Of a DNA stretch of 64,000 nt, positions 1 through 64,000 are shown piece after piece. Made by a program: the position numbers and the translations under genes. The stretch spans positions 744,001 through 808,000 of the forward strand of contig NZ_CP053833.1 of assembly GCF_013201935.1 (NCBI RefSeq), read 5' to 3'. Below the pieces are notes generated by a model. The model was not told where the DNA came from. It was given only the letters and a program-made list of their open reading frames with translations, and did not search any database. How positions within the stretch are numbered: position 1 is the first letter of the stretch; the number at the start of each line of letters is the position of its first letter. The stretch comes from Arcobacter cloacae. Its GTDB lineage: Bacteria; Campylobacterota; Campylobacteria; Campylobacterales; Arcobacteraceae.

Positions 1-1
1 A

Positions 2-775
2 AATAGATATGAACAAGGAATAATTGCAAAAAATGATTTATTACAAGTTCAAGTAAATATGTCAAATGCAAAACAAAATGTTGTAAAAGCACAAGGTGAT
101 TTAAATGTTGCAAGATTTGAGTTATCAAATATTTTAGGTGGAATTGATTTAACAAATGAAACAATTGAAAAATTAGATGAAGAATCAATACAAATTTCAA
201 ATTATGATGAATCATTACTTGAGAATAGAAGTGAAATACAAGCTTTATTGTTTAATCTAAAATCTATAAAAGAGTTAGAAAAATCAGCAAAAGCAGGATT
301 TTATCCAAAAGTAGATGCTTTGGTTTCTCACAATAAATATTATGATGGTTTTTCAACAAATAGTATCAAAACAGGTGAAGATAATCAAAATATTGCAAAA
401 GTAAATGCTACTTGGAATTTGTTTAATGGTGGTTATGATGACTCAATGGTAACTATTTATAAAACTAAATATTTAAGTGCTAACTCTTTGTTGAATAAAA
501 CAAAATTAGAGATAAAACTACAATATGAAAATGCAAAATCAAATTTAGAAGTGGCATTACAAAACCTTGAAACTTCAAAATTAGCACTTCTACAAGCCCA
601 AGAAAATTATGAAATTGTAAAAAATAGATTTGATGAGGGTATTTCAACAACTACTGATTTAACAGATGCAAACTATTTATTAACACAAGCAAAACAAGGT
701 TTTAACAAAGCATATTTTGATAAATATTTAGCAATTTCAACTCTTGATAGAATTTTTGAAAAAGAGGTAAATTAA
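2..775 (+). CDS. TolC-family outer membrane efflux protein (C-terminal part)
   Basis: The frame is open from the left edge of the window, so this is the C-terminal portion of a longer gene; an ATG at 59 is internal. The protein shows the TolC-type alternation of long amphipathic helices with Asn/Gln/Ala-rich heptads and short strands, and ends in a typical second-repeat pattern (YEIVKNRFDEGISTTTDLTDA, then an alanine/glutamine helix). The family forms trimeric outer-membrane channels for type I secretion or RND/ABC efflux. The next gene starts 1 base after the stop, so the two are probably co-transcribed. Which pump it serves cannot be told, because upstream genes are outside the window. Confidence 0.88.
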   Translation, partial: NRYEQGIIAKNDLLQVQVNMSNAKQNVVKAQGDLNVARFELSNILGGIDLTNETIEKLDEESIQISNYDESLLENRSEIQALLFNLKSIKELEKSAKAGFYPKVDALVSHNKYYDGFSTNSIKTGEDNQNIAKVNATWNLFNGGYDDSMVTIYKTKYLSANSLLNKTKLEIKLQYENAKSNLEVALQNLETSKLALLQAQENYEIVKNRFDEGISTTTDLTDANYLLTQAKQGFNKAYFDKYLAISTLDRIFEKEVN

Positions 776-776
776 T

Positions 777-1097
777 ATGTCAGCTTGGAGTTATTTGATT
801 TTAGCAGGAGTTTTAGAAATAGGTTTTGCTTCTACTATGAAATTAACTCAAGGGTTTACAAAACCAATACCAACTATAATATTTATAACTTGTATGGTTT
901 TAAGTTTTTATTGCTTAACTAAAGCTATAAATACTATTCCAGTTGGAACAGCCTATGCTGTTTGGACGGGAATAGGTGCTGTTGGAACTATAATAATAGG
1001 AATATTTTTTTACAATGAACCAGCGGGATTTTTAAGACTATTTTTCTTATTTACATTGGTTGCTTCAATTGTTGGATTAAAACTTGTATCAAACTAA
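777..1097 (+). CDS. sugE: SMR-family small exporter, SugE/Gdx-like
   Basis: The 106-residue protein has four predicted membrane helices, the usual SMR length. The essential glutamate of helix 1 is E14 (AGVLEIGFAS), and the motif PVGTAYAVWTGIGAVG in helix 3 matches the SugE/Gdx branch better than EmrE. Family members work as dual-topology dimers exchanging protons for guanidinium or quaternary ammonium compounds. It begins 1 base after the TolC-type gene with an AGAGG Shine-Dalgarno sequence inside that gene's end. SugE/Gdx genes often sit behind a guanidine riboswitch; none is visible in the few bases before this start, so regulation would have to come from upstream of the window. Confidence 0.85.
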   Translation: MSAWSYLILAGVLEIGFASTMKLTQGFTKPIPTIIFITCMVLSFYCLTKAINTIPVGTAYAVWTGIGAVGTIIIGIFFYNEPAGFLRLFFLFTLVASIVGLKLVSN

Positions 1098-1104
1098 AAA
1101 ATAG

Positions 1105-1326
1105 TTACTCTTTAGGAGTTGGTTTAGAAGGAAGATTCTCAACTCCTTTAAAAGGGTCATGCCATTTGAGTTTTTGTGGCATTGGGGGTTCATTTGAATC
1201 CTCTTTTTTAAAAATGGTTATATTAAATGTTGGCGTGTCAGGTTTTTTTTCAAGATATTTAAAAGCTATTAATAAAATAATAGCACTAATAATGGTTTTT
1301 ATAATTGTACTTTTTAAATCTTTCAT
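1105..1326 (-). CDS. hypothetical single-pass membrane protein, 73 aa
   Basis: I do not recognise a family. A membrane segment at about residues 8-23 (TIIKTIISAIILLIAFKYL) is followed by a charged linker and a proline-rich tail (PPMPQKLKWHDPFKG, then PSKPTPKE). Topology is probably N-in with a short periplasmic tail. No strong Shine-Dalgarno sequence precedes the ATG at 1324-1326. The gene converges on the SMR gene with 7 bases between the two stops. It could be real or a fortuitous frame; the clear membrane helix and clean Pro-rich tail favour a real gene. Confidence 0.45.
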   Translation of the reverse strand: MKDLKSTIIKTIISAIILLIAFKYLEKKPDTPTFNITIFKKEDSNEPPMPQKLKWHDPFKGVENLPSKPTPKE

Positions 1327-1412
1327 GAGTTTATTTTGACATTATTTCTATTAGAGTAAACTATATTCACATAAAAAGCTTAGAATATTTATTTAATATG
1401 TAATTAAACTAT

Positions 1413-1420
1413 TATAAAAT
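1413..1420 (+). promoter_or_regulatory. probable -10 element (TATAAAAT) before the diguanylate cyclase gene
   Basis: TATAAAAT lies about 40 bases before the TTG start at 1462 in an A/T-rich leader. A TTGACA at 1336-1341 is too far upstream to pair with it. Campylobacterota promoters usually have a strong -10 and a weak -35, which fits. Support is a single-motif match. Confidence 0.3.
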
Positions 1421-1461
1421 ACAATCCCATCCAAAATAAAGATAAATAGGGCTCTTCAAAT

Positions 1462-3738
1462 TTGAATAATCTTTTCTTCAATAAAATCTTTAACATAAAA
1501 AATTTGACTTATGGTTGGTTTTTATTTTCTATTATTGTTATCGTTATTATTACTTTACTTCAAGGTTATTTTGAATATAAAAAATCTATTAAAGATGCAA
1601 TAATAAAAACAAATAATTTGACAATTTTACTTACCAAAAAACTTGAAAATGATTTTGACCAAGCTAATAATATTTTAAAATTTGTTGAAAATATAATAAA
1701 AACTTTGCCAAAAGAGAATAAAATTTTCCAAGAAGCTAATTTTGAAGAAAAACAAAAATTAGTAGCTTCAAGATTTAATTTTTTAATAAATAATTTTAAA
1801 AATATTAGTGTTATAAATTATTTAGATGCCAATGGAAATATTATTTATTCATCTAATACTTTACAAGATAAAATAAATTTATCTGATAGAAAACATTTCT
1901 TAGAACTTAAAAATAATAAAGATTTGATGATTAGTTTTTCAGATGTTATAGTTTCAAGAACAACCAATAAAACCTCTTTAGCTCAACTTTTAGCTATAAG
2001 AGATGATAAAAAAGAGTTGATAGGAGCAATTAGTGTTTTAATTGACCTTGAAATAATAAATAATATTTTAGCTTCTATTGATACTGGTAAAAATGGTGTT
2101 GCTTTGTTAAGAAGAAGTGATGATAGAACATTAATTTCAAAATATCCAATCATAGATAAATCTGAAATAAATAAACAATTACCTCTAAATAATGATATTT
2201 CAGTAAGAATAAGAGCAGGTGAAAAATCAAGTAGTTTAGAATATATAGCCTCAACTGACGGTGAAAAAAGACTTGCAAGTTTTATTGTTATGGATAAATA
2301 TCCTTTTTATGTACAAGTTGCCTTGTCTCAAGAAGAGTATTTAAAGCAATGGAAAAGAAATTTGATGATAGTTTTAATATTAATAATTTTATTTGTTTTA
2401 AGTGCTTTTCTACTTTTTTTAGTTGTAAGAAAAAGTTATAAAAGGGAACAATTATCAATAGATAAACAAAAAGAGTTAATGAATGAAGTTTTAAAAGAAA
2501 AAATTAAATATGAAACATTATTAAAACTATCTTCTGATGCTGTATTTGTTGTAGATATTGCCACTAGTAAGATTTTAGAATATAGCTATCAAACTCAAAA
2601 AAATCTAAGATATAGTAATAAAGAGATGATGAATTTAACTATAGTTGATATTGATAGAGATTTAAAAAGTGTTGAAGAGTTTAAAGAGATAATTTCAAAT
2701 ATAAATAGTGAAATAATTTCATTACAAAGAGTGCATCAAAGAAAAGATGGAACATTTTATAATGCTTCAATTACAGCAGCTAAAATTAGAATAAATGAAA
2801 AAGATTATATTTATTCTTCAACAAGAGATATTACTGAAAAAATTAAAATACAGAATAAACTAGAAGAGTCTTATAAAAATCTTGAAAAATTAATTGAAAC
2901 GCAAAATAATATAGTTATTTTAACAAATGGAAAAGAGATTAAGTTTGCTAATCAAAAGTTTTTTAATTTTTTAGGCTTTAAGAATCTTACAGATTTTAAG
3001 GAAAAACACAAATGTATTTGTGAATTTTTTATTGAAAATGATAGATTTTTCCATCTAAAAAAGATAAATGAAGATGAAATTTGGTTAGATAAAATTTTAG
3101 AACTTGAAGAGTCAAAAAGAGTTGTTTGTATGAAAGGAAAAGATTCTTTAGAGTATCTATTTTCTGTTTGGGTTAATAATTTTGATGATGAAACGAAAAT
3201 AGTTAGTTTTACTGATATTTCACAAACTATTTTGGAAAATATCTATTTAGAAGAGAAAATTTTACATGATAAATTGACAAATGCTTATAATAGAGAATTT
3301 TTTGAAAATAACTATAAAAGATTTATAGATAACTGTAAAATAAATAATACAAAACTAGCTTTGGCTATTTTAGATATTGATTATTTTAAAGATGTAAATG
3401 ATAGATTTGGTCATGATGTTGGGGATCTATTTTTAATTGAATTTGTTCAAGTAATTCAAAAATATTCAAGAAAAAATGATATTCTTATTCGTTGGGGTGG
3501 AGAAGAGTTTATCTTGATTTTGGAGTTTGATTCTTCAAAAGATTTAGAAAAGATTTTAGAAAATTTAAGAAATTCTATAGAGTTTCATAATTTTCAAAAA
3601 GTTGGCAACAAAACTTGCTCTATAGGAGCTACTATATACAAAGATGATGAAGATATTTTAAAAACTATAAAAAGAGCAGATGAATCACTATATGATGCGA
3701 AGAATAGCGGGAGAAATAAAGTTATTATTACTTACTAA
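1462..3738 (+). CDS. membrane sensor diguanylate cyclase (Cache-like, two PAS, GGDEF)
   Basis: The protein likely makes cyclic di-GMP in response to a periplasmic signal. Order: membrane segment at about 17-37, periplasmic dCache-like sensor at about 40-297 (SDRKHFLEL, SFSDVIVSR, ISVLIDLEII), second membrane segment at about 299-322, a PAS domain at about 350-465, a second PAS-like module at about 475-590 holding K517-C-I-C520, then GGDEF at about 595-758. The active site is R677-W-GGEEF (679-683), and R670xxD673 five residues before it is the product-inhibition I-site, so the enzyme looks active and feedback controlled. The start is TTG; the nearest GGG at 1449-1451 is a weak ribosome site. 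The 3' end overlaps the convergent next gene by 11 bases. Confidence 0.9.
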   Translation: MNNLFFNKIFNIKNLTYGWFLFSIIVIVIITLLQGYFEYKKSIKDAIIKTNNLTILLTKKLENDFDQANNILKFVENIIKTLPKENKIFQEANFEEKQKLVASRFNFLINNFKNISVINYLDANGNIIYSSNTLQDKINLSDRKHFLELKNNKDLMISFSDVIVSRTTNKTSLAQLLAIRDDKKELIGAISVLIDLEIINNILASIDTGKNGVALLRRSDDRTLISKYPIIDKSEINKQLPLNNDISVRIRAGEKSSSLEYIASTDGEKRLASFIVMDKYPFYVQVALSQEEYLKQWKRNLMIVLILIILFVLSAFLLFLVVRKSYKREQLSIDKQKELMNEVLKEKIKYETLLKLSSDAVFVVDIATSKILEYSYQTQKNLRYSNKEMMNLTIVDIDRDLKSVEEFKEIISNINSEIISLQRVHQRKDGTFYNASITAAKIRINEKDYIYSSTRDITEKIKIQNKLEESYKNLEKLIETQNNIVILTNGKEIKFANQKFFNFLGFKNLTDFKEKHKCICEFFIENDRFFHLKKINEDEIWLDKILELEESKRVVCMKGKDSLEYLFSVWVNNFDDETKIVSFTDISQTILENIYLEEKILHDKLTNAYNREFFENNYKRFIDNCKINNTKLALAILDIDYFKDVNDRFGHDVGDLFLIEFVQVIQKYSRKNDILIRWGGEEFILILEFDSSKDLEKILENLRNSIEFHNFQKVGNKTCSIGATIYKDDEDILKTIKRADESLYDAKNSGRNKVIITY

Positions 3739-4585
3739 ATTTATAAAATAGATTTGGTTCACTAACTATATAAATATTATTTTCTTTATCAATAGTTATA
3801 CCTTCTGGTTGAGGGATGTCGTTTTCTAGATACATCTTCCCTTTTGTTAGATATTGATAACTAAGTAATTTTCCTTTTTGATTTACTTCTAAAATCATTT
3901 TTGATTCATCACTTAAAATAATAAAATTATTTGTTTTTTCATTGAAGGTGAAGCTTGAAATATCACTGACATATTGCTTGATATTTTCGAAAATTTCACT
4001 TTTTTGGAAAATTGGATTATTGGTTTCCCAATTTGATATTTCGATTATTTTCATAGGAAATTTTTCATTGGCAATTAAAATTGTATTTTTAAAAGAGTTA
4101 TAAGTAACTCCTTCAAAACCAAAATTCTCAAAATTTTGAATTTCAAGTTTTATAGCTTTTGAGTCTTCGTAATTTATATGATTTGTTGATGAATCAATTT
4201 TAATTATTATAACACTCTCTTTTTTTTCATCGACTAAAGCAAAAGTATCATTTTTTATATGGGTAATTCCTTCTGTATCTTTAAACCCTGATAATTTAAT
4301 TTGTCTTATAATGTCGCCATTTTTATTTAGTTCATAAATATTTCTTGGTCTGTTTGATATTGCAAAAAATGTATTGGTTAAAAAATTATAAGTAAGTCCA
4401 GAAAGGTTTTTCTCAATATTTGAAAACTCTTTAGCTTCTATTTGAACTTTGTAAGATTGTATGTTTATATCTTTTTTGTCAAAGTTTACAATTTGAGAAA
4501 TATATAGGTTTACGTGATTGTAAAAATTGTTAAATAAAAAAATAAGTGTAAAAATCAAAATGAGCAAAAAAATTTTTTTTTTCAA
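3728..4585 (-). CDS. SdiA-regulated domain protein (YjiK-like beta-propeller)
   Basis: The 285-residue protein starts with an uncleaved-looking hydrophobic anchor (residues 4-20), so it is probably periplasmic or envelope bound. The rest repeats propeller-style strands: NLSGLTYNFLTNTFFAISN, GFKDTEGITHI, FENFGFEGVTYN, PQPEGITIDKENNIYIVSEP. The recurring (E)G(I/V)T(Y/H/I) motif and overall size match the SdiA-regulated (PF06977-type) family of six-bladed propellers, whose biochemical role is not well defined. The start is TTG with GGAA 6-9 bases upstream. It lies downstream of the biotin carboxylase gene but behind a terminator, so it is probably transcribed alone. Confidence 0.75.
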   Translation of the reverse strand: MKKKIFLLILIFTLIFLFNNFYNHVNLYISQIVNFDKKDINIQSYKVQIEAKEFSNIEKNLSGLTYNFLTNTFFAISNRPRNIYELNKNGDIIRQIKLSGFKDTEGITHIKNDTFALVDEKKESVIIIKIDSSTNHINYEDSKAIKLEIQNFENFGFEGVTYNSFKNTILIANEKFPMKIIEISNWETNNPIFQKSEIFENIKQYVSDISSFTFNEKTNNFIILSDESKMILEVNQKGKLLSYQYLTKGKMYLENDIPQPEGITIDKENNIYIVSEPNLFYKFSK

Positions 4586-4644
4586 TTTTATTCCAAATAT
4601 AATCTAAAAATTTATTAATATCTTTGATTGTATCTATATTTTAT

Positions 4645-4670
4645 AAAAAAGAGGATTATACCTCTTTTTT
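4645..4670. terminator. bidirectional intrinsic terminator
   Basis: A perfect 10-base stem (AAAAAAGAGG / CCTCTTTTTT) with a 6-base loop. On the minus strand it follows the biotin carboxylase stop by about 10 bases and ends in a U-run, so it should end that transcript before the SdiA-regulated-type gene. Confidence 0.8.
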
Positions 4671-4679
4671 ATTTTTAAA

Positions 4680-6131
4680 TTATTGTTTTACCTTTACATT
4701 ATTTTTATTTATTGTTTCAATAAATTTCATAATATTTGCAATTTTTTCTTCTTCAAGTTTGATATTTTCCTCACTATTTAGAGTAAAAGTTTGCATTTTT
4801 TTATCTAAATAACTTGTATTAAATGTTCCATTTTTAAAATCTTCATCCCTTACAATTTCTCTGTGTAATGGAATATTTGTTGGGAATCCTTCAATATAAA
4901 ATTCATCTAAAGCTCTTTTTGCTTTTTTAACAGCACCTTCCCAAGTCAATGACCAAACGATTAATTTTCCAATCATAGAATCATAATTTGCAGGAACTTT
5001 ATATCCTGTATAAATACTTGTATCTATTCTAACACCAGGACCTCCAGGAGTTAGATATTTACTTACAGTTCCTGTTGATGGCATAAAGTTTTTTTGTGGA
5101 TTTTCAGCATTTATTCTAAATTCAATAGAATATCCTCTAAATTGTATCTCTTCTTGTAAGAATTGAAGTTTATCACCTTCTGCTATTTCAATCATTCGCT
5201 GAATTATATCAACACCAGTTATTGTTTCAGTTACAGGGTGTTCAACTTGAACTCTCGTATTCATCTCTATAAAATAGATATTATCATTTGCATCAACTAA
5301 AAATTCAACAGTTCCTACACTTTCGTATCCAAGTTTGAACATAGCTTTTGTGGCAATTCTATAAAGCTCTTTTCTTGTTTGATTATTTAGCCTTGGACTT
5401 GGAGCAATTTCGATAACTTTTTGATGTCTTCTTTGAATCGAACAATCTCGCTCCCCTAGATGAAGAACATTTCCATATTTATCAGCAATTACTTGAATCT
5501 CAATATGTCTTGGGTTTTCTACATATTTTTCGATAAATACTTCATTTCTTCCAAAATATTTCATAGATTCATTAGTGGCACTTTCAAACATATCTTTGAA
5601 ATCTTTTTGTTCTTTTACGATTCTCATTCCTCTTCCACCACCACCAAAAGCAGCTTTTATAATAACGGGAAATCCAATCTCTTTTGCTATTTTAGCACCA
5701 TCTTCGATATTAGTAATTGGCTCATCAGTTCCTTCAAGAACAGGAACACCAACTTTTTTCATAGCAACTTTTGAAGCCATTTTGTCTCCAAAAAGTTCTA
5801 TATGTTCAGGTTTTGGACCAATAAAAATTATTCCATTTTCTTCACAAGCTCTAGCAAAATCAGCATTTTCACTTAAAAATCCATATCCTGGATGAATAGC
5901 ATCACAAGAGGCTTTTTTTGCAATTGAAATAATTTTTTCGAAATTTAAATAAGCTTGAACAACATCTCCCATTATAGGATAACACTCATCAGCTTTTCTA
6001 ACCCAAATACCTTCCACATCAACTTCTGAAAATATTGCAACACTTGTAATATCAAGTTCTTTACAAGCTCTGATGATTCTAAGAGCAATCTCACCTCTAT
6101 TTGCAATAAGAACTTTTTTTATTTTTGCCAT
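4680..6131 (-). CDS. biotin carboxylase (pyruvate carboxylase subunit A or AccC type)
   Basis: The enzyme carboxylates a biotinyl group with ATP and bicarbonate. Sequence marks: N-terminal domain KVLIANRGEIALRIIRAC, the ATP-grasp glycine loop GGGGRGM (163-169), and the catalytic/metal stretch EMNTRVQVEHPVTE (289-302). At 483 residues it is about 35 longer than ordinary AccC, with a charged C-terminal tail, and no accB or other carrier gene lies next to it. That favours the stand-alone biotin carboxylase subunit of a two-subunit pyruvate carboxylase, but the sequence alone does not settle it, so no symbol is given. It is followed by a terminator at 4645-4670. The ATG at 6129-6131 has AAAAGG in the Shine-Dalgarno position. 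Confidence 0.85.
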   Translation of the reverse strand: MAKIKKVLIANRGEIALRIIRACKELDITSVAIFSEVDVEGIWVRKADECYPIMGDVVQAYLNFEKIISIAKKASCDAIHPGYGFLSENADFARACEENGIIFIGPKPEHIELFGDKMASKVAMKKVGVPVLEGTDEPITNIEDGAKIAKEIGFPVIIKAAFGGGGRGMRIVKEQKDFKDMFESATNESMKYFGRNEVFIEKYVENPRHIEIQVIADKYGNVLHLGERDCSIQRRHQKVIEIAPSPRLNNQTRKELYRIATKAMFKLGYESVGTVEFLVDANDNIYFIEMNTRVQVEHPVTETITGVDIIQRMIEIAEGDKLQFLQEEIQFRGYSIEFRINAENPQKNFMPSTGTVSKYLTPGGPGVRIDTSIYTGYKVPANYDSMIGKLIVWSLTWEGAVKKAKRALDEFYIEGFPTNIPLHREIVRDEDFKNGTFNTSYLDKKMQTFTLNSEENIKLEEEKIANIMKFIETINKNNVKVKQ

Positions 6132-6238
6132 CTACTTTTCCTTTTTATGAATTTAGAAATTATTTGGAAATTGTAGAACTTTTTTTTAATTAAATCTTCT
6201 TAATTATTGTGAAATTTATTGTTCATTAGTGCTAAAAT

Positions 6239-6640
6239 TTATCTCTCTTCACTTCTCCAAATATCATAAAGAGCTTCAGCTTTTTTTATCTCTTCAGGAG
6301 TTGCTCTTTTTCTACAAGACAAATACCCTTTTGTTCCATCACAACTCTCAAAGGGATATACTGTTGCAAATACCCAGTAATATCCTCCACTTTTTGTAGC
6401 ATTTTTTACATATCCTGTCCATGTCTCACCTTTTTGTACTGTATCCCAAAGAGACTTAAATGCTTTTTTTGGCATATCTTTATGTCTTACCATACTATGT
6501 GGTTGTCCTAGCAATTCATCCAATGTATATTCTGCTACTTTACAAAAATCCTCATTTGCAAATCTTATTATTCCTTTTACATCTGTTTCACTAACTAAAA
6601 ATGTATTTTTATCTAATACTGTTTCTTTATTCATAGACAT
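6239..6640 (-). CDS. single PAS-domain protein, Aer/CetB-like energy-taxis sensor
   Basis: The 133-residue protein is essentially one PAS domain: FLVSETDVKGIIRFANEDF, then GQPHSMVRHKDMPKKAF, then TWTGYVKNATKSGGYYWVF. The tryptophan-rich strand and the RHxDMP motif are typical of the Aer/CetB FAD-binding class. It has no membrane helix or output domain. It starts 12 bases after the stop of the soluble chemoreceptor with an AAAAGGAT Shine-Dalgarno sequence, so the two are an operon. By analogy with the CetA/CetB pair of Campylobacter jejuni, this protein would sense redox state and signal through the chemoreceptor. FAD binding is inferred. Confidence 0.85.
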   Translation of the reverse strand: MSMNKETVLDKNTFLVSETDVKGIIRFANEDFCKVAEYTLDELLGQPHSMVRHKDMPKKAFKSLWDTVQKGETWTGYVKNATKSGGYYWVFATVYPFESCDGTKGYLSCRKRATPEEIKKAEALYDIWRSEER

Positions 6641-6652
6641 CTTTTTATCCTT

Positions 6653-7888
6653 TTAGTTAAATTTTTTTGTTTTTGCATCTGTTAGTAATTCATGGGCTAA
6701 TTGTGACACTTCTTGTGCAATTACTTTTATTTGGTTTGATTCATTTGCATTTTCTTGTGTTACTCTATCTAGCATATTAACAGCATCATTAATTTGTTCA
6801 ATTCCTGTCATTTGTTCTTTTGAAGCTTTTGAAACATCTTCTATTATATGAATTGTTTCAGAGATATTTTTATTTAATTCTTTATATCCTTCTATCATAT
6901 CAGATGAAACATTTTTTCCATCATTAGCCTTTGAAGTTGCTTCAAATACAAGATTTTTAATTTCACGAGCAGCATCAGCACTTCTATTAGCTAAGTTTCG
7001 CACTTCAGCAGCAACAACCGCAAAACCACGACCAGCTTCACCAGCAGTTGCTGCTTCAACAGCTGCATTTAAAGAAAGAATATTAGTTTGGAATGCAATT
7101 TGATCAATAACAGTAATAGCTTCATTAATTGCATTAACTTTTTCATTGATTTCATCCATAGAAACAGCAGTTTTAGAGGCTAATTGTTCCCCTGTAAAAA
7201 CAGATTTTTTAACAGTTTGACCTAAAGTTGCCATTTTAACAGCATTTTCAGCATTATTTCTAGTAATACTAGTAATCTCTTCAAGAGCAGCAGCTGTTTC
7301 TTCAAGGGAAGCTGCTTGGTCATTTGCTTTTGAGGCTAGGTTATTCATTGAGGAGTTCATACTTGTTGAATTTTGACTAAGAATCTCTCCATTTTGTAGA
7401 TTTTTTTTTGCCGTTTCACTTAATGCAGTTCCTAGTTTATTAATACTTTGCATTAATTCTTTCATCTCATCTTTGTATTTATCAACAACTTCTATTTTTT
7501 TTGTAAAATCGTTGTGGGTGTAACTATTTAAAACTTTCAAAATTAAAGAGTTGCATTCATCAATACCATGAAGCATTTTATTTAAAGTATTTCTTAATGT
7601 AAAAATTGTGGGATTTGAAGTTGAAGATTTAATTCTGCAATTATAAATACCTTTTTCAACCTTATCAGCTGTAAGGACAATTTCGCCTAAAACTCTCATA
7701 TCATCCTTATTTCTAGTATCAACTGCTTTTATTTCTTCATTCCATCTTTTTAGCATTTCATCAAGTTTCTTATTTCCAGTGGATTCTATGTAATCAAACT
7801 CATTTTTTTCATAAGAGATAAATTTTACAAATTGATTGAAGTAATTATCAATTAGTTCTAATTCTTTATTTGAAATCGTTCCGAACAT
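6653..7888 (-). CDS. soluble methyl-accepting chemotaxis protein
   Basis: The frame is open to 7993, but I place the start at 7888 ([14 protein letters not shown]) because AAAGGAG lies just before it and the upstream 35 residues look untranslated. The 411-residue product has no membrane helix. Residues 1-180 form a helical region with HAMP-like character, and residues about 190-411 are the signalling coiled coil with the conserved tip around [21 protein letters not shown] and [15 protein letters not shown], which contacts CheW and CheA. It probably acts in the cytoplasm with the PAS protein encoded 12 bases downstream as a split energy-taxis receptor. That partnership is inferred from context. 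Confidence 0.9.
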
Positions 7889-8032
7889 AAAATCTCCTTT
7901 TGTTATTTTTTTGTTTAATGATACCTTAAAAAAAATTATTTTAATACTATTTAAGTGTCTTTTTATGAATATTTTTATACATAAGTCAAGCAAAACAAAG
8001 ATAAAATAAGATTATTTTTAAAGGAAACAAAA

Positions 8033-8905
8033 ATGAAGAGTGAAAAAAATATAGATTTAAAACTTTTTACTCTGATTTTTATTGCACTTTTTTCTTTAAG
8101 TACAAATCCTATTTTATGTCGTATGGCAATGCTTAATGAAAATACAGATGCTGTAAGTTTTACTATCTTAAGAATCTTATCAGGTGCAATTTTTCTTTTG
8201 ATGATTTACTATTTTAGATATAAAAGATTTGATTTAAATTTGAAAAATAATTGGCTCAATCCTTTTATGCTTTTTTTATATGCAATAACTTTTTCTTACT
8301 CTTATGTAGATATGGAAGCGGGAGTTGGGACATTGATTCTTTTTGCTTCTGTACAATTATCTATGATTTTAATGGCGGTTTTTTATAAAGAGAGTCTTAC
8401 TTTTAATAAGCTTTTCGGGATATTGATAGCTTTTTTTGGATTAGCTTATTTACTTTATCCAAATAAAGAATTCACTCTTTCATTGTTTCATGCTTTTTTG
8501 ATGATTGTTTCAGGAGTTGCTTGGGCTTTTTATACAGTTTTAGGGAAAAAATCAACAAATGCTTTTTTTAACACAAAAGATAATTTTTTTAAAGCTACAA
8601 TTTTTACAATTGTATTTGCACTGTTTTTTATAGATTCTTTATCTTTTGATGGTTTTACACTATTTTTAGCAATTTTTTCAGGAGTTGTAACTTCAGCTTT
8701 AGGATATATCATTTGGTATGCAGTTTTACCTAAAATAGATATTTTAACAGCTAGTATTTTACAGCTTTTAGCACCTGTTATTGCTATTTTTTTAGGGATT
8801 TTATTTTTAGATGAAACTTTAAGTTTTGAACTTTTTGTTTCAACTTTCTTAATTCTTTTGGGAATATTTATAAGTTCAATAAAAAAGACTCAAAAAAAAG
8901 TTTGA
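8033..8905 (+). CDS. EamA/DMT-family transporter
   Basis: The 290-residue protein has ten predicted membrane helices in two EamA repeats (about 10-135 and 150-285). The first repeat shows STNPILCRMAM and ILRILSGAIFLL; the second ends in ILQLLAPVIAIFLGILFLDE, the family's usual signature near the last helices. Members export metabolites or amino acids; the substrate cannot be read from sequence. The ATG has AAAGGAAAC upstream, and the gene ends in the stem of a terminator. It stands alone, divergent from the chemoreceptor operon. Confidence 0.88.
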   Translation: MKSEKNIDLKLFTLIFIALFSLSTNPILCRMAMLNENTDAVSFTILRILSGAIFLLMIYYFRYKRFDLNLKNNWLNPFMLFLYAITFSYSYVDMEAGVGTLILFASVQLSMILMAVFYKESLTFNKLFGILIAFFGLAYLLYPNKEFTLSLFHAFLMIVSGVAWAFYTVLGKKSTNAFFNTKDNFFKATIFTIVFALFFIDSLSFDGFTLFLAIFSGVVTSALGYIIWYAVLPKIDILTASILQLLAPVIAIFLGILFLDETLSFELFVSTFLILLGIFISSIKKTQKKV

Positions 8906-8912
8906 GTCTTTT
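8883..8912. terminator. bidirectional terminator between convergent genes
   Basis: Twelve-base perfect arms (AAAAGACTCAAA / TTTGAGTCTTTT) around a short A-rich loop. The left arm is the last coding bases of the transporter gene and the right arm ends 6 bases before the HDOD gene stop, so one structure serves both. Confidence 0.8.
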
Positions 8913-8918
8913 AAATTA

Positions 8919-9737
8919 TTAAGTATTTTTTACTTTATTTCTCACAAAAATTATTGCATCAACAAGAGGTCTTTTTTCTAACTTATATTTATCTGCTTTA
9001 ATTAATGCTTTTTCAATACTTGATTCTGTAAATAATTCTCTAGGATTACACACAGTTTTTATTACATCTAAGATTTGAGATTTTAATTTATACTCTTCTT
9101 CACAACAATCTATTTCGTCAACAAATTCTATTATTTTTATTAAATTGTCACTTAACTTCCAATGCCTGAAAATTTCTGCTGTTGCTTTTGATGTTGTAAG
9201 ACCTAAAAATTTTTTTTCTAATTCATTTATTTCTCTACCTTCTTTTAATTCTTTTAAAAAATCATTTGATTTATTTTTAATTATTAGTAATTCTGAAAGA
9301 ATAAATTTACCTACTTCTTGTAATAGTGAAGCTAATAATAGTTCTTCTTTAAATTCATTGTTAATTGTTGAGAGCCAAACATTTGTGAAAAGAGATGAGA
9401 TATTTGAAGCTTCTCTAAATTCTTCACTTGTTATTTCATAAGGTTCTAAATCAGTTCTAAGCATATTTTGAATAGTTTCATTAATAGCAATAAATATTGT
9501 AAAATGAATTCCTAGTAAATTTATAACTTTACTTGGTGTTTCTATTTTTGAACGAAAACCAAACATTGTAGAATTTGAAACTTTTAATAAAGTTGAAATA
9601 ATTAATGCATCTTTTTCAATAATTTTCAATAATTCATCTACATCTTTTTTTGAGTTTTTTCTAAATTCTTCTATTTCAATTATAGTTTGAGGAAGAGGTG
9701 GTAAGTTGTCTATTTGTTCCAATAAGTCTTTAATCAT
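8919..9737 (-). CDS. stand-alone HDOD-domain protein
   Basis: The 272-residue protein is a single HDOD domain, with DNLPPLPQTIIEIEEF at the start, DELLKIIEKDALIISTLLKVSNS, FGFRSKIETPSKVINLLG, and a C-terminal metal-less HD-like part. HDOD proteins resemble HD phosphohydrolases without the metal residues and act as signalling scaffolds; no output domain is fused here. The start has GGAGA upstream. It diverges from a small XRE regulator across 97 bases that carry four inverted repeats, suggesting the regulator controls both. What it signals to is unknown. Confidence 0.85.
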   Translation of the reverse strand: MIKDLLEQIDNLPPLPQTIIEIEEFRKNSKKDVDELLKIIEKDALIISTLLKVSNSTMFGFRSKIETPSKVINLLGIHFTIFIAINETIQNMLRTDLEPYEITSEEFREASNISSLFTNVWLSTINNEFKEELLLASLLQEVGKFILSELLIIKNKSNDFLKELKEGREINELEKKFLGLTTSKATAEIFRHWKLSDNLIKIIEFVDEIDCCEEEYKLKSQILDVIKTVCNPRELFTESSIEKALIKADKYKLEKRPLVDAIIFVRNKVKNT

Positions 9738-9754
9738 AAATAATCTCCATTTTG

Positions 9755-9823
9755 AACTACCATAGTAGTTTGTTATAGAACTATATAAAAACTAAACTTA
9801 GTTAAAAATAAATTACTATAGTA
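9755..9823. promoter_or_regulatory. cluster of four inverted repeats in the HDOD/XRE divergent promoter region
   Basis: Four dyads: 9755-9770 AACTAC-CATA-GTAGTT, 9774-9785 TATAG-AA-CTATA, 9790-9803 AACTAA-AC-TTAGTT, 9814-9823 TACTATAGTA. The first and last share the core YTACYATAGTAGKT and the first and third share AACTA/TAGTT outer arms. Centres are about 17, 17 and 22 bases apart. They look like operators for a dimeric helix-turn-helix protein, most simply the adjacent XRE gene product. The binding claim is inference. Confidence 0.55.
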
Positions 9824-9834
9824 GGTTTTAAATA

Positions 9835-10080
9835 ATGAAATATGAATTTTCAGATGAAGAAATTAAAGAGTTGTATAAAACTATAGGAAAAAATGTTAAA
9901 AAATATAGGATTGAAAAAGGATATACTCAATTAGATTTAACTTATGAAATGGGTAATAAATCTGTAAGTTTAATATCTGCTTGTGAACCTTATACTAATG
10001 GAAAACACTTTAATATTGAACACTTATATAAAATTAGTAAAATTTTAGATGTTCCTATTTGTAATTTTTTTGAGAAATAA
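9835..10080 (+). CDS. small XRE-family helix-turn-helix regulator
   Basis: The 81-residue protein has one Cro/CI-type DNA-binding domain covering about residues 16-78: IGKNVKKYRIEKGYTQLDLT (helices 1-2), a recognition region around GNKSVSLISACE, then HLYKISKILDVPICNFFE, the standard end of the XRE fold. There is no ligand or dimerisation domain beyond a short N-terminal acidic helix. It probably binds the inverted repeats just upstream of its own start and so controls itself and the divergent HDOD gene. Confidence 0.85.
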   Translation: MKYEFSDEEIKELYKTIGKNVKKYRIEKGYTQLDLTYEMGNKSVSLISACEPYTNGKHFNIEHLYKISKILDVPICNFFEK

Positions 10081-10101
10081 ATATTTTTATATAATGATTT
10101 T

Positions 10102-10587
10102 CTACACAAGAACATACTTACAATTATAAGAATCATCCGTTAGTATTTTAATTGCAGATTTATGAAACAAATCTTTGTAGGGTACAACATACCTAAAAGC
10201 TACATCTTTTTCTTTTATTTTATTTTCTTTGATATATTTAATTGCACTATCATAAAAAGTCATAATATCTTCTGCTTTGATTGATTTTGACTCTGAATTA
10301 TTATTGCATTTGATTAGAATTATTTTATCATCTTTAGAACAAATTATATCTATATTTTTATTTTCTGTTGTATTTAAAACTACTTTATATCCTAGGTCTT
10401 CATATTTTTTCATGGTTCGTAACTCTAATGTTAGACCATTCTTTTCATTCTCTTCACTTTTGATTTTTCTTTTTTTATTATCTTTATGTGTGAGGAATTT
10501 TTTTAATAACAGTATAAAAATAATTATAGGAATTACGTGCCAGATATATGAAAGTGAGCTAAGTATCATTTCAGTAGAATTTGTCAT
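10102..10587 (-). CDS. membrane-anchored protein with degenerate Mrr-like endonuclease fold
   Basis: Residues about 12-28 form a membrane helix (YIWHVIPIIIFILLLKKFL) followed by a basic stretch. The rest resembles the Mrr-type restriction endonuclease domain: LTLELRTMKKYEDLGYKVVLN, then NIDIICSKDDKIILIKCN. In active Mrr-type enzymes the second strand carries a QxK motif after the catalytic aspartate; here the equivalent positions read K-C-N, so the catalytic lysine appears replaced and nuclease activity is doubtful. It lies 38 bases downstream of the SUF operon end with only a weak ribosome site and may be an operon passenger. The family assignment is tentative. Confidence 0.5.
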   Translation of the reverse strand: MTNSTEMILSSLSYIWHVIPIIIFILLLKKFLTHKDNKKRKIKSEENEKNGLTLELRTMKKYEDLGYKVVLNTTENKNIDIICSKDDKIILIKCNNNSESKSIKAEDIMTFYDSAIKYIKENKIKEKDVAFRYVVPYKDLFHKSAIKILTDDSYNCKYVLV

Positions 10588-10625
10588 TGATTTTTCTTTT
10601 TTTGTTTATTTTAGACTACAATGCC

Positions 10626-10976
10626 TTAAAAAGGCATCGCAGCTCCACTTGCTCCCATAATTTCCCTTGCATCTTCACTCATCATAGATGGATCCCAAGG
10701 TGGAGAAAATACAAGTTTTACAAATGCTTCATCTATTTCATCAACAGCTAATGTTACATATTTTACTTGTTCAAGCAAACTATCTGCAACAGGGCAAGTT
10801 GGACTTGTAAGGGTCATTGTAATCATACAATGTAAATAGTTGTTTTTTTGTTCAAATTCTATATCATAAATTAACCCTAAATCAAAAATATTTGATGGAA
10901 TTTCTGGGTCATAAACTTTTTTTAAATTTTCTATTACTTTTTTTTCTATCTCTTTTAAATCAAAAATTGTACTCAT
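10626..10976 (-). CDS. sufT: DUF59/MIP18-family Fe-S assembly protein (SufT-like)
   Basis: The 116-residue protein has the DUF59 pattern: KVYDPEIPSNIFDLGLIYDIEF, TMTLTSPTCPVADSLL with the conserved cysteine, and the C-terminal VFSPPWDPSMMSEDAREIMG. SufT/DUF59 proteins help deliver iron-sulfur clusters to targets, mainly [4Fe-4S] enzymes. It is the last gene of the SUF operon, 11 bases after sufE, where this family is often found. The SufT name rests on that position and the domain. Confidence 0.85.
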   Translation of the reverse strand: MSTIFDLKEIEKKVIENLKKVYDPEIPSNIFDLGLIYDIEFEQKNNYLHCMITMTLTSPTCPVADSLLEQVKYVTLAVDEIDEAFVKLVFSPPWDPSMMSEDAREIMGASGAAMPF

Positions 10977-10987
10977 TTTTTAATCCT

Positions 10988-11395
10988 TTATGCATTTTGT
11001 GCATACTCTTTTATTTTTTTTATCATTCCTATAACTCCACTTTGTCTATTTGGAGTTATTACTTCACTAAGTTTTAGTTCATGAATAATATCCATATCAA
11101 TTTCTTTTAACTCTTCTATTGTTGAGTTTGAGAAAATTTCTAAAATTATATAAACTAAACCTTTTACGATAATAGCATCACTTGTTCCTTTAAAGAAAAG
11201 TTTGCCATCTTTTATTTCTTTTGTTAGCCAAACTTGAGAAGTACAACCGTGAACTATATTTGCAGGGATTTTATCCTCTTGCTTAAACTCTTCTAATTTT
11301 TTTCCCAAATCTATAATATATTCATATTTTGCAAGTTCATCATCAAAAAAATCTAAATCTTCTTTTATATTTTGTACTCTTTGTTCTATACTCAT
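10988..11395 (-). CDS. sufE: sulfur acceptor SufE
   Basis: The 135-residue protein carries the SufE signature VHGCTSQVWL, with acceptor cysteine C51, the same position as in Escherichia coli SufE. It takes persulfide sulfur from the cysteine desulfurase SufS and passes it to SufB of the SufBCD scaffold. The stop of sufS lies 1 base before this start, so the partners are translated together. Confidence 0.93.
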   Translation of the reverse strand: MSIEQRVQNIKEDLDFFDDELAKYEYIIDLGKKLEEFKQEDKIPANIVHGCTSQVWLTKEIKDGKLFFKGTSDAIIVKGLVYIILEIFSNSTIEELKEIDMDIIHELKLSEVITPNRQSGVIGMIKKIKEYAQNA

Positions 11396-11396
11396 T

Positions 11397-12581
11397 TTAA
11401 TCCTTCAACATTTTTAAAGCTTTTGTTAAAGCCTCTATTAATTTATCCACATCAATAAAATCATTGTAAAAAGCAGTGCTTACTCGAATAGTTCCTTTTA
11501 TTCCTAATTTTTTCATAATAGGTTGAGCGCAGTGATGACCAACTCTAACTGCAATATTCATTTTATCAATTAAAATTCCAATATCATCATGAACTATGCC
11601 TTTAAAATTAAAGCTTCTACTTCCAATACTATCACTTATATCATTGTAAAAAATAATATCAGGAAGTTTTCTTAGTTCCTCATCCAAATAAGTATAAACA
11701 TTGTGTTCATAGCTTTGAATATTTTCATAATGAATATGATTTATATATTCTAAAGCTTTTCCAAAACCTATGATTCCAGCTATATTTTGAGTTCCTGCTT
11801 CAAATTTATAAGGTGAATCAAGTAAAGTTGAGTGATTAAAATCAACGTCATTAATAGTAGCGCCACCTGTTTGATAGGCTTTTAAATCTTTTAAAAATTT
11901 CTCTTTTACATAAATTGCTCCAACTCCCGTTGGTGCAAAAGTTTTATGTCCTGAAATAGCAAAAAAATCCACATCAAGTTCTTTTACATCTACTTTTAAA
12001 TGTGCTAAACTTTGAGCTCCATCAATCATAACAATAGCACCATAATCATGGGCAATTTTTGTGATTGTTTTTATGTCGTGAATCTTTCCAAAAGCATTTG
12101 AAATATGAGTAATACTTACAAAAGAGTTTGGATTTGCTTTTAAAAGTTCTTCAAAATGCTCAAAATCAAAATCTAAATTCTCTTTAAAATTTACAACTTC
12201 AAGCCCATGACCCAAACTTCTTCCTTGCATATGCCAAGGAGTTATATTTGAGTGGTGTTCTAAACTTGAAATTATTACTGTCTTAAAATGTGCGGCAAAA
12301 GAAGAAGCTATAAAGTTTATAGATTCTGTTACACCTTTTGTAAAAATAATCTCTTCATTTTTAGAAGCATTTATAAACTCTTTTAAAATAACTCTTACTT
12401 TTTCAAACTCTTGTGTTGCTTTATTTGCATGACCAAAGTTACTTCTGTGAGTATTTGCACAATATTGTGTATAGTAATCAACTTGCGAATCAATAACACT
12501 TTTTGGTTTTTGAGTGGTTGCCCCATTGTCTAAATATACAACCTTTGAGTTTTGAAAATATGGGAAGTCATTTTTAAACAT
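11397..12581 (-). CDS. sufS: cysteine desulfurase SufS
   Basis: This 394-residue class V aminotransferase-fold enzyme removes sulfur from cysteine. The PLP lysine is K213 in SGHKTFAPTGVG, and the mobile-loop catalytic cysteine is C351 in RVGHHCAQP, the group II (SufS) form, unlike the separate NifS in this window. N-terminal YLDNGATTQKP is also typical. Its start overlaps the end of sufD by 8 bases, and sufE follows by 1 base. Confidence 0.95.
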   Translation of the reverse strand: MFKNDFPYFQNSKVVYLDNGATTQKPKSVIDSQVDYYTQYCANTHRSNFGHANKATQEFEKVRVILKEFINASKNEEIIFTKGVTESINFIASSFAAHFKTVIISSLEHHSNITPWHMQGRSLGHGLEVVNFKENLDFDFEHFEELLKANPNSFVSITHISNAFGKIHDIKTITKIAHDYGAIVMIDGAQSLAHLKVDVKELDVDFFAISGHKTFAPTGVGAIYVKEKFLKDLKAYQTGGATINDVDFNHSTLLDSPYKFEAGTQNIAGIIGFGKALEYINHIHYENIQSYEHNVYTYLDEELRKLPDIIFYNDISDSIGSRSFNFKGIVHDDIGILIDKMNIAVRVGHHCAQPIMKKLGIKGTIRVSTAFYNDFIDVDKLIEALTKALKMLKD

Positions 12582-13608
12582 ATTGTTCCTTTTTATAGTT
12601 TTGAATAAACTCTTTTATGATTTCATCTTCAATATTATTTTTAATAGAACTTTCAAAAGCTTCAAGTAACATATCATAAGCTTTATCTTTACTGATTCCA
12701 CGAGATTGAAGATATAAAAGTTGTTCTTTATTTAATGTACCAGTTGTTGTTCCATGACTTGCTTCAAGTTCATCTATGTAAATTTCAAGATGTGGTTGAG
12801 CAAAAATTGTTGCATCATCACTTAATAAAATAGTATTACAATTTTGAAAAGCTTTTGAAAATAGGGCATTTTCATTTACTATTGATTTTATTTTTACTAC
12901 AGCTTTTGAACTATTTTTTAAGCTATTTTTATAGTTGATTGAACTTATAGAATTTTTTTCATTATGAATTGTTTTTACTAATGTTGCATTATTTGCTTCA
13001 TTAAATAGTTTTATTAAGCCATTTAGTTCATAATCTACAAACTCTTCATTTATGATATTTTCAAAACTGTTGATAATAAAACCCTCTCCAAATTCAAAAT
13101 TTGAGATTTTTAGTTTTGAATTTTTTGTTTGAGTTGCACAGTTGCTAAAAATCATCGAAGAAGAAGCATTTATATCTTGAATTTTTACATACTCTAAAGA
13201 GGCATTTTCTTCTAAAACTATATTTCTATTAACACCATAACAAGAGTTACTAGATTCACTTACAAAAACCTCTACAACTTGAGCTTTTATATTCTCTTTT
13301 ACTTCTATTTTTAATGAATTAGTAAAAAATGTTTCATCTTCTTTTATTTTATGAATTAAAAAAATAGGCTCAGCTATGTTTTTATTTATTGTTAAAACTT
13401 TTTGATTATCATCTAAACTTTTAGTGATATTAAATAAAACACTTTCATAACTATTTTCATCTTTTATTGTTTTTAATCCCATAATATCAAGTTCATAGGT
13501 TTTAACTTCTTTAAAATTATAAGAGAACAAAGAGTCAAAATTTATTTTTAAAAACTCTTCTTCACTTTTTTTTGGAATTTTAGTATTTAGTTCATTTATT
13601 AACATCAT
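12574..13608 (-). CDS. sufD: Fe-S scaffold component SufD
   Basis: The 344-residue protein is rich in beta strands of the SufB/SufD right-handed helix and ends in the conserved SHGTTTGTLNKEQLLYLQSRGI and a helical tail with KAYDMLLEAF. It would partner SufB in the SufBC2D scaffold and help recruit iron. It is more diverged than SufB, as is usual for SufD. It overlaps sufC by 17 bases upstream and sufS by 8 downstream. Confidence 0.9.
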   Translation of the reverse strand: MMLINELNTKIPKKSEEEFLKINFDSLFSYNFKEVKTYELDIMGLKTIKDENSYESVLFNITKSLDDNQKVLTINKNIAEPIFLIHKIKEDETFFTNSLKIEVKENIKAQVVEVFVSESSNSCYGVNRNIVLEENASLEYVKIQDINASSSMIFSNCATQTKNSKLKISNFEFGEGFIINSFENIINEEFVDYELNGLIKLFNEANNATLVKTIHNEKNSISSINYKNSLKNSSKAVVKIKSIVNENALFSKAFQNCNTILLSDDATIFAQPHLEIYIDELEASHGTTTGTLNKEQLLYLQSRGISKDKAYDMLLEAFESSIKNNIEDEIIKEFIQNYKKEQYV

Positions 13609-14362
13609 TTATTCCTATTGCTTCATAACCCTTTTCATCAAGTTCTAAAGCTAGTGTATAATCTCCTGTTTTTACTATCTTTCCATCATGTAAGATATGC
13701 ACAAAATCAGGTTTTATTAGCTCTAATAATCTATCATAATGCGTAATCATTAAAATAGATTTTTTTCCATCAAGCATAGAATTTATAACATTTGCAACAG
13801 TTTTAATAGCATCAACATCAAGTCCTGAATCTATCTCGTCAAGCATTATTAAATCAGGTTTTAGCATTAAAAGTTGGATTAATTCATTTCGTTTTTTTTC
13901 ACCACCACTAAAACCATCATTTAAATCTCTTTGTAAAAGTTTTCTATCAATATTAAATTTAGCAGTTTCATCTTTTGTTAGCTTTAAAAACTCCATTGCA
14001 TCCATTTCAGGAAGTCCTGCATAGGCTCTTTTTGCATTCATTGCTGTTTTTAAAAAGTAGCTATTATTAACTCCTGATACTTCAACTGGAGATTGAAAAC
14101 TCATAAAAATACCTTCATTTGCCCTTTGTGTTACATCCATTTCAAGCAAATCTTTGTTTTTATAAGTAATTTTCCCATCATTTACAACACAGTCATAATG
14201 ACCACTTAAAGTTTTTACTAAAGTAGATTTTCCAGCTCCATTAGTTCCCATAAGTGCATGAATTTCTCCCTCTTTTATCTCTAAATCTAAACCTTTTAAA
14301 ATCTCTTTATCATTTATATTTACTTTTAAATCTTCAATTTTTAATATAATATTTTTTTCCAT
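13592..14362 (-). CDS. sufC: Fe-S assembly ATPase SufC
   Basis: This ABC-type ATPase drives the SufBCD scaffold. Walker A is GTNGAGKS (39-46), the signature is SGGEKKR (152-158), and Walker B is LIMLDE (171-176). There is no membrane domain, as expected of SufC. The SGGEKKRNE form is typical of the Suf family rather than transporters. It starts 3 bases after the sufB stop. Confidence 0.96.
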   Translation of the reverse strand: MEKNIILKIEDLKVNINDKEILKGLDLEIKEGEIHALMGTNGAGKSTLVKTLSGHYDCVVNDGKITYKNKDLLEMDVTQRANEGIFMSFQSPVEVSGVNNSYFLKTAMNAKRAYAGLPEMDAMEFLKLTKDETAKFNIDRKLLQRDLNDGFSGGEKKRNELIQLLMLKPDLIMLDEIDSGLDVDAIKTVANVINSMLDGKKSILMITHYDRLLELIKPDFVHILHDGKIVKTGDYTLALELDEKGYEAIGINDVNK

Positions 14363-14365
14363 GAT

Positions 14366-15802
14366 TTAACCCACACTTCCTTCTAATGATATGTTTAATA
14401 ATTCCTTAGCTTCAGCAGCAAACTCCATTGGTAACTCTTTTAATACCTCTTTACAAAAACCATTTACAATCATAGCAATTGCATCTTCTTCATCTATTCC
14501 CCTTTGAGATAGATAAAAAAGTTGTTCTTCTGAAATTTTTGAAGTTGTTGCTTCATGTTCTATATTTGCACTACTATTTCTAATTTCATGATATGGATAA
14601 GTGTGTGCATGACACTTATTTCCAATTAAAAGTGAATCACACTCTGAAATATTTCTAGCATTTGAGGCATTTTTTCCAACTCTTACTAATCCTCTATAAG
14701 CATTTACTCCACTCATAGCAGAAATACCTTTTGAAATAATCGTTGATTTAGTGTTTTTACCTAAATGAACCATTTTAGTTCCTGTGTCTGCTTGTTGTGA
14801 TTTTGAAGCAATTGCAACTGAGTAAAACTCTCCAACACTATTATCACCTTGTAAAATACATGATGGATATTTCCAAGTGATTGCACTTCCTGTTTCAACT
14901 TGTGTCCAAGAGATTTTAGAGTTATCACCTTTACAGATTCCTCTTTTTGTAACAAAGTTTAAAATTCCACCAACTCCTGAATCATCTCCTGGGAACCAGT
15001 TTTGAATAGTTGAGTATTTTATTTGTGCATCTTTTAGAGCAATTAGTTCAACTACGGCTGCGTGAAGTTGTCTTTCATCTCTACTTGGAGCAGAACAGCC
15101 CTCATTATAAGAAACATAACTTCCCTCATCACAAATAATCAAAGTTCTTTCAAATTGTCCTGTATTTAAGGCATTTATTCTAAAATAAGTAGAAAGTTCC
15201 ATAGGACATCTAGTATTTGGTGGAATATACACAAAACTTCCATCTGTAAAAACAGCACAGTTTAAAGCTGCAAAATAGTTATCCGTTGGTGGAACAACAC
15301 TTGCTAAATAATCTTGTACAAGTTGTGGAAATTTATGAGCTGCTTCAGAGATAGAACAAAATATAATTCCTAATTTTTCAAGCTCTTCTTGATAGGTAGT
15401 TTTAACAGAAACAGAATCAAAAACAGCATCAACAGCAACACCTGCTAACATCTTTTGCTCTTCAAGAGGAATACCTAATTTTTCATAAGTTTTTAAAATT
15501 TCTGGGTCAACTTCATCTAGTGAATCCAAAGCTTTTTTTGGTGCAGAATAGTATGCAATATCTTGATAATCAATTTTTGGATATTTAAGGTTTGCCCAAG
15601 TAGGTTCTTCCATCTTTAGCCATTTTTTATAGGCTTTTAGTCTAAAATCAAGTAACCAAGAAGGTTCGTTTTTTTTAGCACTTATAGCTTTTATAACATC
15701 TTCATTTAAACCTTTTTCAAAAGTATCACTTTGAACTAAGGTTTCAAAACCTAACTTATATTCTTTATTAATTACGTCATGTATTTGTTGGTTATCAGCC
15801 AT
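14366..15802 (-). CDS. sufB: Fe-S scaffold protein SufB
   Basis: The 478-residue protein is the main scaffold on which the cluster is assembled. Diagnostic stretches are [47 protein letters not shown] and [17 protein letters not shown], with C-terminal [21 protein letters not shown]. It is the first gene of sufBCDSE-sufT. The ATG has TTGGAGAAGT upstream. A 12-base-pair dyad lies in its leader and a promoter overlaps that dyad. Confidence 0.96.
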
Positions 15803-15829
15803 GACTTCTCCAATATAGTATTTAATTTT

Positions 15830-15858
15830 TTAATTAGGATAGTTTTTATCCTAATTAA
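15830..15858. promoter_or_regulatory. long dyad in the sufB leader, candidate operator or RNA hairpin
   Basis: Perfect 12-base arms TTAATTAGGATA / TATCCTAATTAA around a 5-base loop. It lies 28 bases before the sufB start and covers the expected transcription start. It is not followed by a U-run in either direction, so it is not an intrinsic terminator. A repressor site responding to iron or oxygen would be the natural guess. Confidence 0.5.
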
Positions 15859-15859
15859 A

Positions 15860-15889
15860 ATTCTATCACAATTAAGTATACAATGTAAA
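15860..15889 (-). promoter_or_regulatory. probable sufB promoter
   Basis: On the minus strand TTTACA (15889-15884) and TAGAAT (15865-15860) are separated by 18 bases. Transcription would begin inside the neighbouring dyad, which is the classic arrangement for repression. Confidence 0.45.
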
Positions 15890-15959
15890 GACATATTTTT
15901 TTATAAATAGTAATAAAAATAATATAGTTTTCTCTAGATTAATCATATAAATGATAAAA

Positions 15960-17295
<1,336 letters not shown>

Positions 17296-17328
17296 TAAAT
17301 ACGAATAAATATTAAAAAGGAAAATGTT

Positions 17329-18309
17329 ATGGCAAAAAATAGTTTAATAAGTGGTTCGATTTGGGATGAATACTCAAATCAAGTAGTAAATAGAATGAAT
17401 AACCCAAAACACCAAGGGGAAATCACAGAAGAAAGAGCAAAAGAATTAGGAGCAAAATTAATTGTTGCAGATTTTGGAGCTGAATCATGTGGTGATGCAG
17501 TAAGACTTTACTGGGCAGTTGATGAAAATACAGATAAAATCTTAGAGTCAAAATTCAAATCTTTTGGATGTGGAACTGCTATTGCATCTTCTGATGTTAT
17601 GGCTGAATTATGTATTGGAAAAACAGTTGATGAAGCTGTAAAAATTACAAATATTGATGTTGAATTTGCCCTAAGAGATAATCCAGAAACTCCAGCTGTT
17701 CCACCTCAAAAAATGCACTGTTCAGTTATGGCTTATGATGTTATCAAAAAAGCAGCAGCTGAGTATAAAGGTGTTGATATGGAATCTTTTGAAGAAGAGC
17801 AAATTATTTGTGAATGTGCAAGGGTTTCACTTGCTACTTTAAAAGAAGTTATTAGAATCAATGATTTAACAACAGTTGAGCAAATTACAGATTATACAAA
17901 AGCAGGGGCTTTTTGTAAATCATGTATCAAGCCAGGTGGGCATGAAGAAAAAGATATCTATTTAGTAGATGTTTTAAAAGATGTAAGAGCTGAAATGGAA
18001 GAATCAAAAATGAAAACAGCAGCAGATGCAAGTGTTGCTGGAACTCTATCTTTTGATAAAATGACTTTAGTTCAAAGAATCAAAGCTATTGATTCTGTAC
18101 TTGATTCTGATATTAGACCAATGCTTGTAATGGATGGTGGAAATATGGAAATTATTGATATTAAAGAAAATATTCCTCATTATGATTTATATATTAGATA
18201 TTTAGGTTCTTGTTCTGGATGTGCGTCTGGAAGTACAGGAACATTATTTGCTATTGAGTCTGTTTTACAACAAAAAGTTGATGAAAATATCAGAGTTTTA
18301 CCAATCTAA
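17329..18309 (+). CDS. nifU: modular Fe-S scaffold NifU
   Basis: Three modules are visible in 326 residues: an IscU-like N-terminal scaffold with ligand cysteines C54, C81 and C131; a central BFD-type [2Fe-2S] domain with C161, C163, C196 and C199; and a C-terminal NifU domain with C295 and C298 (GSCSGCASG). Length and order match full NifU as in Helicobacter. It has AAAAAGGAAAATGTT before the ATG and is followed by a strong terminator, making nifS-nifU a two-gene unit. Confidence 0.96.
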   Translation: MAKNSLISGSIWDEYSNQVVNRMNNPKHQGEITEERAKELGAKLIVADFGAESCGDAVRLYWAVDENTDKILESKFKSFGCGTAIASSDVMAELCIGKTVDEAVKITNIDVEFALRDNPETPAVPPQKMHCSVMAYDVIKKAAAEYKGVDMESFEEEQIICECARVSLATLKEVIRINDLTTVEQITDYTKAGAFCKSCIKPGGHEEKDIYLVDVLKDVRAEMEESKMKTAADASVAGTLSFDKMTLVQRIKAIDSVLDSDIRPMLVMDGGNMEIIDIKENIPHYDLYIRYLGSCSGCASGSTGTLFAIESVLQQKVDENIRVLPI

Positions 18310-18331
18310 TAATTTATTATTTTAGCTATTT

Positions 18332-18367
18332 AAAAAGGGACTTATCAAAATGATAAGTCCCTTTTTT
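18332..18367 (+). terminator. strong intrinsic terminator after nifU
   Basis: Sixteen-base arms (starting AAAAAGGGACTTATCA) around an AAA loop, ending in a run of six T. A frame that opens at 18350 lies inside this structure and is not a credible start for the next gene. Confidence 0.92.
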
Positions 18368-18391
18368 ATACATATTAAGTTAAAATCCCAA

Positions 18392-20770
18392 ATGCAAATC
18401 TCAAAACTAAAAGAGCTATGTCTTGAACAGGCACAATTTTATTATGATTATGTCAAAAGATTTAGTGAAAACAATGGAAAAAGTGTAGATAAAGTAGTAT
18501 CTATAAAATATCAAGAAGATAGTTTTCCAAAACTTTATGAGATAAAACTAGAAAAACCTATTTATGATTTTGAAAAAACTTATTATAAAAACAATCAAAC
18601 AAATGAGTATTACTTTAATAAAAAAGATATTTTAATCAAAGAGTATGATGAAAAAAATCGGCTTTTATATGTTCAAGTTTTAAATTCTGAAATAGAGTTT
18701 GAAAAGATAAAAAGTGATGATTTTTTTGTAGTTACAGATTTGCTTTTTTTGATAAAAAATATAATTGAATGGTATGAAAAAAACTCCCATAAACTCACTT
18801 TTGATGATAAATTAATTTTGGATTTAAAACCAAAGTTCGAGATTTTAAAGGATACAAAATTAAATCAAAATCAAATAGATGCTGTAAATTCTATATTTAA
18901 AAACAAATATTCATATATTTGGGGAGCTCCTGGAACTGGAAAAACAAAAGCTGTTTTATCAACTGCTTTGATAAATTATATTTTTCAAAATAAAAAAGTG
19001 TTGATAGTTGCTCCCACAAATGTAGCATTAGAGCAGATACTTTTTGGAGTTTTAGAAAATACTGAAAAACTTCAAATTTCAAGGGAAAAAGTTTTACGAT
19101 TAGGAATTCCATCAAAGGCTTTTTTTGATAAATATAGTGAAGTTTGCGAAACAAAAGGAATAGAAAGAGTTTTAGAATCTCTTGAAAATGAGATAAATAT
19201 TTTAAATAGAGTAATAAAATATCGAGAAGGTAAAAGTATTAGTGAGGATTTAGAAAAAATCTTAAAACACTTTTTAAAACTTCAAGAAAACAAAGAAAAA
19301 ATCATAAAACATGAGTATGAAGAAGAACAACTTCAACCTTTGATAAATCTTCTAACCCAACCTTTAAAAGCTTATCATTTTTCAAATAATTCAAAGATGA
19401 TAAAAGATGCAATAAAAAAACATGAAAAAAGTCCTTGCGTAAATTTTGATGAAAAATTAGTAGAAGAAAATAGGTTAAAAGAGGTTGTAAATATAGATTG
19501 TGTTAGAAAAGAGTTAGAAAAAATTGATGAAAAGATAAGTAAAATAACTCAAGAAAATTTTGAAATATTAAGCCTTTGTAAAAATCTAATAAAAAGTAAA
19601 AAGATTTATAATGAGATATTTAAAGATTTAACTCAAACAAATTTAGATGAAAAACAGTTTCAAATAAATGAAAAAATATCTCAACTAAATTTTTGGTGTA
19701 AAACAAGTTTAAAATCAATCAAAAGTTTAGTAGAAAATTCAAATGAGGAGTTAATAAATCAAGCTTTAGATATACATCATAAAGCTTTTGATGATAAAAA
19801 ATTAAAAGATAAATTAGCTTTTTTAAATAATGAAAAAGATTTATTAATTGAGCAAAGCACAAAACAAAGAGTAAAAAATAGTTTAGTTCTTGCTATGACT
19901 ATTGATGCTTATATCCAATATACAATAAATGAAAATATAGAAATAAATCATATTTTTTGTGATGAAGCTGGATATATGTCAACAATTAAGGCTTTAAGTC
20001 TATTTAAGTGTAATAGTTCAATTACATTTTTGGGTGACCATATGCAACTTCCACCTGTTAGTGAGATAAAAACTGATGATATAAATGCTTATAAAAAGAG
20101 CTTTTTATGGAGCCAATCTGCACTTTTTTTTGAAACTCTTTTTTTGAAAGATAGTGTTGAAGAGATAATTCTTGAGTTTTTGAATCATACAACTCCAAAG
20201 TTTGAAAAAACATCACAAGTAAATTTAGTCTCAACCCACAGATTTGGGAAAAACTTAGCAAATGTTTTAAATAAATTTGTTTATAAATTTGGTTTTCAAT
20301 CAGCTTTAAAAACTGATACTAATTTGTTTTTTATAGATAGTGATTCTTCCAAAGAAGAAGCAATTGAGCGTTCATCTTTGGAAGAAGTTTTGATAATCAA
20401 AGAGTTAGTAAAAAAATTTGATGGAAAATCTTTTGTAATATTAACTCCATATAAAAAACAGGTAAATCTTCTAAAAGGGTATTTAGATAGAAAATATTTT
20501 GATAATATTATGACAATACATAAATCTCAAGGAAGTGAGTGGGATAATGTTATTTTTTCTGTTGTTGATGATTCAAATAGTGGAAAAAGAAAGATGTTTT
20601 TTACAGATACTTTAAATGAAAATTTTAAAGGTTTAAATCTAATAAATACAGTTGTAAGTCGAACAAAAAAGAGATTAGTTATTGTTGCAAATGAAGATTT
20701 TTGGATAAAACAAAAAGATACTCAATTAATAGGAAATTTAATCTTTATTTCAAAAAAAGTTACTGTTTAA
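18392..20770 (+). CDS. superfamily 1 (Upf1-like) DNA/RNA helicase
   Basis: I use the ATG at 18392 (MQISKLKELCLEQAQF), since the earlier ATG at 18350 is inside the nifU terminator; 792 residues result. Walker A is GAPGTGKT (178-185), motif II is D524EAG, motif III lies in FLGDHMQLPPV, and the C-terminal half shows TPYKKQVNLL, IHKSQGSEWDNVIF and NTVVSRTKKRLVIV. These are motifs of the Upf1/DNA2-like SF1B helicases. About 340 residues separate Walker A from motif II, filled by predicted coiled coil. No clear Shine-Dalgarno sequence precedes the start. The biological role is unknown. Confidence 0.85.
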   Translation: MQISKLKELCLEQAQFYYDYVKRFSENNGKSVDKVVSIKYQEDSFPKLYEIKLEKPIYDFEKTYYKNNQTNEYYFNKKDILIKEYDEKNRLLYVQVLNSEIEFEKIKSDDFFVVTDLLFLIKNIIEWYEKNSHKLTFDDKLILDLKPKFEILKDTKLNQNQIDAVNSIFKNKYSYIWGAPGTGKTKAVLSTALINYIFQNKKVLIVAPTNVALEQILFGVLENTEKLQISREKVLRLGIPSKAFFDKYSEVCETKGIERVLESLENEINILNRVIKYREGKSISEDLEKILKHFLKLQENKEKIIKHEYEEEQLQPLINLLTQPLKAYHFSNNSKMIKDAIKKHEKSPCVNFDEKLVEENRLKEVVNIDCVRKELEKIDEKISKITQENFEILSLCKNLIKSKKIYNEIFKDLTQTNLDEKQFQINEKISQLNFWCKTSLKSIKSLVENSNEELINQALDIHHKAFDDKKLKDKLAFLNNEKDLLIEQSTKQRVKNSLVLAMTIDAYIQYTINENIEINHIFCDEAGYMSTIKALSLFKCNSSITFLGDHMQLPPVSEIKTDDINAYKKSFLWSQSALFFETLFLKDSVEEIILEFLNHTTPKFEKTSQVNLVSTHRFGKNLANVLNKFVYKFGFQSALKTDTNLFFIDSDSSKEEAIERSSLEEVLIIKELVKKFDGKSFVILTPYKKQVNLLKGYLDRKYFDNIMTIHKSQGSEWDNVIFSVVDDSNSGKRKMFFTDTLNENFKGLNLINTVVSRTKKRLVIVANEDFWIKQKDTQLIGNLIFISKKVTV

Positions 20771-20792
20771 AATAAATCATTAATGATTTATT
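20771..20792. repeat. 22-base perfect palindrome between helicase and CBS genes
   Basis: Ten-base arms AATAAATCAT / ATGATTTATT flank TA, immediately after the helicase stop. It could be an AT-rich terminator for the helicase or an operator for the CBS gene 40 bases on; no strong U-run follows. Confidence 0.45.
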
Positions 20793-20831
20793 AAATAATT
20801 TGTATTAACATCAAAAAAACAAGGAAAAGAT

Positions 20832-21461
20832 ATGTTTGCTGTATATAATAACGGAAGTGTAGGTTTTAGAAGCACTTCAGATAATCTTTATAATCTAAAA
20901 AATATAGATGAAGTAAGTGAAACTAGATTAAAACCTGATGAAGGTTTTATGGCATTACTTAATCAATCAAATAATGAAAATAAAAAATCAGAACAAAAAG
21001 CTTTAAATACATATAAAAAAATGGCAAATATAGATACCTTAGAGCCAGTTTTTCTAGTAAAAGATATTATGACGAAAGATTGTATTTATATTGATGCAAA
21101 ATCAACAATACAAGAAGCTTATGATGTTTTAAAAGGGCTAAAAATAGAGCAATTACCTGTCGTTTCATTTGCTAAAAAGATTTTGGGAGTTATAAATAAG
21201 AAAGTAATTTTAAATCTTTTGATGGAAGATTTAGAGAATAATAAAACAATATTATCAAAAAGAATAGAAGATATTTATCTTCCTCAATTAATCACTTCAG
21301 ACCCAATGACAGACATAAGAAGTGTTGCAAAAGTGATGTTAGATTTTAAACTTCATGCTATACCAATAGTTGCTGAAAATGATATTCTAATAGGAATTGT
21401 TACAAAAACAGATATTTTAAAAGCAATTGCACATAATCCAAAATTACAGTTGTGGTCATAA
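20832..21461 (+). CDS. CBS-domain pair protein
   Basis: The 209-residue protein has an N-terminal region of about 70 residues without recognised domain, then two CBS motifs: VKDIMTKDCIYIDAKSTIQEAYDVL...LPVVSFAKKILGVI (about 77-130) and ITSDPMTDIRSVAKVMLDFKLHAIPIV...GIVTKTDILKAIA (about 150-205). CBS pairs bind adenosine nucleotides and usually regulate a partner; none is fused. The start has AAGGAAAAG upstream. The N-terminal part (SVGFRSTSDNLYNL) is Gly/Ser/Asn-rich. Function unknown. Confidence 0.85.
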   Translation: MFAVYNNGSVGFRSTSDNLYNLKNIDEVSETRLKPDEGFMALLNQSNNENKKSEQKALNTYKKMANIDTLEPVFLVKDIMTKDCIYIDAKSTIQEAYDVLKGLKIEQLPVVSFAKKILGVINKKVILNLLMEDLENNKTILSKRIEDIYLPQLITSDPMTDIRSVAKVMLDFKLHAIPIVAENDILIGIVTKTDILKAIAHNPKLQLWS

Positions 21462-21540
21462 AATATAGAATTTTTCGAAATTTAAATATAACTTTTATAT
21501 AATTTTTGGCTATACTTCCCCAAAAATTAAAAGAGTATAT

Positions 21541-22317
21541 ATGGATTTTTTACAAGAAATAACAACGTTTTGGATTGTTATTTTTATTATCACTGGATTT
21601 ATTGCTGGCTATATTGATTCTATTGCAGGTGGTGGTGGAATGATTCAAGTTCCAGTTCTTTTATATAGTGGAATACCTCCTGTTTTTGTTCTTGCTACAA
21701 ATAAAATGGCGTCATTATTTGGTACTCTAATGGCTACAATCAAATATTTTTTAAGTAAAAAGATTTCTTTAAAAGTAGTAAGTATTGCTCTTATTCCTTG
21801 TTTATTAGCTTCTTATATTGGAAGTAAACTTGTGATGTATATTCCTGATGAGATAATTCAATGGGCGATTTTAATTGCTATTCCAATAGCTTTATTTTTC
21901 TTGCTTAAAAAAGCAAAAGATATCAAAGAAGAGGATAGTAAACTAACAAATAAAAATATCATTCTTTCAACAGCACCAATAGGATTTTATGATGGTATTT
22001 TAGGTCCTGGGACAGGAACTTATATGGTGATTTCAATGAAAAAATTTTTACATTTAGATTATATAGTTGCAACTGCTTCAACAAAACCTTTAAATTTAGC
22101 CACAAATGTAGGTTCAGCAATTGCTTTTGTTATGGCAGGAAAAGTTTTATGGATGATTGCTATTCCTATGGCTATTGCTAATATGGCTGGGTCTTATGTA
22201 GGGAGTCATTTTGCTATAAAAGGTGGAGAGAAATTTATCAAAAAAGTATTAATATTTGTTCTTATTTTTATGTTAGTTGCAAATATTATAAAAATTATTC
22301 TATCCGAGATAGATTAG
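21541..22317 (+). CDS. TSUP (TauE/SafE) family membrane transporter
   Basis: The 258-residue protein has about eight membrane helices in two halves. Family motifs: GFIAGYIDSIAGGGGMIQVPVLL near the N-terminus and GFYDGILGPGTGTYMVISM at the start of the second half, the paired glycine-rich repeats typical of TauE/SafE. Members export sulfite, sulfoacetate or other sulfur or organic anions. It follows the CBS gene by 79 bases and converges on the frameshifted diguanylate cyclase. The substrate is not predictable. Confidence 0.9.
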   Translation: MDFLQEITTFWIVIFIITGFIAGYIDSIAGGGGMIQVPVLLYSGIPPVFVLATNKMASLFGTLMATIKYFLSKKISLKVVSIALIPCLLASYIGSKLVMYIPDEIIQWAILIAIPIALFFLLKKAKDIKEEDSKLTNKNIILSTAPIGFYDGILGPGTGTYMVISMKKFLHLDYIVATASTKPLNLATNVGSAIAFVMAGKVLWMIAIPMAIANMAGSYVGSHFAIKGGEKFIKKVLIFVLIFMLVANIIKIILSEID

Positions 22318-22320
22318 TTT

Positions 22321-23564
22321 TTATATCTCTGTTCCATTATCAAGTATTATTCTATCTCTTCCTTTATGTTTGGCTTCATAAAGAAGTTCATCTGCTCTTT
22401 TTTTAGCTTCTTGAAAAGAGTTATATTTATTTCTATAAGTAACTCCAGCACTAAATTTTAGTTTTATATTTGCTTCTTTATATATAAAATTACTATTACT
22501 TAGAGCTTTTTTTACCCTTTTTACATATCTTTCAACTTCAATTTCATCTTGATAATTAATTAAAGCGATAAACTCTTCTCCGCCATATCTAGCTATAACA
22601 TCTTCTTTTCTCGTTAAATTTTTTAAAATTCCTGCAAAACTTTTTAAAACAGCATCTCCACAATTGTGTCCATATTTATCATTTATATTTTTAAAATGGT
22701 CAATATCATAAAAAACTACAGCATAATCACCATTAAAAATAGAGAATTTTTTTCCATTTTTTCAACTTCTTGGTTATATCCTCTTCTATTTAATATACCA
22801 GTGAGAAAATCTATTTGATGCTCTTCTTTTACTAAATTTAGTTCATTTTGAAGTTCTTCTATCTGTTTATTTAGATAATCAAATTTTTCTTTATTATCTG
22901 TTATTATTTGCTTGTTTTGTTTTAAAGAGTTCTCAATTTTATAAATAGTATCAATTAGCTTTTTCTGTACAATTTTTAATTCTCTATGGGAAGAGTTTGA
23001 TATATTCAGATTAATTAATTCATCTTTTATTTTCATAATCTCTTCGGTAGAATTTTCGCCATCATTTAAGGTTTTATCAAAATATCTACTCATCAAAGAG
23101 GTTAGTTTTACAATATCATCTGTTTTATCTTTTAAAACTTTTCTATCTGAGTCTATTCTTTTTTGAGAAATCTCTTTTAATTTGTTTATAGATTCATCTG
23201 AAGTTACATTTTGAGGAGTTTTTAAAATTTCAATTATAAAATCTTCAATCTCTTCTATAAAATTGAAATCAGCAGAAGGTGTAAGCATTTGCTCAAAGCA
23301 AAAAATTAATTTTTTTAACTCTTCTTTAGAAGTTCTTTTTGCTAGAATAATCGCTAAATCTTTAAAAGATTCTATTTTATTTTGTTTTTCTTCATTTGTT
23401 AAAGACTCTTTTATTTTTTCAAATAGTTCTATCTCTTCAATTTTCGCATTTAATGCATAAGATTGTTTTCTAAACTCTACAAAATAATTTTCAGGAGTAG
23501 TCTGTATATTTTCATTTTTTAATTGAAAAAGAGTATTTTTTGTAAGTTCTTTAATATTAACCAA
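22321..23564 (-). pseudogene. diguanylate cyclase interrupted by a one-base frameshift
   Basis: The first frame runs from 23564 to a stop at 22716 and encodes a 280-residue helical sensor part ending in DFLTGILNRRGYNQEV. The rest of the GGDEF domain continues in another frame to 22321: VVFYDIDHFKNINDKYGH, then the I-site RKED and ARYGGEEF, ending KHKGRDRIILDNG. The switch lies at an A7 run (22747-22753 on plus as T7) or the A6 run at 22757-22762; one added A in either restores a continuous 414-residue protein. The downstream piece has no ATG of its own, so it cannot be made separately. It is either a true mutation, a phase-variable tract or a sequencing error. Confidence 0.85.
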
Positions 23565-23643
23565 GAAATAACACCTTGTAGTTTTATTGTAAGTTCTGTA
23601 TTATATCACTTAAATATAGTAATAAATATAAAAGGATAAAAAA

Positions 23644-23838
23644 ATGACAGCACAAGATAAAGAAATAGCCCAATTACACGATAATATAGTAGAAGATGTT
23701 AAAGGTATTTTTGAAAAATATATGTCTATAATTGGTTTAGATGTTCCTGAAAATAACGAAGAAACAGCAAAAAGTAAACTTTTATATATTATGAAAGATG
23801 CAATTACACAAATAGAAGAGGAAGAGAGTATTGATTAG
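23644..23838 (+). CDS. small acidic hypothetical protein, 64 aa
   Basis: I do not recognise a family. The protein is predicted fully helical and acidic (MTAQDKEIAQLHDNIVEDVK..., ending ITQIEEEESID), with no membrane segment or cysteine. An AAAGGAT Shine-Dalgarno sequence precedes the ATG by 7 bases, which supports a genuine gene. It lies divergent from the frameshifted diguanylate cyclase and 61 bases before the hemerythrin gene. Confidence 0.6.
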   Translation: MTAQDKEIAQLHDNIVEDVKGIFEKYMSIIGLDVPENNEETAKSKLLYIMKDAITQIEEEESID

Positions 23839-23864
23839 CATCAATTAAAATTTTTTTTAAATTT

Positions 23865-23890
23865 CTTATAATTTGATATAAAATTATAAG
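23865..23890. promoter_or_regulatory. inverted repeat before the hemerythrin gene
   Basis: Perfect 10-base arms CTTATAATTT / AAATTATAAG around GATATA. The left arm contains a TATAAT-like -10 and the right arm runs into the AAGGAA ribosome site of the hemerythrin gene (start 23900). It could be an operator or an RNA hairpin limiting translation. Confidence 0.45.
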
Positions 23891-23899
23891 GAATTTAAT

Positions 23900-24334
23900 A
23901 TGAACACAATTTCATCTTTTTTAACTCATGACCACAGAGTTTGTGATGAACTATTTGCAAATTTAGAAAATGCTGTAGCTTCTATGGATTGGGAAGAAGC
24001 AGAAAATCAATTTGACAAATTTTCTACTGATTTATTACATCATTTTGAAATGGAAGAAAAAGTTATGTTTCCTACATTTGAAGATGTTACAGGAATGAGA
24101 CAAGGTCCTACAATGGTTATGGTAATTGAACATAATCAAATGAGACAACTTTTAAACTCATTAAAAGAAGATATCTCAAAAAAAGATAAAAATCATTTTT
24201 TTGGTGTTAGTGAAAGTTTGATGATGCTTATGCAACAACATAATATGAAAGAAGAACAGATGTTGTATAAAATGGCAGATTCACATCTTGGAACTTTAGT
24301 TCCTCAAATAATAGATAGTATGAAAGCTTTGTAA
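23900..24334 (+). CDS. hemerythrin-like (HHE) domain protein
   Basis: A four-helix bundle of 144 residues with the di-iron ligand pattern: H10/H12 in LTHDHRVCDEL, H48 and E52 in LHHFEMEEKVMF, H78 in IEHNQMR, H114 with E118 in QQHNMKEEQML. Such proteins bind oxygen or nitric oxide or protect iron-sulfur enzymes. It is followed 2 bases later by a heme-copper-like membrane protein, which suggests both work on the same gas. Soluble, with no signal peptide. Confidence 0.88.
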   Translation: MNTISSFLTHDHRVCDELFANLENAVASMDWEEAENQFDKFSTDLLHHFEMEEKVMFPTFEDVTGMRQGPTMVMVIEHNQMRQLLNSLKEDISKKDKNHFFGVSESLMMLMQQHNMKEEQMLYKMADSHLGTLVPQIIDSMKAL

Positions 24335-24336
24335 AG

Positions 24337-25605
24337 ATGTTTAATCAAGGATTAAGTCTAACTCAAGCACCTCCTATATCTGTACCTTTTAGATTTTTTC
24401 TAAGTGCTCCAATTTTTGGAGTGCTTATCTCTTTGATTTTTTTAGTTTTCCCTTTAGATGAAGTTTCAAATGAATATCATAATGTTTCAATAGGTTTAAT
24501 ACATCTATTTACTTTAGGAATATTAACTATGATAATTTTTGGGGCAATGCAACAAATGATGCCTGTTCTTGCAGGAGCTGTCGTTTCTAAACCAAAATTG
24601 TTTGCTAATATTGTTCATAGTTCTTTATTTATTGGAACTATTTGTATGAGTTTTTCTTTTATTTTAGATATGAAACAACTACTTTATATTGGGGTATTGT
24701 TTTTAAGTCTCTCTTTTTTATCTTTTTTTATTGTTTGTATAAAACTTTTATTTGAAGTAAAATTTTTGACTTCAACAGTAAAAGCCATGAGACTTTTTTC
24801 ATTGAGTGGATTAATAACTTTTATTTTAGGATTTTATTTAGCCTTTTCTCATATTGATTCAAATATAGGAGAAAATTACTTAGTTTTTGTAAATACACAT
24901 ATTTTATTTGGATTATTAGGTTTTGCATTTTTACTTATAATGGGTGTTTCATTTCAAGTTATACCTATGTTTTATGTGGCACTTGATTTTCCAAAATTTG
25001 TACAACATAAAGTTCCAATTGTTTTATTTATTACTCTTTTTATTTCATTTTTCTCTTTTTATTTTGAAATAAATTTTTTATTTTTGAAATTTATATTTGT
25101 AGTTATGATTTTAAGTTTTGCTTATTTTGCTTTGAAATCTTTAAACAATAGAAAACGTCCAGTTTTTGATGTAACTTTATGGTATTGGAAATTCTCTTTA
25201 ATTTGTTTGGTTATTTCTATGATTATTTGGCTTTTTGATATTTTTGAATCAAATTATATATTAGCGATTTGTTTTGCTTTTGGTTTTTTATATTCACTTT
25301 TACAAGGAATGGTTTATAAAATAATTCCTTTTTTGTCTTGGTTTCACTTAAATTCAAAAGGTTATTTCTCAATTCCCACAATAAGAGAGTTTATTGATGA
25401 AAGATGGATAAAACTTCATTTTTCACTTCATTTTTTCTCTATTATATTTTTTTTAATCTCATATTTTGAAAAAGAGTTTATTTATATTGCTGCTATTTTA
25501 TTTTTAGTATCAAATATTTTATTTTTTATAAATGCTTTGGGTGCTATAAAAAAATATTTAAAAATTATAAAAACCAATCCTATGGATTTATCTTCTTTTA
25601 AATAA
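24337..25605 (+). CDS. polytopic membrane protein resembling NnrS / heme-copper oxidase subunit I
   Basis: The 422-residue protein has about twelve membrane helices. Three similar helices repeat a G-x3-Q/K-x2-P motif: G69...Q73..P76 (preceded by H56), G203...Q207..P210 (preceded by H188) and G324...K328..P331. Histidines H56 and H188 lie about 20 residues before each proline, in HLFTLGILTM and HILFGLLGFA. This resembles NnrS and distant heme-copper oxidase subunits, but the full heme and copper ligand set is not evident. It starts 2 bases after the hemerythrin stop, so the two are co-transcribed. Heme binding and a role with nitric oxide are inference. Confidence 0.6.
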   Translation: MFNQGLSLTQAPPISVPFRFFLSAPIFGVLISLIFLVFPLDEVSNEYHNVSIGLIHLFTLGILTMIIFGAMQQMMPVLAGAVVSKPKLFANIVHSSLFIGTICMSFSFILDMKQLLYIGVLFLSLSFLSFFIVCIKLLFEVKFLTSTVKAMRLFSLSGLITFILGFYLAFSHIDSNIGENYLVFVNTHILFGLLGFAFLLIMGVSFQVIPMFYVALDFPKFVQHKVPIVLFITLFISFFSFYFEINFLFLKFIFVVMILSFAYFALKSLNNRKRPVFDVTLWYWKFSLICLVISMIIWLFDIFESNYILAICFAFGFLYSLLQGMVYKIIPFLSWFHLNSKGYFSIPTIREFIDERWIKLHFSLHFFSIIFFLISYFEKEFIYIAAILFLVSNILFFINALGAIKKYLKIIKTNPMDLSSFK

Positions 25606-25616
25606 TATCACTTGTG

Positions 25617-25651
25617 TTATAATGTTGCCTTAATTTAAAGGCACATTATAA
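25617..25651. promoter_or_regulatory. long inverted repeat over the argH promoter
   Basis: Arms TTATAATG-T-TGCCTT and AAGGCACATTATAA pair over 14 bases with one bulged T and a 6-base loop. TATAAT at 25618-25623 would serve as the argH -10. Four T follow the right arm, so it could alternatively be a terminator for the preceding operon. Confidence 0.5.
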
Positions 25652-25665
25652 TTTTAGGAAACCAA

Positions 25666-27057
25666 ATGTCAAATCAAAATAGTCAAATTTTAAAAAACAC
25701 AAATGCACAAATATTAGATGAATTTAATGCTTCAATAATGTTTGATAAAGAACTTTATGCTCAAGATATAAGAGGTAGTATTGCTCATTCACAAATGTTA
25801 GCAGCTCAAGGAATTTTAACTAAGCAAGAACAAGAAGCAATAGAGCTTGGACTTTTACAAGTAAAAAAAGAGATTGAAAGTGGTGAGTTTAAATTTTCAT
25901 TGGCTTATGAAGATATTCATATGGCAGTTGAGACAAGACTTACTGAAATTATAGGAGAACCAGGTAAAAGACTTCATACTGCACGAAGTAGAAATGACCA
26001 AGTTGCAACAGATTTTAGACTTTATGTTCAAGATAAATCAAAAAGTATAAAAGAGCAATTAAAAGAATTAGTTGAGACTTTTGTAAACGTTGCAAGTAAA
26101 TATACAACGACTTTAATTCCTGGAATGACTCACCTACAACACGCACAGCCTCTTAACTTTGGGTATCACCTATTAGCTTATGCAAATATGTTTAAAAGAG
26201 ATTATGAAAGATTTGAAAGTTCTTATGAAAGAAATAATTATTGTCCTTTAGGAAGTGCCGCACTAGCTGGAACTCCACATAATATAAATAGAGAATTAAC
26301 ATCTTCTAAATTAGGATTTATCTCTCCTACACTTCATGCAATGGATACAGTTTCAGATAGAGATTTTGCTTTAGAAATTTTATTTAATATAAGTACAACT
26401 ATGATGCACATTAGTAGAATTTCAGAAGAGTTAATCTTATGGTCATCTTATGAGTTTCAATTTGTAAGAATGAGTGATGAGTATGCAACAACGAGTTCTA
26501 TAATGCCTCAAAAGAAAAATCCTGATGTTCCAGAACTATTAAGAGGAAAAACAGGACGTGTATATGGAAATCTTATCTCTTTATTAACTGTTATGAAAGG
26601 TTTACCACTTGCTTATAACAAAGATACTCAAGAGGACAAAGAGGGAGTTTTTGATTCAGTTAAAACAGCTGAAATTTCAATCTCAATTTTAAATGAAGTA
26701 ATTAAAACGATGATTGTAAATGTTGAAAAGATGCAAAATGCTTGTAAAATAGGGCATTTAACTGCTACAGATTTAGCTGATTATTTAGTAACAAAACAAA
26801 ATATGCCATTTAGAACAGCTTATTATATTACAAAAGATGTTGTAGCACTTGCTAATAGTTTAAATAAAGATATTAGTGAATTAAACATAGATGAGATTAG
26901 AAGTGCAAATGAGGAACTAAAAGATGTAAGAGAAGAGATAGTTATCTATTTAGATTTGAAAAACTCTATGAATGCAAGAAACTCTTTTGGTGGTACATCA
27001 ACATTACAAACTGAAAATCAGATAAAATATTTTAAAGAGTGGTTAGAAAGAAGATAA
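25666..27057 (+). CDS. argH: argininosuccinate lyase
   Basis: The enzyme performs the last step of arginine synthesis, splitting argininosuccinate into arginine and fumarate. The fumarase-superfamily signature [19 protein letters not shown] is intact, as are [16 protein letters not shown] and [20 protein letters not shown]. At 463 residues it is full length. AGGAAACC precedes the ATG. It is monocistronic, ended by a terminator; argC lies about 2 kb away in another operon. Confidence 0.96.
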
Positions 27058-27080
27058 AAGATGAGTTTAACTCATCTTTT
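27056..27080. terminator. bidirectional terminator between argH and cheV
   Basis: Arms AAAAGATGAGT / ACTCATCTTTT with a 3-base loop, ending in T-rich sequence on both strands; the cheV stop overlaps its right end. Confidence 0.82.
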
Positions 27081-27987
27081 ATTTTATAAGGAATTTTTTA
27101 GTAAGTTCAAACAATGTTGAGATATCAGTTTTCCCAACAAATCCATCAACACCAATTTGGCTCATTTTCCCTCTTACAGCATCAGTTGTCATAGAAGAGT
27201 TTACAATAACAGGTATATGTTCATATTTTTTATTTGTTTTGATATATGAAGCAACTTGATAACCATCAGTTCCAGGCATTTCAATATCAGTTATAACCAT
27301 ACCAACATTTTCAGGATTTAATTCTTCTAATCTGTTTACTAATAGTGTTCCATTTTGATAAATCTCAAATCTAACACCTGTTTTTTTGAAAAATTTAGTT
27401 AAAACTTCTCTTGCAACTCCTGAATCTTCAGCAGCTAATATAATTTTATTTGAATCAAGTTTATCTTCAACATATTTTCTAACATCATCTTCACCATCAT
27501 CTGTCCATTTGATGTCCCTTAGAAGTTGTTCAGCATTAAATACTGTACATAACTCATCTTTATTATTTACTTTTACATAAGTTGTATAAGTAATCTTTGA
27601 GTTTGTCTCTTCTGTATGTCTTAAATCTTGAGTAGTTTTTTCAACGATATCAAGCATATCTTTAACTAAAAAACCAATTTTTTTATGATTAAATTCACAA
27701 AAGATTATAAGTTTATAATCTTTAACTTCCAATGCTGGAAGCCCAAGCCATGCATCAAGATTTATTAATGTAACAGGTTCCCCTCTAATTGTAGCAATTC
27801 CTGCTATTACATTTGTATCTCTTGGAGTATCATTGATTGCAACTTCTTCAGTAATTATAAAAGCTTTAACTTTTGCTATATTAATTGCGTAAATATTATT
27901 ATGACCAGTGTAAAATACTGCTAATTGTTGAACATTTCTCAAATGTCCTTGAGTCATTTGCTCAACACTACCACTAATACCGCTCAT
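27079..27987 (-). CDS. cheV: chemotaxis coupling protein CheV
   Basis: A CheW-like domain (about 18-165, with ANIRGEP-type loop AGIATIRGEPVTLINL) is joined to a response-regulator receiver domain (about 180-302). The phosphorylated aspartate is D234 in VITDIEMPGTDGY and the acidic pair is E187/D188. CheV links receptors to CheA and its receiver is thought to tune or buffer phosphate. Helicobacter and Campylobacter carry similar proteins. The ATG has AAGGATTC upstream. It is monocistronic. Confidence 0.93.
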   Translation of the reverse strand: MSGISGSVEQMTQGHLRNVQQLAVFYTGHNNIYAINIAKVKAFIITEEVAINDTPRDTNVIAGIATIRGEPVTLINLDAWLGLPALEVKDYKLIIFCEFNHKKIGFLVKDMLDIVEKTTQDLRHTEETNSKITYTTYVKVNNKDELCTVFNAEQLLRDIKWTDDGEDDVRKYVEDKLDSNKIILAAEDSGVAREVLTKFFKKTGVRFEIYQNGTLLVNRLEELNPENVGMVITDIEMPGTDGYQVASYIKTNKKYEHIPVIVNSSMTTDAVRGKMSQIGVDGFVGKTDISTLFELTKKFLIK

Positions 27988-28048
27988 GTGAATCCTTTTT
28001 TGTGTAAGTTAATTATTATATATCTTTTAAACTTTAAGTAACTTTAAG

Positions 28049-28699
28049 TTATTTTTTCAATTTTTTAATTAGTTTTTGAACTGTTACAGATGCCATCATC
28101 AAACCAAATGAGCCCGTAACTCCTTCAAAACTACCTTTTTCTAAACACATCGGAAGTTCAGATGAGAAAATTACTTTAAATTTCTTTTTGAAACCTTGAT
28201 TTTTTAACTCTGTTCTAATTTTTTTGATAAATGGGTCATTATATGTATCCCAAATAGAAATATACTCTATTTTAGAAGGGTCAATTCTTTTTGCTCCACC
28301 ACTTGTACTAATAACTTTTGTAAAATGTTTTTTTATTAGATGAACTTTTGGTTTAACATCATCAATTGCATCTAAAATGTAATCATAAGATGAAAAATCA
28401 AAGCTATCAATCCACTCAGGTGTAATTTTTACATGAATAGGAGTAACATTTGGATATTTTTCTTTTAAAGCTTCTACTTTAATTCGTCCGATATTTCCAT
28501 GACTTCCCATTTGTCTATTCATATTTGACTCTTCATAATTATCAAAATCAACAATAGTTATATTTGTAATTCCTGTATTATATAAAGCATCTAAAGCAAA
28601 ACTTCCAACTCCACCAACACCTAAAAGTATTAGTTTTGTGTTTTGAAAAGTCTCAAAAACTTCATCACCAAATAACTTCTTAGTTCTATCATATTGCAT
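28049..28699 (-). CDS. tcdA: tRNA threonylcarbamoyladenosine dehydratase (TcdA/ThiF family)
   Basis: The E1-like enzyme uses ATP to cyclise t6A37 in tRNA to ct6A. Marks: N-terminal RTKKLFGDEVFETF, nucleotide loop LGVGGVGSFALDAL, NITIVDFDNYEESNMNRQ and DAIDDVKPKVHLI. The SGGAKRIDPSKIEY and GSFEGVTGSFG stretches follow TcdA rather than ThiF or MoeB. At 216 residues it is shorter than the Escherichia coli protein (about 270), lacking the C-terminal membrane-associated extension. Confidence 0.85.
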   Translation of the reverse strand: MQYDRTKKLFGDEVFETFQNTKLILLGVGGVGSFALDALYNTGITNITIVDFDNYEESNMNRQMGSHGNIGRIKVEALKEKYPNVTPIHVKITPEWIDSFDFSSYDYILDAIDDVKPKVHLIKKHFTKVISTSGGAKRIDPSKIEYISIWDTYNDPFIKKIRTELKNQGFKKKFKVIFSSELPMCLEKGSFEGVTGSFGLMMASVTVQKLIKKLKK

Positions 28700-28760
28700 A
28701 TAAACTTCTCTTTTACTAATTTTGGGTATTATATCATAAATAAATTTATTGGAGATGTTG

Positions 28761-29249
28761 ATGGATAAAGAACCAATGACAATAGCTGGTTATAATAAAA
28801 TTACTTCAGAATTAGAGTTTTTAAAAAAAACAGAAAGACCTGAAACAGTAATTGCATTAGATGAAGCTAGACAATTAGGAGATTTAAAAGAGAATGCTGA
28901 ATATCACTCTGCAAAAGAAAAACTAGGATTAATTGACTCACAAATAGCTGAGTTAAATGCTGTTATCTCAAAAGCCGTGATAATAGATCCTTCAACTCTT
29001 CCTCACAATAAAGTAAGCTTTGGTTCAACGGTAAGTTTAGTGGATACGGATTCAGATGAAGAGTTTACTTATACTATTGTTGGTGGAGTAGAGTCAAATG
29101 CTGAAAAAGGAATGATTTCTTTTAATTCACCGTTAGCAAAACAATTAATGGGAAAAGAAGAGGGTGATGAAATAAGAGCTACTCTTCCAGGTGGAGTTAG
29201 AACTTTTGAAGTTTTAAATGTTTGTTATAAGGAGATAGAGTTATCATGA
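28761..29249 (+). CDS. greA: transcription elongation factor GreA
   Basis: I choose the ATG at 28761 because GGAG (28751-28754) is 6 bases before it; earlier TTG and ATG codons overlap that site. The 162-residue product has the N-terminal coiled coil with the acidic tip (RQLGDLKENAEYHSAKEKLG) and a C-terminal FKBP-like domain (VSFGSTVSLVD...ISFNSPLAKQLMGKEEGDEI). It helps arrested RNA polymerase by stimulating transcript cleavage. Its stop overlaps the argC start by 4 bases. Confidence 0.95.
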   Translation: MDKEPMTIAGYNKITSELEFLKKTERPETVIALDEARQLGDLKENAEYHSAKEKLGLIDSQIAELNAVISKAVIIDPSTLPHNKVSFGSTVSLVDTDSDEEFTYTIVGGVESNAEKGMISFNSPLAKQLMGKEEGDEIRATLPGGVRTFEVLNVCYKEIELS

Positions 29250-30250
29250 ATGTAGCAATTATTGGAGCTAGTGGATATACTGGGTTAGAATTAATAAAAA
29301 TTTTAATAAATCATCCAAAATTTAATATTTCATATATCGCAAATTCAAGTGGTGAAATGAATGTTCAAGATTTACACCCAAGTTTAAAAAATGTAATAAA
29401 TATGGATGTAAATTTAGCAAATGCACAAGAAGTTGCAAAAGTTGCTGATTTAGCATTTTTGGCACTTCCACATAAAACTGCTATGGTTTTTGCAAAAGAA
29501 CTTTTAGCATTAAATGTTAAAGTTGTTGATTTAAGTGCTGATTATAGATTAAGTTTAGAGACTTATGAAAAACACTATTGTGAACATGGTGACAAAGAAA
29601 ATATTAAAGATGCTGTTTATGGTTTACCTGAGTATTTTAAAGAAGATATTAAAAAAGCAAAACTTATAGCAAATCCTGGTTGTTATCCAACAGCAACTTT
29701 GCTTGCTCTTTTACCATTTATTGATTATATTGAAACAGAAAATCCAATATTTATAGATGCAAAATCAGGTGTTAGTGGAGCTGGGAAAAATCCAAGTGAC
29801 ACAACACATTATTGTCAAATAAATGACAATGTTCATGCTTATAATCCATTTAAACATAGACATATGCCAGAAATTGAAGAAAAAATAAAAATATTAAAAG
29901 GTAAAGAGTTAGCAATAAATTTTGTACCACATTTATTACCACTTACAAGAGGTATGTTAGTATCTGTATTTGCTACATTAAAAGATGATATAGATGTAAA
30001 TGAAATTTTAAATAATGCTTATAAAGATTGCGAATTTATAAGATTAAGAGATAAGCCTGTAGATGTAAAATCGGTTGCAGGAACAAACTTTTGTGATTTA
30101 TTTGTAACTAAAAATGGTAAAGCTTTGTTTGTAAGTTCTGCTATTGATAATCTTTTAAGAGGAGCTTCATCTCAAGCGGTTGTAAATGCAAATATCTTAT
30201 GTGGATATGAAGAGTATGAAGGAATTCCTAAAATAGCTTATGTTCCTTAA
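29246..30250 (+). CDS. argC: N-acetyl-gamma-glutamyl-phosphate reductase
   Basis: This is the third step of arginine synthesis, reducing N-acetylglutamyl phosphate with NADPH. N-terminal IIGASGYTGLELIKIL is the nucleotide loop; the catalytic cysteine lies in ANPGCYPTATLLAL, and PHLLPLTRGML and GASSQAVVNANI are typical of ArgC. Full length at 334 residues. It overlaps greA by 4 bases and the metallophosphoesterase gene by 11. Confidence 0.96.
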   Translation: MNVAIIGASGYTGLELIKILINHPKFNISYIANSSGEMNVQDLHPSLKNVINMDVNLANAQEVAKVADLAFLALPHKTAMVFAKELLALNVKVVDLSADYRLSLETYEKHYCEHGDKENIKDAVYGLPEYFKEDIKKAKLIANPGCYPTATLLALLPFIDYIETENPIFIDAKSGVSGAGKNPSDTTHYCQINDNVHAYNPFKHRHMPEIEEKIKILKGKELAINFVPHLLPLTRGMLVSVFATLKDDIDVNEILNNAYKDCEFIRLRDKPVDVKSVAGTNFCDLFVTKNGKALFVSSAIDNLLRGASSQAVVNANILCGYEEYEGIPKIAYVP

Positions 30251-30947
30251 TATAAAAGAGAATGCTATTTTTGTAGCCGACTCACATTTTAATCAAAAAA
30301 ACAGAGAATTTTTGACATTTTTAAGAAAAGTTGAAAGTAAAGAGATATTTACAACTCAACTTTTCTTAATGGGTGATATTTTTGATTTTATTTCAGGTGA
30401 GAGTAGGTATTTTGTAAAGCAAAATATAGAAGTTATAAATCTTTTAAATAAGTTATCAAAAGATATACAGATAGTTTATTTAGAGGGAAATCATGATTAT
30501 AATTTAAAATCAATTTTCCCAAATATTGAAGTTATTAAAAGAGAAAAACAACCTTTAGAAGCTATACTTGAAAATAACCAAACAGTAAGTTTGGCTCATG
30601 GGGATAACTTTATAAATTGGAAATATGATTTGTATTGCTCTTTCATAAGAAATAGATTTTTTTTGAAATTTATGAATTTTATAGATATAAACTATTTTAT
30701 TTCAAAAAAAATAGAAAAGGCTTTATTAGGTAAAAATATTTGCCATGAAATGAAAAATTTTGAAGAGTTAGTTTCTAAAAGAGTGAAAAATTATAATACG
30801 CAAATAGTAATAGAAGGTCATTATCATCAAGGTAAAACTTTTATAATTGATGATAAAAAATATATAAATGTTCCTTCTTTATGTTGTCAAAAAAAATATA
30901 CAAAATTTATAGATTCTAATTTTAAACAGGAAGAATTGTGCAACTAA
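30240..30947 (+). CDS. metallophosphoesterase, UDP-2,3-diacylglucosamine diphosphatase-like
   Basis: Calcineurin-type metal motifs are in order: FVADSHFNQ (D-x-H), MGDIFDF (GD), GNHDYN (GNHD), LAHGDN and EGHYHQG. Size (235 residues) and the sequence LMGDIFDFISG fit LpxH, which releases lipid X in lipid A synthesis. Campylobacterota also carry other enzymes for this step, so LpxH is likely but not proven, and I leave the symbol blank. It overlaps the end of argC by 11 bases and the next gene by 10. Confidence 0.78.
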   Translation: MFLNIKENAIFVADSHFNQKNREFLTFLRKVESKEIFTTQLFLMGDIFDFISGESRYFVKQNIEVINLLNKLSKDIQIVYLEGNHDYNLKSIFPNIEVIKREKQPLEAILENNQTVSLAHGDNFINWKYDLYCSFIRNRFFLKFMNFIDINYFISKKIEKALLGKNICHEMKNFEELVSKRVKNYNTQIVIEGHYHQGKTFIIDDKKYINVPSLCCQKKYTKFIDSNFKQEELCN

Positions 30948-31477
30948 TTATCATAGGTAGTATAGTAATAATAGCTTTAATATTGTTATTTATAATAGTT
31001 TTTTTATTAATAAATAGTAGTTCATCAAAACAAGTTAAAACAAAAAAAATTTATCAAAATCAAAATCAAGTTGTAGATTTAGATGAGATTAGATTTCCAA
31101 GAAATGTAGAAAATATGAATGGAACAGTTTTAACACAAGCTTGTAAAGTAATTATTGATTCTTACAAGGCGTTAAATTATGCAAATAAACTTCCAAGTGC
31201 TATGGATAAGATAGAGTGGCATACTTGGCAGGTTTCAATACTTTTATTTTTTTTAAAAAGTAAGTATGTACTAAATATTTCTAATAGTAGTCAATTATTT
31301 CATGAGACAATTTTAAATCTTAGTAAAAATCATATAAATCAAGATATGCAAAAAATATTAAAAAAATATTTAGATAATGCAAATGTTGATAAAGATAGAG
31401 ATACTTTAAGTAAAGATGTAATTTGGACAGCAAGAGAAGTTTCTATTATTTTGCATGAAATATTAGAGCTTAAATAA
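30938..31477 (+). CDS. membrane-anchored hypothetical protein, 179 aa
   Basis: I do not recognise a family. It starts at GTG (30938-30940), preceded by CAGGAAGAAT. Residues 2-27 form one membrane helix ([23 protein letters not shown]), then a polar linker ([18 protein letters not shown]) and a helical cytoplasmic domain of about 125 residues (LDEIRFPRN..., ending [11 protein letters not shown]). It is translationally coupled with the upstream phosphoesterase (10-base overlap) and lies 10 bases before the inferred uvrB start. Function unknown. Confidence 0.6.
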
Positions 31478-31490
31478 AGGAGAAATCATC
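31476..31490 (+). promoter_or_regulatory. uvrB ribosome-binding site and non-canonical ATC start
   Basis: AAAGGAG at 31476-31482 is followed after 5 bases by ATC (31488-31490) and then the conserved UvrB N-terminus [16 protein letters not shown]. No ATG, GTG or TTG occurs in this frame between the upstream in-frame stop (31464-31466) and 31671, which lies beyond Walker A. Confidence 0.7.
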
Positions 31491-33461
31491 GCAAAGTTTA
31501 AAGTAGTAAGCGAATATGAACCCTCAGGTGATCAACCTGTTGCTATTAAAGCCTTAAGTGATTCAATAAATGCAGGAAATAAATACAATACACTTTTAGG
31601 AGTTACTGGTAGTGGTAAAACTTATACAATAGCTAAAGTTATTGAAAAAGTTCAAAAACCAACACTTATAATGACTCACAACAAAACTTTAGCTGCTCAG
31701 TTATACTCTGAATTTCGACAGTTTTTTCCAAATAATCATGTTGAATATTTCATCTCTTATTATGATTATTATCAGCCAGAAGCTTATATTCCAAGAAGCG
31801 ATTTATTTATTGAAAAAGATAGCTCAATTAATGAAGAGTTAGAAAGATTAAGACTTAGTGCAACAGCTTCACTTTTATCTTTTGATGATGTTATTGTAAT
31901 AGCTTCTGTTTCAGCAAATTATGGTTTAGGAAATCCTGCTGAATATAAAGCAATGGTTCAAAGAGTTGAAGTTGGTTTTGAATATTCTCAAAAAGAGTTT
32001 TTATTAAAACTTGTAGAAATGGGATACAAAAGAAATGATAAATTTTTTGATAGGGCTGATTTTAGAGTAAATGGGGATGTTATAGATATTTTTCCTGCTT
32101 ATTTTGAAGATGAGTTTATTAGAGTTGAGTTTTTTGGTGATGAGGTTGAGAGTATCTCAAAACATGAATATATCACAAATAATAGAGTAAAAGATTTACA
32201 AGAAGTAATTATTTATTCAGTAAATCCTTTCGTTGTTTCAAATGATAAACTTGCAAATGCTGTAAAAGAGATAGAAGAAGAACTTGATGCAAGGCTGGAA
32301 TACTTTCAAAATGAAAATAAATTAGTTGAATATCAAAGACTAAAACAAAGGGTTGAGTTTGATTTAGAGATGATTGAAGGAACTGGAATGTGCAAAGGGA
32401 TTGAAAACTATGCACGACATTTAACTGGTCAAAAGCCAGGGGAAACTCCTTATTCTTTACTTGATTATTTTGAGCAAATGGGAAAAGATTTTTTACTTGT
32501 AGTTGATGAGTCTCATGTTTCACTTTCTCAATTTAGAGGAATGCACGCAGCTGATAGAAGTAGAAAAGAAGTTTTAGTTGAGTATGGATTTAGACTTCCA
32601 AGTGCACTTGATAACAGACCTTTAAAATTTGATGAGTTTATAAAAAAAGCTCCACATTATGTTTTTGTAAGTGCAACTCCAAATGAACTTGAACTTGAAA
32701 TGAGTTCAGTTGTGGCTGAGCAAATCATTCGTCCTACTGGACTTCTTGATCCAGTTATTGATATTATCGATAGTGAATTTCAAGTTGAAAAACTTCATGA
32801 TGAAATTAAAAAAGTAGTTGCTAAAAATGAAAGAGTTTTAGTTACAGTTTTAACGAAAAAAATGGCAGAAGAGTTGGCAAGTTATTACGCAGATTTAGGA
32901 ATAAAAGTAAAATATATGCACTCTGAAATAGACGCAATTGAGAGAAATCAAATAATAAGAGAGTTAAGAATTGGAACTTTTGATGTTTTAATAGGAATCA
33001 ACCTTTTAAGGGAAGGATTGGATATTCCTGAAACTTCTTTGGTTGCTATTTTAGATGCTGATAAAGAAGGATTTTTAAGAAGCAAAACTTCACTTATTCA
33101 AACAATTGGAAGAGCTGCTAGAAATGAAAATGGAAGAGTTATTTTATTTGCAAAAAAAATAACAGCTTCAATGCAGTTTGCTATTGATGAAACAAATAGA
33201 AGAAGAAAAATCCAAGAAGAACATAATATTAAAAACAACATAACTCCAAAATCCACAAAAAGAAGATTAGATGAAAATCTAAAACTCGAAGAGTATGATG
33301 ATGTGGCATGGAAAAAACAAAAACTAGAAAAAATGCCAGCAGCAGAGAGAAAAAAAATCTTAATTGAGTTAAATAATAAAATGAAAAAAGCAGCACAAGA
33401 CTTGAATTTTGAAGAAGCTATTAGATTAAGAGATGAGATAGCTAAGATTAAAGAGATATAA
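31488..33461 (+). CDS. uvrB: excinuclease ABC subunit B, with apparent ATC start
   Basis: UvrB is the damage-verifying helicase of nucleotide excision repair. From 31488 the product is 657 residues, the normal length: [16 protein letters not shown], Walker A GVTGSGKT (38-45), the beta-hairpin stretch [13 protein letters not shown], helicase motifs [26 protein letters not shown], and a C-terminal UVR coiled coil ([25 protein letters not shown]) that binds UvrC. The first ordinary start, at 31671, would remove Walker A. ATC therefore seems to be the initiation codon, or the original ATG was mutated or misread. It is followed 1 base later by nth. Confidence 0.9.
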
Positions 33462-33462
33462 G

Positions 33463-34110
33463 ATGAAAAAAGCAACAAAAAAAGAAATAGAGATAATAAA
33501 ACAAGCCTTTGTTGAAAATTATAGTGATGCAGTTACAGAGCTTAATTATAGAAATGATTATGAGTTATTAATAGCTATTATTTTATCTGCTCAATGTACA
33601 GATAAAAGAGTAAACATTATAACTCCTGCTTTATTTGAAAAATACCCAAGTGTGAAAGAACTTGCAGTTGCAGATTTGGAAGATGTAAAAGCCTTGTTAA
33701 ATACCTGCTCATTTTTTAATAATAAAGCAAAAAATATTATCAAAATGGCACAAAGTGTGTTAAGTGAATATGATGGAGAAATTCCACATGACCAAAAAAA
33801 GCTTATGAAACTTGCTGGTGTTGGAAATAAAACTGCAAATGTATTTATGATTGAGTTTGAGGGTGCAAATCTAATGGCTGTTGATACTCATGTTTTTAGA
33901 GTTTCTCATAGACTTGGACTTAGTGATGGAAAAACAGTTGATATAACAGAAGCTGATTTGGTAAAAAAACTAAAAGGGCATGATTTACATATTTTTCATC
34001 AAGCGATGGTTTTATTTGGAAGATATATTTGTAAGGCTGTAAAACCTGAGTGTGATAAGTGTTATTTCCCTCAGGTTTGTAAAAGTAAAAGCGGATTTAA
34101 ACCCGCTTAA
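33463..34110 (+). CDS. nth: endonuclease III
   Basis: This DNA glycosylase/AP lyase removes oxidised pyrimidines. The helix-hairpin-helix LAGVGNKTANVFM carries the catalytic lysine K123, the catalytic aspartate is D141 in AVDTHVFRVSHRLGL, and the [4Fe-4S] ligands are C190, C197, C200 and C206 (C-x6-C-x2-C-x5-C). Full length at 215 residues. Linkage to uvrB makes a DNA repair pair. The cluster would depend on the Fe-S systems encoded elsewhere in the window. Confidence 0.96.
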   Translation: MKKATKKEIEIIKQAFVENYSDAVTELNYRNDYELLIAIILSAQCTDKRVNIITPALFEKYPSVKELAVADLEDVKALLNTCSFFNNKAKNIIKMAQSVLSEYDGEIPHDQKKLMKLAGVGNKTANVFMIEFEGANLMAVDTHVFRVSHRLGLSDGKTVDITEADLVKKLKGHDLHIFHQAMVLFGRYICKAVKPECDKCYFPQVCKSKSGFKPA

Positions 34111-34114
34111 TCTT

Positions 34115-34147
34115 AAAGAAGAGTTATTTTTCTATGCACTCTTCTTT
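34115..34147. terminator. bidirectional terminator between nth and the next gene
   Basis: Perfect 10-base arms AAAGAAGAGT / ACTCTTCTTT around a 13-base loop, with A/T-rich flanks on both strands, between convergent stops. Confidence 0.6.
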
Positions 34148-34534
34148 TAAATTTGAGAAATTTTTAAATACAAAATTATCTTGAATTCTATTTATTTCAA
34201 CTTCATTTGCTGTACATAAAAACTCTTTATTATCTTTTTTGATTAGATATGTAAATTTATAAATAAAATTATCTTTTGAACTTACAACTTTATTGTTTAA
34301 AAGTTCTGCTTTTAATCCTTCAACTATAACATTTTTCTCTTTTTCGTATTTTTCCTTAAACATATTAGGAAAAAAGTTTTCCTTTTTATTTTCATAAAAA
34401 ACATACGCAATAATTGATAATAGGATAATTATTAAAAGGATTATAAACTCTTTTTTTTCGAACCTTTTATTTACTAAATAAAGTATAACTGTGGCAGATA
34501 TAATTAAAATTGCAAGGGCGATAATTATTTGCAT
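34124..34534 (-). CDS. hypothetical two-helix membrane protein, 136 aa
   Basis: I start at 34534 (MQIIIALAILIIS), which has AAAAAAGGAGTAAA upstream; a longer frame to 34576 lacks a ribosome site. Two membrane helices lie at about 2-19 and 29-48, followed by a polar domain (ENFFPNMFKEKYEKE..., FIYKFTYLIKKDNKEFLCTANEVEI) predicted to contain beta strands. No family recognised. It is convergent with nth and divergent from the TonB receptor. Confidence 0.6.
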   Translation of the reverse strand: MQIIIALAILIISATVILYLVNKRFEKKEFIILLIIILLSIIAYVFYENKKENFFPNMFKEKYEKEKNVIVEGLKAELLNNKVVSSKDNFIYKFTYLIKKDNKEFLCTANEVEINRIQDNFVFKNFSNLKEECIEK

Positions 34535-34671
34535 TTTACTCCTTTTTTTTCTTTTTATTATATCTAAGCTTAGCAAAAAGCTTTCAGAAAAAATATTTTA
34601 AACTTTTAATTAACAAAAAATTAACAGCTCTTTGTAATACTTTCATAAATTTTTTAACACAAGGCAAATTT

Positions 34672-36645
34672 ATGAAAAAATTTATTCCATTATCACTTGT
34701 AGCTACAGCTATTTTATTAAGTGCAAATGAAACAAACAATTTAGAAAAAATTAGTGTAGTAGAAACGGCTAACTCAAAAATCGTAAAAGATGTTAGTTCA
34801 GAGCAATTGAAAAATGCAGATTTAGCAGATGCATTGATGAATAATATTGCTTCGGTTTCTATTGTAAAAAGAAGTGGAATTGCAAATGATATTATTTTAA
34901 GAGGACAAAAAAAAGATAATATAAACATTTTACTTGATGGAGCAAAAATTTATGGCGCATGTCCAAATAGAATGGATCCACCAACTTCTCATGTTTTAAC
35001 AAATAATATAGAGAGTGTAAAAATAATTGAAGGTCCTTATGATGTGGAAAATTTTGGAACTTTAAGTGGACTTGTAAAGGTTGAAACAAAAGAACCAACA
35101 AAAGATGTTCATGGTGAAATCAACTTAAATGCAGGTAGTTTTGCTTATAGAAAAGCTAGTGCAACAGTTAGTGGTGGAACGGATAAAATAAAATTATTAA
35201 TTTCTGCTTCAACAGAACAAGGTGACCCATATGAAGATGGAAATGGAGATAATTTTTTAGCTCAACAAAAGAAAAAAAATGTTCCTATGATGAACCAATA
35301 CTCAAAAGATGATTTAAAAGCATTTGAGAAAAAAACAGTTTTAACAAAAGCACAGTTTAATGTAACTGATGACCAAGATTTAAAACTATCATACACTGCA
35401 AATAGAAGTGATAATATTTTATATCCTGCAGGTCCAATGGATGCTGATTATGATGATTCTGATATTTATACTATTGGATATACTCTTAGAAATTTAGGAG
35501 ATTTTTCTAAAGAGTTAAATTTAGATTATTACTATTCAAAAGTTGATCATCCAATGAGTACGAAACTTAGAAATATTCAATTAAATCCAAACCCTATGAT
35601 GAGAGATAGATATATGACAAATTATATGAAGTCATCTATTTGGGGAGCTAAAATCAAAAATTCAATGGAAGTTGCTGATTCTTTAGTAACAGTTGGTCTT
35701 GATACAAGTGTTAGAAATTGGAAAGGAGAAATGTTTAGAACTAGAACTACAGATGGTTTTGTAGATAATAGAACTACTTCTTTAGATTCAACAGATACAA
35801 CAAATAAAGCAGTTTTTGCAAAAGTTGAGAAGTCGTTTGGTAAGTTAGATTTAGAAGCTGGAATGAGATATGATAATACAGATATTAATTCAGTAAATAA
35901 TGCTAAAACTGATAAAAAATATGCTTCATTAAATGCAAATGTTTTTGCAACTTATAATGCTGATGAAAACACTAAATATTTTGCAGGTATTGGAAAAAGT
36001 TCAAGAGTTCCTGATGCAAGAGAGCTTTATATGGGTGCTAATAATGATTTAGAAGATACAAAAAATTATCAAGCTGATTTAGGATTTGATAAAACTATTG
36101 GAAGTTTTAATATCAAACCTAAAATATTCTATTCAGTGTTAAAAGATTATATTTATAATAGTGGAAGTTTTGAAAATATAGATGCAAAAATATATGGTTT
36201 AGATATTTCAGGATTTTATTTTATGACTGATAATTTTTCACTTGATTATGGTTTAGCATATTTAAGAGGTAAAAAAGATGGAGAGTTTAGTGGAAATGAT
36301 AAAGATTTAGCAGAAATTCCACCATTAAAAGCAAATTTAGCTTTAAATTATGAGCAAGATAAAGCAAAATATACAGCTGAAGTTGTAGCTGTTGATTCTT
36401 GGGATAGTTTTGATAGCAGTGCAAAAGAGCAAGAGTTAGCTGGTTATGCAGTTGTAAATTTAAAATATACAAATCAACTACATAAAAACTTTGCTTTAAC
36501 ACTTGGGTTAGATAATGTGTTTGATAAAGTTTATAACTCAACAAATACATACCAAGATATTAGATATGTTGAAGTTGGTGCAACTCCTACACTATTTAAC
36601 GACCCAGGTCGATATGGATATGTAAACTTAAAATATAGCTTTTAA
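34672..36645 (+). CDS. TonB-dependent outer membrane receptor, OprC/NosA-like copper type
   Basis: A signal peptide (MKKFIPLSLVATAILLSANE), a plug domain (about 35-140, RGQKKDNINILLDGAKIYG) and a 22-strand barrel ending in aromatic YVNLKYSF are all visible in 657 residues. C97-P-N-R-M101 gives CxxxM and H293-P-M295 gives HxM; these two motifs together bind copper in Pseudomonas OprC, and their spacing is similar. I infer copper uptake, possibly feeding copper enzymes such as nitrous oxide reductase. No Fur-like site is seen upstream. No other copper genes adjoin it. Confidence 0.85.
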   Translation: MKKFIPLSLVATAILLSANETNNLEKISVVETANSKIVKDVSSEQLKNADLADALMNNIASVSIVKRSGIANDIILRGQKKDNINILLDGAKIYGACPNRMDPPTSHVLTNNIESVKIIEGPYDVENFGTLSGLVKVETKEPTKDVHGEINLNAGSFAYRKASATVSGGTDKIKLLISASTEQGDPYEDGNGDNFLAQQKKKNVPMMNQYSKDDLKAFEKKTVLTKAQFNVTDDQDLKLSYTANRSDNILYPAGPMDADYDDSDIYTIGYTLRNLGDFSKELNLDYYYSKVDHPMSTKLRNIQLNPNPMMRDRYMTNYMKSSIWGAKIKNSMEVADSLVTVGLDTSVRNWKGEMFRTRTTDGFVDNRTTSLDSTDTTNKAVFAKVEKSFGKLDLEAGMRYDNTDINSVNNAKTDKKYASLNANVFATYNADENTKYFAGIGKSSRVPDARELYMGANNDLEDTKNYQADLGFDKTIGSFNIKPKIFYSVLKDYIYNSGSFENIDAKIYGLDISGFYFMTDNFSLDYGLAYLRGKKDGEFSGNDKDLAEIPPLKANLALNYEQDKAKYTAEVVAVDSWDSFDSSAKEQELAGYAVVNLKYTNQLHKNFALTLGLDNVFDKVYNSTNTYQDIRYVEVGATPTLFNDPGRYGYVNLKYSF

Positions 36646-36657
36646 TAAGCTATATTT
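36631..36657. terminator. bidirectional terminator after the TonB receptor gene
   Basis: Arms AAATATAGCTT / AAGCTATATTT with a 5-base loop; it includes the receptor's last codons and ends 9 bases before the HD-domain gene stop. Confidence 0.65.
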
Positions 36658-36665
36658 TATAGATT

Positions 36666-37895
36666 TTAATCAAAATCCATTCTAGCTTGAGTTTGTCCTG
36701 TTGTTCCAAATTCATAATCTATTTGTGTTGCAATTGCTTTAAAATCAACACCTTGAATTACTTTTAGACCTTTTAAAATCTCTTTTTTACCATTTATTAA
36801 CTCTTTTGATTTTATACCATGAGAAATTGACAAACTAGCTTCTACAAAAGCTGATAATTTATCACATTGTTTTAAAGCAAGTCCATCAATGGCTTCATAT
36901 TTATCAATATTATATTTTGAAATATCTTCAACAACTTCAATTTTTCCATTGTTTTTTATTTTATTTGTAAACTCTTCTTTTATTCCATCATAAAGTCCTA
37001 AAATATAAGAGAACTCTTCATGTAAAATTTCTGGAATATTTGGCAAAATACTCTCTTGAATTTTTTCTATTTCATACTCTGCAATTATTTCAGATAATTC
37101 ATCAACACAATATTTTACAGGTGTAATAATATCCCTTGTTAAAGCTTCAGGTAAATCATGAAACAAGGCTGTAAAAAAGTTGTTTTGTAATCTTTTATCA
37201 CAAGCATTTACTTCAAGTGAAAAGAAATATCCAAAAATTGCAACTGTTAACATATGTCCTAAAACAGAAGTTTCAGGAATTCTTGGAGTCTGTGCCCATC
37301 TTTTTTGAAATCTTAATCTTCCACTTAAATCAATGATTTTTCCAAGTTTTTTATTTAGAGCAATTTTTCTTACACCAATTAATTCATAATAATCTTCAAT
37401 CTCTTCATCAACACTTTTTTTAACATCTTCAATATCATTTAAAAATTGACTTGTTTGATAAACTATTGAAAATTCCCATTTAGTAGCAAGATAAGAAGCA
37501 GCTTTTAAAATAAATCTCTCCTTTTTGTACATTTCAGGATTAGATAAATACTCTTCAAATTTTTGTAAAAATGTTCCATTATCTATATCTTTTATTGATG
37601 AAGCTAGTTTTGAAATAACCCAAGCATTTATCTCACGTGATTTTTTTTGTAAAGCTTTTCTAAAAACATCAGGTCTAATGTCTGTTACAACAACTCTTCT
37701 TAAAAACTCAAAAATTCCAGCTTCTATTAGGTGTGTAAAGTTTATATCTTTTTCTAGTTTTGCTATAAAATAAGCGATTATAAATTTGTGAGCTTGTTTA
37801 TCAAGTTCTACAAGTTCAACCATTCTTGGATAGTCATTCCATCTTTGAATCGAAGCACTTGAAAATATATAATCTATAATTCGTGGATTAATCAA
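36666..37895 (-). CDS. HD-domain phosphohydrolase (YfbR-like)
   Basis: The 409-residue protein has an N-terminal helical region of about 200 residues, then an HD domain: RFQKRWAQTPRIPETSVLGHML supplies a histidine, FTALFHDLPEALTRDIITPVK is the HD pair, and KQCDKLSAFVEAS carries the last aspartate. FHDLPEALTxDxxTPVK matches the YfbR 5'-nucleotidase branch. The start is TTG with AAGGAT upstream. The N-terminal extension is unlike short YfbR proteins. Substrate not known. It follows a 33-residue membrane microprotein by 9 bases. Confidence 0.8.
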   Translation of the reverse strand: MINPRIIDYIFSSASIQRWNDYPRMVELVELDKQAHKFIIAYFIAKLEKDINFTHLIEAGIFEFLRRVVVTDIRPDVFRKALQKKSREINAWVISKLASSIKDIDNGTFLQKFEEYLSNPEMYKKERFILKAASYLATKWEFSIVYQTSQFLNDIEDVKKSVDEEIEDYYELIGVRKIALNKKLGKIIDLSGRLRFQKRWAQTPRIPETSVLGHMLTVAIFGYFFSLEVNACDKRLQNNFFTALFHDLPEALTRDIITPVKYCVDELSEIIAEYEIEKIQESILPNIPEILHEEFSYILGLYDGIKEEFTNKIKNNGKIEVVEDISKYNIDKYEAIDGLALKQCDKLSAFVEASLSISHGIKSKELINGKKEILKGLKVIQGVDFKAIATQIDYEFGTTGQTQARMDFD

Positions 37896-37904
37896 TTTTT
37901 ATCC

Positions 37905-38006
37905 TTATTTATCTTTTTTTGTATCATCAAAAAACATCATTTTTTTACCAAGTAACATTAAAACAACAATTATAAACATCATCAAATATACTTGCCAATC
38001 ACTCAT
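37905..38006 (-). CDS. membrane microprotein, 33 aa
   Basis: MSDWQVYLMMFIIVVLMLLG starts a single-helix protein with a charged cytoplasmic tail (KKMMFFDDTKKDK). AAAAGG lies 7 bases before the ATG, and the stop is 9 bases before the TTG start of the HD-domain gene, on the same strand, so the two are probably co-transcribed. No family recognised. The ribosome site, membrane helix and fit in the gap make a real gene likely. Confidence 0.6.
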   Translation of the reverse strand: MSDWQVYLMMFIIVVLMLLGKKMMFFDDTKKDK

Positions 38007-38107
38007 AAATATGCCTTTTTATTTTGTTTTGATTATCTCATAATATTGATAAATAGGCACTTAGAATTATTTTTTTATAGCTTTGATGCAAATTCTAAAA
38101 ACAGATG

Positions 38108-38113
38108 TATAAT
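38108..38113 (+). promoter_or_regulatory. probable -10 element of the DUF2156 gene
   Basis: TATAAT preceded by GATG, 32 bases before the ATG at 38145; AAGGAATAA is the ribosome site in between. Confidence 0.4.
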
Positions 38114-38144
38114 TCGCAAAATTTTTCTTAAGGAATAAAATAAA

Positions 38145-39125
38145 ATGTCAACTTTGACAATTAGCAACTACACTTTAAAACACTTTGATTTAAGAGCAAA
38201 AGAGAGTATGAATGAGTATTTGAAACTAATAAATGTAGATGTTAGTGACTATACTTTTGCAGGTAATTATATTTGGCTTTCAACAGCAACAGGATTTTAT
38301 ACGATTGTAAATGATACTTTTTGTTTATTTATTTTAAATTCAGGTGAGTTATCTATGCTTTTACCTCCAATTGGAAAAAAAGAGAATACTTATGAAGCAA
38401 TGCTAAGATGTTTTGAAATTATGAATTCACACAACAGTAATAGAAATTATTCAAAAATAGAGTATGTACATGAAGAATTACTTGAAGGGTTTGTGGATTA
38501 TTTGGAAGAGGGTACTTTAGTTTATGAGATGCTAAAGGATTTTATTATTGAAAAAAAACTTGTTGATTATATTTATAAAACTGAAGATTTGATAGATTTA
38601 AAAGGGGATTCTTATAAATCAAAAAGAAATGAAATAAATAGATTTAGAAAAGTTTATCCAAATTATAGATTAGAAATTTTAGATAAAGAAAAACATTCAA
38701 AAGAGGTACTAGCACTTTTTAATAAATGGGTAAAAGATAGAACAACTTATATGCCAAAAGAGGAAGTAGAAATCTTTTTAGATGGGATTTATTTTGAAAG
38801 ATTTGCTATAAAAAGGCTTATAAATGATTATGATAAACTTGATATTATAGGACTTGTAATCTATATCGATGATGAAATAAAAGGTTTTACAGTTGGTGAG
38901 AGAATAAATGAAAATACAGCAAGTGTAATTATAGAAAAAACAGATTTTGAGGTTCTAGGTTGTGCTCAATTTATTTTTAGGGAATTTACAAAAATTTTAA
39001 AAGATAAATATAATATAGAGTATATAAATGTTGGAGATGATATGGGATTCGAAAATCTTAAAAAAGTAAAAATGTCATATCGACCTAAAAAATTAGTTCC
39101 AAAATATACGATTTATCAAAAATGA
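38145..39125 (+). CDS. DUF2156 protein, phosphatidylglycerol lysyltransferase-like
   Basis: The 326-residue soluble protein matches the DUF2156 pattern: two GNAT-like folds, with YIYKTEDLIDLKGDSYKSKRNEINRF and NKWVKDRT in the middle and GFTVGERINENTASVIIEKTD with EYINVGDDMGFENLKKVKMSYRPKKLVPKY at the end. The family is related to the aminoacyl transferase domain of MprF but lacks its membrane part; its substrate is not established. It overlaps the acetyltransferase gene by 4 bases. Confidence 0.85.
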   Translation: MSTLTISNYTLKHFDLRAKESMNEYLKLINVDVSDYTFAGNYIWLSTATGFYTIVNDTFCLFILNSGELSMLLPPIGKKENTYEAMLRCFEIMNSHNSNRNYSKIEYVHEELLEGFVDYLEEGTLVYEMLKDFIIEKKLVDYIYKTEDLIDLKGDSYKSKRNEINRFRKVYPNYRLEILDKEKHSKEVLALFNKWVKDRTTYMPKEEVEIFLDGIYFERFAIKRLINDYDKLDIIGLVIYIDDEIKGFTVGERINENTASVIIEKTDFEVLGCAQFIFREFTKILKDKYNIEYINVGDDMGFENLKKVKMSYRPKKLVPKYTIYQK

Positions 39126-39544
39126 TTACAAAAGCAAAAATAGAAGATTTAAACTCTTTGTTTAATCTTGAGTGTAAAGTTTTTAAAGATGATTCTTTTG
39201 CTTTAAGCAAAAATAGTTTTAGATACCATATTTTGAAAAATAGAATTTTTAAAATAGAACTTGAAAATAAAATAGCAGGATATATTTTATGGCTTGAAAG
39301 AAAAAAATATTTTAGATTATATTCTTTAGCAATTGATACAAATTTTCAAGGGTTAGGCTTGGCTTCAAAATTATTGGATTATAGTTTTACTAATTTAGAA
39401 AAAAATGAATTTAGCCTTGAAGTAAAAATATCAAACAAAAATGCAATAAAATTGTATGAAAAATTTGGTTTTAAAATTAAAATGGTTTTAGAAAATTATT
39501 ATGAAAATGAAGATGGATATTTGATGATAAAAAATAGGGCATAG
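39122..39544 (+). CDS. GNAT-family N-acetyltransferase
   Basis: The 140-residue protein has the GNAT core: LYSLAIDTNFQGLGLASKLLDY is motif A for acetyl-CoA (Q-x-x-G-x-G/A), followed by LEVKISNKNAIKLYEKFGFKI, as in RimI-type enzymes. The substrate could be a protein N-terminus or a small amine. It shares a 4-base overlap with the DUF2156 gene, so both proteins are made together, and it converges on rpiB. Confidence 0.85.
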   Translation: MITKAKIEDLNSLFNLECKVFKDDSFALSKNSFRYHILKNRIFKIELENKIAGYILWLERKKYFRLYSLAIDTNFQGLGLASKLLDYSFTNLEKNEFSLEVKISNKNAIKLYEKFGFKIKMVLENYYENEDGYLMIKNRA

Positions 39545-39560
39545 AAAAAATCTATGCTCT
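39536..39560. terminator. hairpin between convergent acetyltransferase and rpiB genes
   Basis: Arms AGGGCATAG / CTATGCTCT (with a G-T pair) and an A-rich loop. It overlaps both gene ends. T-runs after it are short, so strength is uncertain. Confidence 0.45.
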
Positions 39561-40007
39561 ACAACTTTTCATTTTACCTAGTGCATTGATTTTTTCAACT
39601 CTTTGAGTATGTCTTCCACCTTCAAAAGAGGCTTTATCCCAAGCATCAACAATAGCTTCAATCATTCCATAACCAGAAACTCTTTCCCCTAAACAAATGA
39701 TGTTTGCATCATTATGTTCTCTTGCCATTTTTGCACTGTATTCATTGTGACAAAGAGCTGCTCTAATACCATCAAATTTATTTGCGGCCATACTCATACC
39801 AATACCAGAACCACAAATTAAAATACCTTTAGAGTTTTCATTTTCTAATACATTTTTACAAACAAGTGCAGCATAATCAGGATAATCAACTCTATCTTTA
39901 CTATTTGGTCCTAAATCTATTACTTCATGACCTTTTGCTTCAAAAAGTTCTTTTACATAAGTTTTAATATCAATTCCTGCATGATCAGCACCGATAAAAT
40001 ATTTCAT
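39552..40007 (-). CDS. rpiB: ribose-5-phosphate isomerase B
   Basis: The enzyme interconverts ribose 5-phosphate and ribulose 5-phosphate. MKYFIGADHAGIDIKTYV, DLGPNSKDRVDYPDYA and ILICGSGIGMSMAANK with catalytic C65 are diagnostic of the RpiB/LacAB fold. Full length at 151 residues. Its start codon abuts the lepB stop with a 1-base overlap. Confidence 0.95.
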   Translation of the reverse strand: MKYFIGADHAGIDIKTYVKELFEAKGHEVIDLGPNSKDRVDYPDYAALVCKNVLENENSKGILICGSGIGMSMAANKFDGIRAALCHNEYSAKMAREHNDANIICLGERVSGYGMIEAIVDAWDKASFEGGRHTQRVEKINALGKMKSCRA

Positions 40008-40792
40008 TAATAAATTCCTTCTTTATGTTCAATTTTAAAATCTTTATTGATTATCTCTTCTTCTAAACTTTCAACAGTTCTTAAAACTCTATCCCATCTA
40101 ATTTCAAAGTTATCATCCCATGAAAAATATATAAACCAAGGTTTTCCAACTATATATTTATAATGAACTGTCCCCCAAAATCTTGAGTCATTTGAATGGT
40201 CTCTATTATCTCCCATCATGAAAGTTTCATCTTCAGGAACCATAATAGGCATCATATTGAAAAGTTCACTAGGATTTAATCCATTATCTACAACACTTGG
40301 GTCATGGTGAATTCCTGGATGTTCTTTCATATATGGATTAACAACCCATAATTTATCTCCAACTTCTATGATACTCTCTTTTGGATAGTTAGCTTTTACA
40401 AACTCATTTCCTTCTTTTGGATGTAAAAGAAGATTTTTATCTTTGATAGCAACTAAATCTCCACCTGTTGCAACAGCTCTTTTTACATAGTGAATTAATT
40501 CATTTTTAGGATATCTAAAAACAACAATATCCCCTCTTTGTGGTCTTGGTCCTTCAATTAGGTGTCCATTGTCATTAAAATCAGGTAAAACTTTTATTTC
40601 TAACCATGGAATTCTTGGAGTTGGAATTCCATAAGAGAATTTTTTAACAAAAAGCATATCGCCAATTAAAAGAGTGTTTTTCATACTTCCACTTGGAATC
40701 ACAAAAGCTTGAGCAACAAAAAATATGATTCCTAAAACAATTACGATAGTACCAGTCCAAGATGAAGACCAGTTGTATATTTTTTTAAACAT
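40007..40792 (-). CDS. lepB: signal peptidase I
   Basis: The membrane-bound serine protease removes signal peptides. One N-terminal membrane helix (about 13-32) is followed by the catalytic serine S36 in IPSGSMKNTLL and the lysine K104 in HYVKRAVATGGD; MMGDNRDHSNDSRFWGTV is the conserved box E. At 261 residues it is normal for Campylobacterota. It starts directly next to the folD stop and ends at rpiB. Confidence 0.95.
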   Translation of the reverse strand: MFKKIYNWSSSWTGTIVIVLGIIFFVAQAFVIPSGSMKNTLLIGDMLFVKKFSYGIPTPRIPWLEIKVLPDFNDNGHLIEGPRPQRGDIVVFRYPKNELIHYVKRAVATGGDLVAIKDKNLLLHPKEGNEFVKANYPKESIIEVGDKLWVVNPYMKEHPGIHHDPSVVDNGLNPSELFNMMPIMVPEDETFMMGDNRDHSNDSRFWGTVHYKYIVGKPWFIYFSWDDNFEIRWDRVLRTVESLEEEIINKDFKIEHKEGIY

Positions 40793-41653
40793 TTATTTAG
40801 ATTCTCTTTTGTCTCTTAATTTTGCTGCTTTTAATGTATTTTTTAAAAGCATTCCAATAGTCATGGGTCCCACACCACCTGGAACTGGTGTTAAATGTGA
40901 ACATTTATTTTTTAAACCTTCAAAATCAGCATCTCCAACTAATTTTCCATTTTCAAGTCTGTTAATTCCCACATCAATAACAATCGCTCCATCTTTTACC
41001 ATATCTTCTTTTAGTAAGTATGGAACTCCAACAGCAATTACAACTATATCAGCTGCAAGTGTATGAGCTTTTAAATCTTTAGTTCTACTATTACAAACAG
41101 TAACTGTAGCTTTTGCATTGATTAAAAGTGAAGCCATAGGTTTTCCAACAATATCACTACTTCCAATTACAACTACATTTTTTCCACTTAATTCAATTCC
41201 ATATTCTTCAAACATTCTCATAACACCAAATGGAGTTGCTGGCAGAAATGCATCAAGATTTGAAACCATTCTTCCTACGTTGTATGGATGGAAACCATCT
41301 ACATCTTTTAACGGATTAATCGCTTCTAATACAATCGTTGTATCTATATGTTTTGGAAGGGGAAGCTGAACTAAAATACCATCAAGTTTTGGATTTTCAT
41401 TCATTCTAGCAATTGTTTCAAGCAATTCTTCTTGAGTAATTGTTTCAGGCATTTCATGAACAACAGAATAAATTCCTGCATTCTTACATGATTTTGCTTT
41501 GCTTGCTACATATGTTGCGCTTGCGGCATCATTTCCAACTAAAATAACTGCTAAACCTGGAGTTATTTGTTTCTCTTCTACAAGCTGAGCTACTTCAACT
41601 TTAACTTCTTCTTTGATTTTTTCAGATAATGCTTTTCCATCTAATAATATCAT
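40793..41653 (-). CDS. folD: bifunctional methylenetetrahydrofolate dehydrogenase/cyclohydrolase
   Basis: FolD converts methylene-THF to formyl-THF for purines and initiator tRNA. ATYVASKAKSCKNAGI carries the catalytic lysine, VQLPLPKHID and VDGFHPYNVGRM follow, and SDIVGKPMASLLI with HLTPVPGGVGPMTIGMLL are signature stretches. Full length at 286 residues. It heads the folD-lepB-rpiB run. Confidence 0.96.
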   Translation of the reverse strand: MILLDGKALSEKIKEEVKVEVAQLVEEKQITPGLAVILVGNDAASATYVASKAKSCKNAGIYSVVHEMPETITQEELLETIARMNENPKLDGILVQLPLPKHIDTTIVLEAINPLKDVDGFHPYNVGRMVSNLDAFLPATPFGVMRMFEEYGIELSGKNVVVIGSSDIVGKPMASLLINAKATVTVCNSRTKDLKAHTLAADIVVIAVGVPYLLKEDMVKDGAIVIDVGINRLENGKLVGDADFEGLKNKCSHLTPVPGGVGPMTIGMLLKNTLKAAKLRDKRESK

Positions 41654-41769
41654 CGGATTTTACCTTATATTTAGTATTTATTAAGATAATGATAATATCT
41701 AAAATTCAATTAATAAAAGTTAAATATAAAATTAATAAATACTTAAACTAATATTTAGATATATTTGAA

Positions 41770-41775
41770 TATAAT
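41770..41775 (+). promoter_or_regulatory. probable -10 element of the rplY operon
   Basis: TATAAT 38 bases before the rplY ATG; AAAGGA at 41804-41809 is the ribosome site. Confidence 0.5.
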
Positions 41776-41813
41776 CCGCTTCCAAAAATTAAAATTAAAC
41801 ACAAAGGATCGTT

Positions 41814-42350
41814 ATGTTAGAGGGTATCATTAGAGATAGTATGACAAAACAAGCTACTAAAACTTTAAGAAGAAATGGATATTTAATTGCAAATATTTAT
41901 GGTAAAGGTTTAGAAAATATTTCAGCTGCATTCAAAAAAAATGAATTCATCAAGTTTTTAAGAAACAAAGAAACTTTAGCATTTGATGTTAATCTTTCAG
42001 GAAACATAATCAAAGTTGTTGTTCAAGAATACCAAAAATGTCCATTAACTTCTGAATTATTACATGTTGATTTAATGGTTGCACAACCAGGTGTTAAAAC
42101 TTCATATAAAGTTCCAGTTAAAACAACAGGTATTGCAAAAGGTCTTAAAAATAAAGGTCTTTTAATGATTCATACAAAAAGAGTACCAGTAAAATGTACA
42201 CTTGAGAATTTACCAAATAACATCACTTTAGATGTAACAAACTTAGATACAGGTGATAATATCTTAATTAGAGATTTAACTTTACCAGAAAATGTAGATT
42301 GTTTCTTAGATCCAAGAGTACCAGTTGTTGGTATCATTAAAGCTAAATAA
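41814..42350 (+). CDS. rplY: 50S ribosomal protein L25/general stress protein Ctc
   Basis: The 178-residue protein has the L25 5S-rRNA-binding N-terminal domain ([39 protein letters not shown]) and the longer Ctc-type C-terminal beta domain ([36 protein letters not shown]). It leads rplY-pth, a very common linkage. Nine bases separate the two genes. Confidence 0.95.
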
Positions 42351-42359
42351 TTAATATTT

Positions 42360-42911
42360 ATGTATTTAATAGTAGGTCTTGGTAATATTGGTGACAAATA
42401 TCAGTTTACAAGACATAATATAGGTTTTATGGTTATCGATGAGATAACCAAAAATCTATCAACTTCAAATATAAACAATCCAAATTTTCAATCAACTCTT
42501 TTAAAATCAGGTTATAATCTTTTCTCAAAACCAACAACTTATATGAATAATTCAGGTGTTGCTGTTCATTCTATAAAAGAATATTACAAAATTGATTTAG
42601 AAAATATTATTGTAATTCACGATGATTTAGACTTACCTTTTGGAGCAGTTAAGTTTAAAATTGGTGGTGGTCATGGTGGTCATAATGGTCTTAGATCTTT
42701 AGATTCACATATTGGTAAAGATTATATAAGAGTAAGAATTGGTATAGGCAAACCAAAAGAGAAATTAGATGTTGCAAATTATGTATTAAGTAATTTTTCA
42801 AAAGAAGAAATGAACCAATTGCAAGATATAATTCCTCATACTATAAAAGCGATAGAATCACTTAAAACTGAAGAAATCGATGTAGTTAAATCTAAATATA
42901 CATTGAAGTGA
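42360..42911 (+). CDS. pth: peptidyl-tRNA hydrolase
   Basis: The enzyme recycles peptidyl-tRNA dropped from ribosomes. MYLIVGLGNIGDKYQFTRHN carries the catalytic histidine H19, followed by KPTTYMNNSGVAV, VIHDDLDLPFG and GGGHGGHNGLRSLDSHIG. Full length at 183 residues. It lies between rplY and an LptF/G-type gene, with 1 base to the latter. Confidence 0.96.
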   Translation: MYLIVGLGNIGDKYQFTRHNIGFMVIDEITKNLSTSNINNPNFQSTLLKSGYNLFSKPTTYMNNSGVAVHSIKEYYKIDLENIIVIHDDLDLPFGAVKFKIGGGHGGHNGLRSLDSHIGKDYIRVRIGIGKPKEKLDVANYVLSNFSKEEMNQLQDIIPHTIKAIESLKTEEIDVVKSKYTLK

Positions 42912-42912
42912 A

Positions 42913-43986
42913 ATGAGCATATTAACAAAATACATTTTAAAAAAATACTTAATTAATTTTATAATTGTTTTAATATCTCTTGAACTTTTTTTCGTAGGAA
43001 TAGACTATTTACAAAATTTTAAAAATATTCCCCAATCAGCAAATTTACAACTTCTTTATGTTTTGTATAATGGATTTTTTACTCTAACATTAGCTCTCCC
43101 TTTATCAATTGTTTTTGCATGGGTTATAACTTTGGTTATTTTTATTAAAAATAATGAATTCGTTGCTTTTAACGCATTAGGAGCTACTCGAAAAGATATA
43201 TTTATTCCTGTTGTTTTAATGTCAATTTCTTTATTGATGCTACTAATTTCTTTGCAAATGACACCTCTTGCTTATTCTTATGACCAAAAAAGAAAGATTT
43301 TAAATGATGAATATTTTACAAGTACAAAGAATGATATCTTTCTAAAATATAATGACTATTATGTATATTTTAAAAAGTTATTGCCCTTAGAGAAAAGGGC
43401 TGAAGGTATCCATATTTTTAGAGTTAAAAGTGAAGATGTAATAGAAACTATTGTTGCTCAAAAAGCATATTTCCAAAATAATAGATGGTATATTGTTGAT
43501 GCAAAAATTATTAAAAAACCAGAAGATATAAATAAAGATGATTTAGAACAAAGATTAGATATTAAATATGAAAAATTTTTACATACATTAGATGGATTTA
43601 AACCTAAAATTTTAGATAATGTTTATGAAGGTAAAACAGATTTTTCTATATATGATGCGATTTCTGCAATAATTTTATTAAAATCACAAGGGATTAATAC
43701 TGATAAAATTAGAGCAATTTTATATAATCAAATATTTATTCCATTTTTTGTGATTCCATTACTTCTGCTTGTTTATGCTTTTGCTTCTTTAAATAGTAGA
43801 TTTTTTAATTTAGGTAAATTTGTTTCTATGTCTATTTTTGGGACTTTAATAGTTTGGGGATTCTTTTTTATGTTATATAAACTATCAAGTTCTGGAAATT
43901 TGATGCCTGAAGTAGTTCTATTATTACCTTTTCTATTTTGGATTATAATATCATCTGTTTTTTACAACAATAAAATAAACTCTTAA
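42913..43986 (+). CDS. LptF/LptG-family permease
   Basis: The 357-residue protein has the YjgP/YjgQ layout: three membrane helices (about 10-30, 52-75, 97-115), a periplasmic beta-jellyroll domain (about 120-255), then three more helices (about 275-350). ALGATRKDIFIPV is the cytoplasmic coupling-helix region. It would form the LPS extraction complex with LptB and a second permease. LptF and LptG are hard to tell apart by eye, so no symbol. Co-transcribed after pth. Confidence 0.87.
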   Translation: MSILTKYILKKYLINFIIVLISLELFFVGIDYLQNFKNIPQSANLQLLYVLYNGFFTLTLALPLSIVFAWVITLVIFIKNNEFVAFNALGATRKDIFIPVVLMSISLLMLLISLQMTPLAYSYDQKRKILNDEYFTSTKNDIFLKYNDYYVYFKKLLPLEKRAEGIHIFRVKSEDVIETIVAQKAYFQNNRWYIVDAKIIKKPEDINKDDLEQRLDIKYEKFLHTLDGFKPKILDNVYEGKTDFSIYDAISAIILLKSQGINTDKIRAILYNQIFIPFFVIPLLLLVYAFASLNSRFFNLGKFVSMSIFGTLIVWGFFFMLYKLSSSGNLMPEVVLLLPFLFWIIISSVFYNNKINS

Positions 43987-44000
43987 AAGGCAAAATCAAA

Positions 44001-44447
44001 ATGAGATCCCATGTTAAAACTTATGGAGTAGTTCCTTATTTAATTAAAGGTAAAGATATAAAGATATTATTGTGTTTATCAGTAGCTAGTAGAGATAAAT
44101 GGGGATGTTTAAAAGGAACAAAAAATAAAACTGAAACAGCTTATGAATGTGCAAAAAGAGAGTTTTATGAAGAGAGTTCAATTAGTGTTGAAATTGCACT
44201 ATTTGAAGACTATTTTGAACAATTAAATATTGATAAAGATGTTGGGGTTTGGTTAGTAAATGCCAGTAATATAGAAAATTTAGATAAATTTTTTTCTAAT
44301 GATACTTTAAAAAGTAATTATTTATCTTGGGAAAATTCTAAGGTAAAGTTCTTTTCTTTAGATAATTTACCTAGAATTAAAAATAAGCAAGTAAATTTAA
44401 TAAAAGAGATTAAGGATTTTTTGAAAAGTAAGAATCTATCCCATTAG
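44001..44447 (+). CDS. NUDIX hydrolase
   Basis: The Nudix box is present as GTKNKTETAYECAKREFYEES (read as G-x5-E-x7-RE-x2-EE), with the usual final glycine replaced by serine. The rest of the 148-residue protein fits the Nudix sandwich. The N-terminal KTYGVVPYLIKGKDIKILLC is a standard first strand. Substrate unknown; diadenosine polyphosphates or nucleotide sugars are common. Its end overlaps the convergent amidase gene by 38 bases. Confidence 0.85.
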   Translation: MRSHVKTYGVVPYLIKGKDIKILLCLSVASRDKWGCLKGTKNKTETAYECAKREFYEESSISVEIALFEDYFEQLNIDKDVGVWLVNASNIENLDKFFSNDTLKSNYLSWENSKVKFFSLDNLPRIKNKQVNLIKEIKDFLKSKNLSH

Positions 44448-46173
44448 CAATTCCATTTGCTAATAGTTCTTGATAACTCTTTTCATACAGTCTTCTGCTC
44501 TCTTCAGGATGAGAAATATACCCTAATTCTATTAAAATAGAAGGCATTTGAGCACCTACTAAAACCCAGAATGGTCCTTCTCTAACACCTGAATCTTTTG
44601 TGTCTTTATATTTTGTTCTAGCAGCTTGTAATAAGCCTGCTTGTACATCAATAGCAAATTTATGAGAAGCTGTGATTCTTGGACGATTTAAAGATTCAAG
44701 AAATACATCTTTTGATGAAGCACTCATCTCTCTAATATCTGATTTGTTTTCAAGTGCTGCAACTCTTTTGGCTCTTTCACTTCTTGCTGGACTTAAGAAG
44801 AATGTTTCAATTCCAGAAATCTGATTAGCCTTTTCTTTAGGAACGGCATTTGTATGAATAGATAAAAATAGATCAGCATTTTTTTCATTTGCTAGGATAG
44901 TTCTATCCATAACTTTTATAAATTTATCTTTATCTCTTGTTAAATAAACTTTATAACCTCTTTGTTTTAGTATAGATGCTAAATACTTAGATACATTAAG
45001 ATTTACAACTTTTTCATATCTTTTATTAGGTCCTACAGCTCCAACATCATCTCCCCCATGTCCTGCATCAATAACAATTGTTTTATTAATTGCTTTTTTA
45101 GTAGTAGTTGTTGTATTTTGTGTATTTGAATTATTTGCAAGATCAGTGGTTGTGATAATTAATTCTTTATCATTTAATGAATAATTTACTTTAAAATTAG
45201 AGTTATTTATAAGTCTAATTCTAATACTATCTGAACTATTCTGTGTTGCAATTATTTTATCAATTTCATCTATATTTAATTTAGTTGGATTAATATATTT
45301 ATATTGACCTTTTATATCAAATACGCTTTCATAATTCTTATTATTCATAAATGATTTTAGTTTAATATCATTTTTTGTGTAATTTTTATTGAATTTTACA
45401 ATAATTTTATTATCTATAGACGTTATAGAACGAATAGAGTTTTGAGTATCTATATTTGATTCTTCTAAATTATTTGATGGTTTAGTAACTGTATTAATAT
45501 TTGAATTTACAGTTGTTTTATTATTAGTTTGAAGATTGTTAACAGTTATTACTACTTGTCTTTTACTTATAGTGTATGTTGTATTTAAAGCCTCTTGATT
45601 TGATAGTACAATTCTTAATACATTTGGCTGAAATTGTCCTATAGATATTTTTTCTATTCCATTAATTGCAAGTTTTGTAGATGTGCTATCTTTAAAGTAA
45701 CCATTAATATCAAAAACATTTTTATATAAAGGTGGTTGATTTAATTTAAAAGCTTTTATATCTTCTTGAGTAATATCTACATTAAAATCAATAACAATTT
45801 TATTGTTTGAACTGTAAACAGAGTTTATAGCATAAACAACACCTTGATTATTTTTTTTAGGAGTATTTGAAATAGCTTGATTATTGTTTTTTATCTCTAT
45901 ATTTTCATTTAATTTAGATTTTTCAACATTGGTTTTAGGTTTTTTTTCCAGTAAAAGTTCAAGCTTTTTTTTATCTGGACGTACATCTTTATTTAATTTT
46001 TCTCCAAAAGAGATAATTTTATTTAACTCTTCTATCTTTTGTTTTTCATCTTTTTTTAAAGAAGCCTTTAAAAATTCTATTTTTGCATTACGATACTGTT
46101 GCTCATAATAATTTAGATTATCGGCAAGTAATATATTAATAACAAAGATGAAAATAAAAAAGATTCTAAGTAT
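44410..46173 (-). CDS. N-acetylmuramoyl-L-alanine amidase with two AMIN domains, apparent ATA start
   Basis: The frame is open from 46224 to 44410 and has no ATG, GTG or TTG before 45348. I place the start at ATA 46173-46171, with GGAG 7 bases before it; this gives a signal peptide (residues 1-18, LRIFFIFIFVINILLAD), a charged coiled region (about 20-90), two AMIN-like domains (about 110-215 and 255-345) and a zinc Amidase_3 domain (about 362-587; IDAGHGGDDVG with H372, E387, then LSIHTNA). 587 residues. It would cut septal peptidoglycan in the periplasm. A start at 45348 would remove the signal peptide and most AMIN sequence. Confidence 0.85.
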   Translation of the reverse strand: MLRIFFIFIFVINILLADNLNYYEQQYRNAKIEFLKASLKKDEKQKIEELNKIISFGEKLNKDVRPDKKKLELLLEKKPKTNVEKSKLNENIEIKNNNQAISNTPKKNNQGVVYAINSVYSSNNKIVIDFNVDITQEDIKAFKLNQPPLYKNVFDINGYFKDSTSTKLAINGIEKISIGQFQPNVLRIVLSNQEALNTTYTISKRQVVITVNNLQTNNKTTVNSNINTVTKPSNNLEESNIDTQNSIRSITSIDNKIIVKFNKNYTKNDIKLKSFMNNKNYESVFDIKGQYKYINPTKLNIDEIDKIIATQNSSDSIRIRLINNSNFKVNYSLNDKELIITTTDLANNSNTQNTTTTTKKAINKTIVIDAGHGGDDVGAVGPNKRYEKVVNLNVSKYLASILKQRGYKVYLTRDKDKFIKVMDRTILANEKNADLFLSIHTNAVPKEKANQISGIETFFLSPARSERAKRVAALENKSDIREMSASSKDVFLESLNRPRITASHKFAIDVQAGLLQAARTKYKDTKDSGVREGPFWVLVGAQMPSILIELGYISHPEESRRLYEKSYQELLANGIANGIDSYFSKNP

Positions 46174-46184
46174 AACTATTCTCC
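46171..46184 (-). promoter_or_regulatory. amidase ribosome-binding site and ATA start
   Basis: GGAG (46184-46181) lies inside the last codons of the nitronate monooxygenase-like gene; the ATA at 46173-46171 is 7 bases downstream and 2 bases after that gene's TAG. This is the usual coupled-gene arrangement except for the start codon. Confidence 0.6.
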
Positions 46185-47255
46185 AACTGTTAATTTTTGC
46201 ATTAATTCTTTTACAGAAATAATTTTATCAATTCTATATCCATTTGAACCAGAAAAGAAAAGACCTGTTTCCACATCACCTTGATAAGCAGCTCCTAATC
46301 TATCAGCAATACAGTACCCAACTAGTTTTGCTTCATGTCCTCTATTACATGGGGCAACACAGTTTGAAATACATTGAACTTTTGGTGCTGTATGATTTTC
46401 TATTGAAAATTGTAAATTTGTTTTAACACCACGTGCAGGTAATCCAACAGGTGATTTCATTAGTTGTATATCTTCGGCTTTTGCATTTAAAAGTACATTT
46501 TTGAATTGTGCATCTGCATCACATTCAAATGTTCCTATAAATCTAGTTGCCATTTGAACACCAACACATCCCATTTCTAAAAATTTATCAATATCTTTCT
46601 TATCCCAGATTCCACCAGCTGCTATAACAGGAATATTCCCCCATTTTTTTGCTTCTTCAATTACATCAGGAACGATATTTTCAAGTTGAAACTCTTCTTT
46701 ATAGCAATCTTCATACTTAAATCCTTGATGTCCACCACTTAATGGACCTTCAACTATAACAGCATCAGGTAATTTATTATATCTTTCCCATTTCTTACAA
46801 ATAAGTTTTAAAGCTCTTGCACTTGAAACAATAGGAATTAATGCAACATCAGGATACTCTTTTGTAAATTCTGGCATATTTGTAGGAATTCCAGCACCTG
46901 TTATTATGATGTTAGCACCTGCTTCACAAGCATCACGTACTACTCTTCCATAATCATTAATTGCATATAAAACATTACAAGCTAATGGTGCATCAGAACA
47001 AATTTTTCTAGCATTTTGAAAGATTTCAGTAAGGGCATCTTTACTATAAAAGTTTAAAACATCTTTTGGTTTATCTTTTTTTGTAACAATATGTACATTT
47101 TCACTTTTATTTTTGTAATAACCTGTTCCAACAGCTGAAATAACACCAAGACCACCCTCAAGACTTACATTTCCAGCTAATTGATCCCAACTAATTCCAA
47201 CTCCCATTCCACCTTGAATTATTGGGTGTTTAATTTCATATTTTCCTATTTTCAA
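46176..47255 (-). CDS. nitronate monooxygenase-family FMN oxidoreductase
   Basis: The 359-residue TIM-barrel protein begins HPIIQGGMGVGISWDQLAGNV and includes VEGPLSGGHQGFKYED (with the family histidine), VIAAGGIWDKKDIDKFLEMGCVGVQMATRF and a cysteine-rich stretch CISNCVAPCNRG near the C-terminus. FabK enoyl reductases look similar; the GGHQG motif favours nitronate monooxygenase or an uncharacterised relative. It sits between tyrS and the amidase gene in a long operon. The cysteine cluster is a notable extra. Confidence 0.82.
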   Translation of the reverse strand: MKIGKYEIKHPIIQGGMGVGISWDQLAGNVSLEGGLGVISAVGTGYYKNKSENVHIVTKKDKPKDVLNFYSKDALTEIFQNARKICSDAPLACNVLYAINDYGRVVRDACEAGANIIITGAGIPTNMPEFTKEYPDVALIPIVSSARALKLICKKWERYNKLPDAVIVEGPLSGGHQGFKYEDCYKEEFQLENIVPDVIEEAKKWGNIPVIAAGGIWDKKDIDKFLEMGCVGVQMATRFIGTFECDADAQFKNVLLNAKAEDIQLMKSPVGLPARGVKTNLQFSIENHTAPKVQCISNCVAPCNRGHEAKLVGYCIADRLGAAYQGDVETGLFFSGSNGYRIDKIISVKELMQKLTVGE

Positions 47256-47267
47256 ACATTAGCCTTT

Positions 47268-48476
47268 CTATTTTATTATTATCTTAGCGAAACTTTTTTT
47301 ACCTTTTTGTAAAATAAATTCACCTTTTTCTAAATTTAACTTGTCGTCACTTATTTTTTCTTGGTTTACAGATACGGCATTTGCCTTTATATCACGTCTT
47401 GCTTGAGAAGTAGAATCAACAAGTTTACTATCAACTAATGCTTGACAAATCCAAATTGATGTTTCAAAAGTAAACACAGGGATATCTGTTGGAATATCTT
47501 TTTTAGCAAATACTTTTTCGAATTCTTCTTTTGCTTTTTCTCCAAAGCCAACACCATGGAATCTATCAACAATTTCCATTGCTAAAGATTCTTTTACTTT
47601 TTTAGGGTGTAAAGTTTCATTTTTTACACCTTCTTTTATCTCTTCTATCTCTTTTAGTGATTTAGAAGATAACAGTTCAAAATATCTCCACATTAATTCA
47701 TCAGATATTGATAATATTTTTCCGAACATATCAAAAGGTTCATCAGTTACACCAATATAATTACCTAATGATTTAGACATTTTTTGAACACCATCTAAAC
47801 CTTCTAAAATAGGCATCATTAATACAGCTTGTTGTTTTTTACAATCATAAGCTTTTTGTAGAGTTCTTCCCATTAAAAGATTAAATTTCTGATCTGTTCC
47901 CCCAAGCTCTATATCAGTATTCATAGCAACTGAATCATAACCTTGAAGTAAAGGATATATAAATTCACTAACAGCAATAGGAGTATTAGAAGCATATCTT
48001 TTAGAAAAATCATCACGTTCAAGCATTCTTGCAACAGTTAAATTTGAAGCAAGAGCAATTAATCCACCAGTTCCCAACTCTTTTAACCAAGTTGAGTTAA
48101 ACATAACTTGAGTTTTACTTGGATCAAGTATTTTAAAAACTTGTTCTTTATACGTTTCTGCATTATTTAAAACTTGTTCATTACTTAAAACTTTTCTAGT
48201 CTCACTTTTTCCAGTTGGATCACCGATTGTTGCAGTAAAGTCTCCAATTAAAAATTGTATAATTCCACCAAACTTTTGAAATGTAGCAAGTTTTTGTATT
48301 AAAACTGTATGCCCTAAGTGTAAATCAGGTGCAGTTGGATCAAATCCTGCTTTTACATAAAAATTTTCACCTGTTTCAAAATATTTTTTTATTACTTTCT
48401 CTATTGCTTCAATATCTATAATTTCAGCAGTTCCACGTTTTATTTCATTAAGTGCTTCTTGAACTCTATTTTCCAT
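47268..48476 (-). CDS. tyrS: tyrosyl-tRNA synthetase
   Basis: The class I motif is DLHLGH in [17 protein letters not shown], and KMSKS is intact in [13 protein letters not shown]-type [17 protein letters not shown] and the C-terminal S4-like domain ([19 protein letters not shown]) complete the TyrRS form with 402 residues. A TTG precedes the ATG, but the ATG at 48476 is used. It lies 17 bases after the spoT stop. Confidence 0.95.
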
Positions 48477-48493
48477 CAATTACTAACCTTTTC

Positions 48494-50638
48494 TTATTTG
48501 TTATATGCATCTTTTTTTGAGAAGAATTCTATAACTTTTACTTTTTTTTCAATTATTTTTTTTACTTCATCAATATTTGATTTATTTGCTTCAAACTCTA
48601 TATCACAATATTGTATGTAAGAGTGTTTTTGTCTTCCAAAATCTACACCTAAAATATAAAACTCATTTTCAGCCATATATGTAAGTACTTTGGCTAATTC
48701 TCCTCTTGTATTTGGAATACTTATTACCATTTTATATTGGTAAACACTATTCTTTGTCCATTTACAAAAAAGCATTTGATGATTATTTTTAATTTTATTA
48801 TAGGCTTTATCACACATTTTATGATGAATAATAGCTTCATTATTATTTCTAAAAGCTACAATATCATCTCCAAACTTTGGATGACAGCAATGGTCAAATG
48901 ATACAGAAGTTATACTGAAATTTGAATATATTAACATATTATCAAATTTAAACTCTTTTATTTTACTAGTTAATATTTTAAATCTAGTCATCAATCCTTT
49001 ATCTTGTATGATATTTTTTTCAATAACTTGTTTAGAGTTTTTGAAAAAATCCAATATTAAAGGAACTTTATAAAGGGATTCAACAGGATATATTTTTGTA
49101 ACGTCTTCATAATATCTAGAAAATACCGTATTTAAGATATTTTTACCAGACATTTCATCTATTTCTCTTTGTCTATGTGTACACAAAAACTTAATTTGTT
49201 TTTTAGCTCTTGATGTTTGAACCATATCAATCCAAGAACATCTAACAATTATATCATCTCCTGTTTCAATAGAAACAATATCTGTACTTTTAAGCACAGT
49301 TAAAAGAGGTTTTTTTATTTTATTTATATAACAAGCAACAGCTTTTTTACCTACATTTGAGTGTACAGCAAAAGCAAAATCATAAGCAGTTGAGCCAACA
49401 GGAAGAGTAAAAACTTCGCCTTTTGGAGAGTAGACTATAATTTCTTGAGTATATAAATTATCTTTTGTTTCTTGATAAAATTCTTCTATATTTTCATTTG
49501 AAAATTCTAAAGATTTCAGCCAATTTAGATTCGTTGTATTTTTAACACCTGATTTATACATCCAATGGGCAGCTATTCCATATTCTGCTATTTTATTCAT
49601 TTCAAAAGAACGAATTTGAATTTCATAAATCTTTGAATTATAAAAAACAGTGGTATGTATTGTTTGATAACCATTCTCTTTAGGGGTTGCAACATAATCT
49701 TTAAATCTTGAAATTAAAGGTTTATATTCTAAATGAATAAATCCTAAAACTTTATAACAATCAATATCATTTTCAACTAAAATTCTAATAGCAAAAAGAT
49801 CTAAAACTTCATCTATTGAAATACCTTTTCTTTGCATTTTTAAGTATATTGAATAGTGGTGTTTTATTCTTGAATATATTTTAATTTTACTTAAATCATA
49901 TCCATTTTTTTCTAATAGATTTTTTGTAGTTGAGATAAAATTATTAAAAGTAAGTTGCATTGCATGTTCTTGCTCTTTTAAAAAGTTATCAATTTTTTTG
50001 TATTCATTTGGATAGATGTAAAAAAATGCTAAATCTTCTAGGGCATTTTTTAAAGTAGAGATTCCTAATCTATTTGCAATTGGAACATAAACAACCAAAG
50101 TCTCTTCGGCAATTCTTTTTTGTTTATTAGCTGGTAACACACTAAGTGTTAGCATATTATGAAGTCTATCACAGAGTTTAACTACTAAAACTCTTACATC
50201 ATCTATAGAAGCTATAAGCATTTTTCTAAAAGTAAGTGCAGATGAAATTATTTTAGAATCTGTTGCATCACTTGCAGTAACAAATTCGTGTTCTCTTATT
50301 TCAACAATTTTAGTAAGTCCATCTACCATTATGGCAATATCATTTCCCCATTTTTCTCTTACAAAATCAAGGGTATATTCTGTATCTTCTACAACATCAT
50401 GGAGTAAGGCAGTAGCAATTACTGCTTCATCTTTTGAAAAATGAGCTGTAATTGCAGCAACTAAAACAGGATGAACACAGTATGGCTCACCACTTTTTCT
50501 AAATTGTCCTTCATGTGCTTCTATTATGAAATTAATTATTTCATATAACTTAGGAGAAATCTCAATTTGAGTTTTTAATTTACTAATAGCTTCTTCAATA
50601 GCATTTATGCTTTGAATTTCTTTAAAAAATTGTTCCAT
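48494..50638 (-). CDS. spoT: bifunctional (p)ppGpp synthetase/hydrolase
   Basis: The 714-residue Rel/Spo homologue holds an HD hydrolase domain (H80-D81 in ALLHDVVEDTEYTL), a synthetase domain (SRIKHHYSIYLKMQRKG, DLFAIRILVEN, YKPLISRFKDYVATPKENGYQTIHTTV), a TGS domain (VYSPKGEVFTLPVGSTAYDFAF) and a C-terminal ACT domain. Both catalytic centres look intact, as expected of the single Rsh enzyme in Campylobacterota. It is downstream of rpoZ, the same order as in many bacteria. Confidence 0.94.
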   Translation of the reverse strand: MEQFFKEIQSINAIEEAISKLKTQIEISPKLYEIINFIIEAHEGQFRKSGEPYCVHPVLVAAITAHFSKDEAVIATALLHDVVEDTEYTLDFVREKWGNDIAIMVDGLTKIVEIREHEFVTASDATDSKIISSALTFRKMLIASIDDVRVLVVKLCDRLHNMLTLSVLPANKQKRIAEETLVVYVPIANRLGISTLKNALEDLAFFYIYPNEYKKIDNFLKEQEHAMQLTFNNFISTTKNLLEKNGYDLSKIKIYSRIKHHYSIYLKMQRKGISIDEVLDLFAIRILVENDIDCYKVLGFIHLEYKPLISRFKDYVATPKENGYQTIHTTVFYNSKIYEIQIRSFEMNKIAEYGIAAHWMYKSGVKNTTNLNWLKSLEFSNENIEEFYQETKDNLYTQEIIVYSPKGEVFTLPVGSTAYDFAFAVHSNVGKKAVACYINKIKKPLLTVLKSTDIVSIETGDDIIVRCSWIDMVQTSRAKKQIKFLCTHRQREIDEMSGKNILNTVFSRYYEDVTKIYPVESLYKVPLILDFFKNSKQVIEKNIIQDKGLMTRFKILTSKIKEFKFDNMLIYSNFSITSVSFDHCCHPKFGDDIVAFRNNNEAIIHHKMCDKAYNKIKNNHQMLFCKWTKNSVYQYKMVISIPNTRGELAKVLTYMAENEFYILGVDFGRQKHSYIQYCDIEFEANKSNIDEVKKIIEKKVKVIEFFSKKDAYNK

Positions 50639-50651
50639 AGATTTAGACCAA

Positions 50652-50675
50652 AAAATAAGTTATTTAACTTATTTT
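50652..50675. other. hairpin between rpoZ and spoT
   Basis: Perfect arms AAAATAAGTT / AACTTATTTT around a 4-base loop; it contains the rpoZ stop. On the minus strand only TT follows, so it is at most a weak attenuator that could make spoT mRNA rarer than rpoZ mRNA. Confidence 0.35.
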
Positions 50676-50892
50676 ATTTTTTATCTACAAATCCTTCAAT
50701 TTTTAAAAGACCTGCTGCAATTTCATCAATTGCAATATCAGTATATTTCATTTTTTGAGTATTTAATTCCAATAAAGGTTTTGCTCCTTTACTTAATTCG
50801 TCTGCTCTTTGTCCAACTGCAATTGCTAGTATATATCTATCATTATCAACTTGTTTTAATGCTTTTGAAATTCTTTCTTCTAATCTCATCAT
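50674..50892 (-). CDS. rpoZ: RNA polymerase omega subunit
   Basis: The 72-residue protein has the omega core: RLEERISKALKQVDNDRYILAIAVGQRADELSKG, then LNTQKMKYTDIAIDEIAAGLL. It stabilises the beta-prime subunit. The rpoZ-spoT linkage is widespread and supports both calls. It follows pyrH by 19 bases. Confidence 0.93.
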   Translation of the reverse strand: MMRLEERISKALKQVDNDRYILAIAVGQRADELSKGAKPLLELNTQKMKYTDIAIDEIAAGLLKIEGFVDKK

Positions 50893-50911
50893 TTTGTATT
50901 CCTTTTAGTAT

Positions 50912-51649
<738 letters not shown>

Positions 51650-51675
51650 TTATCTAAAAAATCATTAACAAATAC

Positions 51676-52743
51676 TTAGCTTAAAGCCCATTCATAAAAA
51701 GGAATTACATTTATTTTTATTTTTGAGTCATTGATTTTTTCACTATTTGAGATACTTATTATACTTATTTCATTTATATTAAATTCATGGGAAATTTTAA
51801 TAATTTTTTTCATTAAATTTGCAGTTAAAAAACTATTAAAAAATGGAATAGCAATTACAGCCATATTTTTGGATTTAATATAAAAATCTATATTATCTAA
51901 ATAATAAATTTCATCATATCTGTTTTGTAATTCTAAAAAAATCATGTTTGAAAATTCGTTTTTAAATTTTTTAGAGTGAGATATAGCATTAAAAAATGAG
52001 TGATTATATGTGAAAATTTTTTTTTGAGATTTTTCTTGATTATATTTTGATATAAAATGTATTATTTTATTGGTTTCTAGTTTTTTGCAAATTTCATAAA
52101 ATTTATCTTTTGAAATCTTAATTCTTGATTTCAATGAATTAAATATTTGAAAAAGTGATTTTTTCTCATCAATATTTTCAATTAGGCTTTTTAAAATTTC
52201 ATAATAAGTTTCATCTAAACAAGAGAGTTTTATTATTTCTTGTAATCTTTGTATTTTTTTATGCTCATCAATATTTATCAATTCAGGTAAATTTCCAAAT
52301 TTTAAAAAACTGTTAAAACTTTGAGTTATATTTTGATGTTTATTATCATGAAGTAGATACTCTTCAAAATCTAAAGCATTTAATATTATATTTTCAAAGC
52401 CTCTGATTTTTTGAGGATAAAAAGTAGAAATAATAATAGTTTCACAAATTGGAATTTCAAATTGGAACTCAAAATTTTCTAAAACTAAAATAGTAATTTC
52501 ATTCATTTTTATAAATTTTTGTAAATCTACAAAAATTTCTTCTATATTATTTCTTAAATCAAAAAAATCTATATATAAATAATCTTTAGTTTTATAGTTT
52601 GATAAATAATCATAGATTAAGTAACTTTTTCCTGTTTTTGGAGGACCACTTATTATAGTTTTTGATTTTTCAATTTTTTGTTTTCGTTCTATAAAATTAA
52701 TTTTTGAAAAATTAATTTCATAGCAAGCTTCTAATATTTTCAT
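51676..52743 (-). CDS. orphan ATPase with P-loop (AAA-like)
   Basis: A Walker A GPPKTGKS follows an N-terminal helix in KTIISGPPKTGKSYLIYDYL; ITILVLENFEF resembles a Walker B with a glutamate replacing the usual aspartate-glutamate pair. A winged-helix-like middle (about 205-255) and a C-terminal domain (about 275-350, NDSKIKINVIPFYEWALS) follow, similar to the archaeal-type ATPase/DUF4143 proteins. It overlaps pdxA by 4 bases, so it is cotranslated with vitamin B6 genes. Function unknown. Confidence 0.65.
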   Translation of the reverse strand: MKILEACYEINFSKINFIERKQKIEKSKTIISGPPKTGKSYLIYDYLSNYKTKDYLYIDFFDLRNNIEEIFVDLQKFIKMNEITILVLENFEFQFEIPICETIIISTFYPQKIRGFENIILNALDFEEYLLHDNKHQNITQSFNSFLKFGNLPELINIDEHKKIQRLQEIIKLSCLDETYYEILKSLIENIDEKKSLFQIFNSLKSRIKISKDKFYEICKKLETNKIIHFISKYNQEKSQKKIFTYNHSFFNAISHSKKFKNEFSNMIFLELQNRYDEIYYLDNIDFYIKSKNMAVIAIPFFNSFLTANLMKKIIKISHEFNINEISIISISNSEKINDSKIKINVIPFYEWALS

Positions 52744-53678
52744 TTTTTAATATGAATTAAATTAATTGCTTCTTTTATAGCGTTTATATAACTTTGAGTA
52801 TTTACATTTTCATTTTTGTAAGCAATATTAAAAGCAGTTCCATGGTCAACTGAAGTTCTAATAATTGGAAGATTCAAACTTACATTTACACTTTCATCAA
52901 AATATAAAGCTTTTAATGGTGCTAAACCTTGATCATGATACATTGCAACAAAATATTTGTAATTTTTTCTTGAATTTGGTGAAAAAGCAGTGTCAGGAAC
53001 TAATGGACCGTTGAAAATATTTTTGTTTAAAAATTTATTTGCTTTTTTAATTGCTTTAAAAATTTCTATCTCTTCATCTCCTAAAACTCCATTGTCACTT
53101 GCATGGGGATTTAATCCAAGAACAGCTATATTATCAGTTTTTACATTATTATAAAAATCTATTAAAAATTGTGTTAAATCTTCTTCTACAATTTTTTTAG
53201 CTACTTTTTTTAAAGGAATATGCTCTGTGAATAAGGCCACAAACATCGAAGAACAGCCAAGCATCATAATTGCATTTTTACCAAAGTAATCTCTTAATAC
53301 TTCAGTATGACCTTTATATTTTATATCTGCTTTATTCCAAGCTTCTTTATTTATAGGAAGTGTACAAATTGCTTCAACTTCTTTTTTATTTGCTAAATTA
53401 ATCGCGTCTAAAAATGAATCATAAGAGTATTTTCCTGATTTTTTAGAAACAACTCCTGCTTTGATTTCAAATTCACCTTTAGTTTTAAATATTTCAAAAT
53501 CATTAGGAATTTCAATTTTTAGTTCACTGCAGGCTCTTTTTAGCATTTTATTATTTATACAATATATTGGTTGACAAATAGAAGAGATTTCTTCATGGCA
53601 TTTTAAAGCAATTTCAATACCTATACCATTTAAATCTCCAATGCTAATAGCAATTTTTGGTTTTTTATTTTCAATCAT
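52740..53678 (-). CDS. pdxA: 4-hydroxythreonine-4-phosphate dehydrogenase
   Basis: It oxidises 4-phosphohydroxythreonine in pyridoxal phosphate synthesis, feeding PdxJ. KIAISIGDLNGIGIEIALK, YKGHTEVLRDYFG, GLNPHASDNGVLGDEE and VAMYHDQGLAPLKAL, with catalytic metal-binding histidines, are typical. 312 residues. Its start overlaps the pdxJ end by 8 bases. Confidence 0.95.
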   Translation of the reverse strand: MIENKKPKIAISIGDLNGIGIEIALKCHEEISSICQPIYCINNKMLKRACSELKIEIPNDFEIFKTKGEFEIKAGVVSKKSGKYSYDSFLDAINLANKKEVEAICTLPINKEAWNKADIKYKGHTEVLRDYFGKNAIMMLGCSSMFVALFTEHIPLKKVAKKIVEEDLTQFLIDFYNNVKTDNIAVLGLNPHASDNGVLGDEEIEIFKAIKKANKFLNKNIFNGPLVPDTAFSPNSRKNYKYFVAMYHDQGLAPLKALYFDESVNVSLNLPIIRTSVDHGTAFNIAYKNENVNTQSYINAIKEAINLIHIKK

Positions 53679-54456
53679 TTTTAATAAGTTCTTTCATATC
53701 CATTATTGCTTTGCTAAGACCTGTAAAAACTGAACGTGCAATAATACTTTGACCAATATTTAACTCTTCAATTTCAGGAATTCTTGATATTAAAGTTACA
53801 TTTTGATAGTTTAATCCATGACCAGCGGCAACTTTTAGACCTAATTTTTTTGCAATTTTTGCAGAGTTTTCTAACTCTTTTATAGAGATAGCCAATTTAT
53901 CTTTTAATTCATTTTTACTTAATTCTAATTCTTTAATTGAATGGTGTGTGTTAGAAAGATTTGAATGAAGCATTGCATAAATATTTGCAAAAGTTCCTGT
54001 ATGTAACTCTATCCATTCCACTTCTAGTTGATTTGATAAATCGATTATTTGTTGATTTGGGTCAATAAAAAGTGATACTTCAATTTCATTTTCATGTAGT
54101 TTATCGATAACTTTTTGAAGTTTTTCAAAATTTTTCTTTATATTAAGTCCACCCTCTGTGGTTACTTCATCTCTATTTTCAGGAACTAAAGTTACTCTTG
54201 CGGGTTTTAAATTACAAACAATATCAATAATTTCATCATTTATTGAACACTCTAAGTTAACAGGTAAAGAAGAGTACTTTATTATTGCAACTGCATCATT
54301 ATCATGAATATGACGTCTATCTTCTCTTAAATGAATAGTTATTTGATCTGCTCCACTTAATTTACAAATTCCAAGTGCATCAAGGGGATTTGGGTCATTT
54401 ATTTTTCTAGCTTCTCGTAAAACGGCGATGTGATCTATATTTACACCAAGTAACAA
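53671..54456 (-). CDS. pdxJ: pyridoxine 5'-phosphate synthase
   Basis: PdxJ condenses the PdxA product with deoxyxylulose phosphate. LLGVNIDHIAVLREAR, GADQITIHLREDRRHI, LVPENRDEVTTEGGLN and AAGHGLNYQNV are the family signatures; 261 residues is full length. The PLP made here is the cofactor of SufS, NifS and GlyA, all encoded in the window. Confidence 0.96.
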   Translation of the reverse strand: MLLGVNIDHIAVLREARKINDPNPLDALGICKLSGADQITIHLREDRRHIHDNDAVAIIKYSSLPVNLECSINDEIIDIVCNLKPARVTLVPENRDEVTTEGGLNIKKNFEKLQKVIDKLHENEIEVSLFIDPNQQIIDLSNQLEVEWIELHTGTFANIYAMLHSNLSNTHHSIKELELSKNELKDKLAISIKELENSAKIAKKLGLKVAAGHGLNYQNVTLISRIPEIEELNIGQSIIARSVFTGLSKAIMDMKELIKND

Positions 54457-54478
54457 TTTATATCCTTTAAATAAGAGA

Positions 54479-55888
54479 TTATGATAAGTCTTTTAATGTT
54501 GCTATATTAGCTGCAAGTTTATTTGTAACTTCTAAATATTCATCTTCTGGTTTTGAATCAGCAACTACACCTGCTCCTGCTTGAAAAATTACAGTATCTT
54601 CTGTAAGTAAAGTTGTTCTTATTGTAATTGCACTATCCATATTTCCATCAAATCCAAAATATGCAATACTTCCTGAATAGAAATTTCTTTTTATTCCTTC
54701 AAACTGTGCAATTAATTCCATAGCCCTGATTTTTGGAGCTCCTGTCATAGTTCCTGCTGTAAAAGTAGCCATAAAAAGATCAAACATATCATATTTATCA
54801 TCAATAATCGCCTCAACATCTGAAACAATATGCATAACATGTGAATATCTTTCAATTCTCATTAAATCAGTCACTTTTACAGTTCCCGCTTTTGCAACAC
54901 GTCCAACATCGTTTCTTCCTAAATCAACAAGCATTAGATGTTCCGCTCTCTCTTTTGTATCGTTGATTAGTTCATTTTCCATTTCAAGATCTTTTTCTAA
55001 AGTTTTACCTCTTTTTCTTGTTCCTGCAATTGGTCTTAAAAGAAGATGCCCATCAATTAGTCTAATCATAACTTCAGGAGAACTTCCAGCTATTGTAAAT
55101 TTTTCAAATTCAAGTAAAAAAAGATAAGGACTTGGATTTTTACTTCTTAATGCTCTATAGAAACTAAGGTGATCTACAATAGCTTTTTGTGTAAATCTAT
55201 TTGACATTAAAATCTGAAAAACATCCCCTGATTTTATCATCTCTTTTGATTTTGAAACCATTTCAAAGAACTCATTTTTTGTAAAATTAAATTTACCTTC
55301 ATCTAAAATAGTTGCTTTTTTTAATGGAGTGTATTCATAACTTTTTAATAGTTCTTTTTCAATTATTTCTAAATCTTTTTCTTTTTCGTCCATTGAAGTT
55401 ACCACTATAAGTTTCGAAGTTTTATGTGAAAATCCAAGAATTATCTTTGGTCGTATCAAATCTAAATCAGGAATATTTAATTGATCTACTAAATTATTCA
55501 TAGATTTTTTTAGTTTTGGTTCAAACTCTTTTCCTATGTCATAACCAACATTTCCAATGAAACCATCAATTAAACCGATTCCTAATTCTGAAGATTTATT
55601 TTTGTATAACTCTTTATCAAAATTTTTGTAATATTTTTTTAAAAAAATTAAAGGATTAGAATCAACTTCTTTTATTTCACCTTTTTCATTTTTGAAATAA
55701 CAATGATTGTTTTCATACCAGATTCTTTCTCTATCACCAATTATTACATAAGAATAATTTCCATCTTTAGAGTTAATAGTACTTTCAAACAAAAAAGTAA
55801 TTTCATCTTTATACAATGATTTTATTTTTTCATAAATTGATACAGGTGTAAATTGGTCTAGAAAAAGTTCTTTAGTATAAAAATTCAT
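54479..55888 (-). CDS. trpE: anthranilate synthase component I
   Basis: The chorismate-using core is intact: RPIAGTRKRGKTLEKDLEME, LMLVDLGRNDVGRVAKAGTV, HIVSDVEAII, FTAGTMTGAPKIRAMELI. The N-terminal ITFLFEST region is the tryptophan feedback site of TrpE, which argues against PabB. 469 residues. It makes anthranilate from chorismate with the glutaminase TrpG, which is not nearby. No trp leader peptide is visible; the gene sits in a mixed operon behind the SPOR gene. Confidence 0.9.
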   Translation of the reverse strand: MNFYTKELFLDQFTPVSIYEKIKSLYKDEITFLFESTINSKDGNYSYVIIGDRERIWYENNHCYFKNEKGEIKEVDSNPLIFLKKYYKNFDKELYKNKSSELGIGLIDGFIGNVGYDIGKEFEPKLKKSMNNLVDQLNIPDLDLIRPKIILGFSHKTSKLIVVTSMDEKEKDLEIIEKELLKSYEYTPLKKATILDEGKFNFTKNEFFEMVSKSKEMIKSGDVFQILMSNRFTQKAIVDHLSFYRALRSKNPSPYLFLLEFEKFTIAGSSPEVMIRLIDGHLLLRPIAGTRKRGKTLEKDLEMENELINDTKERAEHLMLVDLGRNDVGRVAKAGTVKVTDLMRIERYSHVMHIVSDVEAIIDDKYDMFDLFMATFTAGTMTGAPKIRAMELIAQFEGIKRNFYSGSIAYFGFDGNMDSAITIRTTLLTEDTVIFQAGAGVVADSKPEDEYLEVTNKLAANIATLKDLS

Positions 55889-55898
55889 AATTTACTCT

Positions 55899-56873
55899 TT
55901 AAAATTTAACAATAAATGCACTAGATAAATCTAATTTTTGTTTTACATCTTCTATATTTTCAGCAGCAGCTGCTCTTGTTGAATATGGACCAATAAGTAC
56001 TTTATTATATACAGTTCCTTTAACTTCTTCTTGATAAATTTTATATTTAAATTTTGCATTTCTAATTGTATTTATATAACTATCTGATGGTTTTCTAGTA
56101 AATGCACCAACTTGAATAAAAAAACCATTTACCATTTCTGAAGATGAATTATCTACTAAGTCTCTAACACTCTTTTTAGTTTCAACTTTTTTTTCTACAG
56201 TCTCTTTTACAACAGGTGTTTTCTTTTCAACCGGTTGTTTTACTTGTTCTTTTTGTACAGTTTTTTTCTCTTCTATTTTTCTTATTGTCTCATCTATAGT
56301 TTCATTTGAAATATTAGCTGGTTCTTCTTCTTGAATAATTTCACGTTCCTGAGTTCCTTCGTTGTTCACTTGCTGTAATGCTTGTAACCTTTGTTCAGTT
56401 GAAAGGGCATTTTCAGGAATCATTGGTTCATTAGAGTCTTTTTTTACTCTTTCATTTATAATTTTTTGGAAATTTTCTTCAATATTATTATTTTCCGATA
56501 ATTTTTTTATTTCTGATGAATTGGCACTATTTGCAGTAAATGAATCTTCTTTACTAGGATCATTTGTTAATAGTCTAATAATTATAATAGTTAGTAAAAA
56601 CAGAACAACAAGAACAATACCTAATATTAGATATTTTTTCTTGTTTTCATCATTATTATAACCACTAGAATTAAGCATAATATTATCAAGTTCATGTTCA
56701 TTTGGTTCAAATTGAGGTGCACCATTAAATCTTACAGATTCATTATTATGATTAATATTGATATTATTAATCGATAAATCAACATCTTCGAGTTCACTAA
56801 GTTTTCTTTCTAACTCTTCTCTTTCTTGTTGAATCTGAACTTTTCTAATGAACTCTTCACCTTTTATTTGCAT
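55899..56873 (-). CDS. SPOR-domain membrane protein
   Basis: The 324-residue protein has a cytoplasmic N-terminal region with coiled coil (about 10-35), one membrane helix (about 84-104, YLILGIVLVVLFLLTIIIIR), a long Lys/Glu/Pro-rich periplasmic linker (about 110-245) and a C-terminal SPOR domain (about 250-324, FFIQVGAFTRKPSDSYINTI, NKVLIGPYSTRAAAAENIE). SPOR domains bind denuded glycans at the division septum, the product of amidases such as the one at 44410. The same SPOR gene follows lysS-glyA in Campylobacter. Confidence 0.88.
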   Translation of the reverse strand: MQIKGEEFIRKVQIQQEREELERKLSELEDVDLSINNININHNNESVRFNGAPQFEPNEHELDNIMLNSSGYNNDENKKKYLILGIVLVVLFLLTIIIIRLLTNDPSKEDSFTANSANSSEIKKLSENNNIEENFQKIINERVKKDSNEPMIPENALSTEQRLQALQQVNNEGTQEREIIQEEEPANISNETIDETIRKIEEKKTVQKEQVKQPVEKKTPVVKETVEKKVETKKSVRDLVDNSSSEMVNGFFIQVGAFTRKPSDSYINTIRNAKFKYKIYQEEVKGTVYNKVLIGPYSTRAAAAENIEDVKQKLDLSSAFIVKF

Positions 56874-56901
56874 AACTAATCCTTAATTTATAATAGAAAT
56901 C

Positions 56902-58164
56902 CTAAAAAGTCGATTGATTGTAAATCACAAAGTTTGAAGCAAGTTCTTCTAATTCTTTGTTGATTTTAGCATGTAAAGTTGTATCTTCAATATTATCTAA
57001 TACATCACAAATTTTGTTTGCTATTATTTCAAACTCTTTTTCTTTCATTCCCCTTGCAGTTAATGCTGGGCTTCCTATTCTAATTCCTGAAGTAACAAAT
57101 GGACTTCTTGTCTCTCCTGGTACTGTATTTTTATTTACTGTAATTCCAGCATTTCCTAAAGCTGCATCTGCATCTTTCCCTGAAAATGGTTTATTTAAAA
57201 AACTTACTAATACTAAGTGATTATCTGTTCCATTTGAAACAATATCATATCCTCTTTTCATTAGTACTTCAGCTAATACTTTTGCATTTGCTTTTACTTG
57301 TTTTGCATAATCTTTCCATTCTGGAGCTAATATCTCTTTAAATGCTACTGCTTTTGCAGCAATTACATGAACAAGTGGTCCACCTTGAAGTCCTGGGAAA
57401 ATTGCACTATTGATTTTTTTAGCAATCTCTTCATCATTTGTCATAATCATACCACCTCTTGGACCTCTTAAAGTCTTATGAGTAGTAGTTGTAACAACAT
57501 CAGCATATGGGAATGGTGACATATGTTCACCAGCAGCAACAAGACCAGCAATGTGAGCAATATCAGCAAATAAAATAGCACCAACAGCATCAGCTATTTC
57601 TCTAAATTTAGAAAAATCAATCTCTCTAGCATAAGCACTTGCTCCACAAACAATGATTTTTGGTTGAGCTATTTTTGCAATTTCTAAAACTTTATCATAA
57701 TTGATTCTTCCATCTAATTCAACACCATAATAAAATGCAGAATAGTTTTTACCAGAAAATGATGGTTTAGAACCATGAGTTAAATGTCCACCATGAGATA
57801 AATCCATACCTAAGATTTTATCACCAGCATTTAATAATGCAGCATAAACAGCACCATTAGCTTGGCTTCCCGAATGAGGTTGAACATTAGCATAAGTACA
57901 ACCAAAGATTTTACAAGCTCTGTCAATTGCTAATTGCTCAACAGCATCAGCTTGCTCACAACCACCATAATATCTTTTGTAAGGATAACCCTCAGCATAT
58001 TTGTTGGTAAAAACAGAACCCATAGCTTGCATAACAGCAGGACTAGTGAAGTTTTCACTAGCAATCATTTCAAGATGATTAGTTTGTCTTTTTAATTCAT
58101 TTTCTATTATTGAAAATACTTCATTATCCGCTTCTTTTAAATTCGCATTTGTTATAAAACTCAT
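56902..58164 (-). CDS. glyA: serine hydroxymethyltransferase
   Basis: The PLP enzyme makes glycine and methylene-THF from serine, feeding Fol[39 protein letters not shown] and the PLP-lysine stretch [16 protein letters not shown] are all present; 420 residues is standard. It follows lysS as in other Campylobacterota. Confidence 0.97.
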
Positions 58165-58187
58165 TTTTTTCTCCTTAGGATTACTTA

Positions 58188-59705
58188 TTAAACTTCTTCA
58201 TCATCATGAAGATTAATTTCATGTTTTACTGGTTTCATAGCAGGAAATAATAAAACATCTCTTATAGAGTGTTGATTTGTAAGCATCATTACAAGTCTAT
58301 CAATACCAATACCTTGCCCTGCTGTTGGAGCCATACCATAAGATAAAGCATTTACAAAATCTTCATCCATTTCATGTGCTTCATCATCACCACTATCTTT
58401 TGCAGCCATTTGTCCTTCAAATCTTTGAAGTTGATCAAGAGGGTCATTTAACTCACTAAATGCATTTGCAATCTCTTTTCCAGCAATAAATAATTCAAAT
58501 CTATCAGTTAAATGTGGTTTTTCATCATTTCTTCTAGCAAGTGGTGAAATTTCAACTGGATATTCTGTTATGAATGTTGGATTAATTAGTTTTGCTTCAA
58601 CGTATTCATCAAATAATTCACCTTGAAGTTGTCCAATATTCATTTTTTCATTTACATCTAAGTTTTTAGATTTCATAAACGCAATGATTTTTTCTTTATC
58701 TTCAACAACATCAGCAGGAACACCACCAATTTCACTTAAAGATTGAATCAATGGAATTTCAGTAAATTTATTGAAATCAATTTTTAAATCACCATAAGGA
58801 AGAATAGTAGGTAATTCTAAATGTTCAAATAAATATTCAAAATATTCTTTTGTTAAAGATATTAAATCTTTATAAGTTTTATATGCCCAGTAAAATTCGA
58901 TTGAAGTAAATTCAGGATTGTGTGTTGCATCCATTCCTTCATTTCTAAAATTTCTATTTATTTCAAATACAGCTTCAAACCCACCAACAATTAATCTTTT
59001 TAGGTAAAGTTCAGGTGCTATTCTTAAATATCTATCAATTCCTAAAGCATTATGATGAGTAACAAAAGGTCTTGCATTTGCTCCTCCTGCAATTGGATGC
59101 ATCATAGGTGTTTCAACTTCTAAAAATCCTTTGTTCTCAAAAAATCTTCTAGTTAATGAAATCACTTTACTTCTGATATGAAAAGTTTTTCTTACTTCAG
59201 AATTCATAATTAAATCTAAATATCTTTGTCTGTATCTTAACTCTTTATCTTGAATTCCATGATATTTTTCAGGAAGAGGAGAAATGGCTTTTGTAAGTAT
59301 TGTTAAGTTATCAACATGTAAAGATAGTTCACCTTGACCTGTTACAAATGGATAACCAGTAACTTCAATAATATCACCAACTTCTATATTTTTTTTAAAG
59401 ATTTCATTATAAAATCCTTCTGGTAAATTATCTCTTGCCACATAAACTTGAAGCATACCACTTTCATCTTCTATTTTTAAAAATGCAGCTTTTCCCATTA
59501 GTCTGAAAAATTTGATTCTTCCAGCAACTGTGTAACTTCTATTTTCATCTCTTTTGTTTTCAGTATGGAAAATATCGCTATTTACATTTAAATATTTTGA
59601 TATTGTACAATTTCTTAAACTCTCATTTGAATAAGGATTAATCCCAACTTCTCTTAATTTATCAGCTTTTTCTATTCTTTGTTGTATATATTTATTTTCG
59701 AACAA
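58188..59705 (-). CDS. lysS: lysyl-tRNA synthetase (class II)
   Basis: An OB-fold anticodon domain (about 55-150) precedes a class II core: motif 2 region [20 protein letters not shown] and motif 3 [11 protein letters not shown], with [16 protein letters not shown]. 505 residues. Sequences match LysRS rather than AspRS or AsnRS. In Campylobacter jejuni fur lies between cvpA and lysS; here the two are 12 bases apart with no fur. Confidence 0.96.
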
Positions 59706-59717
59706 TATTAAATCCCT

Positions 59718-60452
59718 TTATTGGTTTTCTTCTGGTTTATTTGCAATGTTTTTTAATTTTTCTTTCATAGCATCAATTTCTTCAGAACTCATATTTGTAG
59801 ATTCTTCTATTTTTTCCTCTACTTGTTTTATTATCTCTTCTTGAATAACTTCTTGAGCACCATTTACAGTTGAGTTTACATTTTCTTGAATATTAGATGT
59901 AGCATCTTTTACAATAGGTGATTCTTTAACTGTATCAATAGCTTTATTAAAACTATTTGCTAAAGAATCAGTATCAAGTTTTATAATATGTGACCCAACA
60001 CTTATTAAATGTGGCATTACAGCAGAAGTTGCAAATTTTTCATTAATAACTTTTCGAAAAGATTCAACTTGATACAGTGCATAAGCAATAACAGAAAATA
60101 TTAAAAATATTTTTGTAGCACCAAAAATAAATCCAAAAAATCTATCAATAACACCTAATCCACTAGCTGAGAATATTTTACTAACTACAATACCCGCACT
60201 ATAAACTATAATCCAAACACCAACTAAAGCAACAACAAAACCAATTAGTTTTATAGTTGCTTCATTCTCTAAAACTAAAACAGGAGCTAGTAATTCTCCT
60301 GTTTCTTTTGAAATTCTTGAAGCTACGAAAATTGCACCAATGATTCCAATAATTCCAAAAACTTCCTTTATTAAACCTCTAAATAGTCCTTTTAAACCTA
60401 ATATTAAAGTAATAGATATTATTATTAAATCAAATACAGCAAAACCTTGCAT
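59718..60452 (-). CDS. CvpA-family membrane protein
   Basis: Four membrane helices in the first 130 residues follow the CvpA pattern (FDLIIISITLILGLKGLFRGLIKEVFGIIG, SGLGVIDRFFGFIFGATK), then an amphipathic C-terminal tail rich in Glu, Gln and Ser (about 150-244, longer than Escherichia coli CvpA, which is about 160 residues). Family roles include colicin V production and growth on surfaces; biochemistry is unclear. It is the likely first gene of the cvpA-lysS-glyA operon. Confidence 0.88.
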   Translation of the reverse strand: MQGFAVFDLIIISITLILGLKGLFRGLIKEVFGIIGIIGAIFVASRISKETGELLAPVLVLENEATIKLIGFVVALVGVWIIVYSAGIVVSKIFSASGLGVIDRFFGFIFGATKIFLIFSVIAYALYQVESFRKVINEKFATSAVMPHLISVGSHIIKLDTDSLANSFNKAIDTVKESPIVKDATSNIQENVNSTVNGAQEVIQEEIIKQVEEKIEESTNMSSEEIDAMKEKLKNIANKPEENQ

Positions 60453-60508
60453 ACAAATCCTTTTCTTATTAATGCGTGTATTGTATCTAATCTTTTCAAA
60501 ATTGAAGT

Positions 60509-62584
60509 TTAATTAAAATCAACAATAAAACTTGTACCTGAATATTTTTTATTTTGATGTTCAAATGTTACATTTTTTATGTCGATTTTATAGCCAAGAT
60601 TTTTTACAAAAAATTCTTGAACAACATAAAGTCCTAATCCTACACCAAAACCTTGATGTTTAGTTGTAAAATAGGGTTCTATAATTTTTGATAGTATTTG
60701 ATTATCAATCCCTTCTGCATTGTCTTTTATCTCTAATATATTATCTTTGAAATCAATAAAAATAAATCTTTCATTTTCTGCTTTTTTATTTGTTAAAGCA
60801 TAAACCGAATTGTCTAAAATATTTAAAATAGCTTGAGAAAAATCATTTCTATTACATTCTAAAATGAAATCATTATTGTAATTAAAAATACATATAATAT
60901 TGTTTTTTTCAAATATTGAATCAAAAAAGTTTATTGTTTCTTCTAAAGCTTCAACGAAAGAAAAACTAGATATATTCTCATCTTTATTAAAGAAATTTGT
61001 GAAATTTTCAATTGTATTAGATAATTTTTTAGTACTTGATATGATAGATTCACATGATTCTTTAAACTCTTCATCTTCTAAAATATTTAATTCTTTTTTT
61101 ATTTTCATTCCACTTGCTATAGTACTTATTATACTTAAAGGTTGTCTCCATTGATGAGCTATATTTTTTAAAGTATCTGCAATTGCAGCAATTTTCGATT
61201 GTTGGAATAGTAATCTATCTTTTTCTTTATCTTTTTTTATTTGTTCTATTTCTTGTGTTATATCTGAAAATGTCGCAATAATATAATCTTCTAGATGCAT
61301 TCTTGATGTTTTTAATGAAAAATGTTTTATATTGCCATCTTTGTTTTTCATTGCAACTTTAAAGTTTTTATCTGTATTTTCAAGGACATATTCAGCCCAA
61401 TTTTTACCATTATAATCTTTTTCAATAACATAAAATTCATCATTCATATCTATAAAGGCTTTACAAATACACTTATATTTATTTCTAAATTCTTGAAGAT
61501 TTTTTATATCAATAAAAAATTCACATAATTTTTTATTTGCATCTATTATCTCTTTTCCATTAGTTATTACTATAATGTTTGATTGAGAATCTAAAATAGA
61601 CTGTTTTTTATTTTCTTGAAGTTTAATCTCTTTGATATATCTTGAATATATGTAAAGTAAAAAAGAGAAAAATATTATAATTAATGCAATAACAGAAATC
61701 ATGATAATTTGTATTTTAAAGGATTTCACAATTTGTAAATCAATATCTTTCACTTTAATAAAATTTAAAATATAAGCTAATTTATCATTGTTTTTATCGT
61801 ATAAAGTGTAATTTGAAATTAAATATCCATTTTCTACAATATATTCAGGAATATTTACATATTTTTCAACATTGTTATTTTGTATATAAGAAATTAATTG
61901 CGGATTTGCGTTTTTATTTGCTACATAATAATCATCAATAAAGAGGTTTGTGTAAGGAAATTTAATTGTATTTTTATACTTTTTATCAGCAATTACTATT
62001 GAATCTACGTTATTTTCTTTTAAATCATCGGCTATTGAATTAAAATGGGTAATGATTTCTAGTGCTCCTAAAAAGTTGTTTTCTTCGTCATAAATAGGTG
62101 TTCTAGCTTTTAATGTTAAGCTAAATAAGGCAACACTAATTGAAGTGGAAATGTTTTGATTTGTTAATGTACTTTTTAAATCATTCCTAAAAAGTAGATT
62201 ATCACCTTTTTTATCTGTCCAAGACCTATAGATACTTTTCCCTGATTTATCTACAACTTGAATCCAAACATTTTTATATTTTGAATTTTCTTTTATTTCA
62301 TTTATTATTTTCGTATAGTCCAATTTAGAATAGTCTTCTTCTTTTATAATTTTATGTAAATTATTATTTTTTGATAAGGCTAAAGATATAGTTAATGTTG
62401 CGTTTAATTTGTCTTTTATTAAATTTTCAGTTGTATTGACTATATTTAAATGGCTTGATTTATAGATTGAATCTAATAAATTTTCTTGTTTTTTTGAGAT
62501 ATAAAAATATGTTCCCGATACAATTAATAATGTTAAAATTAGAAATGATGATACTATTATAAACGTGTTTCTTTTTGATGACAT
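60509..62584 (-). CDS. orphan membrane sensor histidine kinase
   Basis: Order: membrane helix at about 9-29, periplasmic dCache-like sensor (about 30-290, VWIQVVDKSGKSIYRSWTDK), second helix about 293-315, PAS-like module (about 325-450) with K371-C-I-C374, dimerisation/phosphoacceptor H477 in NIAHQWRQPLS, and the ATPase domain with NILDNSVYAL (N box), KDNAEGI (G1) and HQGFGVGLGLYVV (G2). 691 residues. No response regulator lies next to it. Its second module resembles that of the diguanylate cyclase at 1462. Confidence 0.92.
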   Translation of the reverse strand: MSSKRNTFIIVSSFLILTLLIVSGTYFYISKKQENLLDSIYKSSHLNIVNTTENLIKDKLNATLTISLALSKNNNLHKIIKEEDYSKLDYTKIINEIKENSKYKNVWIQVVDKSGKSIYRSWTDKKGDNLLFRNDLKSTLTNQNISTSISVALFSLTLKARTPIYDEENNFLGALEIITHFNSIADDLKENNVDSIVIADKKYKNTIKFPYTNLFIDDYYVANKNANPQLISYIQNNNVEKYVNIPEYIVENGYLISNYTLYDKNNDKLAYILNFIKVKDIDLQIVKSFKIQIIMISVIALIIIFFSFLLYIYSRYIKEIKLQENKKQSILDSQSNIIVITNGKEIIDANKKLCEFFIDIKNLQEFRNKYKCICKAFIDMNDEFYVIEKDYNGKNWAEYVLENTDKNFKVAMKNKDGNIKHFSLKTSRMHLEDYIIATFSDITQEIEQIKKDKEKDRLLFQQSKIAAIADTLKNIAHQWRQPLSIISTIASGMKIKKELNILEDEEFKESCESIISSTKKLSNTIENFTNFFNKDENISSFSFVEALEETINFFDSIFEKNNIICIFNYNNDFILECNRNDFSQAILNILDNSVYALTNKKAENERFIFIDFKDNILEIKDNAEGIDNQILSKIIEPYFTTKHQGFGVGLGLYVVQEFFVKNLGYKIDIKNVTFEHQNKKYSGTSFIVDFN

Positions 62585-62687
62585 ATGAATTAGTAACTTT
62601 TATGTGGATTTATTAGAAAATATTATATTAAATAAGTTCTTTTTTTTTTATTAAAAACTTTTCATTTTAAATTAATATTTATGGTGA

Positions 62688-62693
62688 TAGAAT
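62688..62693 (+). promoter_or_regulatory. probable ispG -10 placed for a leaderless transcript
   Basis: TAGAAT preceded by TGA; transcription about 7 bases downstream would begin at or next to the ispG ATG (62700). No Shine-Dalgarno sequence lies between. Confidence 0.4.
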
Positions 62694-62699
62694 CACGAC

Positions 62700-63761
62700 A
62701 TGATAAAAAGATACCCAACAAAACAGATATTCGTCGGAAACGTACCAATTGGTGGTGATGCACCAATTCCAGTTCAATCAATGACTTTTTCTAAAACATC
62801 AGATGTAAAAGCAACGGTTGAACAAATAACAAAATTACATTTCGCTGGTGCAGATATTGTAAGAGTTGCTGTTCCTGATATGGATGCAGCTAATGCTTTA
62901 AAAGAGATAAAATCTCAAATTGATTTACCACTTGTAGCAGATATTCATTTTAAATATAAACTAGCATTAATTGCTGCTGAAGTTGTTGATTGTATTAGAA
63001 TTAACCCTGGAAATATAGGAGATAAAAGTAGGGTAAAAGAGATTGTAAAAGCTTGTGAGCAAAGAAATATTCCAATTAGAATTGGAGTAAACTCTGGAAG
63101 CTTAGAAAAGCAATTTGAAGATAAATATGGTCAAACACCTCAAGGTATGGTTGCAAGTGCTGAGTATAACATTAAGTATTTAGAAGATTTAGGATTTACA
63201 AATTTAAAAGTTTCTTTAAAAGCTAGTGATGTTCAAAGAACAGTTGAAGCTTATAGAATGTTAAGACCTAAAAACAACTATGCCTTTCATTTAGGAGTAA
63301 CAGAAGCTGGAACACAATTTCATTCAACTATTAAATCTTCAATTGCTTTAGGAGCTTTGTTGCTTGATGGTATTGGTGATACTTTAAGAGTTTCAATGAC
63401 TGGAGAACTTGAAGAAGAGATAAAGGTTGGAAAAGCAATTTTAAAAGATGTTGGAATTGCAAAAGAGGGCTTAAATATTGTTTCTTGTCCAACTTGTGGA
63501 AGAATTGAAGCTGATTTAGTAAGTGCTGTTTCTGAAATAGAAAAAAGAACAGCACATATTAAAACACCAATGGATGTTTCAGTTATGGGATGTGTTGTAA
63601 ATGCAATCGGAGAGGCAAAAAGTGCTGATGTTGCTATTGCTTTTGGAAAAGGAAGTGGACTTATAATGAAAAAAGGTGAGATTATAGAAAAACTTTCAGG
63701 TGATGCATTAATAAATAGATTTATAGAAGAAGTTGAAATAGAAGCTCAAAAGAGAAAATAA
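62700..63761 (+). CDS. ispG: 4-hydroxy-3-methylbut-2-en-1-yl diphosphate synthase (IspG/GcpE)
   Basis: The enzyme makes HMBPP in the MEP isoprenoid pathway. [46 protein letters not shown] and [11 protein letters not shown] are conserved, and the [4Fe-4S] cysteines are C263, C266 (SCPTCGR) and C298 (VMGCVVN). 353 residues. Start at 62700 agrees with the family N-terminus; there is no Shine-Dalgarno sequence, and an in-frame stop at 62688-62690 prevents an upstream start. The stop overlaps the next ATG by 1 base. Confidence 0.96.
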
Positions 63762-64000
63762 TGAAAATAGATATATCAAATTTTCAAAAATATCTTGATG
63801 GTGAAGCTGAGGAAATAACCTCAGAGTTTTTTCAAAAATATATAATAAATATGAGAAGAATAGATAATGAAGAAATAGAGGAGATAAAAAACTTTTTTTC
63901 TTCAATCATTAAATATATTTGCGAAAGTGATATGAAAAATGCTTCTTTAGTTTGTGAAGATTTGATAAATTATAATATAGAATTGTCAGTTCCATATGTT
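63761..64000 (+). CDS. unidentified gene, N-terminal 80 residues (continues beyond window)
   Basis: The frame starts at ATG 63761-63763, overlapping the ispG TAA by 1 base, and stays open to the last base. The visible part is helical and charged ([19 protein letters not shown]..., NFFSSIIKYICESDMKNASL..., NYNIELSVPYV) with no signal peptide or membrane helix. I do not recognise a domain; it could be the N-terminal sensor of a signalling protein. Confidence 0.6.
   Translation, partial: MKIDISNFQKYLDGEAEEITSEFFQKYIINMRRIDNEEIEEIKNFFSSIIKYICESDMKNASLVCEDLINYNIELSVPYV

Follow-up and report, generated by a model that had tools for sequence, protein, structure and literature searches.

A cell-wall amidase gene without an ordinary start codon in Arcobacter cloacae and its relatives

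The amidase gene and its start site

We analyzed a stretch of 64,000 nucleotides from Arcobacter cloacae (contig NZ_CP053833.1, positions 744,001 to 808,000), hereafter the window. On its reverse strand, a gene for a nitronate monooxygenase (NMO), whose first in-frame start in the list of open reading frames is TTG, is followed by a gene for an N-acetylmuramoyl-alanine amidase (Table 1). An earlier note on this DNA had placed the start of the amidase at an ATA codon, and its description of the site was confirmed: the ATA lies 2 bases past the NMO stop and is preceded by GGAG, and exactly 825 bases (275 codons) separate it from the first canonical start. The amidase frame is open from position 46224, after a TAA at 46227, and from there to 45349 it holds no in-frame ATG, GTG or TTG on either side of the ATA. 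Translated from this codon, the predicted N-terminus reads (M)LRIFFIFIFVINILLAD. Another ATA, at 46179, which overlaps the NMO stop as ATAG, was rejected as a start; it is only 1 base away from the GGAG, and the corresponding column is ATA in 40 of the 73 related loci described below and AAT, GTA or others in the rest.

Table 1 Features of the amidase locus and of uvrB in the window.
Feature	Positions	Strand	Basis or remark
Nitronate monooxygenase (NMO), preceding gene	46176..47255	-	PF03060, E 2.4e-86; stop TAG 46178-46176
Shine-Dalgarno GGAG	46181..46184	-	7 bases before ATA; within the last codons of the NMO gene (GGA GAA)
Amidase ATA start codon	46171..46173	-	Letters read directly; homologous codon ATH in most family loci
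Amidase coding region counted from ATA	44410..46173	-	587 residues + stop
Predicted signal peptide region, residues 1-18	46120..46173	-	By eye; hydrophobic start kept in 73 loci
Two beta domains, residues 115-212 + 247-344	45142..45831	-	AlphaFold model; AMIN-like by fold only
First in-frame ATG of amidase	45346..45348	-	Start given by an ORF list allowing only ATG/GTG/TTG
Amidase_3 catalytic domain, residues 366-580	44434..45078	-	PF01520, E 1e-48
uvrB, ATC start 31488-31490	31488..33461	+	Second ATC at 31485; AAGGAG 31477-31482; preceding ORF ends 31477

Amidase_3 was also found in all 19 of the alignment proteins scanned with Pfam. The AMIN domains proposed in the earlier note are less certain than it stated. 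The AlphaFold model (mean pLDDT 75, pTM 0.45) contains two beta domains of eight strands each that are AMIN-like by fold only, and Pfam gave no AMIN match in the window amidase and one among the 19 alignment proteins (E 0.017). The first solved-structure match of the model was Escherichia coli AmiC (4bin, E 8.5e-21), but the TM-scores were low (0.31 and 0.51), and the two do not superpose in their domain arrangement.

Conservation of the start codon in the family

When the site was compared across the family Arcobacteraceae (97 other loci), ATA was supported as the amidase start. All tallied loci have an NMO gene upstream by construction, and only one (L098, at a contig start) was dropped for lacking it. 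At the homologous site, ATT, ATA or ATC (ATH; AUH in the mRNA) stands without any canonical start in 73 of the 98 loci; a canonical start is present in 24, and one locus shows a run of N. The 73 loci fall in 13 of 19 genera. The earlier note had proposed looking at this codon in related genomes, and within the genus none has ATG: 28 of 30 loci (27 of 29 without that of the window) carry ATA, ATT or ATC without a canonical start, and the other two have TTG beside the site. One locus (L022) has ATT with TTG directly after it. The outgroups carry ATG in the same ‘xLRI’ context, there read as ‘MLRI’. A search for related loci returned only four distant SAR86 loci, and a plasmid search only amidases below 60% identity.

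On a tree that included 71 of the 73 ATH loci, the start column required no change away from ATH, where the next 18 columns required 1-14 changes. The large ATH clade comprised 70 ATH loci, three TTG loci and one unreadable locus. The third base is T, A or C, with six changes on the tree, and is T in 66 of the 73 ATH starts, compared to 107 of 198 isoleucine codons just downstream. Codons 2-26 of the amidase gave a pN of 0.038 and a pS of 0.148 (eight pairs). Judged by such substitution patterns, the sequence following the ATH evolves in the manner of a protein, and protein-level constraint begins at the start codon.

The ATH loci also differ from the others in their Shine-Dalgarno sequences. 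A match of at least 4 bases at a spacing of 4-10 was present in all 73 of them (as 4- or 6-base matches) but in only 6 of the 24 canonical-start loci and in none of the eight ATG loci, a contrast that is mostly one of a single clade against the others; tree-independent pairs agree in direction and are too few to test.

Other genes with ATH starts

The second near-AUG gene that the earlier note had seen in the window, uvrB, proved real, and its start is ATC or ATA in 14 of the 29 readable loci of the genus. For ftsK, the start is ATH in 52 of the 54 family loci read. Of five outgroup families, three also have an ATH start in ftsK, each in a single genome. An in-frame stop lies one codon before the ATH of ftsK in four family loci, and an in-frame TTG lies 11-18 codons upstream in 5 of the 52.

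We surveyed 864 kb of the 2.81 Mb genome (the window and 40 stretches of 20 kb), in which 713 coding-like frames gave 11 ATH rows. Seven genes were kept after their N-termini were read: amiA, uvrB, ftsK (L215 3348-), a sensor kinase (L126 15093-) and, named by eye and from one genome only, a pilin-like gene (L137 9591-), an iron-type permease (L222 16424+) and a WYL-type regulator (L217 9862-). The rows dropped were second rows of ftsK and uvrB, L220 17919, which has an ATG 12 codons on, and window position 22569, inside a GGDEF gene (22321-23564) whose frame is broken.

Among the controls, genome G102 gave one gene in 330 (tatD-like, ATA). Genome G426 gave one row in 316, dropped because it lay 62 codons inside a frame, and its ftsK, which has ATA, fell outside the sample. 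Lactobacillus salivarius pMP118 gave one row in 163, a possible case that coincides with the start annotated for a phage capsid gene. The E. coli control of 200 kb, which included two stretches chosen to contain infC and pcnB, gave one in 129, with infC recovered and pcnB missed. The excess of ATH genes in the survey over the controls is suggestive only (7/713 against 1/809, p 0.03; against 2/809, p 0.09), and within the surveyed genome alone ATH was not above background at Shine-Dalgarno-spaced sites (10/99, other codons 46/773, p 0.13).

A special initiator tRNA was sought by running ARAGORN on 28 of the 30 loci extracted to cover 58 tRNA matches. Three CAU tRNAs and no UAU anticodon were found among the tRNAs read in these loci, and one tRNA(CAU) bears what we take to be the usual initiator marks. 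We also considered infC as an AUU gene in the genus, but its start is TTG in all 30 loci read.

Discussion

We conclude from these comparisons that a number of conserved genes in this lineage are started with AUH codons, most likely to hold translation low. For the amidase, the explanation that we favor, and consider probable, is translation from AUA (AUU in most relatives), a weak codon that would hold output low while a strong Shine-Dalgarno sequence keeps the site exact. This device would be shared with ftsK, uvrB and the sensor kinase. The earlier note had also claimed coupling to the preceding gene, which agrees with the positions: the start follows the upstream stop by 2 bases in 51 of the 73 ATH loci, by 1 in 20 and by 0 in the other 2, and the Shine-Dalgarno sequence, within the last codons of NMO, lies 5-10 bases ahead of it. 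We infer that the amidase may be translationally coupled to NMO, with ribosomes that finish NMO, or that bind the Shine-Dalgarno sequence directly, initiating at the AUH. They would do so with the ordinary fMet-tRNA(CAU) and poorly, the third base being mismatched and the pair disfavored by initiation factor IF3, and a low rate would in this way be set for a potentially harmful wall hydrolase.

It is also conceivable, though we think it rather unlikely, that the AUH start is real but tolerated rather than selected, with coupling and the Shine-Dalgarno sequence making the codon nearly neutral and AT-rich drift having replaced ATG. The placement of all 73 starts within 2 bases of the NMO stop, the 27% G+C of the sampled genome and the wandering third base would all fit such a history. 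However, no ATG occurs in the large ATH clade, though ATA to ATG is a single transition, and T is commoner at the third base of these starts than at that of isoleucine codons nearby. The sensor kinase with an ATA start also appears, by eye and with its upstream gene not mapped, to have an intergenic leader. Where the earlier note had suggested relaxed start selection, that idea survives in modified form: AUH starts kept gene by gene over many genera with strong Shine-Dalgarno sequences look more like selection than sloppiness.

That the amidase starts downstream, at ATG 45348 or another internal codon, with the upstream frame a relic, is very unlikely. Such an ATG exists and would leave the whole Amidase_3 domain, and in several relatives an ATG occurs in frame some 30 codons into the gene. 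Nevertheless, the 275 codons before ATG 45348 are under protein-level constraint (pN 0.117 and pS 0.435 between the window and L003), the hydrophobic start is kept in all 73 loci, and the window's own species offers no ordinary start before this ATG. An enzyme begun there (residue 276) would have neither the export signal nor the first beta domain, and its second beta domain would lack the beginning.

We regard as still less credible an amidase made as a fusion with NMO through frameshifting or readthrough, as could be imagined for those species in which both frames are open over a shared stretch of about 50 bases. The relative phase of the two genes varies (the offset is +2 in 51, +1 in 20 and 0 in 2 of the 73 loci), which makes frameshifting unlikely; moreover, many species have an amidase frame that becomes open only 10 bases ahead of the last base of the NMO stop, and a fusion protein would hardly be expected to carry an internal signal peptide. 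Finally, an ATG turned into ATA by a sequencing or assembly error, the quality problem that the earlier note had raised and that two such genes beside a broken GGDEF frame in one window might suggest, is excluded because nearly all relatives in the genus share ATH and none has ATG, and ftsK is likewise ATH in relatives.

With AUA as the favored start, this cell-wall amidase gene is truly without an ordinary start codon, and common annotation rules omit ATA, ATT and ATC. Where annotation is confined to ATG, GTG and TTG, important proteins are recorded without their export signals and true N-termini. As AUH is kept at amiA, ftsK and uvrB over many species, start-codon strength becomes an inherited property of the individual gene, open to comparison between species. 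More tentatively, the order may carry an old inherited gene class, perhaps 1% of the genome, whose AUA, AUU or AUC starts have been kept over many genera and include that of the chromosome pump ftsK. The members of such a class, low-copy proteins of the envelope, of division and of repair, would be read as a group through IF3, their output moving jointly up or down when initiation stringency changes, and their N-termini would be wrong under the same annotation rules.

Comparison with known systems

Most known AUH starts are isolated oddities, among them those of infC and pcnB. A literature search, with most subscription journals outside its reach, found no report of them in this family, and the starts described here add to an established type, with an unusually wide distribution. 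As a protein, E. coli AmiC consists of AMIN and amidase domains. The window amidase shares its Amidase_3 domain and, according to the model, would add a helical N-terminal region and two beta domains, together with the AUA start. In the available excerpts, the A. butzleri genome paper gives ATG, GTG and TTG as the starts used (PMC2147049), and a Campylobacter jejuni initiation map names only these three (PMC11955535).

The E. coli genes infC and pcnB are single genes with an AUU start, their annotated starts reading ATT. E. coli infC is autoregulated through IF3 (PMC13009471), unlike the TTG-started infC of the genus studied here in its codon. Staphylococcus aureus offers a closer parallel, as cvfC1 (AUU), ccpN (AUA) and infC (AUA) have conserved AUU or AUA starts with strong, extended Shine-Dalgarno sequences, and output is reduced relative to AUG for cvfC1 and ccpN, to about 10% in poor medium, according to the part of the report available (PMC13009471). 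These are other genes in another phylum, compared to amiA, ftsK, uvrB and a sensor kinase here. Streptomyces sigR, which is repressed by IF3, likewise has a weak, conserved non-canonical start that lowers its product, but the codon is GTC, the gene encodes a sigma factor and its IF3 dependence comes from experiment, where ours would be a prediction (PMC5472188, excerpt). Borrelia burgdorferi pncA (AUU) is a single plasmid gene of one species, whose conservation is not discussed in the accessible portion of the report; as with the amidase, its non-AUG start was overlooked by databases and its annotation truncated (PMC13398362).

Results

Reading the amidase frame (amiA) on the minus strand, we found no ATG, GTG or TTG in the window from its opening until the ATG at 45348, which bears out the earlier note's ATA start without a canonical codon. 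The upstream nitronate monooxygenase (NMO) gene ends in GGA GAA TAG, and the ATA at 46173 follows two bases on; the GGAG and the stop claimed before it were both read on the minus strand. Counted from this ATA, the amidase has 587 residues; by Pfam and a structural model, it begins with a hydrophobic, signal-like segment, which is followed by a helical stretch, two beta domains and Amidase_3 (366-580). The first solved-structure match of the model was E. coli AmiC (4bin; E 8.5e-21, TM-scores 0.31 and 0.51). The AMIN domains proposed in the earlier note are thus supported by fold but not by domain call, because Pfam calls none in the window amidase.

The codon was then read in related genomes, where the claim held. 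Among the 30 of 31 genus genomes with a match, 28 loci have ATT, ATA or ATC (ATH) where the window has its ATA and lack a canonical start, and ATG occurs in none of the 30; L022 has ATT followed immediately by TTG, and L023 a TTG one codon further on. Across the family, 100 of 104 genomes gave a match, and 99 loci were read (30 from the genus, 12 more from the search and 57 fetched; G071, whose match held stops, is outside the sample). Dropping L098, which lacks the upstream NMO gene, left 98 loci: 73 with ATH and no canonical start in the stretch running from 21 bases ahead of the upstream stop's end to 17 bases past it, 24 with a canonical start (14 TTG, 8 ATG, 2 GTG) and one (L082) lost in an N run. 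ATH loci occur in 13 of 19 genera, and five genera (g5, g7, g8, g12, g20) have canonical starts only. The 73 comprise 67 ATT, 3 ATA and 3 ATC under a first-ATH rule, or 66, 4 and 3 when the later of two adjacent ATH codons is taken.

At the level of the order, 384 of 398 genomes gave a match, and the 20 loci fetched from outside the family gave 17 ATG, 1 GTG and 2 ATH (L122 ATT, L124 ATA). In L122 (family f18), the ATT apparently shares bases with the upstream stop (ATTAA), an overlap possible only with a non-canonical start. Some outgroups are probably Campylobacter-like, judging from gene content and the order spoT-tyrS-NMO-amiA, which is known from Campylobacter. Four such loci (L105-L108), and L120 as well, have an ATG within ATG CTT/CTA AGA/AAG ATM. 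The window's ATA CTT AGA ATC is similar, which suggests that its ATA corresponds to an ordinary ATG; L105-L108 have another ATG three codons further upstream, so either could be theirs.

The ATH or canonical label was placed on a tree built from the adjacent NMO protein of 115 of the 118 loci (the three with short NMO fragments were omitted; SH-aLRT support only, some branches open). It needs 6 changes there, against a shuffled mean of 33.7 (0/500 as low). ATH forms one large clade with a few returns to TTG (L022, L023, L085) and appears separately in L083 and in L122 with L124. Loci were picked for the ATH set by an ATH codon lying anywhere between 1 base ahead of the stop's end and 17 bases past it. 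Among the 71 of these 73 loci that are on the tree, the start column never changes to non-ATH, while the next 18 columns undergo 1 to 14 changes. Despite this wider selection range, the codon begins 0-2 bases after the stop's end in all 73 loci (+2 in 51, +1 in 20, 0 in 2). Codons 2-26 have pN 0.038 and pS 0.148 (eight close pairs), and coding constraint therefore begins there. T is the third base of 66/73 ATH starts, versus 107/198 Ile codons among the next 18 codons and 971/1373 in the NMO gene, with p-values that are too small owing to the relatedness of the loci.

Drift is possible if coupling makes the start codon nearly neutral, but this preference for T and the absence of returns to ATG within the ATH clade argue against it. 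An NMO-amidase fusion by conserved frameshift or readthrough is ruled out because the offset between the two frames changes freely; the open frame of the amidase, moreover, reaches back just 10 bases from where the upstream stop ends in many species.

The ATH codon as start also differs from canonical starts in its Shine-Dalgarno sequence, scored as the contiguous match to AAGGAGG ending 4-10 bases before the start. All 73 ATH family loci match 4 or 6 bases, versus at least 4 in 6 of 24 canonical loci and in 0 of 8 ATG loci, a contrast between a few clades. The outgroup L122 scored zero, as the ATT scored follows the one behind AAGGAG. On starred branches the tree yields only four independent pairs, of which on average 2.6 agree with the expected contrast and 0.0 oppose it, too few to test; 8 of 200 pairings had one opposing pair. 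Judging from these counts, amiA tends to have a strong ribosome-binding site where its start codon is weak, and a poor site where the codon is stronger.

The second near-AUG gene reported in the window, with ATC, was recovered as uvrB. In the 29 readable of 30 genus loci, it starts with ATC in 13, ATA in 1, TTG in 12 and ATG in 3; in three of the ATC loci a TTG lies 8 codons upstream, separated from the ATC by an in-frame TAA. By contrast with E. coli AUU, infC starts with TTG in all 30 genus loci (L145-L174). A scan covering 31% of the own genome gave further candidates, which need one-by-one comparison because ATH shows no significant excess over other codons at sites with Shine-Dalgarno spacing (10/99 vs 46/773, p 0.13). 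The excess of ATH genes over three AT-rich controls (7/713 vs 1 or 2/809, p 0.03 or 0.09) is suggestive only.

Two of the scan candidates, ftsK and a sensor kinase, were compared with relatives. The aligned ftsK start is ATH, with no canonical codon close by, in 29 of 29 readable genus loci (in three, a TTG lies 18 codons upstream). In 25 genomes from 17 other family genera, it is ATH in 23, two of them with a TTG 11 or 17 codons upstream, and TTG in 2 (both g17). An in-frame TAA one codon before the ATA in L379, L383, L384 and L385 makes a canonical start impossible there. Among outgroups, sampled by one genome each, L388 (TTG 13-14 codons up) and L390 have ATT at Shine-Dalgarno spacing without a nearby canonical start, L389 has TTG and L393 ATG; L392 (G426, Campylobacter-like) reads AAAGGA-TGTGTT-ATA, and the first 60 codons of its open frame include no canonical one. 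The NMT1-type sensor kinase, read by eye in the 19 best loci (L245-L263, identity about 53% or more), gave 10 ATH, 6 TTG and 3 ATG.

Coordinates of features, in window positions unless a locus or genome is named; "-like" and "-type" genes were named by eye
Feature	Position	Strand	Remark
Amidase frame	open 46224 (TAA at 46227) to stop 44410	-	ORF reading
NMO gene, nitronate monooxygenase	46176-47255	-	PF03060
GGAG	46184-46181	-	seven bases ahead of ATA 46173
uvrB start ATC	31488	+	after AAGGAG, directly behind previous ORF
GGDEF-type gene	22321-23564	-	frame broken near 22740-22760, A-rich; halves in different frames
tatD-like gene	L243 16028 (G102)	+	apparent ATA start after AAGG
Pilin-like gene	L137 9591	-	apparent ATA start; own genome only
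Iron-type permease	L222 16424	+	apparent ATA start, seemingly ATAA with upstream stop; own genome only
WYL-type regulator	L217 9862	-	apparent ATT start; own genome only
tRNA cluster Asp-Val-Glu-Lys	G000:C1:647617-648498		two tandem copies

Discussion

Conserved AUH starts are of an already known kind; as far as searches of open-access literature show, what is new is which genes have them, how widely they occur and how many there are in one lineage, and these searches gave no report of such starts in this family. One tRNA with anticodon CAU carries marks that we take to be those of the ordinary initiator, and AUH would therefore be read with a third-base mismatch. Stop-start distances as short as these would favour termination-reinitiation.

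In the A. butzleri genome paper, annotation is limited to ATG, GTG and TTG (PMC2147049), and annotation so restricted cannot reveal AUH starts. Other papers note that ATT could pair with stops in rare overlaps (PMC10666635), that an increase in IF3 lowers mismatched pairs in vitro, including AUU with CAU (PMC10158994), and that a GTC start holds Streptomyces SigR low through IF3 (PMC5472188). In S. aureus, conserved AUU/AUA starts with extended Shine-Dalgarno sequences are reported to yield in poor medium about 10% of what AUG gives, and for ccpN up to 30% in rich medium (PMC13009471). By analogy with these conserved starts, which pair a strong Shine-Dalgarno sequence with lowered output, the AUH of amiA may hold the amidase level low, while its strong Shine-Dalgarno sequence and adjacent stop would keep the start site accurate.
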